64,000 nucleotides of DNA from NCBI RefSeq assembly GCF_019669985.1, contig NZ_AP019782.1:2660001-2724000 (forward strand), read 5' to 3'. The translations under genes and the position numbers were made by a program. The notes beneath the pieces are model-generated. The model saw only the letters and a list, made by a program, of their open reading frames with translations. It did no database searches and was not told the DNA's origin. The stretch's first letter is position 1; every line of letters starts with the position of its first letter. The stretch is from Methylogaea oryzae. Lineage in GTDB: Bacteria > Pseudomonadota > Gammaproteobacteria > Methylococcales > Methylococcaceae. This document shows, piece after piece, positions 1-64,000 of the stretch.

Positions 1-212
1 GACAGTTTGGCCTCGATCTCCGAGATACGGCCCTCGGTGAAACCTTGCTGCTCGCGAGCAGCATGGTATTCGGCGTTTTCCTTCAAGTCGCCGTGGGCGC
101 GCGCTTCCGAAATGGCTTCGATGATGCGCGGACGCACCACCGTTTTCAGATGGGTCAATTCTTCGCGCAATTTCGCCGCCCCGCGGGCGGTCATGGGTAC
201 TTTGGCGGCCAT
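1..212 (-). CDS. greA: Transcription elongation factor GreA (5' part only)
   Basis: Only the first 70 codons are in the window; the gene runs off the left edge. The translated start ([19 protein letters not shown]) and the following stretch with [17 protein letters not shown] are the N-terminal coiled coil of GreA, which enters the RNA polymerase secondary channel and stimulates cleavage of backtracked transcripts. The ATG lies 18 bp after the carB stop codon on the same strand, so it is probably the last gene of a carA-carB-greA unit, the order seen in many gammaproteobacteria. A second in-frame ATG five codons later is a possible alternative start. Confidence 0.93.
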
Positions 213-230
213 TCGCGTGATTCCCTCAGC

Positions 231-3455
<3,225 letters not shown>

Positions 3456-3552
3456 GGTGCTTTGCTAGCCTCGCATTCGGTTAAGACGTTGGTCGGGTCA
3501 GTGGTTTCTCGCGTAGTTCCGCATCCCGAATGTCGGGTTACGGCGAAGACGC

Positions 3553-4680
3553 CTAACGCGACTTACGCATTTCGTCCACAAATCGGTCGAACAGGCCGAC
3601 GATGTCGTGGGGGCCGGGGCTGGCTTCCGGGTGGCCCTGGAAGCTGAATGCCGGAACATCGGTGCGCTCCACCCCTTGTAGGCTGCCGTCGAACAGCGAA
3701 CGGTGGGTGGGCTTGAGATTGGCCGGCAAGCTGGCCTCATCGGCGGCGAAACCGTGGTTCTGGCTGGTGATGAAGACGCGGCCCGTGGACAGCTCTTGCA
3801 CCGGATGGTTGGCGCCATGGTGGCCGAACTTCATTTTCACCGTCTTGGCGCCGCTGGCCAGGCACAACAACTGGTGTCCCAGACAGATGCCGAACGTCGG
3901 GATTTTGCGCTCCAGGAAAACCTGGATGGCGCGGATGGCGTAGTCGCAAGGCTCGGGATCGCCGGGACCGTTGGACAAGAACACGCCGTCCGGCTGCAAA
4001 GCCAGCACTTCCTCCGCGCTGGTCTGCGCCGGCACCACCGTCAAGCGACAGCCGCGGTCGGCCAACAGGCGCAGGATATTGCGCTTGACGCCGAAGTCGT
4101 AGGCGACCACGTGGAACTCGCCGCCTGCGCGCTCACTGTGACCGACGCCCAATTGCCACGAGCCTTCGGTCCAGGCGTAGGGCTTGGCAACCGTCACTTC
4201 CTTGGCCAAATCCATGCCGGCCAGGCCGGGGAAAGCGCGCGCCTTGGCCAGGGCGTCGTCCACCGATATACCGTCGCCGGCCACCAGGCAACCGCGCTGG
4301 GCGCCCTTGGTGCGCAGCAAGCGGGTCAGCTTGCGGGTATCGATGCCGGCGATGCCGGGACGGTCATGCTGGCGCAGGTAGTCGCCCAAGCTTTGCTGGG
4401 AGCGGAAGTTGCTGAGCCGCTGCGGCACGTCGCGCACCACCAGGCCGCTGGCGTGAATAACGTCGGCTTCGATGTCTTCGTCGTTGACGCCGACATTGCC
4501 GATATGGGGATAAGTGAGGGTAACGATCTGCCGGGCATAGGAAGGATCGCTGAGGATTTCCTGGTAGCCGGTCAAAGCGGTGTTGAACACCACTTCACCC
4601 ACCGTGCAACCGTCTGCTCCGATGGATACGCCTTCGAAGACCGTCCCGTCTTCCAAAACCAACAACGCAGGCTTGTTCAC
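3553..4680 (-). CDS. carA: Carbamoyl-phosphate synthase small subunit (glutaminase)
   Basis: A 375-residue class I glutamine amidotransferase that feeds ammonia to CarB. The nucleophile cysteine sits in [16 protein letters not shown] and the catalytic His-Glu pair in [19 protein letters not shown] is also typical. The N-terminal half ([18 protein letters not shown]) is the CarA-specific interaction domain. The start codon is GTG ([12 protein letters not shown]), preceded by AAGGTGG as ribosome site; no in-frame ATG fits the family start better. The gene is second in dapB-carA-carB-greA order. No pyrimidine-type attenuator was recognised in the 235 bp upstream. Confidence 0.97.
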
Positions 4681-4861
4681 GTTTGCACCACCTTATACAT
4701 GCAAAACGGGACGAGCCCAGCCAGGACCCTTCCCGTTATTCGAAAACTTTCAGGAAGCCTTAGTTACCCCTAGGGGCGGCTTTCGGAATTTGTCTAATTT
4801 TAAAGGACTAACGGCATGCTGTCCATGCGGCAAGCGGCCGCATCCGACCGCGCGCCCTCCC

Positions 4862-4895
4862 CGGCAGGGGCCTTAAGGCCCGCTCAATCCTGCCG
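4862..4895. terminator. Nested hairpin between dapB and carA
   Basis: The arms CGGCAGG (4862-4868) and CCTGCCG (4889-4895) enclose the perfect palindrome GGGCCTTAAGGCCC (4868-4881). The structure lies about 20 bp past the dapB stop on the minus strand, and no run of T follows it, so if it ends dapB transcripts it is not a standard intrinsic terminator. The remaining roughly 180 bp up to carA is AT-richer (around 4790-4805) and probably carries the carA promoter, which was not resolved. Confidence 0.4.
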
Positions 4896-4915
4896 AGGAA
4901 GAAACGCCGAAACCG

Positions 4916-5779
<864 letters not shown>

Positions 5780-5861
5780 TTACCACGACCGCCGTCCCAC
5801 GCCGCCGCCGAGAGTCGCGCCTTGCAATGCGGCCCATGGGATAAGGCATCCGTTGCGGCAA

Positions 5862-5894
5862 CGAAAAAGGGCCGGTAGTCCCGGCCCTTTTTCG
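5862..5894 (-). terminator. Intrinsic terminator after galU
   Basis: A perfect 14-bp inverted repeat, CGAAAAAGGGCCGG with a 5-nt loop and CCGGCCCTTTTTCG, lies 3 bp beyond the galU stop. In the minus direction the GC stem is followed by five T, a textbook intrinsic terminator. Being symmetrical it could work in both directions. Confidence 0.9.
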
Positions 5895-5897
5895 CGC

Positions 5898-6776
5898 TTA
5901 ACCCAGCTTGAGGTTTTCCAGATATTCCAAGAAATCCACGCCCACTTCCGGGTGCTTGAGGCCTTGCTCCACGGTGGCCATGAGATACCCCAGCTTGGAG
6001 CCGCAGTCGTAGCGCTTGCCGTGGAACTCGTAAGCCAGCACCGTTTCGTCCATTAGCAGGTCGGAAATGGCGTCGGTGAGCTGGATTTCGCCGCCCGCGC
6101 CGCGACCGGTATTGGCGAGCTTATCGAAAATGGCGGGCGTCAGGATGTAACGACCCACCACGGCGAGGTTGGACGGCGCCACGTCGGGCTTGGGTTTTTC
6201 CACGATCAAGTCGACCTTGCTCAAGCGGTCGGCCACGGGCGAGGTTTTGACGATGCCGTAGCTTTGCGTGTCCTGCTGCGGAACCCGCTCCACGCCCAGC
6301 ACCGAACAGTGGCGCTCATTGAACAAGCGCACCATTTGCTTAACGCCGCCGGTGTCTTCGTTGACGATGAGATCGTCCGCCAAAATCACCGCGAAAGGCT
6401 CGTTGCCCACCACGGACTTGGCGCAGTTGACGGCGTGGCCCAGGCCCAGGGCTTCCGCCTGGCGGATGAAGATGTAGTTGACCCCCGGCGGCGTAATGCT
6501 GCGCACCAGATTCAACAAGGCCTCCTTGCCGCGCTTTTCCAGCTCCGTCTCCATTTCGTAGGCTTTGTCGAAATGGTCCATGATGACGTTCTTGGTGCGG
6601 CCGGTGACGAACACCATCTCGGTGATGCCCGCTTCAACCGCTTCTTCCACGGCGTACTGAATCAGCGGCTTATCGACGATGGGCAGCATTTCCTTGGGGC
6701 TCGCCTTGGTGGCCGGCAAGAAGCGGGTACCCAAACCCGCTACGGGAAATACGGCCTTTCTGACGACTTTATTCAT
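5898..6776 (-). CDS. galU: UTP-glucose-1-phosphate uridylyltransferase
   Basis: A 292-residue nucleotidyltransferase that makes UDP-glucose from UTP and glucose-1-phosphate, used for lipopolysaccharide, glycogen and exopolysaccharide. The N-terminal signature [23 protein letters not shown] is the pyrophosphorylase motif with the catalytic lysine region, and VILADDLIV is the metal-binding part. Length and start ([16 protein letters not shown]) are normal for the family. It ends at a strong terminator and has a 100-bp gap to rlmB upstream, so it is probably expressed alone. Confidence 0.97.
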
Positions 6777-6877
6777 GCGCTGGTCCTTTGTGATTTTGAT
6801 GAGGTGACTACCCGGCGGGCGCTAGCAGTGCGCGACGGTCAGGCTAGATTCAGTATAGTTCCGACAATTCAAGCCCT

Positions 6878-7624
6878 TCAACCAAGACTGCGCTGGCGCT
6901 GCACTTCGTACAGCAAAACGCCGGCGGCCACGGACAGGTTGAGGCTTTCCACCTGCCCCCGCATGGGCAGACTGACGAGCAAATCGCAGTGCTCGCGGGT
7001 GAGGCGGCGCATGCCTTTGCCCTCGCCGCCCACCACCAGGGCCAGGGGGCCTTTCAGGTCGGCGTCGTAGACGCTTTGCGGGGCGTCGCCGGAGGCGCCG
7101 GCGATCCACAGGCCGGCGTCTTTCAAGTCGCGCAGGGTGCGAGCCAGGTTGGTGATGCGGAACACCGGCACGGTTTCGGCGGCGCCGCTCGCCACTTTGA
7201 GCACGGTGGGCGTAAGCGCCACCGACTGGTCGCGGGTCACCACCACGCCATCCACCCCGGCGGCATCGCAAGTGCGCAGGCAAGCCCCCAGGTTATGGGG
7301 GTCTTGCACTTGATCCAGCACCAGCAGCAAGGGCGGATGGTCCAGCCGGGTAAGCAAGTCCATCAGCTCGTTCTCGCCCTGTTCGGCCGGCACCCGCACC
7401 CGCAACACCACGCCTTGGTGGTTGACGCCACCGGCCATCTTGTCCAGCCGGCGGCGGTCGCTTTGCTGCACGGTGAGGCCCAGGCCTTCCAGCGCCTGGC
7501 GGATTTTGGCGATGCGCGCGTCGCCGCGCTGCTCATCGACCCAGGCGGCGACCACCTTGTCCGGCGTATGCTCCAGCGCCGTCTGGGCGGCGTGCAGGCC
7601 GCAGACCAGCCGTTCCTGGCTCAT
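6878..7624 (-). CDS. rlmB: 23S rRNA (guanosine-2'-O-)-methyltransferase RlmB
   Basis: SPOUT-class methyltransferase that 2'-O-methylates G2251 in the 23S rRNA P-loop. The 248-residue protein has the N-terminal substrate-binding domain (ERLVCGLHAAQTALEH) and the trefoil-knot SAM motifs LVVGGEGKGMRRL and VESLNLSVAAGVLLYE near the C-terminus. The ATG overlaps the rnr stop codon in an ATGA tetranucleotide, so translation is probably coupled to rnr, the same pair as in E. coli. Confidence 0.96.
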   Translation of the reverse strand: MSQERLVCGLHAAQTALEHTPDKVVAAWVDEQRGDARIAKIRQALEGLGLTVQQSDRRRLDKMAGGVNHQGVVLRVRVPAEQGENELMDLLTRLDHPPLLLVLDQVQDPHNLGACLRTCDAAGVDGVVVTRDQSVALTPTVLKVASGAAETVPVFRITNLARTLRDLKDAGLWIAGASGDAPQSVYDADLKGPLALVVGGEGKGMRRLTREHCDLLVSLPMRGQVESLNLSVAAGVLLYEVQRQRSLG

Positions 7625-9894
7625 CGCTTGCCGCCCCGGCGGCGGCGCGGCTTGCCGGCCCCGGCCGAGCGACGCCCTTCGCCAGCGGCGGCCTTTTGCG
7701 GCTTGACCTGGACCATTTCGAAATCGACTTTCTTTTCGTCCAAGTCCACCCGCGCCACGATGACGCTGACGGTGTCGCCCAAACGGTAGCTCAAGCCGCT
7801 GCGCTCACCCTGCAAGCGGCGCCCCACCGGATCGAAGTGGAAGTAATCGCTGCCCAAGGTGGAAATATGCACCAGCCCTTCCACGTAGATGTCCTTCAGC
7901 TCGATGAACAGGCCGAACGGCGTCACGGCGGAAATCACGCCCTCGAAGGTTTCGCCCAGCTTGGACTGCATGTATTCGCACTTGAGCCAGGACACCACGT
8001 CGCGCGTGGCCTCGTCGGCGCGGCGCTCCGTGCTGGAGCACTGTTCGCCCATGAGCACCATGTCGTTCTTGGAATAGACAAACTCCTCCGGCTTGCGCCC
8101 CTGCAGCACGTGGCGGATGGCGCGATGCACCAGCAAGTCGGGATAACGCCGGATGGGCGAGGTGAAGTGGGTATAGCTCTCCAGCGCGAGGCCGAAGTGG
8201 CCTTTTTCTTCCGGGCTATACACCGCCTGGGACAAGGAACGCAGCAGCACGGTCTGGATCAGGTGTTCGTCCGGGCGGCCTTTGATCTGGTTGATCATTT
8301 GCACGTAGTGGCGCGGTTCCGGTTCGTCGCCGCCCAGCAACTGCAAGCCGACCTCGCCCAGGAAGGAACGCAGATCGCCGATCTTGGTGGGCGACGGGCC
8401 TTCGTGCACGCGCAGGATGTGCGGCATCTGGTAGCGCTTGAGGAACTCGGCCGCCGCCATATTGGCCATGATCATGCATTCTTCGATCAGCTTGTGGGCG
8501 TCGTTGCGAACGACGGGCACAATGCGCTCGATCTTGCGCTGCTCGCCGAAAACGATCTTCGTTTCCTGCGTCTCGAAGTCGATGGCGCCGCGCTGCTCCC
8601 TCCGCGCCCGCAGCGCCTGATACAGCGCGTGCAAGTCCTCCAAGTGCGGCAACAAATCGTAACGCTTCTGCCGCAACTCCGGATCGCCGTCGAGAATGGC
8701 CGCCACTTCGTTGTAAGTGAGACGGGCGTGGGACAACATGACCGCGTCGTAGAAGGTGGAAAAAGTCACCTCCCCATCCTCGTTCACCAGCATGTCGCAC
8801 ACCATGCACAGGCGATCCTCATGGGGATTGATGGAACACAGGCCGTTGGAAAGGATTTCCGGCAGCATCGGGATGACCCGTTCCGGGAAATACACGGAAT
8901 TGCCGCGATTTTGCGCTTCCAGATCCAGGGCCGTGCCCGGCTTGACGTAATGGGACACATCGGCGATGGCCACCAGCAAGCGCCAACCGTTTTCCTGCCG
9001 CTCGCAGTAAACGGCGTCGTCGAAATCGCGCGCGTCCTCGCCGTCGATGGTCACCAAAGGCCAGGGCCGCAAATCTACTCGCCCTTGCTTCGCGGCCTCT
9101 TCCACCGTCGGGCTGAGTCCCGCGACTTCCTGCTCCACCTCCGCCGGCCACACATTGGGCAAGTCGTGGCTGCGGATGGCGATCTCGATTTCCAAACCGG
9201 GCGCCATATGCTCGCCCAACACCTCCAGCACTTGGCCGATAGGCTGATTGTGGCGACTGGGTTGCTCGACGATCTCGATCACCACGATCTGGCCCGGTTG
9301 GGCGCCGTTGAGGCGCTCCGCGGGCACCAAGATGTCGTGGGTAATGTGCTTGCTGTCCGGCACCACCGTGGCGATACCGCCTTCCATGAACAAACGCCCC
9401 ACCACGCGGTGCGTGTTGCGCTCGAGCACCTCCACCACGCCGCCCTCGGGCCGTCCGCGACGGTCCACGCCGCGGATACTGGCCATCACGCGGTCGTCGT
9501 GCATCAGCACACGCATTTCGCGCGGAGAAAGGAACAAGTCTTCGCTGCCGTCGTCGGGCCGCAAAAAGCCGAAACCGTCCGGGTGGCCGATGACCCGGCC
9601 AACCACCAAGTTGCTTTGATCGACCACGCAGTACAGATCGCGGCGGTTTTTCAGCAATTGGCCGTCGCGCTCCATGGCGTTGACGCGGCGCTGCAAGGAG
9701 ACCAAATCTTCCTCGTCCGTTACGCCCAGTTTTTCAGCCAGCTCGCCGAAGGCCGCGGGCGCGCCGCCCTCCTCCAGCACTTGCAGGATCAACTCGCGGC
9801 TGGGAATGGGCTTCGCGTATTTTTGCGCTTCGCGTTCCGCGTACGGATCTTGATAGGGGAAGCTGTTGGCGGTCTCGTCTACAGACGCATTCAT
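7621..9894 (-). CDS. rnr: Ribonuclease R (3'-5' exoribonuclease)
   Basis: A 757-residue RNase II/RNB-family enzyme that degrades structured RNA and takes part in rRNA quality control. An N-terminal winged-helix and cold-shock region precedes the RNB catalytic motif GEDARDFDDAVYCE, which holds the aspartates that bind magnesium. A C-terminal S1 domain follows (FEGVISAVTPFGLFIELKD). The protein ends in a lysine/arginine-rich tail (GKPRRRRGGKR), typical of RNase R and absent from RNase II. The ribosome site AAGGAAC precedes ATG 9894. The promoter must lie in the 80 bp shared with the divergent tRNA-Leu promoter. Confidence 0.97.
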   Translation of the reverse strand: MNASVDETANSFPYQDPYAEREAQKYAKPIPSRELILQVLEEGGAPAAFGELAEKLGVTDEEDLVSLQRRVNAMERDGQLLKNRRDLYCVVDQSNLVVGRVIGHPDGFGFLRPDDGSEDLFLSPREMRVLMHDDRVMASIRGVDRRGRPEGGVVEVLERNTHRVVGRLFMEGGIATVVPDSKHITHDILVPAERLNGAQPGQIVVIEIVEQPSRHNQPIGQVLEVLGEHMAPGLEIEIAIRSHDLPNVWPAEVEQEVAGLSPTVEEAAKQGRVDLRPWPLVTIDGEDARDFDDAVYCERQENGWRLLVAIADVSHYVKPGTALDLEAQNRGNSVYFPERVIPMLPEILSNGLCSINPHEDRLCMVCDMLVNEDGEVTFSTFYDAVMLSHARLTYNEVAAILDGDPELRQKRYDLLPHLEDLHALYQALRARREQRGAIDFETQETKIVFGEQRKIERIVPVVRNDAHKLIEECMIMANMAAAEFLKRYQMPHILRVHEGPSPTKIGDLRSFLGEVGLQLLGGDEPEPRHYVQMINQIKGRPDEHLIQTVLLRSLSQAVYSPEEKGHFGLALESYTHFTSPIRRYPDLLVHRAIRHVLQGRKPEEFVYSKNDMVLMGEQCSSTERRADEATRDVVSWLKCEYMQSKLGETFEGVISAVTPFGLFIELKDIYVEGLVHISTLGSDYFHFDPVGRRLQGERSGLSYRLGDTVSVIVARVDLDEKKVDFEMVQVKPQKAAAGEGRRSAGAGKPRRRRGGKR

Positions 9895-9975
9895 CGTATA
9901 GGGGTTCCTTCGTTTGATTTTCAGGCGTAATTGTATAGAACAGTGGCCGCTAGCGATAATCTAGCGAAAAGGGTG

Positions 9976-10004
9976 TTGACAGGTTAGCGGTCGATATATA
10001 AACT
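9976..10004 (+). promoter_or_regulatory. Sigma-70 promoter of tRNA-Leu
   Basis: A perfect -35 TTGACA (9976-9981) is followed after 17 bp by TAAACT (9999-10004), within an AT-rich TATATATAAACT stretch. The GC-rich run after it (GCGGCGCCGC) resembles the discriminator of stringently controlled stable-RNA promoters. It starts about 40 bp before the mature tRNA end, leaving a short 5' leader for RNase P. Confidence 0.7.
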
Positions 10005-10047
10005 TATGTCTTCTTCAGCGGCGCCGCATAAGCCCGCGGGGAAACTT

Positions 10048-10134
10048 GCCGAGGTGGCGGAACTGGTAGACGCGCTAGTTTCAGGTACTAGTGGGGGAAA
10101 CTTCGTGGAGGTTCAAGTCCTCTCCTCGGCACCA
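10048..10134 (+). tRNA. tRNA-Leu (anticodon CAG)
   Basis: A class II tRNA with a long variable arm. The acceptor stem is GCCGAGG/CCTCGGC, the anticodon stem CTAGT/ACTAG with loop TTCAGGT, so the anticodon is CAG (10082-10084), reading CUG, the main leucine codon of a GC-rich genome. The T arm has TTCAAGT in its loop and the CCA end is encoded (10132-10134). It stands alone on the plus strand between rnr and purA. Confidence 0.96.
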
Positions 10135-10164
10135 TATTTCAATCCGGTTCAAACCGGGTTCTTT

Positions 10165-10192
10165 AAAAGCCGCGCTTAGCGCGGCTTTTTTC
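10165..10192 (+). terminator. Intrinsic terminator of tRNA-Leu
   Basis: Stem AAAAGCCGCGC (10165-10175), loop TTA, stem GCGCGGCTTTT (10179-10189), continuing into a T run on the plus strand. It lies 30 bp after the tRNA CCA end. The following 100 bp to the purA stop shows nothing further. Confidence 0.9.
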
Positions 10193-10295
10193 GTTTCCGT
10201 CTCCGGAAAAGTCCTTTTTCACCGCCCGCCGCGCAGGCTGAGACAAGCAGCTTCCGCCCGTCCCTGCCCGCGCAGCGCGGTTTTCCAGTGGCCGA

Positions 10296-12816
<2,521 letters not shown>

Positions 12817-12859
12817 TGAAACGTATTAAGAAGGAAAATGAGAAAACCGGTATCAAAGC

Positions 12860-12956
12860 CAGGGGGCGCCCACCTGGGTGCCCCCTGTTCATCCTCGCCC
12901 CGCCGACGGACGGGGCGAAGCCTGGCTAAGCGATCAAGGCTGATCCGGCCTTAGCC
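12860..12956. other. Three consecutive hairpins between hflC and hisZ
   Basis: Three inverted repeats stand in a row: 12860-12887 (arms CAGGGGGCGCCCA and TGGGTGCCCCCTG, one G-T pair), 12895-12918 (TCGCCCCG and CGGGGCGA, 8-nt loop), and 12924-12956 (outer arms GGCTAAG and CTTAGCC, inner GATCA and TGATC). None is followed by a T run on the minus strand, so they look more like mRNA processing, stabilising or attenuating structures than a simple terminator. Confidence 0.55.
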
Positions 12957-12979
12957 GAAAGCGCGAAACGGCAAGAAGC

Positions 12980-13843
12980 CTATTTTTCCTTTTCCTTCTT
13001 GAAGTAGCGGAAGAAGTCGGAATCCGGCTCCAACACCACCGTCGCGTCCTTGTTCTTGAAGGTCTTGGTATAAGCGTTCAAGCTGCCGTAGAAAGCGAAG
13101 AACTCGGGGTTCTTGCCATAGGCCTTGGAGTAGATGTCCGCCGCCGTGGCGTCGCCTTCGCCGCGCAAGGTCTCCGCCTCGCGATAAGCGTCGCCGAACA
13201 GCACCTCGCGTTGGCGATCCGCATCGGCGCGGATGCGCTCGGCCGCTTCGGCGCCGCGGGACCGCAGCTCCTTCGCCACCCGCGCCCGCTCCGCCTCCAT
13301 ACGGTGATACACCGAGGCGCTGACTTCCGGCGGCAGCTCCACCCGCATCACGCGGATATCGACGATTTCGATACCCAATTCCTCCGCCATGGGGCTGGAG
13401 TTTTTGATGAGGATGCTGCGCGTTTGGCCGCGGCCCGCCGATACCAACTCGCGGATGGTGCGCTTGCTGAACTCGCCGCGCATGCCGTCCTTGATGATGG
13501 GGTCGAGGCGGTTATTCGCCTGCACCACGTCACCGGACACCGTGGTATAGAACTTGGCCGGATCCTTGATGCGCCATTTGACGTAGGAATCCACCAGCAC
13601 GTTTTTCTTTTCCGAGGTCAGGAAACGCTCCGGTTTCAGGTCCAGCGTCAACACGCGCGCGTCGAACTTCTTGACGTTGTTGTAGATGGGGATGGTGAAG
13701 TGCAACCCCGGCGTGAAATCGGTTTTGACGATTTCACCCAGACGGAACTGAATGGCCTTTTGCGTCTCCGAAACGGTGAACAACGACAGGTAGCCGCCAA
13801 CCAAAACCAGAGCCACGGCAATAAGAATTCGATTCTGCGTCAT
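12980..13843 (-). CDS. hflC: FtsH protease modulator HflC
   Basis: A 287-residue SPFH/prohibitin-family membrane protein. One N-terminal membrane segment (residues 5-22) is followed by the periplasmic SPFH domain (TVSETQKAIQFRLGEIVK) and a long helical region rich in Ala, Arg and Glu (EAERARVAKELRSRGAEAAE). With HflK it forms the large ring that encloses FtsH and tunes degradation of membrane proteins and sigma-32. The ATG is 2 bp after the hflK stop, so the pair is translated together. Confidence 0.96.
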   Translation of the reverse strand: MTQNRILIAVALVLVGGYLSLFTVSETQKAIQFRLGEIVKTDFTPGLHFTIPIYNNVKKFDARVLTLDLKPERFLTSEKKNVLVDSYVKWRIKDPAKFYTTVSGDVVQANNRLDPIIKDGMRGEFSKRTIRELVSAGRGQTRSILIKNSSPMAEELGIEIVDIRVMRVELPPEVSASVYHRMEAERARVAKELRSRGAEAAERIRADADRQREVLFGDAYREAETLRGEGDATAADIYSKAYGKNPEFFAFYGSLNAYTKTFKNKDATVVLEPDSDFFRYFKKEKEK

Positions 13844-13845
13844 GG

Positions 13846-15075
13846 TTACTGCCCCCTTGCTTCACGGCCGCGGACGGAAGACCGCCAAGGCTTGCTCTCA
13901 CTCACCGGCGCCGCAGGCGCCTGACTGCTTGCCGGCGCGGACACGGGCGCTTCGGCCTTGGGCGCGGCGTCTTCGCCGGCGCTCGCCGCGGCGGCGCCGG
14001 GCGCGCTCATTAGCTTGTCCAGCGGCAGATACACCATGTTATTGCCGGCTTTGGAATCCACCATGACCGTGTGGCTACCATGCAGCACCGACTGCATCGC
14101 GTCCAGATACAAGCGCTTGCGTGTCACTTCCGGCGCCTTTTCATACTCGGCCAGCATCTTGTTGAAGCGGCTGGCGTCACCCTGGGCGCGGGCGATGACT
14201 TTCTGCTTATACCCTTCGGCTTCCTGCGTCTGGCGCGCGGCCGCGCCGCGAGCCTTGGGAATCACGTCGTTGGCGTAGGATTCCGCCTCGTTTTTCAGGC
14301 GCTGCTCGTCTTCCCGCGCCTTGATCGCATCCTCGAAAGCCCCCTGCACTTCGTCCGGCGGCTGCGCGTCCACCAGGTTGACGGTGGTCAAACGGATGCC
14401 GGCCTTGTATTCGTCCAAGATCTGCTGAATTTCCGCCTTGATTTCGTCGGCGATCTCGCTGCGCCCCTCGGTCAACACGAAGTCCATGTTGTTCTTGCCG
14501 ATGATGCCGCGCTCGACGCTTTCCGTCGCCTGCTTCAGCGTGGCCTCCGGATCACGGACGTTGTATAGGAAATCCTTGGCATCCCGGATCTGGTATTGCA
14601 CAGACAAGCGCACGTCGACGATGTTCTCGTCCTGAGTGAGCATCAGGGCTTCTTTCGGCACGGCGCCGGCCGATTGCTGGCGTCCGCCGCCGGAACGGTA
14701 ACCCACTTCCACGGAGCGCTGATTTTCCACATTGACGGTATCGACGCTCTCGATGGGCGACGGGATATGCCAATGGGGCCCCGGCATGGTGGTTTCCAGG
14801 TATTTTCCGAAGCGCGTCACCACGCCCCGGTTGCCCTCGTCGACGATGTAAATGCCGGTCAGCGCCCATACGCCGATACCGGCGGCCGCCAACAGGCCGA
14901 AACCGGCCCCCGACGCGCCGAATTTGTTATCGCCACCGTCCCCACCGCCGAACAGCTTGCCCAGCCTATCCTGCAGTGAGCGAATCATTTCGTCGATCTC
15001 GTTGGGTTTGCCGGGCTGATTGTCGCGCCCGCTCCAAGGATCTTTTTTGTTGCCTCCCGGCTCGTTCCAGGACAT
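13846..15075 (-). CDS. hflK: FtsH protease modulator HflK
   Basis: A 409-residue partner of HflC. The cytoplasmic N-terminus is Gly/Pro/Asn-rich (MSWNEPGGNKKDPW), with a membrane segment at about residues 58-78 (GLLAAAGIGVWALTGIYIV) and an SPFH domain (VDEGNRGVVTRFGKY). The C-terminus is low-complexity Ala/Pro. The start at 15075 was chosen because AACAGGAG stands just upstream and MSWNEPG is the family start, although the frame is open 26 codons further. The operon order hfq-hflX-hflK-hflC is conserved. Confidence 0.96.
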   Translation of the reverse strand: MSWNEPGGNKKDPWSGRDNQPGKPNEIDEMIRSLQDRLGKLFGGGDGGDNKFGASGAGFGLLAAAGIGVWALTGIYIVDEGNRGVVTRFGKYLETTMPGPHWHIPSPIESVDTVNVENQRSVEVGYRSGGGRQQSAGAVPKEALMLTQDENIVDVRLSVQYQIRDAKDFLYNVRDPEATLKQATESVERGIIGKNNMDFVLTEGRSEIADEIKAEIQQILDEYKAGIRLTTVNLVDAQPPDEVQGAFEDAIKAREDEQRLKNEAESYANDVIPKARGAAARQTQEAEGYKQKVIARAQGDASRFNKMLAEYEKAPEVTRKRLYLDAMQSVLHGSHTVMVDSKAGNNMVYLPLDKLMSAPGAAAASAGEDAAPKAEAPVSAPASSQAPAAPVSESKPWRSSVRGREARGQ

Positions 15076-15167
15076 GGGTTCGCTCCTGTTAGTGCTATTC
15101 AGTTGAGGTAACCGCGGCTCGGAAAAAAATCCGCAGACCGACTTGAGTTTCACAAAATCCGGTGCGA

Positions 15168-16472
15168 TCAGCCGGCATCCGCGAGCACCTCGCTTGCCGC
15201 TTCCGCCCTATCCAGCAGAGGCAAATCCTTCTTTGCCAATTCGACATCCATACACCATCCGCCGCTATCGTCGGGCACGTCTCGCAGCACGGCGCCGAGC
15301 TGGAACAGTCTAGCACGGATCGATCCCTGGGACGCCGTCAGACGCACTCGCCGCCGCTGCTTGCCGCCCGCCAAGCGGCTCTCCAGCGCCTCGGCCAACA
15401 AGGTCAAGCCTTCGCCGCTCAAGGCCGACAACCACACGCGCCGCACGACGCCGTTTTCATCGCGCTCGACACGCGGCTCAGCGCCATCGAGCAAATCGAT
15501 CTTATTAAACACTTCGATTTGTGGGACTTTGTCCGCGCCGATCTCGGTCAACACCTCGCTCACCGCCGCCATGGTTTCGTCACGCCGCGTCGCGCCTGCG
15601 TCGACCACATGCAGCAACACATCCGACTCGCAAGCTTCCTGCAACGTCGAACGAAAGGCGGCGACCAACTCGTGGGGCAAATGGCGAATAAAGCCCACCG
15701 TATCGCCCAACACCACCGGCCCGCCGTGGGGCAACAGCAAACGGCGCATAGTAGGGTCCAAGGTGGCGAACAGCTGGTCCGCGGCGTATACCTTGGCTTG
15801 AGTCAAAGCGTTGAACAGGGTGGATTTGCCGGCATTGGTGTAGCCCACCAAGGACACCGTGGGCACGTCGGCCCGCTTGCGGCCGCTGCGGTTTTGATCG
15901 CGCTGGCGATCGACCTTGTCCAAGCGCTTTTCGATCATCCGAATGCGGTTGGCCAACAAGCGCCGGTCGGTTTCCAACTGGGTTTCGCCGGGACCACGCA
16001 GGCCGATGCCGCCTTTCTGCCGCTCCAAGTGGGTCCAGCCGCGCACCAGACGCGTGGACAGGTGGCGCAGTTGGGCCAATTCCACCTGCAATTTGCCTTC
16101 GAAGGTGCGGGCCCGTTGGGCGAAGATGTCAAGAATCAAGCCGGTGCGATCCACCACGCGCACGGAGAGGGTCTTTTCCAGATTGCGTTCTTGACTGGGG
16201 CTCAGTTCGTGGTCAAAAAGAACCAAATCGGCTTCGTAAGCCTGGACCAACTGGCGCAGTTCTTCGACTTTGCCTTGGCCGATGAAGTGGCGCGGATCGG
16301 GAGCACGACGACCGCACACCAACTGGGCCACCGTGTCCGCGCCGGCCGAACTGGCTAGCTCGCGGAGTTCGGCCACGTCCTCCGGGTCGTCGTGCCCCCC
16401 GGTGTAGACCAATATCGCCCGTTCGCCGGCGTCGGGCCGTTCGAACAGGGCGCTTTCGATAGAGGTTGCCAA
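15168..16472 (-). CDS. hflX: Ribosome-associated GTPase HflX
   Basis: A 434-residue GTPase that binds the 50S subunit and splits stalled ribosomes. It has an N-terminal HflX domain with a basic coiled coil (RGPGETQLETDRRLLANRIR), then the G domain with P-loop GYTNAGKST and DTVGFI, NKID and a C-terminal extension. The start is unusual: the first codon after an in-frame TAG is TTG at 16472, and no ATG or GTG gives a family-like N-terminus. The E. coli alignment begins near the CTG/TTC at LFERPDAGERAIL, so a CTG start is also conceivable. It follows hfq by 18 bp. Confidence 0.95.
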   Translation of the reverse strand: MATSIESALFERPDAGERAILVYTGGHDDPEDVAELRELASSAGADTVAQLVCGRRAPDPRHFIGQGKVEELRQLVQAYEADLVLFDHELSPSQERNLEKTLSVRVVDRTGLILDIFAQRARTFEGKLQVELAQLRHLSTRLVRGWTHLERQKGGIGLRGPGETQLETDRRLLANRIRMIEKRLDKVDRQRDQNRSGRKRADVPTVSLVGYTNAGKSTLFNALTQAKVYAADQLFATLDPTMRRLLLPHGGPVVLGDTVGFIRHLPHELVAAFRSTLQEACESDVLLHVVDAGATRRDETMAAVSEVLTEIGADKVPQIEVFNKIDLLDGAEPRVERDENGVVRRVWLSALSGEGLTLLAEALESRLAGGKQRRRVRLTASQGSIRARLFQLGAVLRDVPDDSGGWCMDVELAKKDLPLLDRAEAASEVLADAG

Positions 16473-16490
16473 CTAAGTCAAATACTCCGG

Positions 16491-16745
16491 TTAAACCTCG
16501 TCATCGGAGGAATCGCCATCGTCGCCGCTATGGATGCGCACGGCGCGGGACGGCACGATGGTGGAAATAGCGTGTTTGTAAACCATCTGGTTTACGGTGT
16601 TTTTCAGCATGACCACGTATTGGTCGAAAGAATCGACCTTGCCCTGCAATTTAATGCCGTTGACCAAGTAGATGGAAACGGGCACATGCTCCTTGCGCAA
16701 GGCGTTAAGGAACGGGTCTTGTAGGTTCTGTCCCTTGGACATCAT
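16491..16745 (-). CDS. hfq: RNA-binding protein Hfq
   Basis: An 84-residue Sm-like hexameric RNA chaperone that pairs small RNAs with mRNAs. The proximal-face signature is clear: [19 protein letters not shown], then [11 protein letters not shown] and [15 protein letters not shown]. The C-terminal tail is short and acidic ([10 protein letters not shown]). It lies between miaA and hflX as in most gammaproteobacteria; 115 bp separate it from miaA, enough for its own promoter. Confidence 0.98.
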
Positions 16746-16860
16746 GTTTTCCCCTTGTTTTTGTTTTGCGCAAAGCTCAAGACGCGGCGTGCGATTCCGG
16801 CGTCAATGTTCGTACCAGTTTATCATAAATCCCGCGAGACACCGTTTGGACGCCGGCGCC

Positions 16861-17796
16861 CTATAACAACGGCGCCAAGTCCCGCAGCAACCGCTCCGCC
16901 AGCGATTCGGCAGGCTCGGAGTCGCGCCACAACGCGTCATCCTCGCGCCGCAGCCACGTGAACTGGCGCTTAGCCAATTGCCGCGTGGCCGCGATGCCTT
17001 TTTCGACCATGACATCCCAGCCGTGTTCCCCAGATAAGTAGCCCCACACCTGGCGATACCCCACGGCGCGTATGGACGGCAGCGAAACATCCAGATCGCC
17101 GCGCCGATAGAGCCGCTCGACCTCCTCCACCAGACCGGACTCCAGCATGGCGTGAAAGCGCTGAGCGATGCGACGGTGCAGCTCGCTTCTATCGGCTGGC
17201 GCCACCACCACCTTGACCGGTCGGAACGGCAATGGGGGGGCATGTTCGGCGGCCCACAATTCAGTAAGGGGTTTGCCGGTAAGCAAAAACACTTCCAACG
17301 CACGCTGGGTGCGCTGCGGATCGTTGGGATGGATGCGCGCGGCGGAAACCGGGTCCACTTGCCGCAAGCGCTCGTGCAGTGCCGCCTGCCCTTCCCGTTC
17401 CCCCCAATCCTCCAGCTCGCGGCGCAACGCGGGATCGGCCGCGGGCAATGCCGCCAGCCCCCGTAACAACGCATTGAAATAGAGCATGGTGCCGCCGGCC
17501 AAAATGGGCAAACGACCCCGACCGCGAATTTCCCCCACCAGCGCCAGCACCGCATCGCGAAACATGCCGGTGGAAAAAGCCTCGGCGGGATCGAGTATAT
17601 CGATGAGGTGGTGCACAATACCGCGGCGCTGCGCCAGGGTCGGCTTGGCGGTGCCGATGTCCATGCCGCGGTAAACCATGGCCGAATCGACGCTAACGAT
17701 TTCCCCGTCCAACCGTTCCGCCAGGCGAACGGCCAGATCCGACTTGCCCGAGGCCGTCGGCCCCATGAGCAGCAATACCGGCGATAAAACGCTCAT
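16861..17796 (-). CDS. miaA: tRNA dimethylallyltransferase MiaA
   Basis: A 311-residue enzyme that adds a dimethylallyl group to A37 of tRNAs reading UNN codons. The P-loop LLMGPTASGKSDLAVRLAER and the substrate motif IVSVDSAMVYRGMDIGTAKP are intact; RAVGYRQVW and KRQFTWLR occur in the C-terminal part. ATG 17796 overlaps the mutL stop as ATGA, so the two are translationally coupled. The longer open frame upstream is a shadow of mutL. Confidence 0.97.
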   Translation of the reverse strand: MSVLSPVLLLMGPTASGKSDLAVRLAERLDGEIVSVDSAMVYRGMDIGTAKPTLAQRRGIVHHLIDILDPAEAFSTGMFRDAVLALVGEIRGRGRLPILAGGTMLYFNALLRGLAALPAADPALRRELEDWGEREGQAALHERLRQVDPVSAARIHPNDPQRTQRALEVFLLTGKPLTELWAAEHAPPLPFRPVKVVVAPADRSELHRRIAQRFHAMLESGLVEEVERLYRRGDLDVSLPSIRAVGYRQVWGYLSGEHGWDVMVEKGIAATRQLAKRQFTWLRREDDALWRDSEPAESLAERLLRDLAPLL

Positions 17797-19613
17797 CGTC
17801 CGCGCAGAAACAGCCGATCCAAGTCTTTCAGCGTGAACTCGCTCCAGGTCGGCCGGCCGTGGTTGCACTGGCCGCTGAACTCGGTGCGCTCCATTTCCCG
17901 CAGCAAGCCATTCATTTCCTCCACGGTCAACCGCCGCTTGGCGCGCACCGAACCGTGGCAAGCCACTTTGGCCAACAGCTCGTTGATCGCCACCTCCACC
18001 CGAGCGCTGCGGCCGTATTCTTCCACATCGCGCAGCACCGCCCGCAGCAAGCTTTCCGCGTCGCCGTCCGCCGCCAGCGCCGGCACCGCTCGCACCAGCA
18101 GCGTGTCGGGGCCGACCCGGTCCACTTCCAGACCCAAGGCGGCCAGGATTTCTCCCGACCGCTCGGCCAATTCCGCTTCGGCCTCGCTGACCGCGACCCG
18201 CACCGGCAACAGCAAGGGCTGCCGCACCACGGCGCCGGCCGCCTGCTGACGCTTGAGCTTCTCGTAGGTGATGCGCTCGTGGGCGGCGTGGGCGTCCACC
18301 ACCACCATACCGTTGACCGACTCGGCCAGGATATAGATATTGTGCAAATGGGCCACGGCGTAACCCAAGGGATGGGAATCCGCCCCCGCCGGCGCATCGT
18401 CGGACGAGAGCGGCGGCACCGGCTCTGGGTGCAAATCGCCGTAAGCCTGCACTTGTTCCGCCACGCGCAAGGGCAGTTGCGCTTGACTCGGCGCACGCCA
18501 TGCGAACGAAGACGCGGCCGCCGGTTCGCTCGCGACGCTCCGCGCCGACGCGTCCCGTTCCGGCACAACAACGGCCGGCTCCAGCGCCATCGCCGGCATA
18601 GGCGCCGCTCCCGGCCGTAAATCCGCCAAACTGCGGCGCAAAGCGCTGAACAGGAAATCGTGCACCAACCGTCCTTCGCGGAAACGCACTTCCAATTTCG
18701 CCGGGTGGGCATTGACGTCCACCAGCGCCGGATCCAACTCCAAATACAGCACATAGGCCGGCTGGCGCTCGTGGTGCAGCACGTCTTGATAGGCCTGCCG
18801 CACGGCGTGTCCTACCAGCTTGTCCCGCGCCAGGCGGCCGTTGACGTAGAAATACTGCATATCGGCTTGGCCGCGGGAAAACGTCGGCAAACCGACCCAG
18901 CCCCACAAGCGCAGACCCGCCGATGCGAAATCGACGCGCACCGCCTGCCGCAAAAAATCCTCGCCGCACACCGCTCCGATGCGGCGCTCGCCCTGCGCGT
19001 CATCGGCCGCCGGCTTATAGCGGATCACCGGCGCTTGGTTGTGGCTCAAGCTGAACCCCACATCGAAGCGGCTCAAGGCGATGCGCTTGATCACCCCTTC
19101 GATGTGGCCGAATTCGGTTTTTTCCGTTCGCAAAAATTTGCGCCGGGCCGGCGTGTTGTAGAACAGGTCGCGGACTTCCACCGTGGTGCCGACCGGATGG
19201 GCGTCGGGCTGCGGCTCGTAGCCGCTTTCCGTGCCGTCGGCCACCACCCGCCAAGCGTTGTTCTCGCCCGGCTGCCGCGACGCCAGAGTCAATCGAGCCA
19301 CGGAACTGATGGACGGCAGGGCCTCTCCGCGAAACCCCATGGTGGCGACCCTCTCCAGATCGTCGAGGGTCGCGATTTTGCTGGTGGCATGGCGCGACAA
19401 GGCCAAAGTCAAATCGTCCCGGTGAATGCCGCCGCCATCGTCCCGCACCAGAATCAAGCGGGACCCGCCCGCCTCCACCTGCACCTCGACGTGGCCGGCG
19501 CCGGCGTCCAGGGAATTCTCGACCAGCTCCTTCACCACCGAAGCGGGACGCTCGATAACCTCGCCGGCGGCGATTTGATTGACCAACTGGGGCGGCAGCG
19601 AACGAATACGCAT
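17793..19613 (-). CDS. mutL: DNA mismatch repair protein MutL
   Basis: A 606-residue protein with the GHKL ATPase N-terminus (NQIAAGEVIERPASVVKELVENSLDAGA, with NSLDAG and DDGGGI motifs), a Pro/Ala-rich linker at about residues 340-420, and a C-terminal dimerisation domain. The C-terminal domain carries VDAHAAHERITYEKL, which fits the DxHAxxExxxxE pattern, plus ACHGSVRAKRR and CNHGRP, motifs of MutL proteins that are themselves endonucleases and replace MutH. This is a sequence inference. It matches repair to the replication machinery via MutS and beta clamp. The start MRIRSLPPQLVNQIAAGE is standard. Confidence 0.97.
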   Translation of the reverse strand: MRIRSLPPQLVNQIAAGEVIERPASVVKELVENSLDAGAGHVEVQVEAGGSRLILVRDDGGGIHRDDLTLALSRHATSKIATLDDLERVATMGFRGEALPSISSVARLTLASRQPGENNAWRVVADGTESGYEPQPDAHPVGTTVEVRDLFYNTPARRKFLRTEKTEFGHIEGVIKRIALSRFDVGFSLSHNQAPVIRYKPAADDAQGERRIGAVCGEDFLRQAVRVDFASAGLRLWGWVGLPTFSRGQADMQYFYVNGRLARDKLVGHAVRQAYQDVLHHERQPAYVLYLELDPALVDVNAHPAKLEVRFREGRLVHDFLFSALRRSLADLRPGAAPMPAMALEPAVVVPERDASARSVASEPAAASSFAWRAPSQAQLPLRVAEQVQAYGDLHPEPVPPLSSDDAPAGADSHPLGYAVAHLHNIYILAESVNGMVVVDAHAAHERITYEKLKRQQAAGAVVRQPLLLPVRVAVSEAEAELAERSGEILAALGLEVDRVGPDTLLVRAVPALAADGDAESLLRAVLRDVEEYGRSARVEVAINELLAKVACHGSVRAKRRLTVEEMNGLLREMERTEFSGQCNHGRPTWSEFTLKDLDRLFLRGR

Positions 19614-19696
19614 GGAAAGGAATGGGCAGGGGAATTGGCGGCCATTTTAGCCGATAGCGGCCACGGCCGGGGCGGGCGAACGAAACCGACAAATGG

Positions 19697-19738
19697 AAAA
19701 ACCACGGAGCGGCGGGCTTGCCGCCGCATCCGTGGTTT
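19697..19738 (-). terminator. Intrinsic terminator after the amidase gene
   Basis: On the minus strand, AAACCACGGA then GCGGCGG pair with CCGCCGC then TCCGTGGTTT across a 5-nt loop with a single bulged base at 19728, and the right arm runs into TTTTT. It is 26 bp past the amidase stop and separates that gene from mutL. Confidence 0.85.
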
Positions 19739-19764
19739 CGCTTGATTAAGGGGTGACCGTTGCC

Positions 19765-21063
19765 TTACTGCGCGGCGAGATGGGTGCCCGGAGGAGCCCG
19801 CTGGACAAAGTAATTGCGGATGCCTTGGAAAATCGAACGGGCGATTTGATCCTGATGGGACGCATCGTTCAGCTTGCGTTCCTCTTCCGGATTGGAAATA
19901 AACGCCGTTTCCACCAACACGGAAGGGATGTCCGGAGACTTCAGCACGGCGAATCCGGCCCGCTGCACTTGCCGATGATGCAGATTGCTGGAGCGCGATA
20001 GCTCCCTCAGCACCGTGCCGGCGACTTCCTGGCTGGCTTCCTGCGTAGCGGTTTGCGACAGGTCCAGCAACACCGACGCCAGCACATTGTCCTTGTCGTT
20101 GAGCTTGACGCCACCGACCAGATCGGCGGCGTTTTCCCTTTCGGCCAACCATTTGGCCGCTTCGCTGGTGGCGCCTTTTTCCGACAGCGTAAACACGGAG
20201 GACCCCTGCACGTCGTCGTTCACGTATGCATCGGCGTGGATAGAGACGAACAGGTCCGCTTTATGCTTGCGGGCCTTCTGGATGCGTTCGCGCAGCCCCA
20301 CGTAATAATCGCCGTTGCGAATCATCACCGGACGCATGCCGGGTTGCTGGTTGATCATCGCCTCCAGCCTACGGGCGATCGCGAGCGCGACGTGCTTTTC
20401 CTCCGTCCCCAGGGAACCGTGGGCGCCGGGATCGTCGCCGCCGTGGCCGGCGTCGATCGCCACCACCACGTCGCGCAACGCGGATTTGTCTTTTTCCTGT
20501 TTCGCCGGCGGCTTTAGGCCGGTCGAGCCGGCAACGCCTTCGCTGACCGGGGCCGGTCTTTCCGGCGACACGGGCCTGGAGAAACTGGCCGGCATCGCCA
20601 CCGGAGAACGCGGACTTTGCCGCGCTACCGGCTCAGACGGCTGCGGCGCGGGCACGCTATCGCCGGTGTACAAGTCCACCACCAACTGATGGCCGGCGCG
20701 CCCTTCCGAAGCGACGTAGCTTCTCACCTTCACCGCCTGCTTCAAATCGACGACCAGGCGCAAATGGGCGCTATCGCGCATGCCGGCGCGTACGCCCCGC
20801 ACCGTCGGATTATTGGCCGGAGCCTGGGGCAAGGCGCTGTTCAAAACGCCGTTGGTCACGTCGATAATGAGCCGATCGGGGTTGCGCAACATCGCCAATT
20901 GATGCTCGGACACCGGTGCGGACGTGTCGAACACCAAACGGGTATAAGACGACGTGGCGGAATAACGCAGCGCCCCCACCTGAACGGCGGCATCCGCCAT
21001 CCCCGCGCCAAAAACCAGGGCGGTGACAACGACTCGGGCCAGACTGCGTAAACGTAGCGCCAT
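19765..21063 (-). CDS. N-acetylmuramoyl-L-alanine amidase (AmiC/AmiB type)
   Basis: A 432-residue exported zinc amidase that splits septal peptidoglycan. It has an N-terminal signal peptide (RSLARVVVTALVFGAGMADA), an AMIN domain (VGALRYSATSSYTRLVFDTS), a Pro/Ser linker, then the Amidase_3 domain. Zinc-binding and catalytic motifs are seen: VAIDAGHGGDDPGA (His), EEKHVALAIAR (Glu), and SVLVETAFISNPEEE (Glu). The locus is that of E. coli amiB, but the C-terminal LysM domain of AmiB is absent, so the domain layout is that of AmiC. ATG 21063 was chosen because it begins the signal peptide; the frame continues 36 codons upstream. Confidence 0.93.
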   Translation of the reverse strand: MALRLRSLARVVVTALVFGAGMADAAVQVGALRYSATSSYTRLVFDTSAPVSEHQLAMLRNPDRLIIDVTNGVLNSALPQAPANNPTVRGVRAGMRDSAHLRLVVDLKQAVKVRSYVASEGRAGHQLVVDLYTGDSVPAPQPSEPVARQSPRSPVAMPASFSRPVSPERPAPVSEGVAGSTGLKPPAKQEKDKSALRDVVVAIDAGHGGDDPGAHGSLGTEEKHVALAIARRLEAMINQQPGMRPVMIRNGDYYVGLRERIQKARKHKADLFVSIHADAYVNDDVQGSSVFTLSEKGATSEAAKWLAERENAADLVGGVKLNDKDNVLASVLLDLSQTATQEASQEVAGTVLRELSRSSNLHHRQVQRAGFAVLKSPDIPSVLVETAFISNPEEERKLNDASHQDQIARSIFQGIRNYFVQRAPPGTHLAAQ

Positions 21064-21171
21064 ATAACGACAGCAAACAAAAATAGGAAGGCCGTAAAAA
21101 CATAGCCGCCCCACAAAAAATGCGCAAGTATTTTCTAGGAAGTATACGTAAGCACGTGATGTAGCTAGCAT

Positions 21172-21618
21172 TTACAGAGCATCGACAACAGCCTGCCCCC
21201 GCACCGTGGCGGCCGTTGCTTCGATTTGCCGGCCGGCGGCCGCCACCGTCAAGCGCAAGGCCAAATCGGCCGGCGGCAACACGCCCTCGCCGCGCTCCGG
21301 CCATTCCACCAGGCACAGCGCATCCGCCGCCAGGTAGTCGCGAATGCCCATCCACTCCAGTTCCTCCGCGTCGGCCAAGCGATATAAGTCGAAGTGATAC
21401 ACCTGCCGACCGTCCAGGAGATACTCCTCGACCAAGGTGTACGTGGGACTTTTCACCGCGCCTCGATGCCCCAGGGCGCGCAACAAGCCGCGCACCAGAG
21501 TGGTTTTGCCCGCACCCAATTGTCCGTGGAGAAAAACCAAACCGCCTCCCGTGAAGGCGCGCGCCAAGCGCGCGCCGAAGGCTTCCGTGGCGGCTTCGTC
21601 CGACAGATGGATTTTCAT
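21172..21618 (-). CDS. tsaE: tRNA threonylcarbamoyladenosine ATPase TsaE
   Basis: A 148-residue P-loop protein of the t6A37 complex with TsaB and TsaD. Visible motifs are FLHGQLGAGKTTLVRGLL (Walker A), SPTYTLVEEY and HFDLYRL. ATG 21618 overlaps the nnr stop (ATGA), giving coupled translation. Order nnr-tsaE-amidase-mutL is conserved. The longer frame upstream is the antisense-like shadow of nnr and is not used. Confidence 0.96.
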   Translation of the reverse strand: MKIHLSDEAATEAFGARLARAFTGGGLVFLHGQLGAGKTTLVRGLLRALGHRGAVKSPTYTLVEEYLLDGRQVYHFDLYRLADAEELEWMGIRDYLAADALCLVEWPERGEGVLPPADLALRLTVAAAGRQIEATAATVRGQAVVDAL

Positions 21619-23105
21619 CGATTCAACAACTCCCGCAACCGCGGCAACAAATCCGCCGCCAGCAACCCTCTTTCGCCCATTTCGGCCGCCAAATCGCCGG
21701 CGCTGCCGTGCAAGGCCGCGCCATAGGCCGCAGCGGCCAGCGGCGCGAGGCCTTGGGCCATGAGTCCGGCGATGACGCCCGTCAACACGTCTCCCATGCC
21801 GCCGCTGGCCATGCCGGGATTGCCGGCGCGGCTTACGTAGGCCGGCCCCTGTTCGCCTTGAATCAGAGTCCCCGCGCCTTTCAACAACGCCACGCCGCCG
21901 TAGACGCTTTGCAACGCGGCTACCGCGCCGTAACGATCCGCTTGGATTTCGACGCCGGTTTTGCCCAACAAACGGGCGGCCTCGCCGGGGTGGGGAGTCA
22001 ACACCCAATGGTCGCAACGACGGCGCCCGGCGGCCAGGAGGTTGAGGGCGTCGGCATCCGCCACCAGCGGCAAGCCGCTGGCGACGGCGGCGTCGAACAG
22101 CGCCTTCGCCCAGACTGTTTGACCCAGGCCGGGACCGATGGCGACGACGCTGGCCTTGGCCAACAAAGGCATCAGCTGTTCGGCCGACTCCACCCCATGC
22201 ACCATGAGCTCAGGCCGGCCGAGATTCAGCACCGCGGCATGGGCGGCGCGGGTAGCGACGCTCACCAGCCCCGCGCCGACGCGGGCTGCGGCTTCCGCCG
22301 CCATACGCGCCGCACCGCTGTAGCCGCGGTCGCCGCCGATCAGCAGCACGTGACCGTGGCTCCCCTTGTGCACGCAACGGCGTCTCGCGGGCAAACTCGG
22401 CAATTCCCCCAGCAAGGCCGCGCCGGCCGGAATCACGGCGTTGATGCCGGCCGGCAAATCCAGTCCCGCCAATTGAACCGCCCCGCAATAGTCCGCCGCG
22501 GACCCGCTGTACAACCCCCGCTTCAAGGCGATGAATGTCACCGTCAACTGCGCCCGCACCGCTCGCCCCAACGGCGCGCCGCTGTCGGCGCAGAGCCCGG
22601 AAGGAATGTCCAGCGCCAACACGGGACGACCGGATTCGTTGATCGCGGCGATGGCCTGCGCGTAAGCGCCCTCCACCGGCCGGTCCAGCCCGGTTCCCAG
22701 CAAGCCGTCAACCAGCACCGTATCGGGCTCGAAACGCTCCGGCAGCGCCGATGCCGCCACTCCCCCGTCGTCGCGGTACAGTCGATAGGCCGACAGGGCA
22801 TCGCCCTTGAGCCGCTCCGGCGCGGCCAGGGCGTACACCGACACCCGAAAACCGGCCTGCCGGGCCAACCGAGCCACCACGTAACCGTCACCGCCGTTGT
22901 TGCCGGCACCGCACAACACGCAAAGTGAACGGACCTCCGGCCACCGTTCCCGCAAAGCGCCGAATGCCGCCGCGCCGGCCCGCTGCATCAACGCCAACCC
23001 GGCGATGCCCAACGTATCGATGGCGTAACGGTCCAACCGGCGCACCTGCTCGGCGCGGTACAAAGGAATGGATGCGGCCAAATAGGCGGCCAGGGTGGCT
23101 TGCAT
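21615..23105 (-). CDS. nnr: Bifunctional NAD(P)H-hydrate repair enzyme Nnr
   Basis: A 496-residue fusion that repairs hydrated NADH and NADPH. The N-terminal half is the epimerase (YjeF_N; CGAGNNGGDGYVVARLAR) and the C-terminal half the ADP- or ATP-dependent dehydratase (YjeF_C; HVLLIGGDRGYSGAARMA and GNPGMASGGMGDVLTG with the catalytic aspartate). ATG 23105 (MQATLAAYLAASIPLYRAEQ) was chosen over the ORF start 15 codons upstream. It is the first gene of the long minus-strand block and is divergent from queG, with promoters in the 70 bp between them. Confidence 0.95.
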   Translation of the reverse strand: MQATLAAYLAASIPLYRAEQVRRLDRYAIDTLGIAGLALMQRAGAAAFGALRERWPEVRSLCVLCGAGNNGGDGYVVARLARQAGFRVSVYALAAPERLKGDALSAYRLYRDDGGVAASALPERFEPDTVLVDGLLGTGLDRPVEGAYAQAIAAINESGRPVLALDIPSGLCADSGAPLGRAVRAQLTVTFIALKRGLYSGSAADYCGAVQLAGLDLPAGINAVIPAGAALLGELPSLPARRRCVHKGSHGHVLLIGGDRGYSGAARMAAEAAARVGAGLVSVATRAAHAAVLNLGRPELMVHGVESAEQLMPLLAKASVVAIGPGLGQTVWAKALFDAAVASGLPLVADADALNLLAAGRRRCDHWVLTPHPGEAARLLGKTGVEIQADRYGAVAALQSVYGGVALLKGAGTLIQGEQGPAYVSRAGNPGMASGGMGDVLTGVIAGLMAQGLAPLAAAAYGAALHGSAGDLAAEMGERGLLAADLLPRLRELLNR

Positions 23106-23175
23106 GAAGGCTCGGCAGCGGCGGAGAATGTTCGTGTTATTCTCCCCCACCGAGCTAACCGCCGGCTAGTGCCCC

Positions 23176-24246
23176 ATGACGCCCCCTCCCATCGATTACG
23201 CGCAACTCGCCGCTCGCATAAAGACCTGGGGCCAAGAGTTGGGCTTTCAGGGCGTGGGCATCGCCGACATCGACTTGCACGCCGCCGAACAGCGTTTGCT
23301 GGACTGGCTGGCGCGGGGGTTTCACGGCCGGATGGAGTACATGCAACGCCACGGCAGCAAACGCAGCCGTCCGGCGGAGCTTGTGCCGGGCACGATCAGC
23401 GTCGTCAGCGTACGCATGGATTACCTGCCGCAGGGCATGGACAGCGCGCAGGCGGCGCTGGACGACGACACCAAAGCCTATGTGTCGCGCTACGCCCTGG
23501 GACGGGACTACCACAAGCTGGTGCGTCAACGGCTGCAAAAGCTGGCGACGCGGATCGAGGAAACCGTCGGCGCCCTCGGCTACCGCGTGTTTTGCGACAG
23601 CGCGCCGGTTCTGGAAAAACCCATCGCCGAAAAAGCCGGCCTGGGCTGGATCGGCAAGCACACCAACCTCATCGACCGAAGCGCCGGCTCATTTTTTTTC
23701 CTGGGGGAAATCTACACCGACCTGCCCTTGCCCGCCGACGTCCCGGCCGCCAGCCATTGCGGCCGTTGCCGCGCCTGCCTGGACATTTGCCCCACGGCGG
23801 CCATCGTCGCGCCCTACGTTCTGGACGCCCGGCGCTGCATTTCCTATTTGACCATCGAGCTGGCGGACAGCATTCCCGAGGAGTTCCGCCCGGCGCTGGG
23901 CAATCGCATTTACGGCTGCGACGACTGCCAACTGGCTTGCCCCTGGAACCGCTTCGCCCAACTGAGCGTGGAGACCGATTTTTTGCCGCGCCACCAGCTG
24001 GAAAGCGCCGACCTGCTGGCGCTGTTCGCCTGGGACGAAGCCACGTTTTTGTCGCGTACGGAAGGTTCGCCCATCCGCCGCATCGGCCATGAACGCTGGC
24101 TGCGCAACCTCGCCGTGGCGTTGGGCAACGCCCGCCCGACGCCGGCCGTTATCGCCGCCTTGCAAGAACGGATGCAGCACCCCTCGGCCCTGGTGCGGGA
24201 ACACGTACAGTGGGCGCTGGCGCGCCACGAGGCGCCCCCCAAATAA
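23176..24246 (+). CDS. queG: Epoxyqueuosine reductase QueG
   Basis: A 356-residue cobalamin-dependent iron-sulfur enzyme that performs the last step of queuosine synthesis in tRNA. Two 4Fe-4S motifs are visible: HCGRCRACLDICPTAAI near residue 195 and the CDDCQLACPWNR cluster near 250. A C-terminal HEAT-like region follows (IRRIGHERWLRNLAVALGN). It is divergent from nnr; in many gammaproteobacteria queG sits exactly at this place. It is convergent with the ComEA-like gene. Confidence 0.96.
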   Translation: MTPPPIDYAQLAARIKTWGQELGFQGVGIADIDLHAAEQRLLDWLARGFHGRMEYMQRHGSKRSRPAELVPGTISVVSVRMDYLPQGMDSAQAALDDDTKAYVSRYALGRDYHKLVRQRLQKLATRIEETVGALGYRVFCDSAPVLEKPIAEKAGLGWIGKHTNLIDRSAGSFFFLGEIYTDLPLPADVPAASHCGRCRACLDICPTAAIVAPYVLDARRCISYLTIELADSIPEEFRPALGNRIYGCDDCQLACPWNRFAQLSVETDFLPRHQLESADLLALFAWDEATFLSRTEGSPIRRIGHERWLRNLAVALGNARPTPAVIAALQERMQHPSALVREHVQWALARHEAPPK

Positions 24247-24248
24247 AC

Positions 24249-24272
24249 ACGGGCCGGCATATGCCGGCCCGT
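24249..24272. terminator. Perfect 24-bp palindrome between queG and the ComEA-like gene
   Basis: The sequence ACGGGCCGGCAT followed by its exact complement forms a loop-less 24-bp palindrome, starting 3 bp after the queG stop. There is no T run on the plus strand and only a weak one (GTTTATTT) on the minus strand. It probably serves as a two-way transcription end for the convergent genes. Confidence 0.6.
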
Positions 24273-24319
24273 CTCGTCGCCACCGCGATCCTTGCGATGA
24301 ATTGGTCAGTTCTGGCCCG

Positions 24320-24649
24320 TCAATGCTTCGTTTCGGCTGGCGCCTTGGTCGAAGCCGGCGTAGCGGCGGCGGGCGCAGCGCCCGCGCTTTTCACAGTCAA
24401 CTTATCCTTGTTCTTCTCGATGGTCGCCTTGCCGATTCCTTTCACTCGGGCCAAGTCCTCCACGGATTTAAAGGCCCCGTTGGCTTCCCTGTCCTTGACG
24501 ATGGCAGCCGCCTTGGCCTTGCCTACCCCGTCGATGGCCGCCGCCAGGTCGTCAGCGGTGGCCGTGTTGATATCCAACGGCTCCGCCCACGCCCACAAGG
24601 GCAACAACGACAATACCAGCACCACGAAACAACGTTTCAATACGTTCAT
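24320..24649 (-). CDS. Exported helix-hairpin-helix protein, ComEA type
   Basis: A 109-residue protein with a signal peptide (residues 1-22, ending WAWA) followed directly by two helix-hairpin-helix units (LDINTATADDLAAAIDGVG and EDLARVKGIGKATIEKN), then an Ala/Pro/Thr-rich tail. The family binds double-stranded DNA in the periplasm and serves natural transformation, though many short members have no tested role. A ribosome site AAGGAG precedes the ATG. It follows lapB on the same strand beyond a terminator-like hairpin. Confidence 0.88.
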   Translation of the reverse strand: MNVLKRCFVVLVLSLLPLWAWAEPLDINTATADDLAAAIDGVGKAKAAAIVKDREANGAFKSVEDLARVKGIGKATIEKNKDKLTVKSAGAAPAAATPASTKAPAETKH

Positions 24650-24682
24650 ATGGCATCAACTCCTTGGTAATGGATTAAATAA

Positions 24683-24701
24683 GCCGCCATTCGTTGGCGG
24701 C
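24683..24701 (-). terminator. Probable terminator after lapB
   Basis: Arms GCCGCCA and TGGCGGC with a 5-nt loop; on the minus strand the stem is followed by TTATTTAAT, a moderately T-rich tail. It lies about 70 bp past the lapB stop. Confidence 0.55.
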
Positions 24702-24771
24702 CGGCCTTAAGCCTAGCCCAATAAACGCATTTGTTACACGGCTTTTCGTGACGGCCACCGCAATTACGCGG

Positions 24772-25934
24772 CTATCCCCCCACGCCATCGTTGCGTATTC
24801 GCATGGTCTCCCAATGCAGGCATGCCGGACAGCGCCAATATAACGTCTCGGAACCGAAACCGCAGTGCGCGCACAGGTAGTTGTGGCTATTGACCACAAA
24901 ATGCTGCAACGATTGGCGCACAACGAACAAATGGGGCGTCGCGGCCGGCTGCTCGCACAGCAGCCCCAGCAACGCGTGCAGCCCGCGCAAGGAAGGGCGG
25001 GAAGCCACCGTGGCCGAAAGATAATCCGCCGCCTTGTCCAAACCTTCGCCACGGGCAATCAGACTGGCCATGGCCACTGCCGCCTCGGCGGATTTGTATT
25101 TGGCCCCCAGCCAATCCAGGTAATCCAATAATTCGCGGCGCTCCGCCAACTGGTCGCCGTAGGCCAGGAACCAAGGCAGTATCTCGGGCAGGTAACGCGG
25201 GTTCTGCTCCTCCACCCGCTTGAGACAGCGATAAGCCTGGGGGAAATCGCCGCGATCCACGGCCAAGTCAACCGCCAGCAAGCTGGCTCGAACGCAATTG
25301 GCCTCATGGGATAAGGCGACGTCGATACAGGATGCCGCCTCCCGCGCATGGCCGGCGGCGCGCTGGGCCTGCGCCATTTCGCAATAGAATTGCGCCAGGG
25401 TTTCGCCGCGACGTCCCTTGCCGCCCATGGCCCGCAGGCAATCGATAGCTTTCGGCCAATCCTTTTCCTGCTGGTAGATATCCAACAACTGGGCGGCGGC
25501 GGCCTCCCGCTGCGCGGGCATCGCCAGCAAGCCGGTGAAGACCTCCTCGGCGCGGTCGAACAAGCCGGCGCGCAAATAATCCATTCCCAGCTCGAAACGG
25601 ATGCGGCACCGCTCGCCTTCCTCCAAACCGCTTTTCGACAACAGCGACTGATGCAGAGCGATGGCCCGCTCTACCTGGCCTGGCCTTCCTTGCGCGCCAG
25701 AGCCGCCAACGCCATATGGGCGCTGAAGGAATCGCCGGTGGTATCCAGCACGCCTGAAATCAGTTCAGCCGCTTTATCCGGGCTGTCGCGCAGCAAATAA
25801 TCCATGCTGTTGCGGCAGACGCGCCGCAGTTCCGCCATCTCGACCGCCGCAGCCCTGGCGGCATAATGCTTGCGCGCCCCCAGCCAACCGGAAGCCGCCG
25901 CGATGGGAAGCAATATGTAGAGAATTTCCTGCAT
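24772..25934 (-). pseudogene. lapB: lapB (LPS assembly protein B) interrupted by a frameshift
   Basis: Two minus-strand frames together make one LapB/YciM of about 385 residues. The first (25671-25934) has the N-terminal membrane anchor (MQEILYILLPIAAASGWLGA) and the start of the TPR region; the second (24772 to about 25680) has the remaining TPRs and the C-terminal rubredoxin-like zinc site (CAHCGF and CPACLHW). The break coincides with a tandem duplication TGGCC TGGCC at 25676-25685; with one copy the reading is KEGQVERAIALHQ, exactly the expected join. LapB controls LpxC proteolysis by FtsH and is essential in E. coli, so a sequencing or assembly error, or a slippage-reversible mutation, must be considered. 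The usual partner lapA is missing upstream. Confidence 0.9.
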
Positions 25935-25980
25935 GGCGCCTTATCCTCGCTGGATTCGGAAAATCGCCGTGAGTCCGCCG

Positions 25981-26301
25981 TCAAGTCGAAGCGGGTCGGG
26001 AGTCTTTCGATGAATTCGCCACGCTGGCGTCGACCCGATCACGCAATTCCTTGCCGGGTTTGAAATGAGGGACGTATTTAGGGGTCAGGTCCACGACATC
26101 GCCGGTTTTGGGATTGCGCCCGGCGCGGGGTGGCCGATAGTGTAGGGAAAAACTGCCGAAACCGCGTATTTCGATGCGCTGGCCGGCGGATAAGGCTGTG
26201 CTCATGTGCTCCAGAACGCACTTGACGGCCAACTCCACATCCTTGGAAGCAAGATGCGTCTGCTTTTTGGTGAGCAACTCAATCAATTCCGACTTGGTCA
26301 T
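25981..26301 (-). CDS. ihfB: Integration host factor subunit beta
   Basis: A 106-residue HU/IHF-family DNA-bending protein. The start [17 protein letters not shown] and the DNA-binding arm [30 protein letters not shown] are those of IHF beta; the C-terminal tail is about ten residues longer than in E. coli and rich in Ser, Ala and Asn. It follows rpsA past a terminator and precedes lapB by 46 bp, the normal rpsA-ihfB-(lapA)-lapB order. Confidence 0.96.
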
Positions 26302-26318
26302 AAACCTGCTCTCCAAAG

Positions 26319-26346
26319 AAAAAGGGGGCACGTGTGCCCCCTTTTC
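26319..26346. terminator. Terminator between rpsA and ihfB
   Basis: The arms AAAAGGGGGCA and TGCCCCCTTTT flank a short CGTG loop. The stem lies 10 bp after the rpsA stop and its right arm ends in four T on the minus strand. Because ihfB starts only 18 bp further, it may attenuate rather than fully end transcription. Confidence 0.75.
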
Positions 26347-26355
26347 CGCGTCGAC

Positions 26356-28023
26356 TTACTTCTCCATCTGCTCCTTGAAGATGTCGCCCAAGGTGGCGGC
26401 ACCCGTCGTCTGCTGTTGGGTGTACCCCTTCAGCACGGCGGTTTCTTCCTCGGTATCCTTAGCCTTGATAGAGAGGCTGATGCTCTTGGTCTTCTTGTCC
26501 ACGCCGATGAACTTGGCTTCCACCTCGTCGCCCACTTTCAGCAGGGTACGGGCGTCTTCCACGCGATCGCGCTGGATTTCGGAAGCGCGCAGGTAACCGT
26601 CGACGCTGTCCGCCAGGGAGATAACGGCGCCCTTGGCATCCACTTCCGTGACCGTGCCCTTGACGATGTCGCCCTTTTCGTGGGCAGCCAGGAAGTTCTG
26701 GAACGGATCCTGTTCCAGCTGCTTCACGCCCAGGGAAATACGCTCGCGTTCCGGGTCGATGGCCAGAATGACGGTTTCGACCTCGTCACCCTTCTTGTAA
26801 TTGCGGATGGCTTCTTCGCCGGTCGTCGACCAGGAAATGTCGGACAGGTGGACCAGACCGTCGATGCCGCCGTCCAGGCCGATGAAAATGCCGAAGTCGG
26901 TGATGGACTTGATGACGCCGCTGATGCGATCGCCTTTCTGGTGGCTGGCGGCGAATTCGTCCCACGGATTGCCCTTGCACTGCTTCATGCCCAGGGAGAT
27001 GCGGCGACGGTCTTCGTCGATTTCCAGCACCATGACTTCCACTTCGTCGCCCAACTGGACAACCTTGGACGGGTTGACGTTCTTGTTGGTCCAATCCATT
27101 TCGGACACGTGCACCAAGCCTTCCACGCCTTCTTCCAGCTCAACGAAGCAGCCGTAGTCGGTGAGGTTGCTGATCTTGCCGAATACGCGGGTACCCTGCG
27201 GGTAGCGGCGGGAAATGTTCTGCCACGGATCTTCGCCCAGCTGCTTCAGGCCCAGGGAAACGCGGTTCTTTTCCTGGTCGTACTTGAGCACCTTGACTTG
27301 CAGTTCCTGACCGATCTGCACGGCTTCGGACGGATGGTGGATGCGTTTCCAGGCCATGTCGGTGATGTGCAGCAGGCCGTCGATACCGCCCAGGTCGATG
27401 AACGCACCGTAGTCGGTGAGGTTCTTGACCACGCCCATGATGATGGCGCCTTCCTTCAGGCTGTCCACCAGGGCCGCGCGTTCCGCGCTGTATTCTTTTT
27501 CCACCACGGCACGGCGCGACAGCACCACGTTGTTGCGCTTCTGGTCGATCTTGATGACCTTGAATTCCAGGTCGCGGTTTTCCAGGAACGCGGTATCGCG
27601 CACCGGACGCACGTCCACCAGGGAGCCGGGCAGGAACGCGCGCAGCGCGCCGACGGAAACGGTGAAACCGCCGCGCACTTTGCCGCTGATGCGGCCGACC
27701 ACGGTGGCGTTTTCTTCGAAAGCTTTCTCCAGTTCGCCCCAGGCCATTTGCTTCTTGGCCTTGTCGCGGGACAGCAGCGTAGCGCCCATGCCGTCTTCCA
27801 GCATTTCCAGGGCCACATCCACTTCATCGCCGATCTGGACTTCGATCTCGCCGCTGTCGCTGAGGAACTGCCACTTGGGGATCAGGCCCTCGGACTTGAG
27901 GCCGGCGTTGACGACCACCACATCGTTGCCGATGTCGACGACCGTGCCGCGGAGGATGGAACCCTGGCGCATTTCGGACTGCACCAGACTCTGTTCAAAC
28001 AATTCAGCAAAGCTTTCGCTCAT
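26356..28023 (-). CDS. rpsA: 30S ribosomal protein S1
   Basis: A 555-residue protein of six S1 repeats, the full gammaproteobacterial length. The first two repeats bind the ribosome, the later ones mRNA (repeats such as [22 protein letters not shown] and [20 protein letters not shown]). ATG 28023 ([18 protein letters not shown]) is the family start; the frame is open four codons upstream. The gene is separated from cmk by 110 bp, which should hold its own strong promoter. Confidence 0.98.
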
Positions 28024-28134
28024 AAAACTACGCACTTCCCTGGACAGACCAACCGGAGAGTTAAAATCTGGCCATGTATCAAAAGTTAATAAAACCGCTC
28101 AACGCGGCACCAATTCCGTCGCACTACCCAAACC

Positions 28135-28800
28135 CTAACCGTTGATCAGATCCAGCACGCGCGCTATCACTTGATCGATAGTCAAACCGGAAGAATCGAC
28201 CACCGTCGCATCGGCCGCCGGCACCAAAGGCGACACGGCCCGTTCCCGATCACGGCGATCCCGCTCTTCCAATTCAAGGGTTAATTGACCAAGGTTAACA
28301 TCAAGTCCCTGCTCCTTCAACTGCTTATAACGCCGCTCGGCGCGCACCTCGGCGCTGGCGGTGAGGAACACTTTATAAGGCGCGTCGGCGAACACCACCG
28401 TGCCCATATCGCGTCCGTCGGCCACCAAACCGGGCGGGCGGCGGAAGGCCCGCTGCTTTTCCAGCAGCACGGCGCGCACCTCGGGGTGGGGAGCGATATG
28501 GGAAGCCGCCGCGCCGGTTTCCTCCCGCTGGATTTCGGCGCTGACATCGTCCCCGTCCAACAACACGGCGAAGCCGTCGGCGGTACGGAACGACAAATCC
28601 ATCGCCCGCGCCGTCGCGACGACGGCGGCCAAGTCGTCCAACGCGACGCCGCGACGCCGCACCGCCACCGCCAAGGCGCGGTAAATGGCGCCGCTGTCCA
28701 GGTAATTCCACCCCAAACGCTGCGCCAAAGCACGGCTGACCGTGCCCTTGCCGGCGCCGCCGGGACCGTCGATGGCGAGTACCGGAGGTAAATCGGCCAT
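28135..28800 (-). CDS. cmk: Cytidylate kinase
   Basis: A 221-residue kinase that phosphorylates CMP and dCMP. The P-loop IDGPGGAGKGTVSRALAQRL and LDSGAIYRALA at the N-terminus, VADGRDMGTVVFADAPYKVFL and the RDRRDRERAVSPL lid are intact. It starts 3 bp after the aroA stop, so it is in the pheA-hisC-tyrA-aroA-cmk operon. Confidence 0.97.
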   Translation of the reverse strand: MADLPPVLAIDGPGGAGKGTVSRALAQRLGWNYLDSGAIYRALAVAVRRRGVALDDLAAVVATARAMDLSFRTADGFAVLLDGDDVSAEIQREETGAAASHIAPHPEVRAVLLEKQRAFRRPPGLVADGRDMGTVVFADAPYKVFLTASAEVRAERRYKQLKEQGLDVNLGQLTLELEERDRRDRERAVSPLVPAADATVVDSSGLTIDQVIARVLDLING

Positions 28801-28803
28801 GCC

Positions 28804-30120
28804 TTACTCCGTCACGCTGATGTTCAGTCCCAAGTTTTTCGCCAAGGACACGAAGGTGGGGAAGGAAGTATTAACGTTGGCGCAATCGTCGATGTCGATG
28901 GTTCCGGACGCACGCAACGCCGCGATCGAGAAGGACATGGCGATGCGATGGTCGCCGCGGGAATTGACCCGACCGGAGCCCAGCCGGCCGCCTTGGATGA
29001 CCATGCCGTCCGGCGTCGGCTTGGCGTCGATGCCCAAGGCCACCAGGCCGTCGGCCATCACCTGGATGCGGTCGCTTTCCTTCACCCGCAACTCCTCCGC
29101 GCCAGTCAGCACGGTCTGGCCTTCGGCGCAGGCCGCCGCCACGAACAATACCGGGAATTCGTCGATGGCCAGCGGCACCAGCTCCTCGGGGATGGCGATG
29201 CCTTTCAGCTTGGCCGAACGCACGCGCAAGTCCGCCACCGGCTCGCCGCCCACGGTGCGCGGGTTGAGCAGTTCGATATCCGCACCCATGAGCTTCAAAA
29301 TGTCGATCACGCCGGTGCGGGTCGGGTTGATGCCGACGTGCTGCAGGGTGATGTCGGAACCCTCGGCGATGGAAGCGCCCACCAGGAAGAAAGCGGCCGA
29401 GGAAATGTCCGCCGGCACGTCGATGTCGCAGGCGGTCAGCTTGCCGCCGCTACGCACGCTGATCTTGTCGCCGTCGCGGCGCACTTCGTAGCCGAACCCC
29501 TGCAGCATGCGTTCGGTGTGGTCGCGGGTGGGCGCGGGCTCGGTGACGCTGGTTTCGCCTTCCGCATACAGGCCGGCCAGCAACAGGCAGGACTTCACCT
29601 GGGCGGACGCCACCGGCATGTCGTAGTGCATGCCTTTCAACTGGTGGCCGCCCTTGATGCGCAGCGGCGCCGTGCCGGCCTCGGTGGTTTCGATCACCGC
29701 CCCCATGTCGCGCAACGGCGCGGTCACCCGCTTCATCGGGCGGCGCGACAGGGATTCGTCGCCAGTCAGCACCGTATCGAAAGGCTGGCCGGACAACAGG
29801 CCCGACAGCAAGCGCATGGAAGTGCCGGAGTTGCCCAGGTACAGCTCGCCGGCCGGTGCTTTCAGGCCGTGCAAGCCGACGCCGTGAACGGTCAGTTCGC
29901 CGGGACCGCCCCGCTCGATCTTGACGCCCATGGCCTGGAACGCCGCCAGGGTAGACAGGGCGTCCTCGGCTTCCAGCCAGCCCTTCACGTGGGTCACGCC
30001 CTCGGCGATGGAACCCAGCATCACCGAGCGATGGGAAATGGACTTGTCGCCCGCCACGCGGCCCTCGCCTTTCAGGCAGCCGCCGGGTTGGACGTGAAAC
30101 TGGACTTGCTTACTGTGCAT
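28804..30120 (-). CDS. aroA: 3-phosphoshikimate 1-carboxyvinyltransferase (EPSP synthase)
   Basis: A 438-residue enzyme of the shikimate pathway. Motifs GDKSISHRSVMLGS (substrate-binding) and LGNSGTSMRLLSGLL are typical; the glycine-alanine variant around LGNSGTSMR belongs to the common class. ATG 30120 (MHSKQVQFHVQPGG) overlaps the tyrA end by 11 bp, so translation is coupled; the longer frame upstream is a shadow of tyrA. An aroA-tyrA pairing, sometimes a fusion in pseudomonads, is kept as separate genes here. Confidence 0.97.
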   Translation of the reverse strand: MHSKQVQFHVQPGGCLKGEGRVAGDKSISHRSVMLGSIAEGVTHVKGWLEAEDALSTLAAFQAMGVKIERGGPGELTVHGVGLHGLKAPAGELYLGNSGTSMRLLSGLLSGQPFDTVLTGDESLSRRPMKRVTAPLRDMGAVIETTEAGTAPLRIKGGHQLKGMHYDMPVASAQVKSCLLLAGLYAEGETSVTEPAPTRDHTERMLQGFGYEVRRDGDKISVRSGGKLTACDIDVPADISSAAFFLVGASIAEGSDITLQHVGINPTRTGVIDILKLMGADIELLNPRTVGGEPVADLRVRSAKLKGIAIPEELVPLAIDEFPVLFVAAACAEGQTVLTGAEELRVKESDRIQVMADGLVALGIDAKPTPDGMVIQGGRLGSGRVNSRGDHRIAMSFSIAALRASGTIDIDDCANVNTSFPTFVSLAKNLGLNISVTE

Positions 30121-30994
30121 GATGGTTGTTCTCGTACAGATCCAAAAACCGTTGCCGCGCCGCTTTGGCGCGTTGAAATAACTGCAGCAGGGCGTCGCCG
30201 TCCCCGCTTGCGATAAGCGCCGCCACCTGGCCCAATTCGTCGCGCAAGCCTTCGATGCGCTGCAAAATCGGCTCGCGATTGGCCAGGCAGATGTCGCGCC
30301 ACATGGCGGCGTCGCTGGAGGCGATGCGGGTGAAATCGCGGAAGCCGCCGGCCGCGTAGCGGAAAATCGCCTCCGTCTCGTCTTCCCGTCCCAGCATATC
30401 CACCAGGGCGAAAGCCGCCACATGGGGCAAATGGCTGGTGGCCGCCAGCACTTGGTCGTGGCGCAGCGGCTCCATCTCGCTCACCTCGGCTCCGGCGCCG
30501 CGCCACAGCTCGGCCACCCGCTGCACCGCAGCGGGAGCGGTCTCCGCCGCGGGCGTCAAAATCACCCGCTTGTGGCGGAACAGATCGGCGTGGGAAGCGT
30601 CCACACCGCTGCGCTCGGCCCCGGCGATGGGATGGCCCGGCACGAAATTGGCCGGCAGGGAACCGAATACCCGTTCCGCCGCCTCCAACACGTTGACCTT
30701 GGTGCTGCCGGCGTCGGTGTAAACGGCACGGCTATTCCACACCGGCTTGAGAGCGGCCAACACCGCCTCGGTGGCTTGCACCGGCACGGCGATCAGCACC
30801 ACGTCGGCATCCTTGGCCCCCTCGGCCACATCGGCGCAGCCCCGATCGACCACTCCCAGAGCCTGCGCCCGCTGCAAATTAGCCGCATCCGCATCCACGC
30901 CGACCACGCGGCGGCACAAGCCGGCGCGGCGGGCGGCCCGCGCCAGGGAGCCGCCGATCAGACCGACGCCGACGATGCAAAGGCGTTCGATCAT
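30110..30994 (-). CDS. tyrA: Prephenate/arogenate dehydrogenase
   Basis: A 294-residue NAD-dependent dehydrogenase that commits prephenate to tyrosine. The N-terminal Rossmann motif IVGVGLIGGSLARAARRAG, the substrate motif GHPIAGAERSG and ATSHLPHVAAFALV are present; no chorismate mutase domain is fused, so it is the stand-alone TyrA type. ATG 30994 overlaps the hisC stop as ATGA. Confidence 0.95.
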   Translation of the reverse strand: MIERLCIVGVGLIGGSLARAARRAGLCRRVVGVDADAANLQRAQALGVVDRGCADVAEGAKDADVVLIAVPVQATEAVLAALKPVWNSRAVYTDAGSTKVNVLEAAERVFGSLPANFVPGHPIAGAERSGVDASHADLFRHKRVILTPAAETAPAAVQRVAELWRGAGAEVSEMEPLRHDQVLAATSHLPHVAAFALVDMLGREDETEAIFRYAAGGFRDFTRIASSDAAMWRDICLANREPILQRIEGLRDELGQVAALIASGDGDALLQLFQRAKAARQRFLDLYENNHHAQ

Positions 30995-32106
30995 GCCGCC
31001 AGGACGGCGTCCAGGGCGCGCAGGAAAACGGCGTTCTGCTCGGGCGTACCCACGGTGACGCGCAAATGGTTGGGCATGCCGTAATTGCCCACCGGCCGCA
31101 CGATGACGCCTTGGCGCAGCAAAGCGTCGTACAAGGGCGCGGCGGGCCGCCCCATGTCCACGCAAACGAAATTGCCGACGGACGGGATATAGGCCAAGCC
31201 GCGCTCGGCGAAAGCCGCGACCAGCTGCTGCATGCCTTGGGCGTTGAGCTCTAGGGAACGGCGCAAATGCGCCTCATCCTCCAACGCCGCCCTGGCGGCG
31301 GCCAGCGCCACGCTGCTGACGTTGAACGGCGGCCGCACCCGGTTCATCAAGTCGGCCACCTCGGGATGAGACACCGAGTACCCCACCCGCAGCCCGGCCA
31401 AGCCGTAGCACTTGGAAAAAGTGCGCGCCACGATCAAATTGGGATAACGCTCCACCCAAGCCATCGTGTCGGGATAATCCGCCGCGCCCATGGCGGGATG
31501 GCTGGCGTACTCGAAATAAGCCTCGTCCACCACCACCAGCACCTCGCGCGGCAGATCGCGAATGAAGCTTTCCAAGGCGGCGGAGCCCAGCCAGGTACCG
31601 GTGGGATTGTTGGGATTGGCGATGAAGATCAGCCGGGTGCGCGGCGTAACGGCTCGGCGCATGGCGTCCAGATCGTTGCCCCAGCGGCTGGCGGGCGTGG
31701 CCACCGCCTGGGCGCCCAGGGTCTGGGTGAAAATGGGATAGAGCGCGAAGGAATGCTGGGAAAACATCACCTCGTTGTCCGGCGTCACGAACACCCGCGC
31801 GGCGAACTCCAGCACGTCGCTGGAACCGTTGCCCAAGGTAATGCGTTCGGCCGCCACGCCCAGCCGTTCGGACAACGCCGCCTTCAACTCGAACCCGCCG
31901 CCGTCGGGATACAGCTCCACCTCTTTCGAAGCGGCCAACGCGGCCTCCAGCGCCTTGGGGCTGGGACCCAGCGGGTTTTCGTTGGAAGCCAGCTTGACGA
32001 TATTGCTCAAGCCCAGCTCCCGCTCCAACTCGCCGATGGGCTTGCCGGGCTGGTAAGGAGTCAAGCCCCGCACGCCGGGGGCCGCCAATTCGAAAAAATT
32101 CACCAT
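30991..32106 (-). CDS. hisC: Histidinol-phosphate aminotransferase (HisC-like)
   Basis: A 371-residue fold-type I PLP enzyme. The Schiff-base lysine is in TFSKCYGLAGLRVGY; LASNENPLGPSP and NPNNPTG are substrate- and cofactor-binding. The position between pheA and tyrA is that of the hisC2 paralogue that often also transaminates aromatic 2-oxo acids, so its main role may be phenylalanine and tyrosine synthesis; sequence alone does not separate the two. It starts 18 bp after pheA. Confidence 0.94.
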   Translation of the reverse strand: MVNFFELAAPGVRGLTPYQPGKPIGELERELGLSNIVKLASNENPLGPSPKALEAALAASKEVELYPDGGGFELKAALSERLGVAAERITLGNGSSDVLEFAARVFVTPDNEVMFSQHSFALYPIFTQTLGAQAVATPASRWGNDLDAMRRAVTPRTRLIFIANPNNPTGTWLGSAALESFIRDLPREVLVVVDEAYFEYASHPAMGAADYPDTMAWVERYPNLIVARTFSKCYGLAGLRVGYSVSHPEVADLMNRVRPPFNVSSVALAAARAALEDEAHLRRSLELNAQGMQQLVAAFAERGLAYIPSVGNFVCVDMGRPAAPLYDALLRQGVIVRPVGNYGMPNHLRVTVGTPEQNAVFLRALDAVLAA

Positions 32107-32124
32107 AGAAATATCGTATTGCTG

Positions 32125-33204
32125 TTAAGCCTGGGCGCGCGGATAAGAGCCCAGCACCTTGACGAAGCTGACCTCGGCCTGGGCCACGCGCAGGGCCTCG
32201 GCCACACCGGCATCGTCCCGATGCCCTTCCACGTCGATGAAAAACACGTAATCCCAAGCGCCGCGCCGCGAGGGACGCGACTCGATCTTGCTCATGCTGA
32301 TGCCGTGCTGGGCGAACGGCGCCAGGGCGCGATGCAGGGCGCCGGGCTGATTCCCGGTGGAGATCAGCAAGGAAGTCTTGTCGCGCCCCGTCGGCCCCAC
32401 GGCCAAGCGGCCGATCACCAGGAACCGGGTGGTATTGTCCGCCTCATCCTCGATGTTGCGCTGCAACACCGCGAGGCCGTAGATATCCGCCGCCGTCTCC
32501 CCCGCCACCGCCGCGCTGTCCGGCGTTTCCGCCGCCAGGCGGGCCGCTTCGGCGTTGCTGCTCACGGCGACCCGCTCGGCCCCCGGCAGATAACGGTCCA
32601 GCCAGCGCCGGCACTGCGCCAGGGACTGCTGGTGGGAGAACACCTTGCGGATGGCGGCAAGATCGGCCTGCTTGCCCATCAGATTGTGATGGATACGCAG
32701 CGACACCTCGCCGCAAATGCCGAGAGAGGAATTCAGGAAGCTATCCAGCGTGTGGGTGATGACGCCCTCGGTGGAATTCTCCACCGGCACCACGCCGAAC
32801 TGGCAATCGCCGCTTTCCACCGCGCGAAAAATCTCGTCGATGGCCGGCAGCGGCACGGCTTGGACAGCATGGCCGAAGTGCTTATAGGCCGCCTGCTGGC
32901 TGAAGGTGCCGGCCGGCCCGAGAAAAGCCACCGTCAGCGGCTTTTCCAAAGCCAGGCAGGCGGACATCAGCTCGCGGAACAACCGCGCCACGGAATCGTC
33001 GTCCAAAGGACCTTGGTTCAAGTCCCGCACCCGCTGCAATACCTGGGCCTCCCGCTCGGGCCGATAGAAATTATCGGTCTCGCCGGCCGCCAGCTTGGCC
33101 TCGGCCACTTCTTGCGCCAAGCGCGCGCGGCGGTTGAAAAGTTCCAGGATTTCGGCGTCGAGGGCGTCGATCTGTTTGCGAATTTCGGAAAGGGGTTGCG
33201 TCAT
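32125..33204 (-). CDS. pheA: Bifunctional chorismate mutase/prephenate dehydratase
   Basis: A 359-residue P-protein. Residues 1-90 form the AroQ chorismate mutase (IRKQIDALDAEILELFNRRA), followed by the prephenate dehydratase (VAFLGPAGTFSQQAA, VVPVENSTEGVI) and a C-terminal ACT domain with the phenylalanine-binding ESRPSR motif. It heads the aromatic operon here. serC, which usually stands directly upstream, is absent; brnA lies there instead. Confidence 0.97.
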   Translation of the reverse strand: MTQPLSEIRKQIDALDAEILELFNRRARLAQEVAEAKLAAGETDNFYRPEREAQVLQRVRDLNQGPLDDDSVARLFRELMSACLALEKPLTVAFLGPAGTFSQQAAYKHFGHAVQAVPLPAIDEIFRAVESGDCQFGVVPVENSTEGVITHTLDSFLNSSLGICGEVSLRIHHNLMGKQADLAAIRKVFSHQQSLAQCRRWLDRYLPGAERVAVSSNAEAARLAAETPDSAAVAGETAADIYGLAVLQRNIEDEADNTTRFLVIGRLAVGPTGRDKTSLLISTGNQPGALHRALAPFAQHGISMSKIESRPSRRGAWDYVFFIDVEGHRDDAGVAEALRVAQAEVSFVKVLGSYPRAQA

Positions 33205-33310
33205 GAACGGCGCGTCGGCTGGTCCGTTTGTTGAAAGATGGGCTCACGCCGGCGCGTGAAAAATCCGGCACATGCTAACCGCGAACGGCTTTAAATTCCA
33301 GCCGGGCGCG

Positions 33311-33520
33311 CTACGACCAGTTGAGATTCAACTTGCGGTGGGAAGCGGCGCAGTCTCTCAAGTAGAGGTTGATGAGGCTTTGGTACGGAATGCCCACCTC
33401 CTCGGAAAGCGCTTTAAAGTAGCCGATGGATTCTTCATCCAGGCGGATCGTCACCTGTTTTTTTAACTGGGAAGCATAGGGATTCTTCCTGGCCTTGGAG
33501 AAGTCATATTCTTTGCGCAT
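33311..33520 (-). CDS. brnA: Antitoxin of the BrnT/BrnA family
   Basis: A 69-residue protein with an N-terminal KEYDFSKARKNPYA segment and a ribbon-helix-helix-like region (QVTIRLDEESIGYFKALSEE, then GIPYQSLINLYLRDCA), as in the BrnA/CopG-type antitoxins that neutralise BrnT and repress their own promoter. It starts 9 bp after the brnT stop; the toxin-first order is the family norm. The gene ends 106 bp before pheA. Confidence 0.9.
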   Translation of the reverse strand: MRKEYDFSKARKNPYASQLKKQVTIRLDEESIGYFKALSEEVGIPYQSLINLYLRDCAASHRKLNLNWS

Positions 33521-33529
33521 GGGACACCT

Positions 33530-33811
33530 TTACGAGTAGTACTTTCTTTCCTGGGCCGTCGCCTTGCGGGCGGAGATGATTCGAATCGCCCCTCCGTCGC
33601 CCCGGTAGCAATGGCAGACGACCAAGAGCCTTAACGCAGCGCTCAAGCCGAGCAGAACAAAACGATCTTCTTCACCGGAATGGTCCGGGTCGTCGATGAG
33701 CTTGGCGCGCTCGTCGTAGAAAGCGGATTTCGCCTCATCGAAGCTCACGCCATGCTTCTTGACGTTGACGGCGGCCTTCCGTTCGTCCCACTCGAAGTGC
33801 AATGCGCTCAT
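33530..33811 (-). CDS. brnT: Ribonuclease toxin of the BrnT family
   Basis: A 93-residue RelE-fold ribonuclease toxin. FEWDERKAAVNVKKHGVSFDEA, then DDPDHSGEEDRFVLLG, and the C-terminal RIISARKATAQERKYY are the full BrnT signature. ATG 33811 was taken; a TTG nine bases later would give the more usual MHFEWDERK start. The ATG lies only 6 bp after a good -10 box, so the transcript may be leaderless. BrnTA systems act in stress-induced growth arrest and plasmid or island stability. Confidence 0.92.
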   Translation of the reverse strand: MSALHFEWDERKAAVNVKKHGVSFDEAKSAFYDERAKLIDDPDHSGEEDRFVLLGLSAALRLLVVCHCYRGDGGAIRIISARKATAQERKYYS

Positions 33812-33817
33812 AGCGCG

Positions 33818-33846
33818 AGTGTAGTTACGATGTAATGCAATGACAA
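33818..33846 (-). promoter_or_regulatory. Promoter and possible operator of brnTA
   Basis: On the minus strand -35 TTGTCA (33841-33846) and -10 TACACT (33818-33823) are separated by exactly 17 bp. The spacer holds the inverted repeat TTAC-ATC-GTAA, a possible binding site for the BrnA antitoxin, which is known to autorepress in this family. Transcription would begin at or next to the brnT ATG. Confidence 0.6.
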
Positions 33847-33872
33847 GCTGCACGAGCGCCCGGCGGGAGCCG

Positions 33873-33904
33873 AAAAAAATTCGCGGCGGCCCTGCGGGCC
33901 GCCG
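33873..33904 (-). terminator. Terminator after the NACHT-FGE gene
   Basis: A perfect 9-bp stem, CGGCGGCCC (33884-33892) and GGGCCGCCG (33896-33904), with loop TGC; on the minus strand CGAA and seven T follow. It is 33 bp past the stop codon of the NACHT gene. If that gene is a diversified target, this stem is also where a post-repeat hairpin would be expected. Confidence 0.8.
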
Positions 33905-33936
33905 AGGCAAAGGGAAAAAGAACCAAGCGCAAAGGG

Positions 33937-36885
33937 CTATAAGTCCTGGGCTAGACGGAAACCGACATCGATGCCGCGGAGGATGCCCGGGTAGCCCCCG
34001 CCGCGGTCGGCCGAACGCACGGCCGCCGGTACGACGTCCCAGGAACCACCGCGGATCACCCGCCGGCCGTCATCGCCGGTCTCCCAGGCGGAACCGTCGG
34101 CCGGCGCGCCCGTGTAATCGCCGTGCCAGCAATCGCGCACCCATTCCCACACATTGCCGCTGGTGTCGTACAGGCCAAAGTCATTGGGCGGGAACGAGCC
34201 GACCGGCGACGGCTGTTTGCCGCTCCACTGGCTGCCGCCGTCATCACAATTGGCACGTTGCTTTTCAAACTTATCGCCCCACCAATAGGCTGTTGCAGTT
34301 CCGGCGCGGCAGGCGTATTCCCATTCCGCTTCGCTAGGCAGCCGTCCGCTCGCCCATGCGGCGAAACGGCAGGCCTCCTCCCAACTCACCCCCACCACCG
34401 GCTGGCGCGCCTGGTTGAAACGGCGGTCACCCCAATAGGCCGGCTCGCTGACATCCGGATTCGCTTGCAAATAGCGGGCGTATTCCTCGTTGGTGACCGG
34501 ATATTTGCCCAAGTAAAATGGCTTGATCTGCACTTCGTGTTGCAGGTGTTCGTCACTGTCACCGACGCCATTAGGCGAACCCATGAGAAAACGCCCCCCA
34601 GGGATCAGCAGCAGTTCGACACTGCCGTTGGCGCTGGTGAGTGACGCAGCCGGGGTAAGAAGTAACGACATGTGCCCGGTTACATCCCCAAGCTGACCGT
34701 CCTTGAAAACGCGATGAACAGCTCGAACACCCAGCCTAGCCAACAATGTCTGGTATTCCGCTTCCGGCAGCAGCCGTTGCAGCAAAGGCAAAGCCGCCCG
34801 CCGCCCCTGCAAGCCCCCATCGCCATCGGTCGGCTGTTGCAGCCACTTTACAAACGGCTCCGCCGTCACCTCCGCCGCCTCTTCCAAAATCAAGCCCCCC
34901 AGCTCCGCCGACAGGTCGAAATCCAGCAGCTTCAAGGCTTCTTGCATGAACGGTGTGAACAGTGAAGGGTTGCCCTGGGCCAGCACCAGCAGGATCACCT
35001 CCTGCCACCAGCTATCGGCGTGGCGCGCGGCCAAGTCGCGCAACACCGCTGCCTTGTCGCCCTCGAAAGCCTGGCGGCGCAGTTCGCAGGCGGCCAGGTA
35101 TTCCTGGAAGCCCAGGTGCATGAAGCCGAATTGATCCTGCCCCCAGCCGGTGAGCAGGCCGCTTTCGTCGCGCACGGCGCGCAGCAGGGCTTCCGCATCG
35201 CCGCCGGGCCAGTTGCGCTGTTGCAGCACCGGCTCGATGTGGGGAGCCAGTTGCGCCGCCGTGGCGCGGGTGCGTTCCTTTTCGCCATGCAGCCACAGCG
35301 CCGCCGGCTGCAAGGCGCGCCGGCCCAGTTCGGCGGGCACGGATACGTCCAGGGACTTCACTTCCCGCCAGTGTTCCAACAACACGTCGATGCATTCGTC
35401 GTACAACTGGTGGCGATTGCGCGGCAAGGCGCCCCGGTCGCGGTGCACCAAACACAGATTGGCCAACAGCAACGGGTTGCGTGTCAGCGTCGCCATGCGC
35501 GCCAAGCGGAAATCCGGCTGGCGCAGCCGTTCGATGAGGCTGGCTGCGCCTTCCTCGGTCTTGATGGCGGCTTCCGGCGTGTCGCCCGCCAGGCCGGTTT
35601 CCACCGCCCGGTACCAGTTGCGGATGAAGTCGTCCGACTGCTCCGGCGTCAAGGGCCGCAGGTGCAGCTCCAGGAATTGAGCGCCCAGCCGGTCGCTGTC
35701 GTCGTAGCCGGCGAAGCGGCAAGTGATCACGGCGGTGCAATGGGGCCGGGCCTGGGCCGCTTGCTCGATCCAGCGGGACACCTGGGCGCGCCGCTTGGGA
35801 TCGCTCACTTCGTCCAGGCCGTCGAACAGCAGCAGCAAGGGCTGGCCGTGCAGCAGCCGCTGGCCGAAGCCTTGCGGCATATTCAAGTGCGGGCTGTCCA
35901 GGGTCTTTTCGATAAAGGCGTCAATGCCGCGCTCCAGGTCGTCCAGCTCCCGCAGCGGCAGAAACACCGGCAGCGTGTCCGTCGGCAGCCCCAGGCCGGC
36001 CGGGCCTTGCTTCAGGCAATGCAGCAGCAGGCGCTTGAGGTGGGTGGTTTTGCCGGAGCCGGGATCGCCCAGTATCGCCAGCCCCCGCCGCTTGCGCTGT
36101 CCCGCCGCGCGGAAGGCTTCGATCAGGGGAATTTCCTCGGCGCCGTGTTCGCCCAGTTGCTTTTCCGCATCAGCCGCGTCGGCATACCCCACCTTGCCGC
36201 TCGCCCGCAAATGCAGCCGGGCGTGCAGCGGCACGTACAGCTCCTCCAAGGCGATGGGCACGCGCAGCTTGGTTTTGAAACCGGCCAGGGGCAGGTCTTG
36301 GTGCTGGGCCAGGACGGCCAGCCGATAGCGTTCCAGTTCCGAGGAATCGGCAACAGCGGCTGACGGTGTGGTTTGTTGGACGGGCTGTATGCCTTCCTGC
36401 TTTTCGCGCCAGCTTTTCAAAGTGTCCAGAACCGACCCGTGCAGCAGTTTTTCAGTAAACAACGCGGGCATTTGGTCGCCACGGTATTTGGCGCGGAAGG
36501 CGTCAAGCTTTTCCTGCTTAGCCCAGCGGTCGGGACCTTGGTCAATATCCGTTTGGAAGTCAAAGGAGGTTGTAGCGATTTCGAATACGAAACACGGCCT
36601 GCCCACCGCCTTGGCCGCGTCGTATTCCAGTTCGGTGATGGAAACGGCCTTGCCGTCGGGTATCCAGCCGTAGCGGTGGGCGATGATGCCCACGTACACA
36701 TCGCAATCCCGCGCCTGCCGTTCGCATTCATCCACGGTGGGATTGGCCGAAGCGGTGAAGCGCTCCATGCCTACAGGCGTCATCTTGGCACGCAGCACTG
36801 CGTCCTCCACCAGCTTGCGCCGCTCCTGGTTGTCGAGGTAGGTGCTGGAGATAAAAACGGTGTAGGGGTGTTTGGCCTGGGCCAT
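33937..36885 (-). CDS. DUF4062-NACHT-FGE-sulfatase multidomain protein
   Basis: A 982-residue cytoplasmic protein with three recognisable parts. Residues 8-90 are a DUF4062 domain (YTVFISSTYLDNQERRKLVE, DVYVGIIAHRYG), a TIR-like nucleotide-binding or signalling fold. Residues about 265-440 are a NACHT NTPase with Walker A GDPGSGKT (273-280) and Walker B LLLLFDGLDEV (350-360), followed by a helical region with HLGFQEYLAACEL. Residues about 756-982 are an FGE-sulfatase/C-type lectin fold (IPGGRFLMGS, PVTNEEYARYL, RLPSEAEWEYACRAG, SGNVWEWVRDCW, IRGGSW, GFRLAQDL). No membrane segment is seen. The layout fits NLR-like sensors of conflict systems: effector, oligomerising NTPase, ligand-binding end. 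ATG 36885 is preceded by GGGAGG at good spacing. BrnTA lies downstream. Defence is an inference. Confidence 0.9.
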   Translation of the reverse strand: MAQAKHPYTVFISSTYLDNQERRKLVEDAVLRAKMTPVGMERFTASANPTVDECERQARDCDVYVGIIAHRYGWIPDGKAVSITELEYDAAKAVGRPCFVFEIATTSFDFQTDIDQGPDRWAKQEKLDAFRAKYRGDQMPALFTEKLLHGSVLDTLKSWREKQEGIQPVQQTTPSAAVADSSELERYRLAVLAQHQDLPLAGFKTKLRVPIALEELYVPLHARLHLRASGKVGYADAADAEKQLGEHGAEEIPLIEAFRAAGQRKRRGLAILGDPGSGKTTHLKRLLLHCLKQGPAGLGLPTDTLPVFLPLRELDDLERGIDAFIEKTLDSPHLNMPQGFGQRLLHGQPLLLLFDGLDEVSDPKRRAQVSRWIEQAAQARPHCTAVITCRFAGYDDSDRLGAQFLELHLRPLTPEQSDDFIRNWYRAVETGLAGDTPEAAIKTEEGAASLIERLRQPDFRLARMATLTRNPLLLANLCLVHRDRGALPRNRHQLYDECIDVLLEHWREVKSLDVSVPAELGRRALQPAALWLHGEKERTRATAAQLAPHIEPVLQQRNWPGGDAEALLRAVRDESGLLTGWGQDQFGFMHLGFQEYLAACELRRQAFEGDKAAVLRDLAARHADSWWQEVILLVLAQGNPSLFTPFMQEALKLLDFDLSAELGGLILEEAAEVTAEPFVKWLQQPTDGDGGLQGRRAALPLLQRLLPEAEYQTLLARLGVRAVHRVFKDGQLGDVTGHMSLLLTPAASLTSANGSVELLLIPGGRFLMGSPNGVGDSDEHLQHEVQIKPFYLGKYPVTNEEYARYLQANPDVSEPAYWGDRRFNQARQPVVGVSWEEACRFAAWASGRLPSEAEWEYACRAGTATAYWWGDKFEKQRANCDDGGSQWSGKQPSPVGSFPPNDFGLYDTSGNVWEWVRDCWHGDYTGAPADGSAWETGDDGRRVIRGGSWDVVPAAVRSADRGGGYPGILRGIDVGFRLAQDL

Positions 36886-36995
36886 GGGGACGCCTCCCTT
36901 TCTCTTGTGAATACCAAGCGCCGGCACGATTGGGATTCCGCCCACCGGCCAAGCCCAAGATTAACCGAAATTGCCAGCTCCGTCCGGCGTGCAGT

Positions 36996-37754
36996 TCAGC
37001 GCCGTTTCAAAGCCAACAGCACACAATACATCCCCGCCGCCGCCAACAAATGCTTGAGGGCATGGCCGCTGAAGCCGGCGGCTGCGTATAAGCCGCCGTC
37101 CAGCAGCTCGGCCAGTTTCGAGGCGCCGTATAGGCCCAGCACCGCCCACCACCAGCCGCGCCCCGGCTGTTTGGCGGGAAACACCAGCAGCAGCGCGGGG
37201 ATCAGCAGCATAGGCAGGAATTGCACCAGGCCGTAGGGGCGCAAATCGCCGTGGCCGAACACTTCTCTGGCGTGCCAGTACCAGACGGAAGCCGCGCCGG
37301 CGGCCAAGAGAGGCCACAGCAGACGCCGGCCCCAGGCGGGCGAGGCGGTTTCCGCCACAGCGGCGCAGAAGAACGCCATGAACGACACCGTCATGGGCAG
37401 GCGGTCCCACACCAGGCGGTCGTTGTCCGGTTGCAGATGGTAATAGGCGGAGCCGCAGCCCAGCGCCGCCGCGCCGAGGAAAAAAGCCGCGTACACCGGC
37501 AGCAGGGACCGAGGTAGGCCGGCGGGGCGGCCGGCGAGAAAGCGCAGACCCAGCACGCCCACCAGGGTGAACGGCACGTTGGTGACCACGTTCCAGAAGT
37601 TGGCGATGCCCAACAGGGTGCGACGATCGGCGAAGAGATGGTAGGCGGGATCCTGGGGAACCGGCGGGAGCAGCCACATGGCACCGGCCGCCAGCAGCGA
37701 CAACAGGGCCATGCCCGGCAGGGCGTGGCGGCGGGCGGATTCAAGCCATGGCAT
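36996..37754 (-). CDS. CREST/ceramidase-like multipass membrane hydrolase
   Basis: A 252-residue protein with about seven hydrophobic segments. The CREST superfamily metal-hydrolase signature is complete: S102-x3-H106 (GSAYYH), D117 in VWDRLP, and H231-x3-H235 (GHALKH) near the C-terminus. The family includes alkaline ceramidases and PAQR receptors; bacterial members act on amide bonds of lipids in the membrane, but the substrate here is unknown. ATG 37754 was chosen because CAGGAG stands 8 bp upstream; GTG/ATG pairs upstream are less likely. It lies 110 bp upstream of the NACHT gene on the same strand and 39 bp downstream of thpR. Confidence 0.82.
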   Translation of the reverse strand: MPWLESARRHALPGMALLSLLAAGAMWLLPPVPQDPAYHLFADRRTLLGIANFWNVVTNVPFTLVGVLGLRFLAGRPAGLPRSLLPVYAAFFLGAAALGCGSAYYHLQPDNDRLVWDRLPMTVSFMAFFCAAVAETASPAWGRRLLWPLLAAGAASVWYWHAREVFGHGDLRPYGLVQFLPMLLIPALLLVFPAKQPGRGWWWAVLGLYGASKLAELLDGGLYAAAGFSGHALKHLLAAAGMYCVLLALKRR

Positions 37755-37793
37755 AACGAAGTTCTCCTGCATCACAGCCCCGGCGGGCGGGAT

Positions 37794-38399
37794 TTACGAA
37801 CCGGCAGCGCCGAATCGCCGTAACACTGTGTAAACCGGCCCTTCCGGGCGCGTCACCGATTGTACGAGGCAATAATCCCGCGCCGGCCAGTGCAACGGCG
37901 TGATGGTTTCCAGCGGCGGCTCATGGGCCTTGCGGGCCACGGTCAGGTGGGCGCGGTAGGGACGCTGCTCCACCGGCAGACCCAGTTGGGCGGCCACGCC
38001 GTTGAGGCCGGCCACCAGCTCGGCCAAGGGCTGCGGCGTCTGAACCGCGGTCAGGCATAACACCCTCGGCCGCGGCCAGAACTCCACCCGCTGGAATTCC
38101 AGTTCGAAGGGCGCGAACGGCAGCGGCGCGGCCAGCGCCATCAGCCGGTCGAGGCAAGCTACCGGCACCGCGCCGAGAAACACTAAGGTGAGATGGTAAT
38201 GCTCGGGCCGCACCCAGCGGGCCGTGGCGGTTTTCCGCAACGGCCGCAGCGTCTTGACCAAGGTTTCGCGCAGGCCGTCGTCCGGCCACAGGGCGAAAAA
38301 CAGCCGGGCCGTGGCGGCCTCCGACTCAGGGAGAGGACCACGCGCGTCGCTCACGTCGAATGGCGTCCGGCAAGGCGTTTTAGCGCCGATGCGAGCCAT
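37794..38399 (-). CDS. thpR: RNA 2',3'-cyclic phosphodiesterase ThpR
   Basis: A 201-residue 2H phosphoesterase (LigT family). The two catalytic HxTx motifs are HLTLVFLG (about residue 66) and HLTVARK (about residue 152). The family opens cyclic phosphates and has weak 2'-5' ligase activity in RNA repair. The N-terminal 30 residues before ARLFFALWPDD are not part of the fold and the exact start is unsure. Its upstream side holds a REP-like element. Confidence 0.93.
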   Translation of the reverse strand: MARIGAKTPCRTPFDVSDARGPLPESEAATARLFFALWPDDGLRETLVKTLRPLRKTATARWVRPEHYHLTLVFLGAVPVACLDRLMALAAPLPFAPFELEFQRVEFWPRPRVLCLTAVQTPQPLAELVAGLNGVAAQLGLPVEQRPYRAHLTVARKAHEPPLETITPLHWPARDYCLVQSVTRPEGPVYTVLRRFGAAGS

Positions 38400-38424
38400 G
38401 CGGCCCTCACGTCCTTATGCCTGG

Positions 38425-38447
38425 GTTCCGCCAATCCCTGGCGGAAC
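38425..38447. repeat. Short perfect hairpin upstream of thpR
   Basis: GTTCCGCCA and TGGCGGAAC, 9 bp each, enclose a 5-nt loop. No T run follows on either strand. Such GTTCCGCC-type hairpins resemble small dispersed repeats; together with the REP-like pair nearby it fills the 238-bp gap between thpR and pncC. Confidence 0.4.
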
Positions 38448-38504
38448 GACGGCAGTAGATAGACTTGTGTAAACACCTATGCCCCGGGGAGAGAGGGAAA
38501 GATC

Positions 38505-38619
38505 AAAAAGCCACGAATTCGGTCCCCTCTCCCTCCGGGAGAGGGTTAGGGTGAGGGAGGTTAAAAGGCCGTGGCTTTTTTATCCCCTCATCCCAACCTT
38601 CTCCCTGGGGGAGAAGGGG
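38505..38619. repeat. REP/BIME-like intergenic repeat pair
   Basis: Copy 1 (38524-38557) contains CTCTCCCTCCGGGAGAGGG followed by TTAGGGTGAGGG; copy 2 (38584-38619) is a related unit in the opposite orientation, CCCCTCATCCC then TTCTCCCTGGGGGAGAAGG. Copy 1 is bracketed by an 11-bp inverted repeat, AAAAAGCCACG (38505-38515) and CGTGGCTTTTT (38570-38580). This family of imperfect-palindrome repeats is common between genes of many proteobacteria and is usually moved by RAYT transposases or acts in mRNA ends; no RAYT gene is in this window. Confidence 0.75.
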
Positions 38620-38637
38620 AAGCGAGCCCCCAGGTTT

Positions 38638-39147
38638 CTAGGTAGGACGGCTTCCATACAGCTCGGCCAGTCCGGCCAGCGCCACGGCCACCGCTTGGCG
38701 GCGCACCGCTTCACGGTCGCCGTGGAACACTTCGCATCGGCAGGCGGCGGCGCCGTCGCTGCGGCGCCAGGCGAACCATACCGTGCCCACCGGTTTGTCC
38801 GCCGTGCCGCCGCTGGGGCCGGCGATGCCGCTCACCGCGACGGCCGCCTGGGCGCGGCTATGGGACAAAACGCCTTGCGCCATTTCCCCCACGGTTTCGG
38901 CGCTGACCGCTCCGTGGGTTTTCAGGGTCGCTTCGGTCACGCCCAACAGTTCTTGTTTGGATTCGTTGCTGTAGCTGACGAAGCCGCGCTCGAACCAGCC
39001 GGAGCTGCCGGCCACGTCGGTGAGGCATTTAGCCAGCCAACCGCCGGTGCAGGATTCGGCCACCGCCGCGTAATGGCCGTGGGACTTGAGCAAATCGCCT
39101 ACCCGCTCCGCCAGCGCAGACAAAGCGGCATCGTCCGGCAACGCCAT
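38638..39147 (-). CDS. pncC: Nicotinamide-nucleotide amidohydrolase PncC (CinA C-terminal type)
   Basis: A 169-residue stand-alone CinA C-terminal domain that deamidates nicotinamide mononucleotide in the NAD cycle. Motifs are AAVAESCTGGWLAK, FERGFVSYSNESK, VAVSGIAGPSGGT and KPVGTVWFAW. It starts 1 bp after the upstream 505-codon gene, so they share an operon. The common neighbour recA is not present here. Confidence 0.95.
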   Translation of the reverse strand: MALPDDAALSALAERVGDLLKSHGHYAAVAESCTGGWLAKCLTDVAGSSGWFERGFVSYSNESKQELLGVTEATLKTHGAVSAETVGEMAQGVLSHSRAQAAVAVSGIAGPSGGTADKPVGTVWFAWRRSDGAAACRCEVFHGDREAVRRQAVAVALAGLAELYGSRPT

Positions 39148-39148
39148 G

Positions 39149-40666
39149 TCAGTTCACCGCCGCCACGCACTCGAAGCGCGCGCAACCCAGGGCGATGTTT
39201 TCCCGATTGGCCAGCCGCACGAACTTCATGCCGGTTTCCAGCAACAAGCGCACCACGCTGCCTTCCTGCTGCCGCAAGCTTTCGATCAGCACGAATGAGC
39301 GCACCGGCACGGCCTCCTCGTCCACATAAGCCAGCGCGCGCTGATAGGCATTGGGATTTTTCGTGTCCACCTTGGCCGGCTGCAGGCCGGCCGGCATGAT
39401 GCGGCCGGTAATCCTGCGCAAGCTGAACTTCACCACCCCGCCCAAACGCTCCAACAACACGCGATCGACCACCGCCAGCCCCCGTCCGCCGCCGGCCATG
39501 GGCTGGTAACTCAACAAAGCCCCCAGCACCACGCGGCCCGCCACGTCGCCTTCGCACCCCAACATGCCGTCGCTCAACAAAGCGGCATCCCAAGCTTCCG
39601 TCGCCGATTGCGACAGGTCGTCGCCCGGTGGAGCGCTCATCAGGGTATGGGTAGCGCGGAAGCCCACCGTTACGTTGACGCCGCCCTCCGCCGTCACATG
39701 CTCGCCGCTATGGCTGACGTTGTTCCAACGGCGCCGCAAATAACGCAAGAAATCGTCGCTGATCTCCCCGTCGGGACGCGGCTCGAAGCGGCCGCTGCGG
39801 CGGACGCCGGCCCGCTCGCACAAACCCGCCAGCAGTTTATCGAGCGGCGCCGGATCCAACCCCAGGCCGTCGCCTTCTTCGCCGGCGGCCAGCCAGGCCG
39901 GCGGCTTGTCCTGCTCCAACTGCGCCACCCAACCGGAGGCCGCGACCTTGCCGGACACAGGACGCAACCGCACCGCCGGCACCCACGACTCCAACAACGA
40001 ATATAACCCGAGGATTTCCTGTCCCTGCAAGGCATAGGGATCGGCCAACCCCAGCAACAGGGTCTGCACATAGACTTCTTCGATGGACGGCGACGGCTGA
40101 CGAACCGCCGCCCCGTCGCGATGCCGTTCCTCCGTCTTGCGTTTTTGCACGGCCAGGCGATAAAGCGCGTGCAGGTCGCGCCACACCCACGCCGGCACTT
40201 TCAAGTGCAGGCAGTAATAGGACAGCAACAAGTGGCTGACGCAGCGCAACAAGCGGTGGGTCAGCAGGCCGAGGGCGCGCTCCGCCGCCCCGTCGCTGGC
40301 CGCATCGAACTCCTGCAGCAACACGCTGTACATTTGGCCGAACTCGCGCCCCAAGGCCAGCAGCGTTTCCCCGGCCGCTTGGTCGTCCTTATCCAGGGGA
40401 TAGGCCTTGCCCGCCACGCGCGCCATCAAATAGGACGACACCGACAGCACGGAAGGACGCAGCAGCTCCGCCAGCTGGAACAACGCCTGGCCGCCGAAGC
40501 CGGCGCCGTTGATCTCGGCGATGCGCTGCAACAATTCCTTGGAAAACAGCACTTGATTGCCGGTGGGCGCATCGTGCAGCCACTGGGCCACGGCGCTGGG
40601 GGTGAACGACTCCACGGCGGCGGTTTTCGCCTTGGGCGGGGCGCTAAGAAAAAACAGGGTAGGCAC
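39149..40666 (-). CDS. Conserved hypothetical protein, cytoplasmic
   Basis: A 505-residue protein that I do not recognise. It has no signal peptide or convincing membrane segment. The N-terminal half is mostly helical (FSKELLQRIAEINGAGF, TLLALGREFGQMYSVLLQEF, LLTHRLLRCVSHLLLSYYCLHLKV), and the C-terminal 120 residues are more beta-rich (RVVLGALLSYQPM, VKFSLRRITGRIM, VRLLLETGMKFVRLANRENIALG) with a weak look of a PilZ-like barrel, which is not claimed. It lies between the MOSC gene and pncC on the same strand with gaps of 24 and 1 bp, so it is likely part of one transcription unit. Confidence 0.75.
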   Translation of the reverse strand: MPTLFFLSAPPKAKTAAVESFTPSAVAQWLHDAPTGNQVLFSKELLQRIAEINGAGFGGQALFQLAELLRPSVLSVSSYLMARVAGKAYPLDKDDQAAGETLLALGREFGQMYSVLLQEFDAASDGAAERALGLLTHRLLRCVSHLLLSYYCLHLKVPAWVWRDLHALYRLAVQKRKTEERHRDGAAVRQPSPSIEEVYVQTLLLGLADPYALQGQEILGLYSLLESWVPAVRLRPVSGKVAASGWVAQLEQDKPPAWLAAGEEGDGLGLDPAPLDKLLAGLCERAGVRRSGRFEPRPDGEISDDFLRYLRRRWNNVSHSGEHVTAEGGVNVTVGFRATHTLMSAPPGDDLSQSATEAWDAALLSDGMLGCEGDVAGRVVLGALLSYQPMAGGGRGLAVVDRVLLERLGGVVKFSLRRITGRIMPAGLQPAKVDTKNPNAYQRALAYVDEEAVPVRSFVLIESLRQQEGSVVRLLLETGMKFVRLANRENIALGCARFECVAAVN

Positions 40667-40690
40667 TTGGCGAAATTCCGCTGATTCGGT

Positions 40691-41326
40691 TCAGGCTTGG
40701 CGCTTTAACAGGCTGGCGCGCCAAGCGTCGGACAGGGCGTCGACGGACAAAGCGCGGCGGATGATTTCCTGCTGGCGCGGCCCTTCCGCCAATGCCAGCA
40801 TGCAATCGCGGATATTCAGGCCTTCGGCGTCGGCCCTGACCAACTCGATGGGATCGCCGCCGCGCACCTGGCCCGTTTCCAACACCCGCAGGTAGAAACC
40901 CACCCGGCCGGAGGTCATGAACCGGCTGACGAAGTCGGCCATCCCCATGCGCAAGCCCAACTTGAAGCAAGGCACGCGCGGCTGGGTCACCTGCACCAGG
41001 ATCTCGCCGATACGGAACACATCTCCCAGGTGCACCGCTTCGTCCGGCATGCCGCTGACGGTGAGATTTTCGCCGAACTGGCCGTGGGGCATGTCGGACC
41101 GCCCCAGCGCCTCCCGCCAATAATCGTAATTTTCCGCCGTGTAGGCATAAACCGCCTTATCCAACCCGCCGTGGTTCTCCAGGTCGGCTTGCCCATCGCC
41201 GGCCAAGCCGGTGGCGGACACCGCGACCAGCCCCGCGACCGGCGCTTTATAGATGCCGGTCGAAACCGGTTTGCCGTGATCGTCTACGGTGCGCGGCATG
41301 CCGACGCTGATGGAGAGTAATTGCAT
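40691..41326 (-). CDS. MOSC domain protein (YiiM-like)
   Basis: A 211-residue MOSC protein. GLAGDGQADLENHGGLDKAVYAY and YWREALG are typical, and the conserved cysteine that would ligate molybdenum cofactor is in QPRVPCFKLGLRMG. The C-terminal 3-alpha region follows. YiiM relatives reduce N-hydroxylated bases such as 6-hydroxylaminopurine; the partner reductase is not adjacent. It is divergent from the phosphate porin and probably heads the run to pncC. Confidence 0.9.
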   Translation of the reverse strand: MQLLSISVGMPRTVDDHGKPVSTGIYKAPVAGLVAVSATGLAGDGQADLENHGGLDKAVYAYTAENYDYWREALGRSDMPHGQFGENLTVSGMPDEAVHLGDVFRIGEILVQVTQPRVPCFKLGLRMGMADFVSRFMTSGRVGFYLRVLETGQVRGGDPIELVRADAEGLNIRDCMLALAEGPRQQEIIRRALSVDALSDAWRASLLKRQA

Positions 41327-41417
41327 GGAGCGGTCTCGCTGATATCGGTTACCCCGGCCATTTTAGTCATCGGCGCCCCGCCGCACTAGCCGGCCGATGT
41401 GAACGGCCGCCGCACCG

Positions 41418-41473
41418 TTGTCACACAACTGTCATATTCCTTTCACATCCCTGTCACATGCCCTTCGTATCTT
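41418..41473 (+). promoter_or_regulatory. Extended Pho box and promoter of the phosphate porin
   Basis: Four PhoB half-sites follow each other in exact 11-bp steps: TTGTCAC (41418), CTGTCAT (41429), CTTTCAC (41440) and CTGTCAC (41451), with 4-bp AT-rich linkers ACAA, ATTC and ATCC. A -10 like TATCTT (41468-41473) begins 10 bp after the last half-site, the spacing of classic PhoB promoters in which the box replaces the -35. This makes two adjacent Pho boxes and predicts strong induction under phosphate limitation. Confidence 0.88.
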
Positions 41474-41525
41474 ACGCCCCGTTAATTTTAATAACGCTTA
41501 ACGCCTCGAAGGGGAGTCGATTTTG

Positions 41526-43112
41526 ATGAAAGCGAATAAGAAACTGGGCCTGCGTTCTGGCGCAACCTTGGGCGCCGCGGCCCTGGTCTTTTCGGCCGGC
41601 GCAGCCGCCGCCGATAAAGAACTGCTGGACATGTTGGTGAAGAACGGCGCGATCAACAAAACGCAGTACGACACTTTGCTGAAGAAAGCCGATCTTTCCA
41701 AATCGGACGTCAAGGACGCCCATGCCGGCAACGCCCACGTGGTGCTGGGCGACAAGGGGCTGGAAATCGGCAGCAACGACGGCAACTTCAAAGCCGCCAT
41801 CGGCGGACGCCTGCAGCTCGACGGCCAAACCAACTGGAACAGCCATAACCTTCCGAACGCCACCGGCGCGAACACCACCAACGCATTGGCCGACGGCACC
41901 AGCCTGCGCCGCGCCCGTCTGCACGCGGAAGGCACCTTCTTCAAGGATTACGATTACAAATTCGAGTACGACTTCACCCGCGGCCCCGGCACCACGGCGG
42001 CCGGCGTGACCGACGCCTATATCCGTTGGAACGCGCTGAAGCCTTTCGCTCTGACGGTGGGTCAATTCAAAGAGCCGTTCAGCTTGGAAGAAGCCACCAG
42101 CAACCGCTTCCTGACCTTCATCGAACGCAACATGGCGGTCAACGCCTTCTCCGACAACCCCAACGCCTACCGTATCGGCGCCATGGGCTCCTATTCCGAA
42201 CAGCGCTGGATGGCCGCCGGTGCGTTGATGTCCGAATCCGTCGGCGGTTCCGGCTTGACCTGTAACGCCGCCGGCACTTGCACCAACGTCAACGGCGCCA
42301 CGCTGTACAACACCAGCTCGGTCAACACCAACGGCAACGCCAACCGCAACAACGGCAGCGGCAACAGCAGCTGGGACGTCACGGGCCGCGTAGCGGGCCG
42401 CCCCTGGTACAACAGCGAAACCGAATTCCTGCATGTCGGTGCTTCCGGTTCGTATCGCACCATCAACAACAATTACACCGGCAACAGCGCCTTCAACAAC
42501 GGCGGCACGCTGTTCGCTGCCTCCATCGGCAACGTGGACCGCACCGCCCTCCTCAACACCGGCAACCTGACCAAGGGCAACAAAGGCGCCGCGGGCTCTT
42601 ACGAACTGGATCATTACACCCGGTTCGGCGCGGAAAGCGCCTTGGTGTACGGACCGTTCTCCATGCAGGGCGAATATATCCGCACCGGCCTGCAGGGCAA
42701 CGGCTATAAGGACGAGGTGCTGGAAGGCTACTACGGCTACGGCAGCTACTTCCTGACCGGCGAATCCCGCAAGTACAAAGCCAGCACCGGCGCGTGGGAC
42801 CGCATCACGCCGAGCCGCAACTTCGACATGAACGGCGGCTGGGGCGCCTGGGAAGTGGCGGCCGGTTACGACTACCTGAACCTGAAGGACGGCACGGTGA
42901 ACGGCGGCCGGGCTCAGACCGCGAAAATCGGCCTGAACTGGTATCCCAACTCCCACGTCCGCCTGATGGCCAACTACGTCCACGTGTTGAACATCGATAC
43001 GGCGCCGACCGCATCGGGCACGACGGTTGTCAACCAACCCGGCGCGCGCTCCCAGGCCTTCAACAACACCAACCCGGACATGCTGCAATTCCGCGCTCAA
43101 GTGGATTTCTAA
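41526..43112 (+). CDS. Phosphate-selective porin, OprP/OprO type
   Basis: A 528-residue outer-membrane protein. A 29-residue signal peptide ends in GAAAA; a short helical N-terminus (LLDMLVKNGAINKTQYDTLLKK) resembles the coiled-coil found in this porin family. The barrel has the OprP signature regions (GRLQLDGQTNW, LRRARLHAEGTFFKDYDYKFEYDF, VGQFKEPFSLEEATSN) and ends in phenylalanine, as outer-membrane barrels do. One extracellular loop near residue 270 is very Asn/Thr/Gly-rich. ATG 41526 has AAGGGGAG upstream. The Pho box upstream makes phosphate or polyphosphate uptake the probable role. Confidence 0.93.
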   Translation: MKANKKLGLRSGATLGAAALVFSAGAAAADKELLDMLVKNGAINKTQYDTLLKKADLSKSDVKDAHAGNAHVVLGDKGLEIGSNDGNFKAAIGGRLQLDGQTNWNSHNLPNATGANTTNALADGTSLRRARLHAEGTFFKDYDYKFEYDFTRGPGTTAAGVTDAYIRWNALKPFALTVGQFKEPFSLEEATSNRFLTFIERNMAVNAFSDNPNAYRIGAMGSYSEQRWMAAGALMSESVGGSGLTCNAAGTCTNVNGATLYNTSSVNTNGNANRNNGSGNSSWDVTGRVAGRPWYNSETEFLHVGASGSYRTINNNYTGNSAFNNGGTLFAASIGNVDRTALLNTGNLTKGNKGAAGSYELDHYTRFGAESALVYGPFSMQGEYIRTGLQGNGYKDEVLEGYYGYGSYFLTGESRKYKASTGAWDRITPSRNFDMNGGWGAWEVAAGYDYLNLKDGTVNGGRAQTAKIGLNWYPNSHVRLMANYVHVLNIDTAPTASGTTVVNQPGARSQAFNNTNPDMLQFRAQVDF

Positions 43113-43157
43113 TCCACACCTCGTATCACTCGTAGACGCTCGTCGTCTTTCCTTTCA

Positions 43158-43184
43158 CCCCGCCCGCAAGGCGGGGTTTTTTTT
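43158..43184 (+). terminator. Intrinsic terminator of the porin gene
   Basis: CCCCGCC (43158-43164), 5-nt loop, GGCGGGG (43170-43176), then eight T on the plus strand. It is 45 bp past the stop codon. Confidence 0.92.
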
Positions 43185-43294
43185 GCTTTGAAAAAACCCA
43201 AGCTCTCGGCCCAGCTGAAGGCCGGCCCGCCGCCTCCCAATCGAAGCCCGTTTCCGAGTAACATGCGCAGCCTGCGCCGCTTCCGCCTCCGCCC

Positions 43295-44065
43295 ATGAAC
43301 GACGACCAACTGCTCCGCTACAGCCGCCAAATCCTCCTGCCGCAAATCGACGTGGACGGACAGGAAAAGCTCCTGGCCGCCAAAGTGCTCATCATCGGCG
43401 CCGGCGGCCTGGGATCGCCCGCCGCCATGTATCTGGCCGCCGGCGGCATCGGCCGTATCGCTATCAGCGACCACGACGCGGTGGACCTGTCCAACCTGCA
43501 ACGGCAGATCCTCCACGGCACGCCCGACATCGGCCGGCCAAAAACCGAGTCGGCGCGGGATGCCCTGGCGCGTTTGAACCCGGAGGCGGAAGTGATCGCC
43601 ATTCCCCGCAAGCTGGAAGGCGAGGAACTGGAGCGGCAGGTCGCCGCGGCGGACGTGGTGCTGGACTGCTGCGACAACTTCGCCACCCGCTTCGCGGTGA
43701 ACGCCGCCTGCGTGAAGGCCGGCACGCCGCTAGTGTCCGGCGCGGTGATCCGCTTCGAAGGCCAGGTGGCCGTGTTCACACCGGGCCGCGACGACGGCCC
43801 CTGCTACAACTGCCTCTACCCGGACCAGGGCGAAATGGACGCATCCTGCGTGCGCAATGGCGTCATCGCCCCCCTGCCCGGCATCGTCGGCGCCATGCAG
43901 GCATTGGAAGCCATGAAGCTGATCCTCGGCCTGGGCCGTTCCCTGGCCGGCCGGCTGCTGCTGCTGGACGCCCTGAGCATGGAATGGCGCAGCCTGCGGC
44001 TGCCGCGCAATGCCGACTGTCCCACTTGCGGCGGAGATAGCCAAGCCCGAGGGCGGAATTCATAA
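43295..44065 (+). CDS. moeB: MoeB/ThiF-family adenylyltransferase
   Basis: A 256-residue E1-like enzyme that adenylates the C-terminus of a small sulfur-carrier protein (MoaD or ThiS). It has the nucleotide-binding motif VLIIGAGGLGSPAAMYLA, the ATP-contacting DLSNLQRQILH and GRPKTESA, the acidic VVLDCCDNFATR, and two CxxC zinc pairs (CYNCLYP and CPTCGG). No rhodanese domain is fused. Length is that of MoeB; ThiF cannot be excluded because no moa or thi gene is nearby. It runs in the same direction as the EboD-like gene 65 bp on. Confidence 0.9.
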   Translation: MNDDQLLRYSRQILLPQIDVDGQEKLLAAKVLIIGAGGLGSPAAMYLAAGGIGRIAISDHDAVDLSNLQRQILHGTPDIGRPKTESARDALARLNPEAEVIAIPRKLEGEELERQVAAADVVLDCCDNFATRFAVNAACVKAGTPLVSGAVIRFEGQVAVFTPGRDDGPCYNCLYPDQGEMDASCVRNGVIAPLPGIVGAMQALEAMKLILGLGRSLAGRLLLLDALSMEWRSLRLPRNADCPTCGGDSQARGRNS

Positions 44066-44130
44066 TAATGCGGCCGGCGACAGCGGCCGAACCTGCCGGA
44101 CCAACAAGGACAAGGAGAATAGGGAAAGCG

Positions 44131-45378
44131 ATGTTTTCAAGTAACGAAGGACGAAGGAACCCGCCCGCCCAAGGCGTCGGCGCAACGGCGGCGCCGATTG
44201 ATGGGAAACCCCTGGTCGATGCGCTCTGGCAGCGCTTCAGCGTCGATTTCGACTATCCGGTAGTGTTCACCCGCAACGCGTTCAGCCCGTCCAATCCGGC
44301 GTTGGCGGACATGCTGAGCCGCAAGGAAAACGGCCGCCGGCACCGGGTAGCCGCCGTCATCGACGAAGGCGTGGCGCAAGCGCTGCCCCATTTGGCTGAG
44401 CGCATCGCCGACTACGCCGCCGCCCACCCCGAACGCATGGAGCTGGCGGCGGCGCCCCTGGTCCTGCCGGGCGGCGAGCCGTGCAAGAACTACCCGGCCC
44501 TGGTGCCGCGCCTGCAACATTGGCTGCGGGAACAGCGCATCGACCGGCAATCCTTTTTGCTGGCGGTGGGCGGCGGTGCGCTGCTGGACTTGGCCGGTTT
44601 CGCCGCCGCCGCCGCCCATCGCGGCGTGCGACTGCTGCGCCTGCCCTCCACCGTGCTGGCGCAAAGCCATTCCGCCATGGGCGTGAAAAACGGCGTCAAC
44701 GCTTTCGGCGTGAAGAATTTCCTCGGCAGCTTCGCCCCGCCTTTCGGCGTCATCGCCGACTTCGACTTCCTCGACACGCTGGAGCCGCGCGACGCCCGCG
44801 CCGGCCTGGCGGAAGCGGTTAAAGCGGCGGCCATCCGCGACAGCGACTTCTGGTCGTGGCTGGAGGACAACGCCGCGGCCCTGGCGGAATTCGATCCCGC
44901 CGCCACGGAAACCCTGATCCGCCGCTGCGCCGCCCTGAATCTGGAACACGTCGGCCGGGGCGGCGACCCCTTCGAATTCGGCAGCGCCAGCCCGCTGGAC
45001 TTCGGCCAGTGGGCCGCCCACAAGCTGGAGTCCCTCACCCACCACGCCTTGCGCCACGGCGAAGCGATCGCCATCGGCATGGCCCTGGACGCCCGCTACT
45101 CGGCGGAAACCGGGCTGTTGCCCGCCTCCGGCGCCGACCGCCTGTGCGCCCTGCTGGAGCGGCTGGGCTTCCGGCTGTGGGACGCCGCCCTGGAGCGCCA
45201 CGACAAGCACGGCCGCGCCCTGGTCATGGACGGCCTGGACGAATTCCGCCAACACCTGGGCGGCGAGCTGAGCCTCACGCTGCTGTCCGATTTGGGCCGG
45301 GGCGTGAACGGCTGCCGGGTGGGGATGGCCGCCATGGAACGGTCCCTGGAATGGCTGCGCACCAGAGCGATGCGATGA
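44131..45378 (+). CDS. EboD-type sugar-phosphate cyclase (dehydroquinate synthase-like)
   Basis: A 415-residue member of the dehydroquinate synthase superfamily that differs from AroB and matches EboD-type proteins: FSVDFDYPVVFTRNAFSPSN, PLVLPGGEPCKNYPALV, AVGGGALLDLAGFAAAAAHRG, SAMGVKNGVNAFGVKNFLG, RAGLAEAVKAAAIRD, and the metal-site histidines in HKLESLTHHALRHGEA. In cyanobacteria and others EboD belongs to a six-gene ebo cluster that helps move polyketide- or indole-type metabolites across the membrane; here no other ebo gene is seen. The ATG at 44131 was chosen for the upstream AAGGAG and AGGGA; the frame is open 21 codons further up. Confidence 0.85.
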   Translation: MFSSNEGRRNPPAQGVGATAAPIDGKPLVDALWQRFSVDFDYPVVFTRNAFSPSNPALADMLSRKENGRRHRVAAVIDEGVAQALPHLAERIADYAAAHPERMELAAAPLVLPGGEPCKNYPALVPRLQHWLREQRIDRQSFLLAVGGGALLDLAGFAAAAAHRGVRLLRLPSTVLAQSHSAMGVKNGVNAFGVKNFLGSFAPPFGVIADFDFLDTLEPRDARAGLAEAVKAAAIRDSDFWSWLEDNAAALAEFDPAATETLIRRCAALNLEHVGRGGDPFEFGSASPLDFGQWAAHKLESLTHHALRHGEAIAIGMALDARYSAETGLLPASGADRLCALLERLGFRLWDAALERHDKHGRALVMDGLDEFRQHLGGELSLTLLSDLGRGVNGCRVGMAAMERSLEWLRTRAMR

Positions 45379-45478
45379 ATGCGCGCCCGCAGCCGTGGAC
45401 TCCGCCGTGACAGGAGGAATCCATAGGCTCGAGGCAAATAGCGAAAACCTCAGCGGCACCGGACAGCGGGGATCGAGC

Positions 45479-46315
45479 ATGCTGCAACGACTTTTATGCC
45501 TGGTACTGCTCTCGGCGCCGGTCCAGGGCTTCGCCGACAAGCGCGCGACGGCCGACGTCAAACCGCAACACTCTTCGGCGCTGACGCAACTCACCCAAGC
45601 CAGGGTGGTGGACTTGTCCCATAAGCTGGACACCGGCATACCGCACTGGGCCGGTTTCCGGCCGGCCACCCGCACGGTGCTTTACGACTACCCGACCGAC
45701 GGCTTCCTCGCTGAGGAATATTGCCACGTCGGCCAATGGGGCACCCATGTCGACCCGCCCGGCCACTTCTTCCCCCAAGGCCGCAGGCTCGACGACATCG
45801 AGCCCAAGGAAATGATCCTGCCCCTGGCGGTCATCGACGTGCACGAACAAGCCGCGGCCGATCCCGATTACAGCGTCACCGTGGACGACATCCGGCGCTG
45901 GGAGAAAAAACACGGCCCGATTCCGCCAGGCGGTTTTGTCGCCCTGCGCACCGACTGGTCGCAACGCTGGCCGGACCAAGAGAAAATGCTGAACCGGGAC
46001 GCCAACGGCGTCATGCACTACCCGGGCTGGTCGCTGGACGCCTTGCGCTATCTGTACGAAATCCGAGGAATCACCGCATCGGGCCACGAAACCACCGACA
46101 CCGGCCCCGGCACGGCCGTCAGCGCCAAGGACTATTCCCACGAGTCCTACATCCTGGGAAAAGACCGCTACCAGATAGAGCTGTTGGCAAACCTGGACCA
46201 GGTTCCCGAATCCGGCGCCATCGCCATCGTCACCTGGCCCAATGTCGCCCGAGGCTCCGGCTTTCCCGCCCGGGTTTTGGCGCTGGTGCCGAACCCGTCC
46301 GGCGAGCCTCGCTAA
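45479..46315 (+). CDS. Exported cyclase-family (kynurenine formamidase-like) hydrolase
   Basis: A 278-residue protein with an N-terminal signal peptide (MLQRLLCLVLLSAPVQGFA) and a Cyclase domain (PF04199). The metal-binding motif is present as HVGQWGTHVDPPGHF (HxGTHxDxPxHF) with HETTDTGPGTAV further on. The family includes bacterial kynurenine formamidase and isatin hydrolase; export to the periplasm is unusual for those and the substrate is unknown. GGGGA precedes the ATG by 6 bp. It starts 100 bp after the EboD-like gene in the same direction. Confidence 0.85.
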   Translation: MLQRLLCLVLLSAPVQGFADKRATADVKPQHSSALTQLTQARVVDLSHKLDTGIPHWAGFRPATRTVLYDYPTDGFLAEEYCHVGQWGTHVDPPGHFFPQGRRLDDIEPKEMILPLAVIDVHEQAAADPDYSVTVDDIRRWEKKHGPIPPGGFVALRTDWSQRWPDQEKMLNRDANGVMHYPGWSLDALRYLYEIRGITASGHETTDTGPGTAVSAKDYSHESYILGKDRYQIELLANLDQVPESGAIAIVTWPNVARGSGFPARVLALVPNPSGEPR

Positions 46316-46324
46316 AAAATCCTG

Positions 46325-46413
46325 TAGGGTACGCACCGCGTACCTAAACCACCGTTAATGGTACGCAATGCGTACCTAAACCACCGTTAATGGTACGCAA
46401 TGCGTACCCTACC
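46325..46413. repeat. 32-bp tandem repeat with palindromic units
   Basis: Two full 32-bp units and one truncated unit begin at 46328, 46360 and 46392. Each holds GGTACGCAATGCGTACC (first copy with ACCG in the middle), a near-perfect palindrome, followed by TAAACCACCGTTAAT. The array is bounded by TGTAGGGTACGCA on the left and TGCGTACCCTAC on the right, so the whole also forms an inverted repeat. It lies between the convergent cyclase and DUF1906 genes and may end transcription from either side. Confidence 0.8.
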
Positions 46414-46417
46414 GAGC

Positions 46418-47071
46418 TTATTTCGCCAACCACAATACCTGCCCGTTTTTGTAATCGTTTTGCGTCACATCCACGTCGATGTCCACACCATTGACGGTAA
46501 GCGACGGATAGAGCTGGATGAGCTGATAACCGCGGCTTTCCACATTGGGCACATTGCTTTGCGAGCGCCAATAATGCTGAAAACTGAGGCTGGAATAGAG
46601 CTGCTGGCTGGTCAACAAACTCTCGCTCCCCACATAGATTCCCGGAACATAGCCGGCGCTTTGCACCGCTGCATACCAGGCATTGCAGTACGCGATAACA
46701 TCCGCCGAACTGGCTGCGTTGTTCACGCCCTCCAAATCCAGCCACACATTGACGCTGGAAGGAAAACCCACACTCTTGGCATTAGCGGCGGCGTTGACGC
46801 CGTTGCTGGTTCCCAGCGCCGCGCTTGGCGTCCAGCCGGCAGGAGCCACGTGCTGCACCGCCATCAAAGCCAAACCCGCCGCCAAAATATCGTTTGCCTC
46901 CCCTGAGGTTAAATCCCCTTTAGGCTCCGGTGTACTACGTGACAAATACCGCACACAAAACTTATAGCCATCACCGACAAATTTCTGCGCCGTGGCCGAT
47001 GAAATCACCGTATTGGCATCGAACCCCAACAAACCGGGGGCGGCGCTTTGGACTTTTCCGGGGAGAGACAT
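46418..47071 (-). CDS. DUF1906 glycoside-hydrolase-like protein
   Basis: A 217-residue protein with the DUF1906 (Rv2525c-like, GH25-related) barrel. Visible motifs are LLGFDANTVISSATAQKFV, the acidic pair in VNVWLDLEG, GYVPGIYVGSESLL and VDIDVDVTQND near the C-terminus. The fold resembles lysozyme-like hydrolases, but substrates are not known for most members. No signal peptide is seen with ATG 47071, which has GAGGAAAC upstream; 18 upstream codons are open but unlikely. Next on the same strand upstream is a membrane protein with an internal repeat. Confidence 0.85.
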   Translation of the reverse strand: MSLPGKVQSAAPGLLGFDANTVISSATAQKFVGDGYKFCVRYLSRSTPEPKGDLTSGEANDILAAGLALMAVQHVAPAGWTPSAALGTSNGVNAAANAKSVGFPSSVNVWLDLEGVNNAASSADVIAYCNAWYAAVQSAGYVPGIYVGSESLLTSQQLYSSLSFQHYWRSQSNVPNVESRGYQLIQLYPSLTVNGVDIDVDVTQNDYKNGQVLWLAK

Positions 47072-47166
47072 AACTGTTTCCTCTATTTTTAAAACAAAAA
47101 AGGAGTCGGCGACCAAAAAACTCAAACAAACCTGATAAGTGGGTAGCGGAAAGTTGCTTTGTGTTC

Positions 47167-47251
47167 CGCGTAGGTTGGGGTGAGTCGGCGAACCCCAACG
47201 TTTTACGCTGCGGCATTATGTTGGGCTTCCTGCCGTCAGCCCAACCTACCG
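47167..47251. repeat. Inverted-repeat intergenic element (GTAGGTTGGG type)
   Basis: The ends GCGTAGGTTGGGG and CCCAACCTACCGCG are near-complementary. Inside, GAACCCCAACG and GTTGGGCTT repeat the theme. Elements with such GTAGGTTGGG ends are widely scattered between genes in many proteobacteria. It fills most of the 238 bp between the DUF1906 start and the end of the membrane-protein gene. Confidence 0.6.
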
Positions 47252-47309
47252 CGCTGGTGCACCGCCTATAAAACCACCTTGGGGGAACCGGAACCGCTGC
47301 TGGCCGGCG

Positions 47310-48590
47310 TCAGCCATTGGCCGACGGCAGCTTGAACCCTAGGTACGTGCCGGAACTGATCCCCATCAGCGACAGCAGGGTGGTGTCGAACTCCGGCATG
47401 GCGAGGGTTTTCCAAACGTTGTAGATGAACACCACGCCCAGCACCGCCGTCCACACCACCATCTGGAAACGGTGGAAGCTCATGGCGGAACCGTCGCGCA
47501 GGATGTCGTTCCAGAACGAGTCGCTCTTGGCCGGCGCATCCAGGGCGGCCAACTGCTTCTGGATATCCGCCAAGCGCTTCTGGGTGGAAGCCACCACCCC
47601 GTTCCAACCGAGCGCGGCGACGGAGTCCTGCTTCTGCAACTGGCCGGCGTCGGCGATCTGCGCTTCCAACTGCTTGGCCGCGTCGATCAATTCGCTACGT
47701 TGCGCCAAGGTATCGCGGGAGGCGTCGATCAAAGCCGAACCCAAGGCGGTGCCGGCGCCCATGCCCATCAGCACCAGCGTGCTGGTGGTGATGGTGTCCA
47801 AGGCGTTGGTGATCAGCCAGATGAACAGGAAAGAGCCGGTGATGAGGAAAAACCAGAACGCCATTTGGCAGCGGGCCAGGCTCCACGGCTTGCTGGCGGG
47901 ATCTTCCGACTCGCCCCGATCGCGCAGCAGATCGGTGGTGCGGATTTTCCGGATAAAAATCCACATGAGCAGCGCCAACACCAATGAGCTGGCGATGAAC
48001 CACCCCTCCTTGATGCGCTGTAAACGGACTTTATGGTCCAAATCCTTATCCAGAGCCCCCTCCCTGGCCACCGGCACGATATAGCCGTCCACCAGCCCAA
48101 CCCGCACCGTCACGGGTTTCTGGAAAAACTCCCGCAGCCGGGGAGACCCCAGCAGCCGCGCCCAAGCGTCTTTGTTCACGTCCTGGTCGTATTCCAGCTT
48201 GAAACGCACCTTGCCCAGGCCGGACACATTCCCCGCCGACGCCCCCTCCACCCGCTCCGGCTTGGACTCCGCCAACTTGTTGCCGTCCAAATACAAAGCC
48301 AGATTCTGCTCTTCGCAGGCGCCGTCGATTTTTCTGCCGTCCTGGTCCAGGCACTTGGCCCGGTTGGCCAGTAACCGAGCATCCCGCAAATAAGCCACCA
48401 GGGTATCGTCGATGCCCACCACAAAAGGCTGCTCCGACTTGGCTTCGCCGACAGCGTTCATGGTGGTTTTGTCATCCACTTCCGGCTCCCGGTTCTCCAG
48501 GTACAACCCCACCAGCTGCGACTCCCCATCGGCCAATGCCGTGCCGGAAAGCAGCAAAGCCAGACCGATCGTCATCACCCGCTTCAACAT
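47310..48590 (-). CDS. Signal-peptide membrane protein with internally duplicated membrane module
   Basis: A 426-residue protein that I do not recognise by name. Residues 1-21 are a signal peptide, 22-195 a soluble, probably periplasmic region with KVRFKLEYDQDVNKDAWARL, and 197-213 a membrane segment. Two similar modules follow at about 237-287 and 371-421; each begins Ser-x-x-Arg-x-Gln-Met, has a long hydrophobic stretch, and ends Thr-x-Leu-x-Leu-Met-Gly-x3-Gly-Thr-x-Leu-Gly. Between them is a coiled coil rich in Ala, Gln and Leu (290-350). ATG 48590 has GGGAGAC upstream. The DUF1906 gene is next downstream, 238 bp away. Confidence 0.8.
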   Translation of the reverse strand: MLKRVMTIGLALLLSGTALADGESQLVGLYLENREPEVDDKTTMNAVGEAKSEQPFVVGIDDTLVAYLRDARLLANRAKCLDQDGRKIDGACEEQNLALYLDGNKLAESKPERVEGASAGNVSGLGKVRFKLEYDQDVNKDAWARLLGSPRLREFFQKPVTVRVGLVDGYIVPVAREGALDKDLDHKVRLQRIKEGWFIASSLVLALLMWIFIRKIRTTDLLRDRGESEDPASKPWSLARCQMAFWFFLITGSFLFIWLITNALDTITTSTLVLMGMGAGTALGSALIDASRDTLAQRSELIDAAKQLEAQIADAGQLQKQDSVAALGWNGVVASTQKRLADIQKQLAALDAPAKSDSFWNDILRDGSAMSFHRFQMVVWTAVLGVVFIYNVWKTLAMPEFDTTLLSLMGISSGTYLGFKLPSANG

Positions 48591-49092
48591 ACCGTCTCCC
48601 ATAAAAATCCCCACTCCTCCCATCCATTGAACAGCCGGTGCCGATCGGATGAACATAGCCGGCTTAGGCGCGCGCGTTCATCCTTCTTGTTATCGAATCG
48701 AAGCGCGCGCGGCCACGCGGTTGCGCCGCGAATCGCCGGCCGAATTCAAGGTGGGCAAGCTACAGGGCCAGCCGGAACCAGACAAGTCAGCCCAAGCTGA
48801 TTATGTTGTACGCTCTGGCTTACACGAGAGGAGGACAACCGCGCTTGTCCTTTGCGGAGAGCCGTACCCCAGCGGCCGAGCACTGCAACGCAGGCTCGGG
48901 CGACACGGGCTTCCCGCACAGACCTGACTTTTGGAAAGCCTCCTGCCGGTCATCGCCCGCCAAGGGCTCGGCGGAAATAAGGGGAAGGCGAAAATTGAAG
49001 AAAGACGCGGCGCTTGATCCCAGGCCGTTTTACCGCCCCCGCCAGTCTTGCTAGACTCTGCCCCCGCACCACCGACTACACAACGCACCTCC
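48591..49092. other. 502-bp gap between divergent genes, with predicted RNA structure
   Basis: No convincing gene was found: open frames here lack ribosome sites and recognisable motifs. The stretch 48808-48899 is highly structured: GTACG/CGTAC (48808-48812, 48863-48867) continued by CTC/GAG closes a 60-nt unit holding the hairpin GGACAA/TTGTCC (48833-48850), and a second hairpin, CCGAGC-a-CTGC/GCAG-GCTCGG, lies at 48876-48899. It precedes the ATPase-metA pair by about 190 bp. No known riboswitch consensus was seen. Promoters for both flanking genes must also lie here. Confidence 0.45.
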
Positions 49093-49941
49093 ATGAGAAT
49101 GACTCCGCAGGAATTCCGCGACTGGCCCACCAAGCGCATCACGCTGCTGGCCATGTCCGGCGTCGGCAAAACCACCCTGGCCGCCAAGCTGCCCAAGGAC
49201 ACCTGGTTCCACTATTCCGGCGATTACCGCATCGGCACCCGCTACCTGGACGAAGCGATCCTGGACAACATCAAGAAGCGGGCCATGGAAGTGCCGTTCC
49301 TGCGCGAGCTGTTGCGTTCCGACTCCATCTACATCGGCAGCAACATCACCGTGGAGAACCTGGCGCCCATTTCCACTTTTCTCGGCAAGCTGGGCGATCC
49401 GGCCCGGGACGGCCTGAGCCTGGCCGAATTCAAGCGCCGCCAGGCGCTGCACCGCCAGGCGGAAATTGCCGCCATGCTGGATGTGCCTGACTTCATCCGC
49501 AAAGCGGACGAAATCTACGGCTATCGCAATTTCGTCAACGACGCCGGCGGCAGCGTGTGCGAGCTGGACTCGCCGGAAGTGATCGACAGCCTGGCCGCCG
49601 AAACGGTGATCCTCTACATCAAGGCCACGCCGGAACAGGAACAGACCCTCATCGAGCGAGCGCGCAAGCACCCCAAGCCGCTCTATTACCGGGAGGCTTT
49701 CCTGGACGAAAAGCTGGCGCAATTCATGGCGATGAAAGGACTGGCAAGCAGCGACAAAGTAACGCCGGACGAGTTCGTCGCCTGGGTTTTCCCCGAGCTG
49801 TTCCGCTCGCGCCTGCCGCGCTACCAAGCCATCGCCGACGGCCACGGCTACACCGTCAGCGCCGACGAAGCGGCCCAGGTGCGGGACGAAGCCGGTTTTG
49901 TCGAGCTCGTGGCCACCGCCATGGCCCGCACGCCGCATTAG
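49093..49941 (+). CDS. P-loop ATPase/kinase-like protein coupled to metA
   Basis: A 282-residue protein with a Walker A motif (MSGVGKTTLAAKL, residues 21-33) right at the N-terminus and a long helical remainder (FHYSGDYRIGTRYLDE, SNITVENLAPISTFLGKLGD, RRQALHRQAEIAAMLDVPDF, YREAFLDEKLAQF). I recognise it only as a conserved ATPase of the P-loop kinase kind. The stop codon TAG is part of the AGGAGG ribosome site of metA, so translation is coupled. ATG 49093 was chosen; the ribosome site is weak. Confidence 0.8.
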   Translation: MRMTPQEFRDWPTKRITLLAMSGVGKTTLAAKLPKDTWFHYSGDYRIGTRYLDEAILDNIKKRAMEVPFLRELLRSDSIYIGSNITVENLAPISTFLGKLGDPARDGLSLAEFKRRQALHRQAEIAAMLDVPDFIRKADEIYGYRNFVNDAGGSVCELDSPEVIDSLAAETVILYIKATPEQEQTLIERARKHPKPLYYREAFLDEKLAQFMAMKGLASSDKVTPDEFVAWVFPELFRSRLPRYQAIADGHGYTVSADEAAQVRDEAGFVELVATAMARTPH

Positions 49942-49952
49942 GAGGAACAGCC

Positions 49953-51023
49953 ATGCCCTTGGTTTCCCATACCGATTTGCCCACCTACCAGCGCCTGCGC
50001 GAAGAAGGCCAGATCGTGCTGCCGCCCGACCAGGCGGCGCATCAGGACATCCGCGAGCTGCACATCGGCCTGCTCAACATGATGCCGGACGCCGCCCTGG
50101 AAGCCACCGAGCGCCAGTTTTTCCGACTGGTGGGCGCCTGCAACCAGATCGTGCAGTTCCACATCCACCCGTTCACCATCGACGGCCTGCCGCGCGGCAA
50201 GGACGGCCAAGCCCACATCGAGCGTTATTACGAAAGCTTCGACAAGATCAAGCAGGACGGCCTGGACGCGCTCATCATCAGCGGCGCCAATGTCAGCCAT
50301 CCGCGCCTGCCGGAAGAAGCGTTCTGGCAACCGCTCACCGAAGTATTCGAATGGGCGCGCCACAACGTCACGTCCACCCTGTGCTCGTGCCTGGCCACCC
50401 ACGCACTGATCCAGCACGCCCACGGCATCGTCCGCACTCACCTGGGCCGCAAGCGCTGGGGCGTTTATTCCCACCGGGTGCAGGAGCGCCGCCATCCCCT
50501 GGTGGCGGACATCAACACCCGCTTCGACGTACCCCACTCCCGTTTCAACGAGGTATTCGCCAAGGACATGGCGCGCGTCGGGGTGCGGCCGCTGGTGGCC
50601 AGCGAGGAAGCCGGCGTGCATTTGGCGGTAAGCGAGGACTTGCTGCGGGTGGTGTATTTCCAGGGCCACCCGGAATACGACACGGTCAGCCTGCTGAAGG
50701 AATACAAGCGGGAAGTGCTGCGTTATTTTTACGAGGAGCGCACCGACTACCCGCCCGTGCCGGAAAACTATCTCAGCCACGGCGCCCAGCAGGTGGCGGA
50801 CGATTACATGGTGCGGCTGATCACCGCCAAGCGGACCGGCCTGGAATTGCCCGAGTTCCCGGAGCGGCAGCTCGAAGCGGATTTGGACAACACTTGGCGC
50901 GACACAGCCAAGGCGGTGTTCAACAACTGGCTAGGCTTGGTTTACCAGCTCACCAACCAAGACCGGCGCCTGCCTTTCAAGCCGGGAGTCGACCCTCAGG
51001 ACCCCCTGGGACTGCGCAACTGA
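49953..51023 (+). CDS. metA: Homoserine O-acyltransferase, MetA family
   Basis: A 356-residue enzyme that activates homoserine for methionine synthesis. In the class I amidotransferase-like fold the nucleophile is C146 (LCSCLATH), with H239 and E241 in YFQGHPEYDT; NMMPDAALEATERQFFRLVG is a typical N-terminal motif. Whether it uses succinyl- or acetyl-CoA depends on a pocket residue near 111-113 (here SGAN, against GAP in E. coli) and cannot be called. A strong AGGAGG site precedes ATG 49953. Confidence 0.93.
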   Translation: MPLVSHTDLPTYQRLREEGQIVLPPDQAAHQDIRELHIGLLNMMPDAALEATERQFFRLVGACNQIVQFHIHPFTIDGLPRGKDGQAHIERYYESFDKIKQDGLDALIISGANVSHPRLPEEAFWQPLTEVFEWARHNVTSTLCSCLATHALIQHAHGIVRTHLGRKRWGVYSHRVQERRHPLVADINTRFDVPHSRFNEVFAKDMARVGVRPLVASEEAGVHLAVSEDLLRVVYFQGHPEYDTVSLLKEYKREVLRYFYEERTDYPPVPENYLSHGAQQVADDYMVRLITAKRTGLELPEFPERQLEADLDNTWRDTAKAVFNNWLGLVYQLTNQDRRLPFKPGVDPQDPLGLRN

Positions 51024-51040
51024 TTCCCCGTGGTTTTCGC

Positions 51041-51850
51041 TTAATCCACGTCCCGCTGCTCGATGACGACGACCCACGGCCGATCAGCCGTGGGCAGCAC
51101 TCGCCCCTCGGCGTCCAGGGCCGCATGGGTTAGGGAGACGGAGTCCAGCACGTTGCCGCCGATGACGTCCAGCTCCCCCGGCCGCGCCGCCACCACGATG
51201 TTGCAATGGTAGGCGCCGCGCCGCAGCCGCTGGAACGAGGAGACCACGTCCACGAAACCCTCGCCGCGAGGCGCGCAGATCAAGTCCCCCGGCTTCGGCG
51301 CGTAGCGGCGCGCGTCGCGGGCGACGAAACGCCCTCCCTCCCCCGCCGCCAGTATGTGCTCGATGTAATCCCAATGCAGCACGGTGGAAGGCAACTCCGC
51401 GCGGGGCACGCCGGCGCCACGGGCCAGCCAGGCGATGAAGGCGGCCGACCAGGGGCGCAATTCGCCCTCGTATCCCACGATGGGTAGTTTGGATACGGAG
51501 TACCAATAGAGGATGACGCGGGCCAGGAACGGCGGACGGATCTCAACCGGCTTGCCGTCGCCCTCGGCCGCGCCGCCGTCGCCGTCGCCGTCGCCGGCAA
51601 GGCGGGCATCGGGAGGATAACTCAACGTCGGCGGCGCCGTAGCGTAATTCACCACCGGCCGGCCGAACAGCGCCCATTCCTGGCGGGCGAGTTGAATCAT
51701 GCGCTCCCGCACGCCGGGCACGGCGAAAGCGGGCCTGACGCCGGCGCTGGGCGTGATGCCGGGCGGGCCGTCCGGCACCGTGGCGCAGCCCACCGAAAGC
51801 GCCAACGGCAACGTCAGCAACACCGAACGAAGACGAACGAAAACCGCCAT
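51041..51850 (-). CDS. DUF2272 lipoprotein
   Basis: A 269-residue protein with a lipoprotein signal (LLTLPLALSVGC) and a DUF2272 domain (RPPFLARVILYWYSVSKL, WSAAFIAWLARGAGV, PGDLICAPRG, CNIVVAARPGELDVIGGNV). The fold is NlpC/P60-like, so a cell-wall peptidase or amidase role is possible but untested. A Gly-Asp run (GDGDGDGG) coded by three GCCGTC repeats on the plus strand splits the domain from the N-terminus. ATG 51850 has GGAGG upstream. It is convergent with metA. Confidence 0.85.
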   Translation of the reverse strand: MAVFVRLRSVLLTLPLALSVGCATVPDGPPGITPSAGVRPAFAVPGVRERMIQLARQEWALFGRPVVNYATAPPTLSYPPDARLAGDGDGDGGAAEGDGKPVEIRPPFLARVILYWYSVSKLPIVGYEGELRPWSAAFIAWLARGAGVPRAELPSTVLHWDYIEHILAAGEGGRFVARDARRYAPKPGDLICAPRGEGFVDVVSSFQRLRRGAYHCNIVVAARPGELDVIGGNVLDSVSLTHAALDAEGRVLPTADRPWVVVIEQRDVD

Positions 51851-51919
51851 ACGGACCTCCCTCGATCCGGAGAATTGCGAACGGCCCGTCGGCCGCGGCC
51901 CGGCTTGAAAGGCCATGCG

Positions 51920-52402
51920 CTACCGTCGCAGCCGCCGGCGCAGCAGTATTTCGTCCACGCCGGGCAGAATCAGATCCGGCAATACGCCGGCCTGCTCGTA
52001 ACCTTGGCGACGGTAAAACCGCAGCGCATTTTCGTTGGAATGGGTGGCGGTCGCCCACACATTGGCGAGGCCGGACAGGCGCGCCCGGTCGTGGAGTTCC
52101 GCCAGCAACAAGCCGCCCAAGCCTTGCCCCCGATAATCCGGCAGCAAGCACAATAATTCGAGGAATGGTCCGCGCAACCAGGGCTGGCGCAGGCACAACA
52201 CGCCCGCGACGCTTGCGCCGTCCGCCAAGACCCAGCGCTCCAGCGCCGCGTCATCCTTGTTCAAATAGCGTTGCAGCCCTTCCGCCGTATAGCCCAGATC
52301 GGCCCAAGGCGGTTGCCGCGCCAAAGCCAGGGCCAGCGGCGCCGCGTCAGCCGGCCGCAAGGTCCGCAGACTGTATTGGCCGATGACGGCCGCCGCCAGC
52401 AT
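51920..52402 (-). CDS. GNAT-family N-acetyltransferase
   Basis: A 160-residue acetyltransferase. The acetyl-CoA-binding motif is DYRGQGLGGLLLAEL (residues about 88-102), followed by NENALRFYRRQGYEQ. The substrate is not predictable. Its first codon overlaps the last base of the deacetylase stop at 52402, so the two are translated together, and the DUF2272 gene follows after 69 bp. Confidence 0.88.
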   Translation of the reverse strand: MLAAAVIGQYSLRTLRPADAAPLALALARQPPWADLGYTAEGLQRYLNKDDAALERWVLADGASVAGVLCLRQPWLRGPFLELLCLLPDYRGQGLGGLLLAELHDRARLSGLANVWATATHSNENALRFYRRQGYEQAGVLPDLILPGVDEILLRRRLRR

Positions 52403-53088
52403 CAGAGCAGTTCGTCCAAGCGCACGAAACGATAACCGCGCTGTCGCAGGGTTTCGACGATGCGCGGCAAGGCGGCGCCGGTTTGATAACCGCGGCCGTT
52501 GATGTGGAAAATCAGGATGCCGCCGGGACGGCTTTGCTCCACCACGCCCCGGTACAGGCGCTCGGCGGACAAATGCCGGTCGGGGTCGCCGCTGGCGAAG
52601 CTCCAGTGCACCACGCGATACCCCAGGTCTTCCACCGCCTTCAGCGCCGCGCCGTCGTAATAACCGCCGGGAAAGCGGAAAAAACGCGGCTTGCGGCCGG
52701 TGATGGCGGCCAAGGGCGCCTCGTTGCCTATCACTTCTCCCTGCTGCTGCGCGCGGCTCAGGCGCTCCATGTGCAGATGATGGCTGTCGGAGTGGTTTTC
52801 CAATTCGACAAACGGCAATGCAGCCAGCTCCGCCAAGCGCTCCCGGTTGCGGCGGGCGAATTTGCCACTGGCGAACAGGGTGAAGGGGATTTTTTCCCTG
52901 GCCAAATAGGCGGCAATGCTTTCATCCACGTAGGACGGCGTCACCGTTTCGCAGCCGTCGAACGTGAGCGCCAGCACTTTTTCCTTGGTGGGAAGGCGGG
53001 TGACGACATCGGCTTGGCAAGCGACGGCCGGCAGCGCCGCCAGTACCCAAACCCAGAAGACAGGCAAAACGCCCGACCGCATACGCAT
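52402..53088 (-). CDS. Exported polysaccharide deacetylase (NodB-like)
   Basis: A 228-residue protein with a signal peptide (VLPVFWVWVLAALPAVACQA) and a short NodB domain. Motif 1 is ALTFDGCE where most members have TFDDG, motif 2 is NHSDSHHLH, motif 3 RFFRFPGGYYD and motif 5 ILIFHINGRG. The metal ligands (one Asp, two His) are kept, though the change at the second Asp may affect the general base. It probably deacetylates a periplasmic or surface glycan. Confidence 0.88.
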   Translation of the reverse strand: MRMRSGVLPVFWVWVLAALPAVACQADVVTRLPTKEKVLALTFDGCETVTPSYVDESIAAYLAREKIPFTLFASGKFARRNRERLAELAALPFVELENHSDSHHLHMERLSRAQQQGEVIGNEAPLAAITGRKPRFFRFPGGYYDGAALKAVEDLGYRVVHWSFASGDPDRHLSAERLYRGVVEQSRPGGILIFHINGRGYQTGAALPRIVETLRQRGYRFVRLDELL

Positions 53089-53190
53089 GACAGTGCTCCC
53101 GTAAAATTGCCGCTATTATGGCACCCGCAGCCGGTCGGCCAGAAGCGGTCGGCACCCGGACTACCATCGAAAGGAGAGGCATAGCGACTT

Positions 53191-53469
53191 ATGGGCGAAG
53201 TATTCATCCTGGTTTGCGTCAACGAACGCCAAGGCGCGGCGCAGCCCTCTTGCGCCGCCCGCGGCGGTTTGGCGGTATTAAAAGCCCTGCAGGCGAAAAG
53301 CGGGCGCGACGTGAAAGTGGCAACCTGCCGATGCCTGGGACGCTGCGAGGAAGGGCCGGTGGTGCGCATCGGCCCCGGCGGTCCGTTTCATCTGGGCGTA
53401 ACGGCGTCGGATGCGCCGAGTCTGGTGGACGAGGCCCGGCGATTCGCGCAGAGCCTCCCGCGCCCCTAA
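53191..53469 (+). CDS. Thioredoxin-like [2Fe-2S] ferredoxin
   Basis: A 92-residue protein of the thioredoxin-fold 2Fe-2S type. The four cluster cysteines fit the pattern: C9 in ILVCVNERQ or the C21 of PSCAARGG, then CRCLGRCEEGPVV. The family donates electrons in varied pathways. It is divergent from the deacetylase and precedes the OmpA-like gene by 150 bp. Confidence 0.85.
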   Translation: MGEVFILVCVNERQGAAQPSCAARGGLAVLKALQAKSGRDVKVATCRCLGRCEEGPVVRIGPGGPFHLGVTASDAPSLVDEARRFAQSLPRP

Positions 53470-53620
53470 AAGCCGTCCGTCGCAGGCAAGCCCAAAAACT
53501 TTTAGCGGAACCGATAACTGGTCGGCGTTACCGCCCCGCCGGCGTTTTTATGCTATTGCCAGCCGTTACGGCCATGCGCCGCAACGGCGCTTTCCTGCGG
53601 TTCCATCGGAGTTTTTACAT

Positions 53621-54415
53621 ATGAAACGAGTGTTATGCGCATCCCTGGCGGCCGGCAGCGTGTTGCTGGCCGGCTGCGCCGGCGACCCGTACAGCGGCGG
53701 CGGCTACGGCAACACAATGAAGGGAGCCGGCATCGGCGCCTTGGGCGGCGCGGGCATAGGCGCGCTGGCCACCAAAAATCACGGCACGGGGGCGGCCATC
53801 GGCGCGGCGGCCGGCGCCCTGCTCGGCGCCGGCGTGGGTTATTACATGGATCGCCAAGAACAGCAGTTGCGCCAGCAGTTGGAAGGATCGCAAGTGGAGG
53901 TGCGGCGCGAGGGGGACAATCTCAAGGTCGTGATGCCGAGCCAAATCACCTTTGCCTTCGACTCCGCCGACATCCTGCCGGGATTTTATCCGTCCCTTAA
54001 CTCCGTGGCTCAGGTCTTGCGGGAGCACGACCAAACCACCGTCGAAGTGACCGGTCACACCGACAACATCGGCACGAACCACTACAACCAGCAGCTATCG
54101 GAACGGCGCGCCCAAGCGGTGGCCGATTACCTGGCCGGCCAGGGCGTCATCGGCGGGCGCATCGCCGCGCACTGCATGGGGGAAACCAGCCCGGTGGCGA
54201 GCAACGACACCGAAAGCGGGCGGGCGCAGAACCGGCGGGTGGAAATCGTCATCCGCCCTGCCGCCCAACCTCAAGCGGCGCCGGCTTACCAACAACAGCC
54301 CGGCTATTACCCGCCTGCCACGCCGGCCCCCGAATACACGCCACCGGGCTACTATCCTCAGCGGCCGGTGCCCGGCGCTTATCAAGCGCCGGCTTATCCC
54401 TACCCCAATTACTAA
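53621..54415 (+). CDS. OmpA-family lipoprotein (YiaD-like)
   Basis: A 264-residue lipoprotein with the lipobox LLAGC, a glycine-zipper region (GAGIGALGGAGIGALATK, GAAAGALLGAGVGYYMDR) that may insert in the membrane, and a C-terminal OmpA peptidoglycan-binding domain (ITFAFDSADILPGFY, VEVTGHTDNIGTNHYN, LSERRAQAVADYL, NRRVEIVIRP). The last 45 residues are Pro/Tyr/Gln-rich. The ATG at 53621 starts the lipoprotein signal; the frame is open far upstream as a shadow. Confidence 0.93.
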   Translation: MKRVLCASLAAGSVLLAGCAGDPYSGGGYGNTMKGAGIGALGGAGIGALATKNHGTGAAIGAAAGALLGAGVGYYMDRQEQQLRQQLEGSQVEVRREGDNLKVVMPSQITFAFDSADILPGFYPSLNSVAQVLREHDQTTVEVTGHTDNIGTNHYNQQLSERRAQAVADYLAGQGVIGGRIAAHCMGETSPVASNDTESGRAQNRRVEIVIRPAAQPQAAPAYQQQPGYYPPATPAPEYTPPGYYPQRPVPGAYQAPAYPYPNY

Positions 54416-54420
54416 ACAAC

Positions 54421-54453
54421 AACGCCCCTGCTCCCGCTGGGAGTAGGGGCGTT
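54421..54453. terminator. Long hairpin between the OmpA-like gene and ftsN
   Basis: AACGCCCCT-G-CTCCC pairs with GGGAG-T-AGGGGCGTT across a GCT loop, a 15-bp stem with one G-T pair, starting 5 bp after the stop codon. No T run follows on the plus strand; on the minus strand TT and A-rich sequence follow. It separates convergent genes. Confidence 0.6.
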
Positions 54454-54517
54454 GATCCGCCGGGGAGGGGCTTGTCCGGCGAGCCGCCGAAAAACGAAGG
54501 CCTAAACGACGCCGACG

Positions 54518-55243
54518 CTAAGGCTGGGTCGGAGCCTTCGTCGCGCCGATGGCTTTTTGCACCACGCTGTCCACATTGTTCTGGCGCAACAAGTCGCGGG
54601 TTTTGTCGGCGCTGGCCATGCTGGCGAAGGGGCCGACCTTCACGCGATTCCACGTGGCCGCGCCGATCTGGGCGATTTCGATCTTGGCTTCCACGCCCAG
54701 CATGGCCAACTGCGCCTTAAGCCGGTCGGCCTCGGCCATGGTCTTGAACGAGCCGATTTGCAACATATAGGCCTCGCCCAAAACCGGCGCCTTGCCCTGT
54801 TTTTCTTCCTGCTTGCGGGCCTTCACTTCCGCCTCGGGAATGATGACCTCTTTTTCCGGCAACACCGTGTAGAACTGGAAGCGTGGTTTCGGCGGCTTGG
54901 GCTTTTCCGCCGCGCCAACCTTGGACTCGGCGGCGGCGCCTCGCGCGTCGACGGCATTGCCGGCCGCCTTGGGCTGGATTTCCGCTTGCGGCTCCTCCGC
55001 CGGAACAGCCACCGCGGCCGAGGCAGCCGGCGCCCGCCTCGCGTCGGCGGCCGGCGGAATCCTCTGCTGGGAATGCTCGGCGGCGGGCGTTTCCGCCGGC
55101 TTGTTGCCGCGTAGTGACGCCAGGAAAACCACGAAAACGATAATCAAACAAACCGCCAGCAACCACTGCCAACCCGCCACGCGGGGGCGCTTGTTCTGCT
55201 GCTGCTGAACCTGCTGCAGGCGGTGTTTGTAATCCTTGGACAT
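54518..55243 (-). CDS. ftsN: SPOR-domain cell division protein, FtsN type
   Basis: A 241-residue bitopic membrane protein: cytoplasmic basic N-terminus (MSKDYKHRLQQVQQQQNKRP), membrane segment at 25-43, Ala/Pro-rich periplasmic linker (46-155) and a C-terminal SPOR domain (157-232; YMLQIGSFKTMAEADRLKAQ, WNRVKVGPFAS) that binds denuded septal glycan. The place directly after argS, with priA before it, is the classic ftsN locus. Confidence 0.92.
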   Translation of the reverse strand: MSKDYKHRLQQVQQQQNKRPRVAGWQWLLAVCLIIVFVVFLASLRGNKPAETPAAEHSQQRIPPAADARRAPAASAAVAVPAEEPQAEIQPKAAGNAVDARGAAAESKVGAAEKPKPPKPRFQFYTVLPEKEVIIPEAEVKARKQEEKQGKAPVLGEAYMLQIGSFKTMAEADRLKAQLAMLGVEAKIEIAQIGAATWNRVKVGPFASMASADKTRDLLRQNNVDSVVQKAIGATKAPTQP

Positions 55244-55248
55244 TGTGG

Positions 55249-57009
55249 TTACATGGCTTCCGGGGCGGACACGTCGAGCAAGTCGAGGCCGTTATGCAAA
55301 ACCTGCTTGACGGCGGTGATCAGGTTCAGGCGGGCGTCGCGCAAAGCGGCATCTTCCACAAGAAACTGGTGGGCATTGTAGTAAACGTGAAACTCCTGCG
55401 CCAGTTCGCGCAGGTAATGCACCAACTGGTGCGGTTCGTGATGCAGGCCGGCCCGCTCCAACACCTCCGGATAGCGCGCCAGTGTCGCCGTCAGACTGTG
55501 CTCGTGCGGCTCCACCAAAAGGTTCAGATGCGCCATGCCGCGCGGCACGTCGCGCTCCAGGCCTTTTTCGTCCAACTGGCGGAACACGCTGCACACGCGG
55601 GCGTGGGCGTATTGCACGTAGTAGACCGGGTTCTCGTTGGTGCGGGAGGTGGCCAGCTTCAGGTCGAAGTCCATGTGCTGGTCGGACTTCCTCATCACGT
55701 AGAAGAAGCGGCAGGCGTCCTTGCCCACTTCGTTGCGCAGCTGGCGCAGGGTGACGAACTCGCCGGAGCGGGTGCTCATCTGCACTTTTTCCTCGCCGCG
55801 ATACAGCACGGCGAACTGCACCAGCAGCACTTCCAGCTTGTCCGCATCCGCCCCCAGAGCCTGGATGGCGGCTTTCACCCGCGGGATATAGCCGTGGTGG
55901 TCGGCGCCCCAGATGTTGATGATGCGGTCGAAGCCGCGCTCCAGCTTGTTCCAGTGGTAGGCGATGTCGGAGGCGAAATAGGTCATCTGGCCGTTGTCGC
56001 GCACCACCACCCGGTCCTTCTCATCCCCTAAGCGGGTCGAGGCGAACCAGGTGGCGCCGTCCTTCACGTACAGCCAGCCGGCGGCGTCGAGCTTTTCCAG
56101 GGCGGTGCGCACCGACGCGTCGTCGGTCAGCGACCGCTCGGAGAACCAGTTTTCGTAGTGCACGCCGAATTCGGCCAGATCGTCGCGGATGTCGTCCAGG
56201 ATGTCGTTGAGGCCGGCGTCGAACACCTTGCGGTAATCCTCCGCGCCCAACATGTCCTTGGCGCGGGACACGATGGCGTCGATATGGATTTCCTTGTCGC
56301 CTCCTTGCGGCTCGTCCAGCGGCAGGTCGGCCATCACCTCCGCCCCCGGCCTGCGGTAGCGCTCGCCGTCGCGGCGCAGCAAGTCGGCGGAAATATTGCG
56401 CACGTAATCGCCGCGGTAGCCGTTGCTGGGGAAATGGATGTGCTCGCCGCATTCTTCCAGGTAACGCAGCCACACGCTGGCGGCGAGGATGTCCATCTGC
56501 CGGCCGGCGTCGTTGACGTAGTATTCGCGCTGCACGTCGAAGCCGACGGCTTTCAATAGCTTCGCCACCACCGCGCCGTAGGCCGCGCCGCGGCCGTGGC
56601 CCACGTGCAAGGGGCCGGTGGGATTGGCGGAAACGAACTCCACCTGCACTTTCTTGCCGGCGCCGGCCTTGCTCAGGCCGAAAGCCGAGCCCTGGTCGTG
56701 GATGCGGCGGATGACTTCGTACTGGCTGGACGGATCGATGAAGAAATTGATGAAGCCGGGGCCGGCGATTTCCACCTTGACCACGGCGGCGTCGGCGGGC
56801 AACGCGGCGATCACTTTTTCCGCCAACTGGCGCGGATTGGTCTTGGCCGCCTTGCCCGCCACCATGGCGACGTTGGAAGCGAAATCGCCGTGTTTTTCGT
56901 CGCGGGTGCGTTCCACCTGGAAGGCGATGTCCAGCTCGGCGGGAATGGTCCCGTCCGCTTTCAGTGCGGACACGGCGGTTTGCAGCAGGGCTTCCAGGCG
57001 TTTCTTCAT
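55249..57009 (-). CDS. argS: Arginyl-tRNA synthetase
   Basis: A 586-residue class I synthetase. The HIGH-type motif is [17 protein letters not shown] near residue 130; the KMSK site is the ArgRS-type variant [10 protein letters not shown]. An N-terminal additional domain and the C-terminal DALR anticodon-binding domain ([19 protein letters not shown]) are full length. It starts 84 bp after the priA stop and ends 5 bp before ftsN. Confidence 0.98.
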
Positions 57010-57093
57010 GCGGTCGGTCGCTTCATATGGCGTAAAAACGGTCTGGTATTATCCTGCATGGCCTCCCCGGGTGGCAACGCGCAAGGTGCCGAC

Positions 57094-59301
57094 TCAATAC
57101 AAATCCGCCGGATCCACGTCCACCGACCAGCGCAGTTTGGCGGCGGCGGGCAAGGTTTCGGCGTGGCGCAGCAGTTTTTCCAGCAGCCGGTGCAAGGCGG
57201 CACGGTTCCCGCTTTGCAGCAGCAACTGCCAGCGGTAGCGGCCGGCCAGCCGTTCCCGGGGGGCGGGAGCCGGCCCCAGGGCAAACACTTCCGGCGTCTC
57301 GCGCCGCACCCATTCGGCCAATTCCTGCAAGAATACCTGGGGTGCCGAGCGCTCGGTGGCTTCGCCGCGCAACAGGGCTTGATGGCTGAACGGCGGCAGG
57401 CCGGCCGCCTGGCGCTCGGCCAGGGCGTCGCGGGCAAAGCCGGCGTAGCCCTCCCGCAACAGGGAATGCAGTAGAGGATGCTCGGGGTGGTGGGTTTGCA
57501 GCAGCACGGTGCCGGGCTTGTCGCCCCGCCCGGCGCGGCCGGCCACCTGCACGATCAACTGGGCCAGGCGCTCACCGGCGCGGAAATCGACGCTGAACAG
57601 GCCGCCGTCCACGTCGAGCACTCCCACCAGGGTGACGTTGGGGAAATGGTGGCCTTTGGCCAGCATCTGCGTGCCCAGCAGCAGCTGCGCTTTGCCGTTA
57701 TGCACGTCGTCCAGAATGCGTTCCAGCTCGCCCTTGTGGCGGATGCTGTCGCGATCGACCCGCGCCAGCCCGACGCCGGGATAAAAGCTGCGCAGGACCT
57801 GCTCCACCCGTTCGGTGCCCTGCCCCAACGGCCGCAAGTCGTCGCTGCCGCAGTCCGGGCACACGCTGGGCAGGGCTTGGTCCGCGCCGCAGTGATGGCA
57901 GCGCAGGCGCTGTTGCTTGGCGTGCACCACGTCGTTGGCATCGCAGCGGCGGCAACGCGCCACCCAGCCGCAGCCGTGGCAAATCAGCACCGGAGCGTAG
58001 CCGCGCCGATTGAGGAACAGCAATGCCTGCTCGCCCTGGGCCAGGGTTTCCGCCACGGCGCCGCGCAAAGCCGGCGACAGTCCCGCCTCCAGGCGCTGGT
58101 TGCGCAAATCCACCAGCCGCACGCGGGGCGGCAGGGCCTCGCCCGCCCGCTTGGACAGCTGCAACCGTTGGTATCGGCCGCGCCGGGCGTTGTGCACCGT
58201 CTCCAGCGACGGCGTGGCGCTGCCCAGCACGATGGGCACGCCGCCCAGGCGGGCGCGCATCACCGCCACGTCGCGGGCGTGCAGGCGGAAGCCGTCCTGG
58301 GCCTTGAAGGAAGCGTCGTGCTCCTCGTCCACCAAGATCAGGCCCAAGGCGGGCATGGGCGTAAACACCGCCGAACGGGTGCCCAACAGGATAGGCAGTG
58401 CGCCGCGCTGGGCCGCCAGCCACACGCGCAGTCGTTCGGTTTCCGTCAACCCCGAATGGAACAGTCCTACCGGCACGGCGAAGCGTTCGCGGAAACGCGC
58501 CTCCAACTGCGGCGTCAAAGCGATCTCGGGCAACAGGGCCAGCACTTGCCGGCCCTGTTCCAACGCTTGCTGGATCAGGCGCAGATACACCTCGGTCTTG
58601 CCGCTGCCCGTGACGCCTTCCAGCAGGAAGGCTTTGAAACCGCCCAAGGCGGCAGCCACCGCAGCCACCGCCGCGTCCTGCTCCGGGTTGAGCGCCGGCC
58701 CCGGCTTATGCAACGACACTCCCGGCACCACGGCGGGCTGCTCCAGCGGGCAGTCGCGCACCGCGACCCAGCCCTTGTCGCACAAAATTCGCAAGACCTG
58801 GCGCCAATCCCACTCCAGGCTGTCCAACAATTCCTCTTCCACGTCGCCCGCCTGGGCTTGCAGCCAGGCCAGCAACTGCCGCTGACGCGGCGCGCGCTTG
58901 AGCTCGTCGGGGACTTGCGCCCGGCCGGCGTCGGTCAGGCCATAACGCCGCACCGCCTCCTCCGCCGAACGGGCGCGGCGCAGCAATACCGGGAACGCGG
59001 CGGCCAGCACCTCGCCCAGCGGATAGTGGTAATACTCCGCCGCCCAGCGCAACAGGCGCAAATCGCCCCCGTCCAGCAGGGGCCGGCTGTCCAGCACGCG
59101 GGAAATGGGCCGCAGACGCTCGGCCGGCACGTCGGAAACGGGAGAGGACGACACCACGCAACCGACCAGTTGCCGGCGGCCGAACGGCACCAGCACGCGG
59201 CTACCGGGCAGGATGGGAGCGTCGTCACCACCGCGCGGCGGCGTGTAGTCGAACAAACGCGGCAGGGGAACCGGAACGGCGATGCGGAAAATGGTGGGCA
59301 T
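57094..59301 (-). CDS. priA: Primosomal replication restart helicase PriA
   Basis: A 735-residue superfamily 2 helicase that reloads the replisome on stalled forks. An N-terminal 3'-end DNA-binding domain, Walker A GVTGSGKTEVYLRLI, the DEEH box (LVDEEHDASFKAQDG), an aromatic-rich loop and eight zinc cysteines (CHGCGWVARCRRC, CHHCG, CPDCGSDDL) are present, then the C-terminal helicase lobe (GRAGRGDKPG). Length matches the family. Confidence 0.97.
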   Translation of the reverse strand: MPTIFRIAVPVPLPRLFDYTPPRGGDDAPILPGSRVLVPFGRRQLVGCVVSSSPVSDVPAERLRPISRVLDSRPLLDGGDLRLLRWAAEYYHYPLGEVLAAAFPVLLRRARSAEEAVRRYGLTDAGRAQVPDELKRAPRQRQLLAWLQAQAGDVEEELLDSLEWDWRQVLRILCDKGWVAVRDCPLEQPAVVPGVSLHKPGPALNPEQDAAVAAVAAALGGFKAFLLEGVTGSGKTEVYLRLIQQALEQGRQVLALLPEIALTPQLEARFRERFAVPVGLFHSGLTETERLRVWLAAQRGALPILLGTRSAVFTPMPALGLILVDEEHDASFKAQDGFRLHARDVAVMRARLGGVPIVLGSATPSLETVHNARRGRYQRLQLSKRAGEALPPRVRLVDLRNQRLEAGLSPALRGAVAETLAQGEQALLFLNRRGYAPVLICHGCGWVARCRRCDANDVVHAKQQRLRCHHCGADQALPSVCPDCGSDDLRPLGQGTERVEQVLRSFYPGVGLARVDRDSIRHKGELERILDDVHNGKAQLLLGTQMLAKGHHFPNVTLVGVLDVDGGLFSVDFRAGERLAQLIVQVAGRAGRGDKPGTVLLQTHHPEHPLLHSLLREGYAGFARDALAERQAAGLPPFSHQALLRGEATERSAPQVFLQELAEWVRRETPEVFALGPAPAPRERLAGRYRWQLLLQSGNRAALHRLLEKLLRHAETLPAAAKLRWSVDVDPADLY

Positions 59302-59370
59302 AAGTCAGGCGCGGCGCAGTAGTGGCCAGGCCTCGCCACGCCTAGCCGGCATCGCCCGCCTCACACGGGG

Positions 59371-60282
59371 CTATGCCAATTCGAATTTGACCACGACCGA
59401 GCCTTCGGCGTCCCGGGTAGAGCAGCCGAAAGCGATGCAACCGTTGCCTTGCAGCACCACTTCCTCGCGGCGCAGCAGTATCTCGCCACGCTCGTCGAAA
59501 CGCACGAAAGTGCCGTTGCTGCTTTCGTCCACCAGCACGAACTTGTCGCGCCTCAGCTCGATTTTGGCGTGTTGGCGCGAGGCACGCGGGTCGTCGACCA
59601 CCACGTCGCTATCGGGCGAGCGGCCGAAGCGCGCCGTCGGGCGGGCGGAATCCAGCGTGAAAGCGCCGTTCGGGTAGCTGAGCTGCAAGCGGCCGCCCGC
59701 CGTCAAACTCGCCATCATGGACGCCACCGTGTTGCGTCCCGCCAGGATCGTCGCGTTCTCCGGCTCGCTCCACAGCAGTTCGAACACGGCGAACTCGTCC
59801 TGCTTGCCTTTGAGGGCGAAGCTCTCCAGGTTGCGCGTGGCGTCCTTGAAAAACTGCGTGAACTGCTCCACCGCCGCGCTGCTGGTCATGATCTGGCCCG
59901 GCTTGGCCAGCTTCACCAGCCGCGCCGCCGTGTTGACCGTATCGCCGAAAACGTCGCCGTCCTCGGCCTGCAACACCGGCCCGTGGTGAAAACCGATACG
60001 CAGCTTCAAAGGCACGCTGATACCGGGCAAGCCGTGCTCCATTTCCCGCATCATGGCCGTGGCCGCCAAGGCTGCCGCCGTGGCGCTGGGGAACGTCGCC
60101 ATCACTTCGTCGCCGATGGTTTTCACCACCCGCCCGGACTGGGCTTGCACCAGGGATTCCAGCTTTTCCACCACAGCGGTGACGATACGCAAGGCCTCGG
60201 CATCACCCTGGGTCTCATACATGTGGGTGCTGCCGACCAAATCGGCGAACATCAAGCTTTGCTGGCTGGGGGAGTCGCTCAT
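59371..60282 (-). CDS. Class III adenylate/guanylate cyclase with C-terminal FHA domain
   Basis: A 303-residue soluble protein. Residues 1-175 are a class III cyclase catalytic domain; the metal aspartates D14 (FADLVGST) and D58 (KTIGDEVMATF), the base-recognising lysine K54, and the transition-state pair N117 and R121 (GDTVNTAARL) are all present, so it should be active. Residues 205-303 are an FHA phosphothreonine-binding domain (FGRSPDSDVVV, ASRQHAKI, SSNGTFV). The cyclase-first order differs from the more common FHA-first proteins. It may couple Ser/Thr kinase signals to cAMP. ATG 60282 starts MSDSPSQQSLMFADL. Confidence 0.9.
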   Translation of the reverse strand: MSDSPSQQSLMFADLVGSTHMYETQGDAEALRIVTAVVEKLESLVQAQSGRVVKTIGDEVMATFPSATAAALAATAMMREMEHGLPGISVPLKLRIGFHHGPVLQAEDGDVFGDTVNTAARLVKLAKPGQIMTSSAAVEQFTQFFKDATRNLESFALKGKQDEFAVFELLWSEPENATILAGRNTVASMMASLTAGGRLQLSYPNGAFTLDSARPTARFGRSPDSDVVVDDPRASRQHAKIELRRDKFVLVDESSNGTFVRFDERGEILLRREEVVLQGNGCIAFGCSTRDAEGSVVVKFELA

Positions 60283-60391
60283 GATCCGAAAATCTCTGTC
60301 GTCGTTTGCCTGGAAACCCGGGGCGGCGACACGCCACCCTGGGACGGCGAAACTATAACCCAATGCGCGACCCGGCAGAACAGGCAACCGC

Positions 60392-60718
60392 TCAGGCGAG
60401 TTCGGCCCCCCGTTCGCCGCTGCTGATGCGTCCCCCTTCCTTCACTTCGACCACATACACCTTGCCGTCGCCGTGGCGGCCGGAGTGGGCCTCCCGCATG
60501 ATGGTGGCGACGATGGCCTCCACCTGGTGGTCGGCGGCGAAAATTTCCAAACGTTTTTTGGCGATGAAAGGCATGAAATCCTGAGCCGCGCCGCGGGTTT
60601 CCCGCCCGAACCCTTCGCAATCGGACACGCTCATGCCGGGGAAATGCTCGATTTCCATCAAGGCTTGGGCGACGCGTCCCAGCATGAACGGTTGGATATA
60701 GGCCCGGATTTCCTTCAT
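60392..60718 (-). CDS. PII-like protein linked to metal efflux
   Basis: A 108-residue PII-superfamily protein: KEIRAYIQPFMLGRVAQALM at the start and the nucleotide-binding HSGRHGDGKVYVVEV near residue 80. The T-loop (GFGRETRGAAQDFMPFIAKK) is about five residues shorter than in GlnB and lacks the tyrosine that is uridylylated, so it is not a regular nitrogen regulator. A PII group of this kind is known to sit beside heavy-metal RND genes. It follows czcA on the same strand by 13 bp; GAGGTG precedes the ATG. Confidence 0.88.
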   Translation of the reverse strand: MKEIRAYIQPFMLGRVAQALMEIEHFPGMSVSDCEGFGRETRGAAQDFMPFIAKKRLEIFAADHQVEAIVATIMREAHSGRHGDGKVYVVEVKEGGRISSGERGAELA

Positions 60719-60731
60719 AAACACCTCGGCG

Positions 60732-63700
60732 TCACGGCTCGCCCCTCTCCTCGAAATGTCGATACAGCAGGGGCAGCAAAGTCAAAGTCAACAGGGTCGC
60801 GCTCACCAGCCCGCCGATGATGACCACGGCGAAAGGCTTGACCGTCTCGGCGCCCACCTGGGTGGACAAGGCGGCCGGCAGCAGGCCCAGCATCGCCATT
60901 AAAGCGGTCATGATGACCGGCCGCAAGCGGCTGATGGATCCCCGCATGACGGCGTCGTGCAAGCCGCTGCCTTCCCGGCGCAGTTGATTGATCTGGGACA
61001 ACAGGATGACGCCGTTCTGCACCGCGATGCCGAACAGGGCGATAAATCCCACGGCGGCCGACACGCTGAGGTTGATGCCGGTCAACAGCAGCGCCACCAA
61101 ACCGCCGATCAAGGCGAAAGGCACGTTCATGACGATCAGGGCGGCGTTTTTGACCGAATGGAACGTCCAGAACAGCAAGGCGAAAATCAACAACAAGCTG
61201 ACCGGCACGATGACATAGAGCCGCTTCATGGCGCGCTGCTGGTTCTCGAACTGGCCGCTCCACACCATGCGGTAACCCGGCGGCAAATCCACCTCCTGCG
61301 CCACTTTTTCCATGGCCTCGGCCACGAAGCTGCCTTGATCCCGGTCGATCAGGTTGCACTTGATGGCGATGCGGCGCATGTTGTCCTCGCGGCTGATGCG
61401 GGAAGCGCCCTGGTTGACTTTGATGTCCGCCAATTGGGCCAAGGGGATGCTGGCGCCGTCGGGAGTGGCGACGGCGAGGTTTTCCAGGTCCGCCACCGAG
61501 CCGCGCGCTTCGCCGGCCAGCCGCACGGAAATGTCGAAACGGCGCGACCCCTCAAGCATTTGGGTGGCGGCCTTGCCGCCGACGCCGATCTCGATGACCC
61601 GCTCGACGTCCGCAACGTTAAGCCCATAGCGGGAAATTTTGTCGCGGTCGATGCGCACCAGCATCTGCGCCAGGCCGGCCTGTTGTTCCGCCGCCACGTC
61701 GGTGGCGCCACGGGTTTTCTTGAGGATGTCGGTGACTTGATTGGCCTTTTCCTGCAGCACTTTCAAATCGTCGCCGAAAATTTTCACGGCGATTTCGCCC
61801 TTGACGCCGGAAATGGCCTCCTCGACGTTGTCCTGGATCACCTGGGAGAAATTCAGCTGGATGCCGGGGAAGATCTCCAGCTTGGCGTTCATCGCTTTCA
61901 CCAGCTCATCCTTGTCGGAATAGCGCCAAGTCTCCTTGGGCTGCAAGTCGACCAGCACCTCCAGGTTGTTGTAGCCCTTGGGGTCGGTGCCGTCCTCGGG
62001 ACGGCCCAACTGGGTCAAAACCGATTTGACCTCGTCGAACTCCGCCACCCGGCTGCGCACGTCCTGTTCGATTTGCTTGGCCTTGCTGCGGGAAATGGGC
62101 GTCGGCAGGGTAATGGTCAGCCAGATATTGCCCTCGTCCAGTTTGGGCATGAACTCAGTGCCGATCCAATGCATGGACGCCAAAGCCAGCAGCAGCGCGC
62201 TCACCGAGGCGACGAGCATTTTGCGCGGCTGGTCCAGCACCCAGGCCAGCGCACGGCCGTAGCGTTGCTCCATCCAATGCACCAGGGGATTGTGTTTTTC
62301 CGCCAAGCGCGGCCCCAGCAAATAGCTGAGCAACACGGGGATCAAGGTCAACGTCACGATCAGCGAGCCCAGCAGGGCGAAACTGAGGGTGTAAGCCATG
62401 GGGGAGAAAATCTTCGCCTCCACCCGCTGGAAAGTGAAGATGGGCAGAAACGCCGTGATGAGGATGGCCTTGGAGAACAGGATGGGGCGGCCCATGTCGG
62501 CGGCGGTGAGCAGCATGGACTGACGGATATGGGGCAGGCTGGCGTTGTCGCGCAACTCCAGGGTAGTGCGCACCATGAGAGCCTCCACCAGCACCACGGC
62601 GCTGTCCACGATCACGCCGAAATCGATGGCGCCCAGGGAGATAAGATTGGCGGAAATGTTCTGCGCGCTGATGAGGATAAAAGCGAACAGCAACGACAGC
62701 GGAATCACCAGGGTAACGATCACCGCCGCCAGGGTGTGGCGCAGGAATACCACCAGGATCGCCAGAATCAGCACCGCGCCTTCGAGCATATTGTGCTCCA
62801 CGGTGTGCACCGTATGCCGCACCAGATCGGTGCGATCGTAAATGGGCTTGATCTTCACGCCGGGGGGCAGGCCGTGGCTGTTCAATTCGTCGATTTTGCC
62901 CTTGACGCCGTCCAGCACCTCCACGGCGTCCCGCCCTTTGACCAGCAGCACCACGCCTTCCACCACGTCGGCGTCGCCGTTGAAGCCGACGATGCCCAGC
63001 CGCGGCTGCGGGCCGACGGTGATGCGCGCGACGTCCTTCACCCGCACCGGCACGCCGTCGCGGCTATCCACCACGACGCCGCCGATTTCCTCGGCACTGG
63101 ACAAGGAGCCGATGCCGCGCACCACCAAAGCCTCGTCGCCGTCGTCGATATAGCCGCCGCCGGTATTGGCGTTATTGGCGGAAATCGCTTGGAACACCTG
63201 GTCGACGGTGAGCTTCAAATTGCGCAGCCGATCGGGAAACACCTCCACCAGGTACTGCTTGACCCCGCCGCCGAAAGACACCACGTCGGCCACGCCCTGC
63301 ACAGTGCGCAGGGCCGGTTCGATGGTCCAATCCTGCAAGGCGCGCTGCTCCAACAGCGGAGTATGCTTGGCCTCGATGACGTAGCGGTAGATTTCGCCGA
63401 CCCCGGTGGTCAGTGGCCCCAGCACCGGGCGCACGCTGGAGGGAATGTCCACGCGAGCCAAGCGCTCCAGCGCCTGCTGGCGGGAAAAATAATCCTCCGC
63501 GCTGTCGTCGAAAGTGAGCGTCACCACCGACAGGCCGAAAATGGACACGGAACGCATGTTGATCAAATGCGGCAGCCCGTTCATTTCCTTTTCGATGGGC
63601 AGCGTGACCAGTTTTTCCACTTCCTCGGGCGCTTGGCCGGGGAACTGGGTGACCACCTGGACAAAGACGTTCTGCACGTCGGGAAACGCCTGGATCGGCA

Positions 63701-63800
63701 GCTGCTCGAAAGAAAGCACGCCGAGCATGGCCAGCGCCAGGGTGGCGCCCATCACCAACGGGCGCTGTTGCAGGCAAAATACCAGTAGACGATAAATCAC
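60732..63800 (-). CDS. czcA: Heavy-metal efflux RND transporter, CzcA type
   Basis: A 1022-residue inner-membrane pump of the HME-RND family with twelve membrane segments and two periplasmic loops. The proton-relay acids D393, D399 and E406 (AIDFGVIVDSAVVLVE) match the D-D-E spacing of CzcA/CnrA pumps for divalent ions such as cobalt, zinc, cadmium or nickel, rather than the CusA copper/silver type. The start is GTG at 63800. The adaptor gene ends 3 bp upstream, so they form one operon with the PII-like gene. Confidence 0.93.
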   Translation of the reverse strand: MIYRLLVFCLQQRPLVMGATLALAMLGVLSFEQLPIQAFPDVQNVFVQVVTQFPGQAPEEVEKLVTLPIEKEMNGLPHLINMRSVSIFGLSVVTLTFDDSAEDYFSRQQALERLARVDIPSSVRPVLGPLTTGVGEIYRYVIEAKHTPLLEQRALQDWTIEPALRTVQGVADVVSFGGGVKQYLVEVFPDRLRNLKLTVDQVFQAISANNANTGGGYIDDGDEALVVRGIGSLSSAEEIGGVVVDSRDGVPVRVKDVARITVGPQPRLGIVGFNGDADVVEGVVLLVKGRDAVEVLDGVKGKIDELNSHGLPPGVKIKPIYDRTDLVRHTVHTVEHNMLEGAVLILAILVVFLRHTLAAVIVTLVIPLSLLFAFILISAQNISANLISLGAIDFGVIVDSAVVLVEALMVRTTLELRDNASLPHIRQSMLLTAADMGRPILFSKAILITAFLPIFTFQRVEAKIFSPMAYTLSFALLGSLIVTLTLIPVLLSYLLGPRLAEKHNPLVHWMEQRYGRALAWVLDQPRKMLVASVSALLLALASMHWIGTEFMPKLDEGNIWLTITLPTPISRSKAKQIEQDVRSRVAEFDEVKSVLTQLGRPEDGTDPKGYNNLEVLVDLQPKETWRYSDKDELVKAMNAKLEIFPGIQLNFSQVIQDNVEEAISGVKGEIAVKIFGDDLKVLQEKANQVTDILKKTRGATDVAAEQQAGLAQMLVRIDRDKISRYGLNVADVERVIEIGVGGKAATQMLEGSRRFDISVRLAGEARGSVADLENLAVATPDGASIPLAQLADIKVNQGASRISREDNMRRIAIKCNLIDRDQGSFVAEAMEKVAQEVDLPPGYRMVWSGQFENQQRAMKRLYVIVPVSLLLIFALLFWTFHSVKNAALIVMNVPFALIGGLVALLLTGINLSVSAAVGFIALFGIAVQNGVILLSQINQLRREGSGLHDAVMRGSISRLRPVIMTALMAMLGLLPAALSTQVGAETVKPFAVVIIGGLVSATLLTLTLLPLLYRHFEERGEP

Positions 63801-63803
63801 GGG

Positions 63804-64000
63804 CTAAGATCCTGCCGCTTCCTGCGCATTGGCTTCCTCGGCGCGCAACAGCAACGCGCCCTCCGTCACCAGGCGCTCGCCGGCTTGCAGGCCCTGCTCG
63901 ACCACGCCCATGTCCTTCAAGCGCAAGCCGATCTTGATGTCGCGCCGTTGAAAGCGGCCGCCGCCGAGCGCGACGAACACGGAGTCCGAATCCCCTTCGG
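63804..64000 (-). CDS. czcB: Efflux periplasmic adaptor, CzcB/CusB type (C-terminal part only)
   Basis: Only the last 65 residues are in the window; the gene begins beyond the right edge. The sequence (DSVFVALGGGRFQRRDIKIG, MGVVEQGLQAGERLVTEGALLL) is the C-terminal beta-barrel and membrane-proximal part of an RND membrane-fusion adaptor. It stops 3 bp before the czcA GTG. Confidence 0.85.
   Translation of the reverse strand, partial: EGDSDSVFVALGGGRFQRRDIKIGLRLKDMGVVEQGLQAGERLVTEGALLLRAEEANAQEAAGS

Follow-up and report, generated by a model that had tools for sequence, protein, structure and literature searches.

Does the array of direct repeats in front of a porin gene of this methanotroph act as a PhoB-type promoter, and what would the porin carry? 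We addressed these questions in the window, i.e., the whole 64-kb stretch of DNA analysed, in the complete genome of 4,018,824 bp, and upstream of porin relatives in other genomes. Based on the results below, it is very probable that the region 41418-41473 is a PhoB-activated promoter driving a low-phosphate anion porin of the OprP/OprO family, which would feed PstS.

Organization of the repeat array

Four half-sites of the PhoB type were read with a period of exactly 11 bp, and the -10 hexamer TATCTT starts exactly 10 bp past the last of them (Table 1), as the original prediction had it. The same prediction described the linkers as AT-rich, which is correct only in part: ACAA and ATTC have three A/T of four bases each, and ATCC and ATGC two of four each. 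A degenerate fifth unit in register, CCTTCGT, was found at 41462, with a weight-matrix score below zero. The array is intergenic, with a MOSC-domain gene (40691-41326, leftward) on one side and the porin gene (rightward) on the other.

The position for a -35 element, 17 bp 5' of TATCTT, is occupied by ACATCC (41445-41450), which is unlike TTGACA, and a consensus scan of 41327-43300 found no sigma-70-type promoter at the array. Both results are as expected where PhoB stands in for the -35 element. A Pho box was taken here to consist of at least two CTGTCAT-like 7-bp units with an exact 11-bp period, located in the -35 place at a fixed spacing to the -10 element, and the array of four units follows this pattern. 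The PhoB binding unit is 22 bp long and comprises two 11-bp repeats, each of CTGTCAT plus 4 bp, according to PMC2648988. The array shares with the Pho boxes of the E. coli PhoB regulon the 11-bp direct repeats with a 7-bp conserved core and a loose 4-bp linker, the strict spacing to the core promoter and an apparent phosphate-uptake gene as the target. It differs from them in having four units instead of the minimal two, and in its methanotroph host. Multiple Pho boxes are known elsewhere, for example at pstS of E. coli.

Table 1. Features of the promoter array and the porin gene (window coordinates).
Feature	Coordinates	Strand	Basis and remarks
PhoB half-site 1, TTGTCAC	41418..41424	+	sequence; 9.6 bits
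PhoB half-site 2, CTGTCAT (perfect consensus)	41429..41435	+	sequence; 11.8 bits
PhoB half-site 3, CTTTCAC	41440..41446	+	sequence; 8.5 bits
PhoB half-site 4, CTGTCAC (proximal)	41451..41457	+	sequence; 10.2 bits
-10 hexamer, TATCTT	41468..41473	+	starts exactly 10 bp past half-site 4
Ribosome-binding-like site, AAGGGGAG	41509..41516	+	putative, from the sequence alone
Porin_O_P outer-membrane porin, 528 aa, ATG at 41526	41526..43112	+	PF07396; PDB; Foldseek
Terminator-like site 3' of the porin gene, 8-pair stem and T-run	43157..43184	+	consensus match

The weight matrices used for scoring were set up by hand on the basis of the E. coli consensus, and none was trained on the loci of this study. 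Their background was GC-rich for the scores of the window, of the own genome and of the 30-locus set described below, and uniform for the scores of the 77-locus set and for the pair and spacing counts, so bits differ between the two. With the PhoB-type matrix, the array reached 40.1 bits over its four units; judged from the top four matches per strand, 5.3 bits is the upper limit for any other place in the window. A search of the 64-kb window for three half-sites in register, with two mismatches at most, gave three matches, all at the array, and shuffles give an expectation of 0.01. Genome-wide, the exact pair TKTCAYN5TKTCAY yielded six matches at only three places, and the reversed control pattern yielded none.

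Pho genes and further boxes in the genome

The genome encodes PhoB (TIGR02154, 334.1 bits vs. a cut-off of 296.2), PhoR (TIGR02966, 409.6 bits vs. 334.2) and a PstS-family protein (TIGR02136, 306.7 bits vs. 206.6, and under the cut-off of the other PstS model, TIGR00975). Their genes adjoin at approximately 785-788 kb. The phoB promoter reads TTGTCAC-AATT-CCGTCAT, 10 bp, TATCCT, and the pstS promoter reads TGGTCAT-CAAG-TTGTCAC, 10 bp, TATAGT; thus, two more Pho genes have the 11-bp repeat and the 10-bp spacing in common with the array. No site was found at the second Porin_O_P gene of the same genome (2325110-2326222), where the best pair in the locus scored 6.2 bits vs. 21.4 bits for the window porin. 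The assignment to PhoB is supported by these results, as well as by the sites found before most of the porin relatives that were read.

A scan of the genome for similar boxes had been suggested as a way to define the Pho regulon. It showed that porin, phoB and pstS share one layout, but it was less clear-cut for weaker sites: pairs with at most one mismatch gave 74 matches genome-wide vs. 34 for the reversed control, from which about half of the one-mismatch matches are expected by chance. For this reason, the regulon search was confined to sites with at most one mismatch. After collapsing identical repeat copies, 70 distinct matches were obtained, and 68 of them were examined; these are counts of matches and not of places, the porin array contributing three and locus L002 two. 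The T1A2..T6 core was located at 10 bp in only five of the 68 matches (porin, phoB, pstS, L150 and L189). The two distinct matches outside the 68 are at 2721782, where no -10 core was seen on reading, and at 4016563 (L193).

In L189 (~700-820; G000:C1:3963200-3963216, minus strand), a one-mismatch pair is followed after 10 bp by TATGTT upstream of a gene for a CBS-domain protein, whose match to the phosphatase SiaA was below the cut-off. This gene is a candidate for a further Pho gene. In L150 (752-819; G000:C1:1081652-1081668), a one-mismatch pair, 10 bp and TAGCAT precede an EAL-domain gene, which may reflect a link of phosphate to c-di-GMP, or chance.

Two other sites were set aside as regulon members. 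In L001, the exact pair is found where a methyltransferase-like gene starts, on the gene's other strand. In L002 (1500-1528; G000:C1:1680901-1680928), the site consists of three half-sites in register, flanked by a transporter gene and a methyltransferase-like gene, both leftward. It is oriented away from the start of the transporter gene, lacks a T1A2..T6 core at 10 bp, and is possibly a repressing or chance site. The gene labels in L001 and L002 are those that we presume from the translations.

Conservation of the promoter upstream of porin relatives

A search for relatives of the porin covered 101 genomes, namely the organism's own and those of 100 relatives, and gave matches in 81. The search returned 30 loci, including that of the window, and their upstream regions were read on the proper strand. 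A qualifying pair (at least 12 bits) was present in 19 of the 30 loci and absent from 11. Among the 19 pair-bearing loci, TANNNT was found at exactly 10 bp in 13, and each of the other spacings between 3 and 18 accounted for one at most. L025, a relative with 56% identity, had no Pho-box site upstream, and G001, the only further genome of the genus that was searched, had no close orthologue of the porin (best E 4.8e-14).

A single-protein query against the wider named-genome contigs confirmed no relative. An alignment query against named genomes gave at least 468 loci, the best 80 of which came from Methylococcales, Nitrosomonadaceae, one Nitrotoga, one unclassified betaproteobacterium and unclassified proteobacterial MAGs. 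Methane and ammonia oxidisers of the gamma- and betaproteobacteria make up most of these best 80 of at least 468 porin relatives, alongside some unclassified MAGs. Such a spread suggests transfer or shared ecology. The Porin_O_P relatives from Methylococcales and Nitrosomonadaceae are 40-58% identical to the window porin over the best segment, and most of those read have Pho-box-like pairs upstream. Three loci (L071, L078 and L097) were dropped for short upstream DNA, and 77 were scored; the 30-locus and 80-locus sets overlap (e.g., L030 / L144), and their counts were not summed.

A score of at least 14 bits was reached by 64 of the 77 upstream regions, and one of at least 16 bits by 49. In dinucleotide shuffles (n = 2310), the respective rates were 0.6% and 0.09%, and of the 77 reversed upstream regions, four and none passed. 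The shuffle rates are not probabilities for the whole 77-locus set, as related sequences are not independent. The 12-bit level, passed by 70 of 77 regions vs. 2.0% of shuffles, is a weak test, since 21 of 77 reversed regions pass it as well. The 13 loci below 14 bits include nine between 10 and 14 bits; the low scorers were L140 with a short upstream region (1.3 bits), L148 (0.7 bits), the fragment L122 (below zero) and L088 (4.7 bits), whose low score is probably due to a wrong start.

TANNNT was located at spacing 10 in 30 of the 70 pair-bearing loci, with a maximum of four for each of the remaining spacings between 3 and 18. By name, the 77 loci were divided into 40 non-nitrifier loci (29 methanotroph names and 11 unclassified proteobacterial MAGs) and 37 nitrifier-type loci. 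A pair of at least 12 bits was present in 34 of the 40 non-nitrifier loci; 26 of these 34 had TANNNT at exactly 10 bp (no more than three at other spacings), and 22 had at least three in-register units. Among the nitrifier-type loci, 36 of 37 had the pair and only four had TANNNT at 10 bp, because many have TATAAC or TATAAA there.

It should be noted that Pho control of OprP-family porins is already known; what is new is the instance in the window, together with its conservation among methane and ammonia oxidisers. No report of a Pho-controlled porin in methanotrophs or nitrifiers was found in the open-licence literature, as covered by the titles and first lines of abstracts for part of the matches. 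Within the literature so covered, a conserved promoter before a porin lineage of methane and ammonia oxidisers, with an altered anion site, appears to be new. Through the promoter, a porin with only a loose annotation is linked to phosphate limitation, on evidence that does not depend on its amino acid sequence. The activity of methanotrophs and ammonia oxidisers in nature can be nutrient-limited, and the array suggests a marker promoter for phosphate stress in both groups.

Porin, anion site and proposed function

The designation of the gene product as an OprP-type porin is supported. It matched PF07396 at 201.2 bits vs. a cut-off of 20.9, and a sequence search of the PDB (E up to 1) gave OprO and OprP alone. 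The AlphaFold2 model, built with 16 sequences, had a mean pLDDT of 73.9, with values below 50 in 113 of the 528 residues, among them 1-29, 241-281 and 496-508. Foldseek ranked 2o4v, 4rjw and 4rjx (OprP and OprO) as the three best matches, with E from 7e-28 to 1.9e-25 (3e-11 for the next match), TM-scores of 0.59-0.60 by query and 0.72-0.76 by target, and rmsd of 6.4-7.0. As modelled, the porin has the OprP fold. OprP is a trimeric, 16-stranded barrel, and the window porin may be trimeric too. It differs from OprP and OprO in being only about 22% identical over the structural alignment and about 100 residues longer (528 vs. 411-429 aa in the solved chains).

The N-terminal segment of the window porin, ADKELLDMLVKNGAINKTQYD (41526-41730), is similar to those of L025 and L043 and unlike that of the closest barrel relatives (DLYVDTKTKQ...EPG). 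Most Methylococcales and Nitrosomonadaceae relatives have a DLYVDTKTKQ-like segment, whereas the window porin has ADKELLD...NGAINKTQYD, which makes an N-terminal exchange possible.

The central phosphate site of OprP consists of D94, Y62, S124, S125, K121, K126, R34 and R133, as listed in PMC5877670. In the alignment, four of these eight residues are identical in the window porin (R34 as R95, D94 as D163, S124 as S192 and R133 as R201), and four are altered (Y62 to R131, K121 to E189, S125 to N193 and K126 to R194). Among the 16 aligned sequences, no variation was seen at R95, S192 and R201, and hardly any at D163. Position 114, which is Y in OprP and D in wild-type OprO, is K182 in the window porin. 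No arginine of the window porin aligned with R218, R220 or R242 of OprP, presumably the arginine-ladder residues, in a loop that is weakly aligned. Judging from the alignment, the core of the anion site is present in the porin, but the site is not that of OprP.

Phosphate is a likely substrate: the PhoB-type promoter argues for a phosphate-specific pore, although only half of the OprP site residues are kept. We consider it unlikely that the promoter is PhoB-driven while the pore is not phosphate-selective and passes pyrophosphate or polyphosphate, organic phosphates, phosphonates or general anions. Such a pore would agree with the replacement of K121 by E189 and with the presence of R131 and K182 at both positions that separate the OprO mutant 4rjx (F62Y/D114Y) from the wild type 4rjw, but not with the retention of R95, D163, S192 and R201. 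The promoter alone cannot separate phosphate from pyrophosphate, since phosphate limitation raises OprO as well: in P. aeruginosa, OprP rose 82-fold and OprO 87-fold, according to PMC9769906. Annotation as a phosphate-selective porin does not always denote a phosphate channel: ExtI of Geobacter was unchanged under phosphate limitation (PMC5877670). However, ExtI shares only about 12% identity with OprP/OprO and retains two of the eight site residues. Somewhat doubtful is the proposal of a Pho-controlled outer-membrane channel lineage common to methane and ammonia oxidisers, with a recast OprP anion site and hence a selectivity unlike that of both OprP and OprO. In the window porin, the recast site would comprise Y62 to R, Y114 (D114 in OprO) to K and K121 to E around the kept core of R34, D94, S124 and R133. 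If this is true, the channel might be selective, for example, for another phosphorus anion, or have a different affinity for phosphate, and the recast site poses a directly testable question of channel selectivity.

The identity of the regulator can be questioned as well. OmpR-family proteins bind direct repeats of similar spacing, and six more matches in the genome span the full TIGR02154 profile with scores below the cut-off. Nevertheless, binding of the repeats by another regulator of this family is very improbable: one regulator alone passes the PhoB cut-off, phoB and pstS of the genome have the same layout, and the consensus is the one given for PhoB in PMC2648988. Hardly credible at all is an array without function, arisen by chance or decayed. 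Apparently inert intragenic PhoB sites are common in E. coli (PMC10294691), and one exact pair of the genome (L001) is located at the start of a methyltransferase-like gene, but the intergenic position, the correct orientation, the four units, the 10-bp spacing and the conservation all speak against it.

Based on the preferred reading of a PhoB-activated promoter, we suggest the following mechanism. Two abutting Pho boxes (four 11-bp units) would replace the -35 element of a sigma-70 promoter. At low phosphate, PhoR would phosphorylate PhoB, and PhoB dimers would occupy the four direct repeats head to tail. The proximal dimer would then recruit sigma-70 RNA polymerase to TATCTT, exactly 10 bp downstream; for activated PhoB promoters, a strict spacing to the core promoter is supported by structural models, as stated in PMC10294691. 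Cooperative and strong induction by the two joined Pho boxes, which was part of the original prediction, would be plausible. The porin transcript is probably single-gene and would end at the terminator-like site listed in Table 1; the scanned stretch contains eight such sites vs. 3.0 expected in shuffles. The porin would pass phosphate, or a related phosphorus anion, over the outer membrane to periplasmic PstS.

Two further observations concern genes outside this system. Two pmoA-type genes (PF02461, 434.1 bits each) were found on the minus strand at G000:C1:3384089-3384802 and 3387293-3388006, with starts about 3.2 kb apart, and possibly represent a tandem methane monooxygenase duplication. 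Their presence points to a methanotroph. In the window, the minus strand at 33937-36945 encodes a 1002-aa protein, whose translation we take to include a DUF4062-like start, a NACHT-like NTPase and a formylglycine-enzyme-like end; it is possibly a defence protein.
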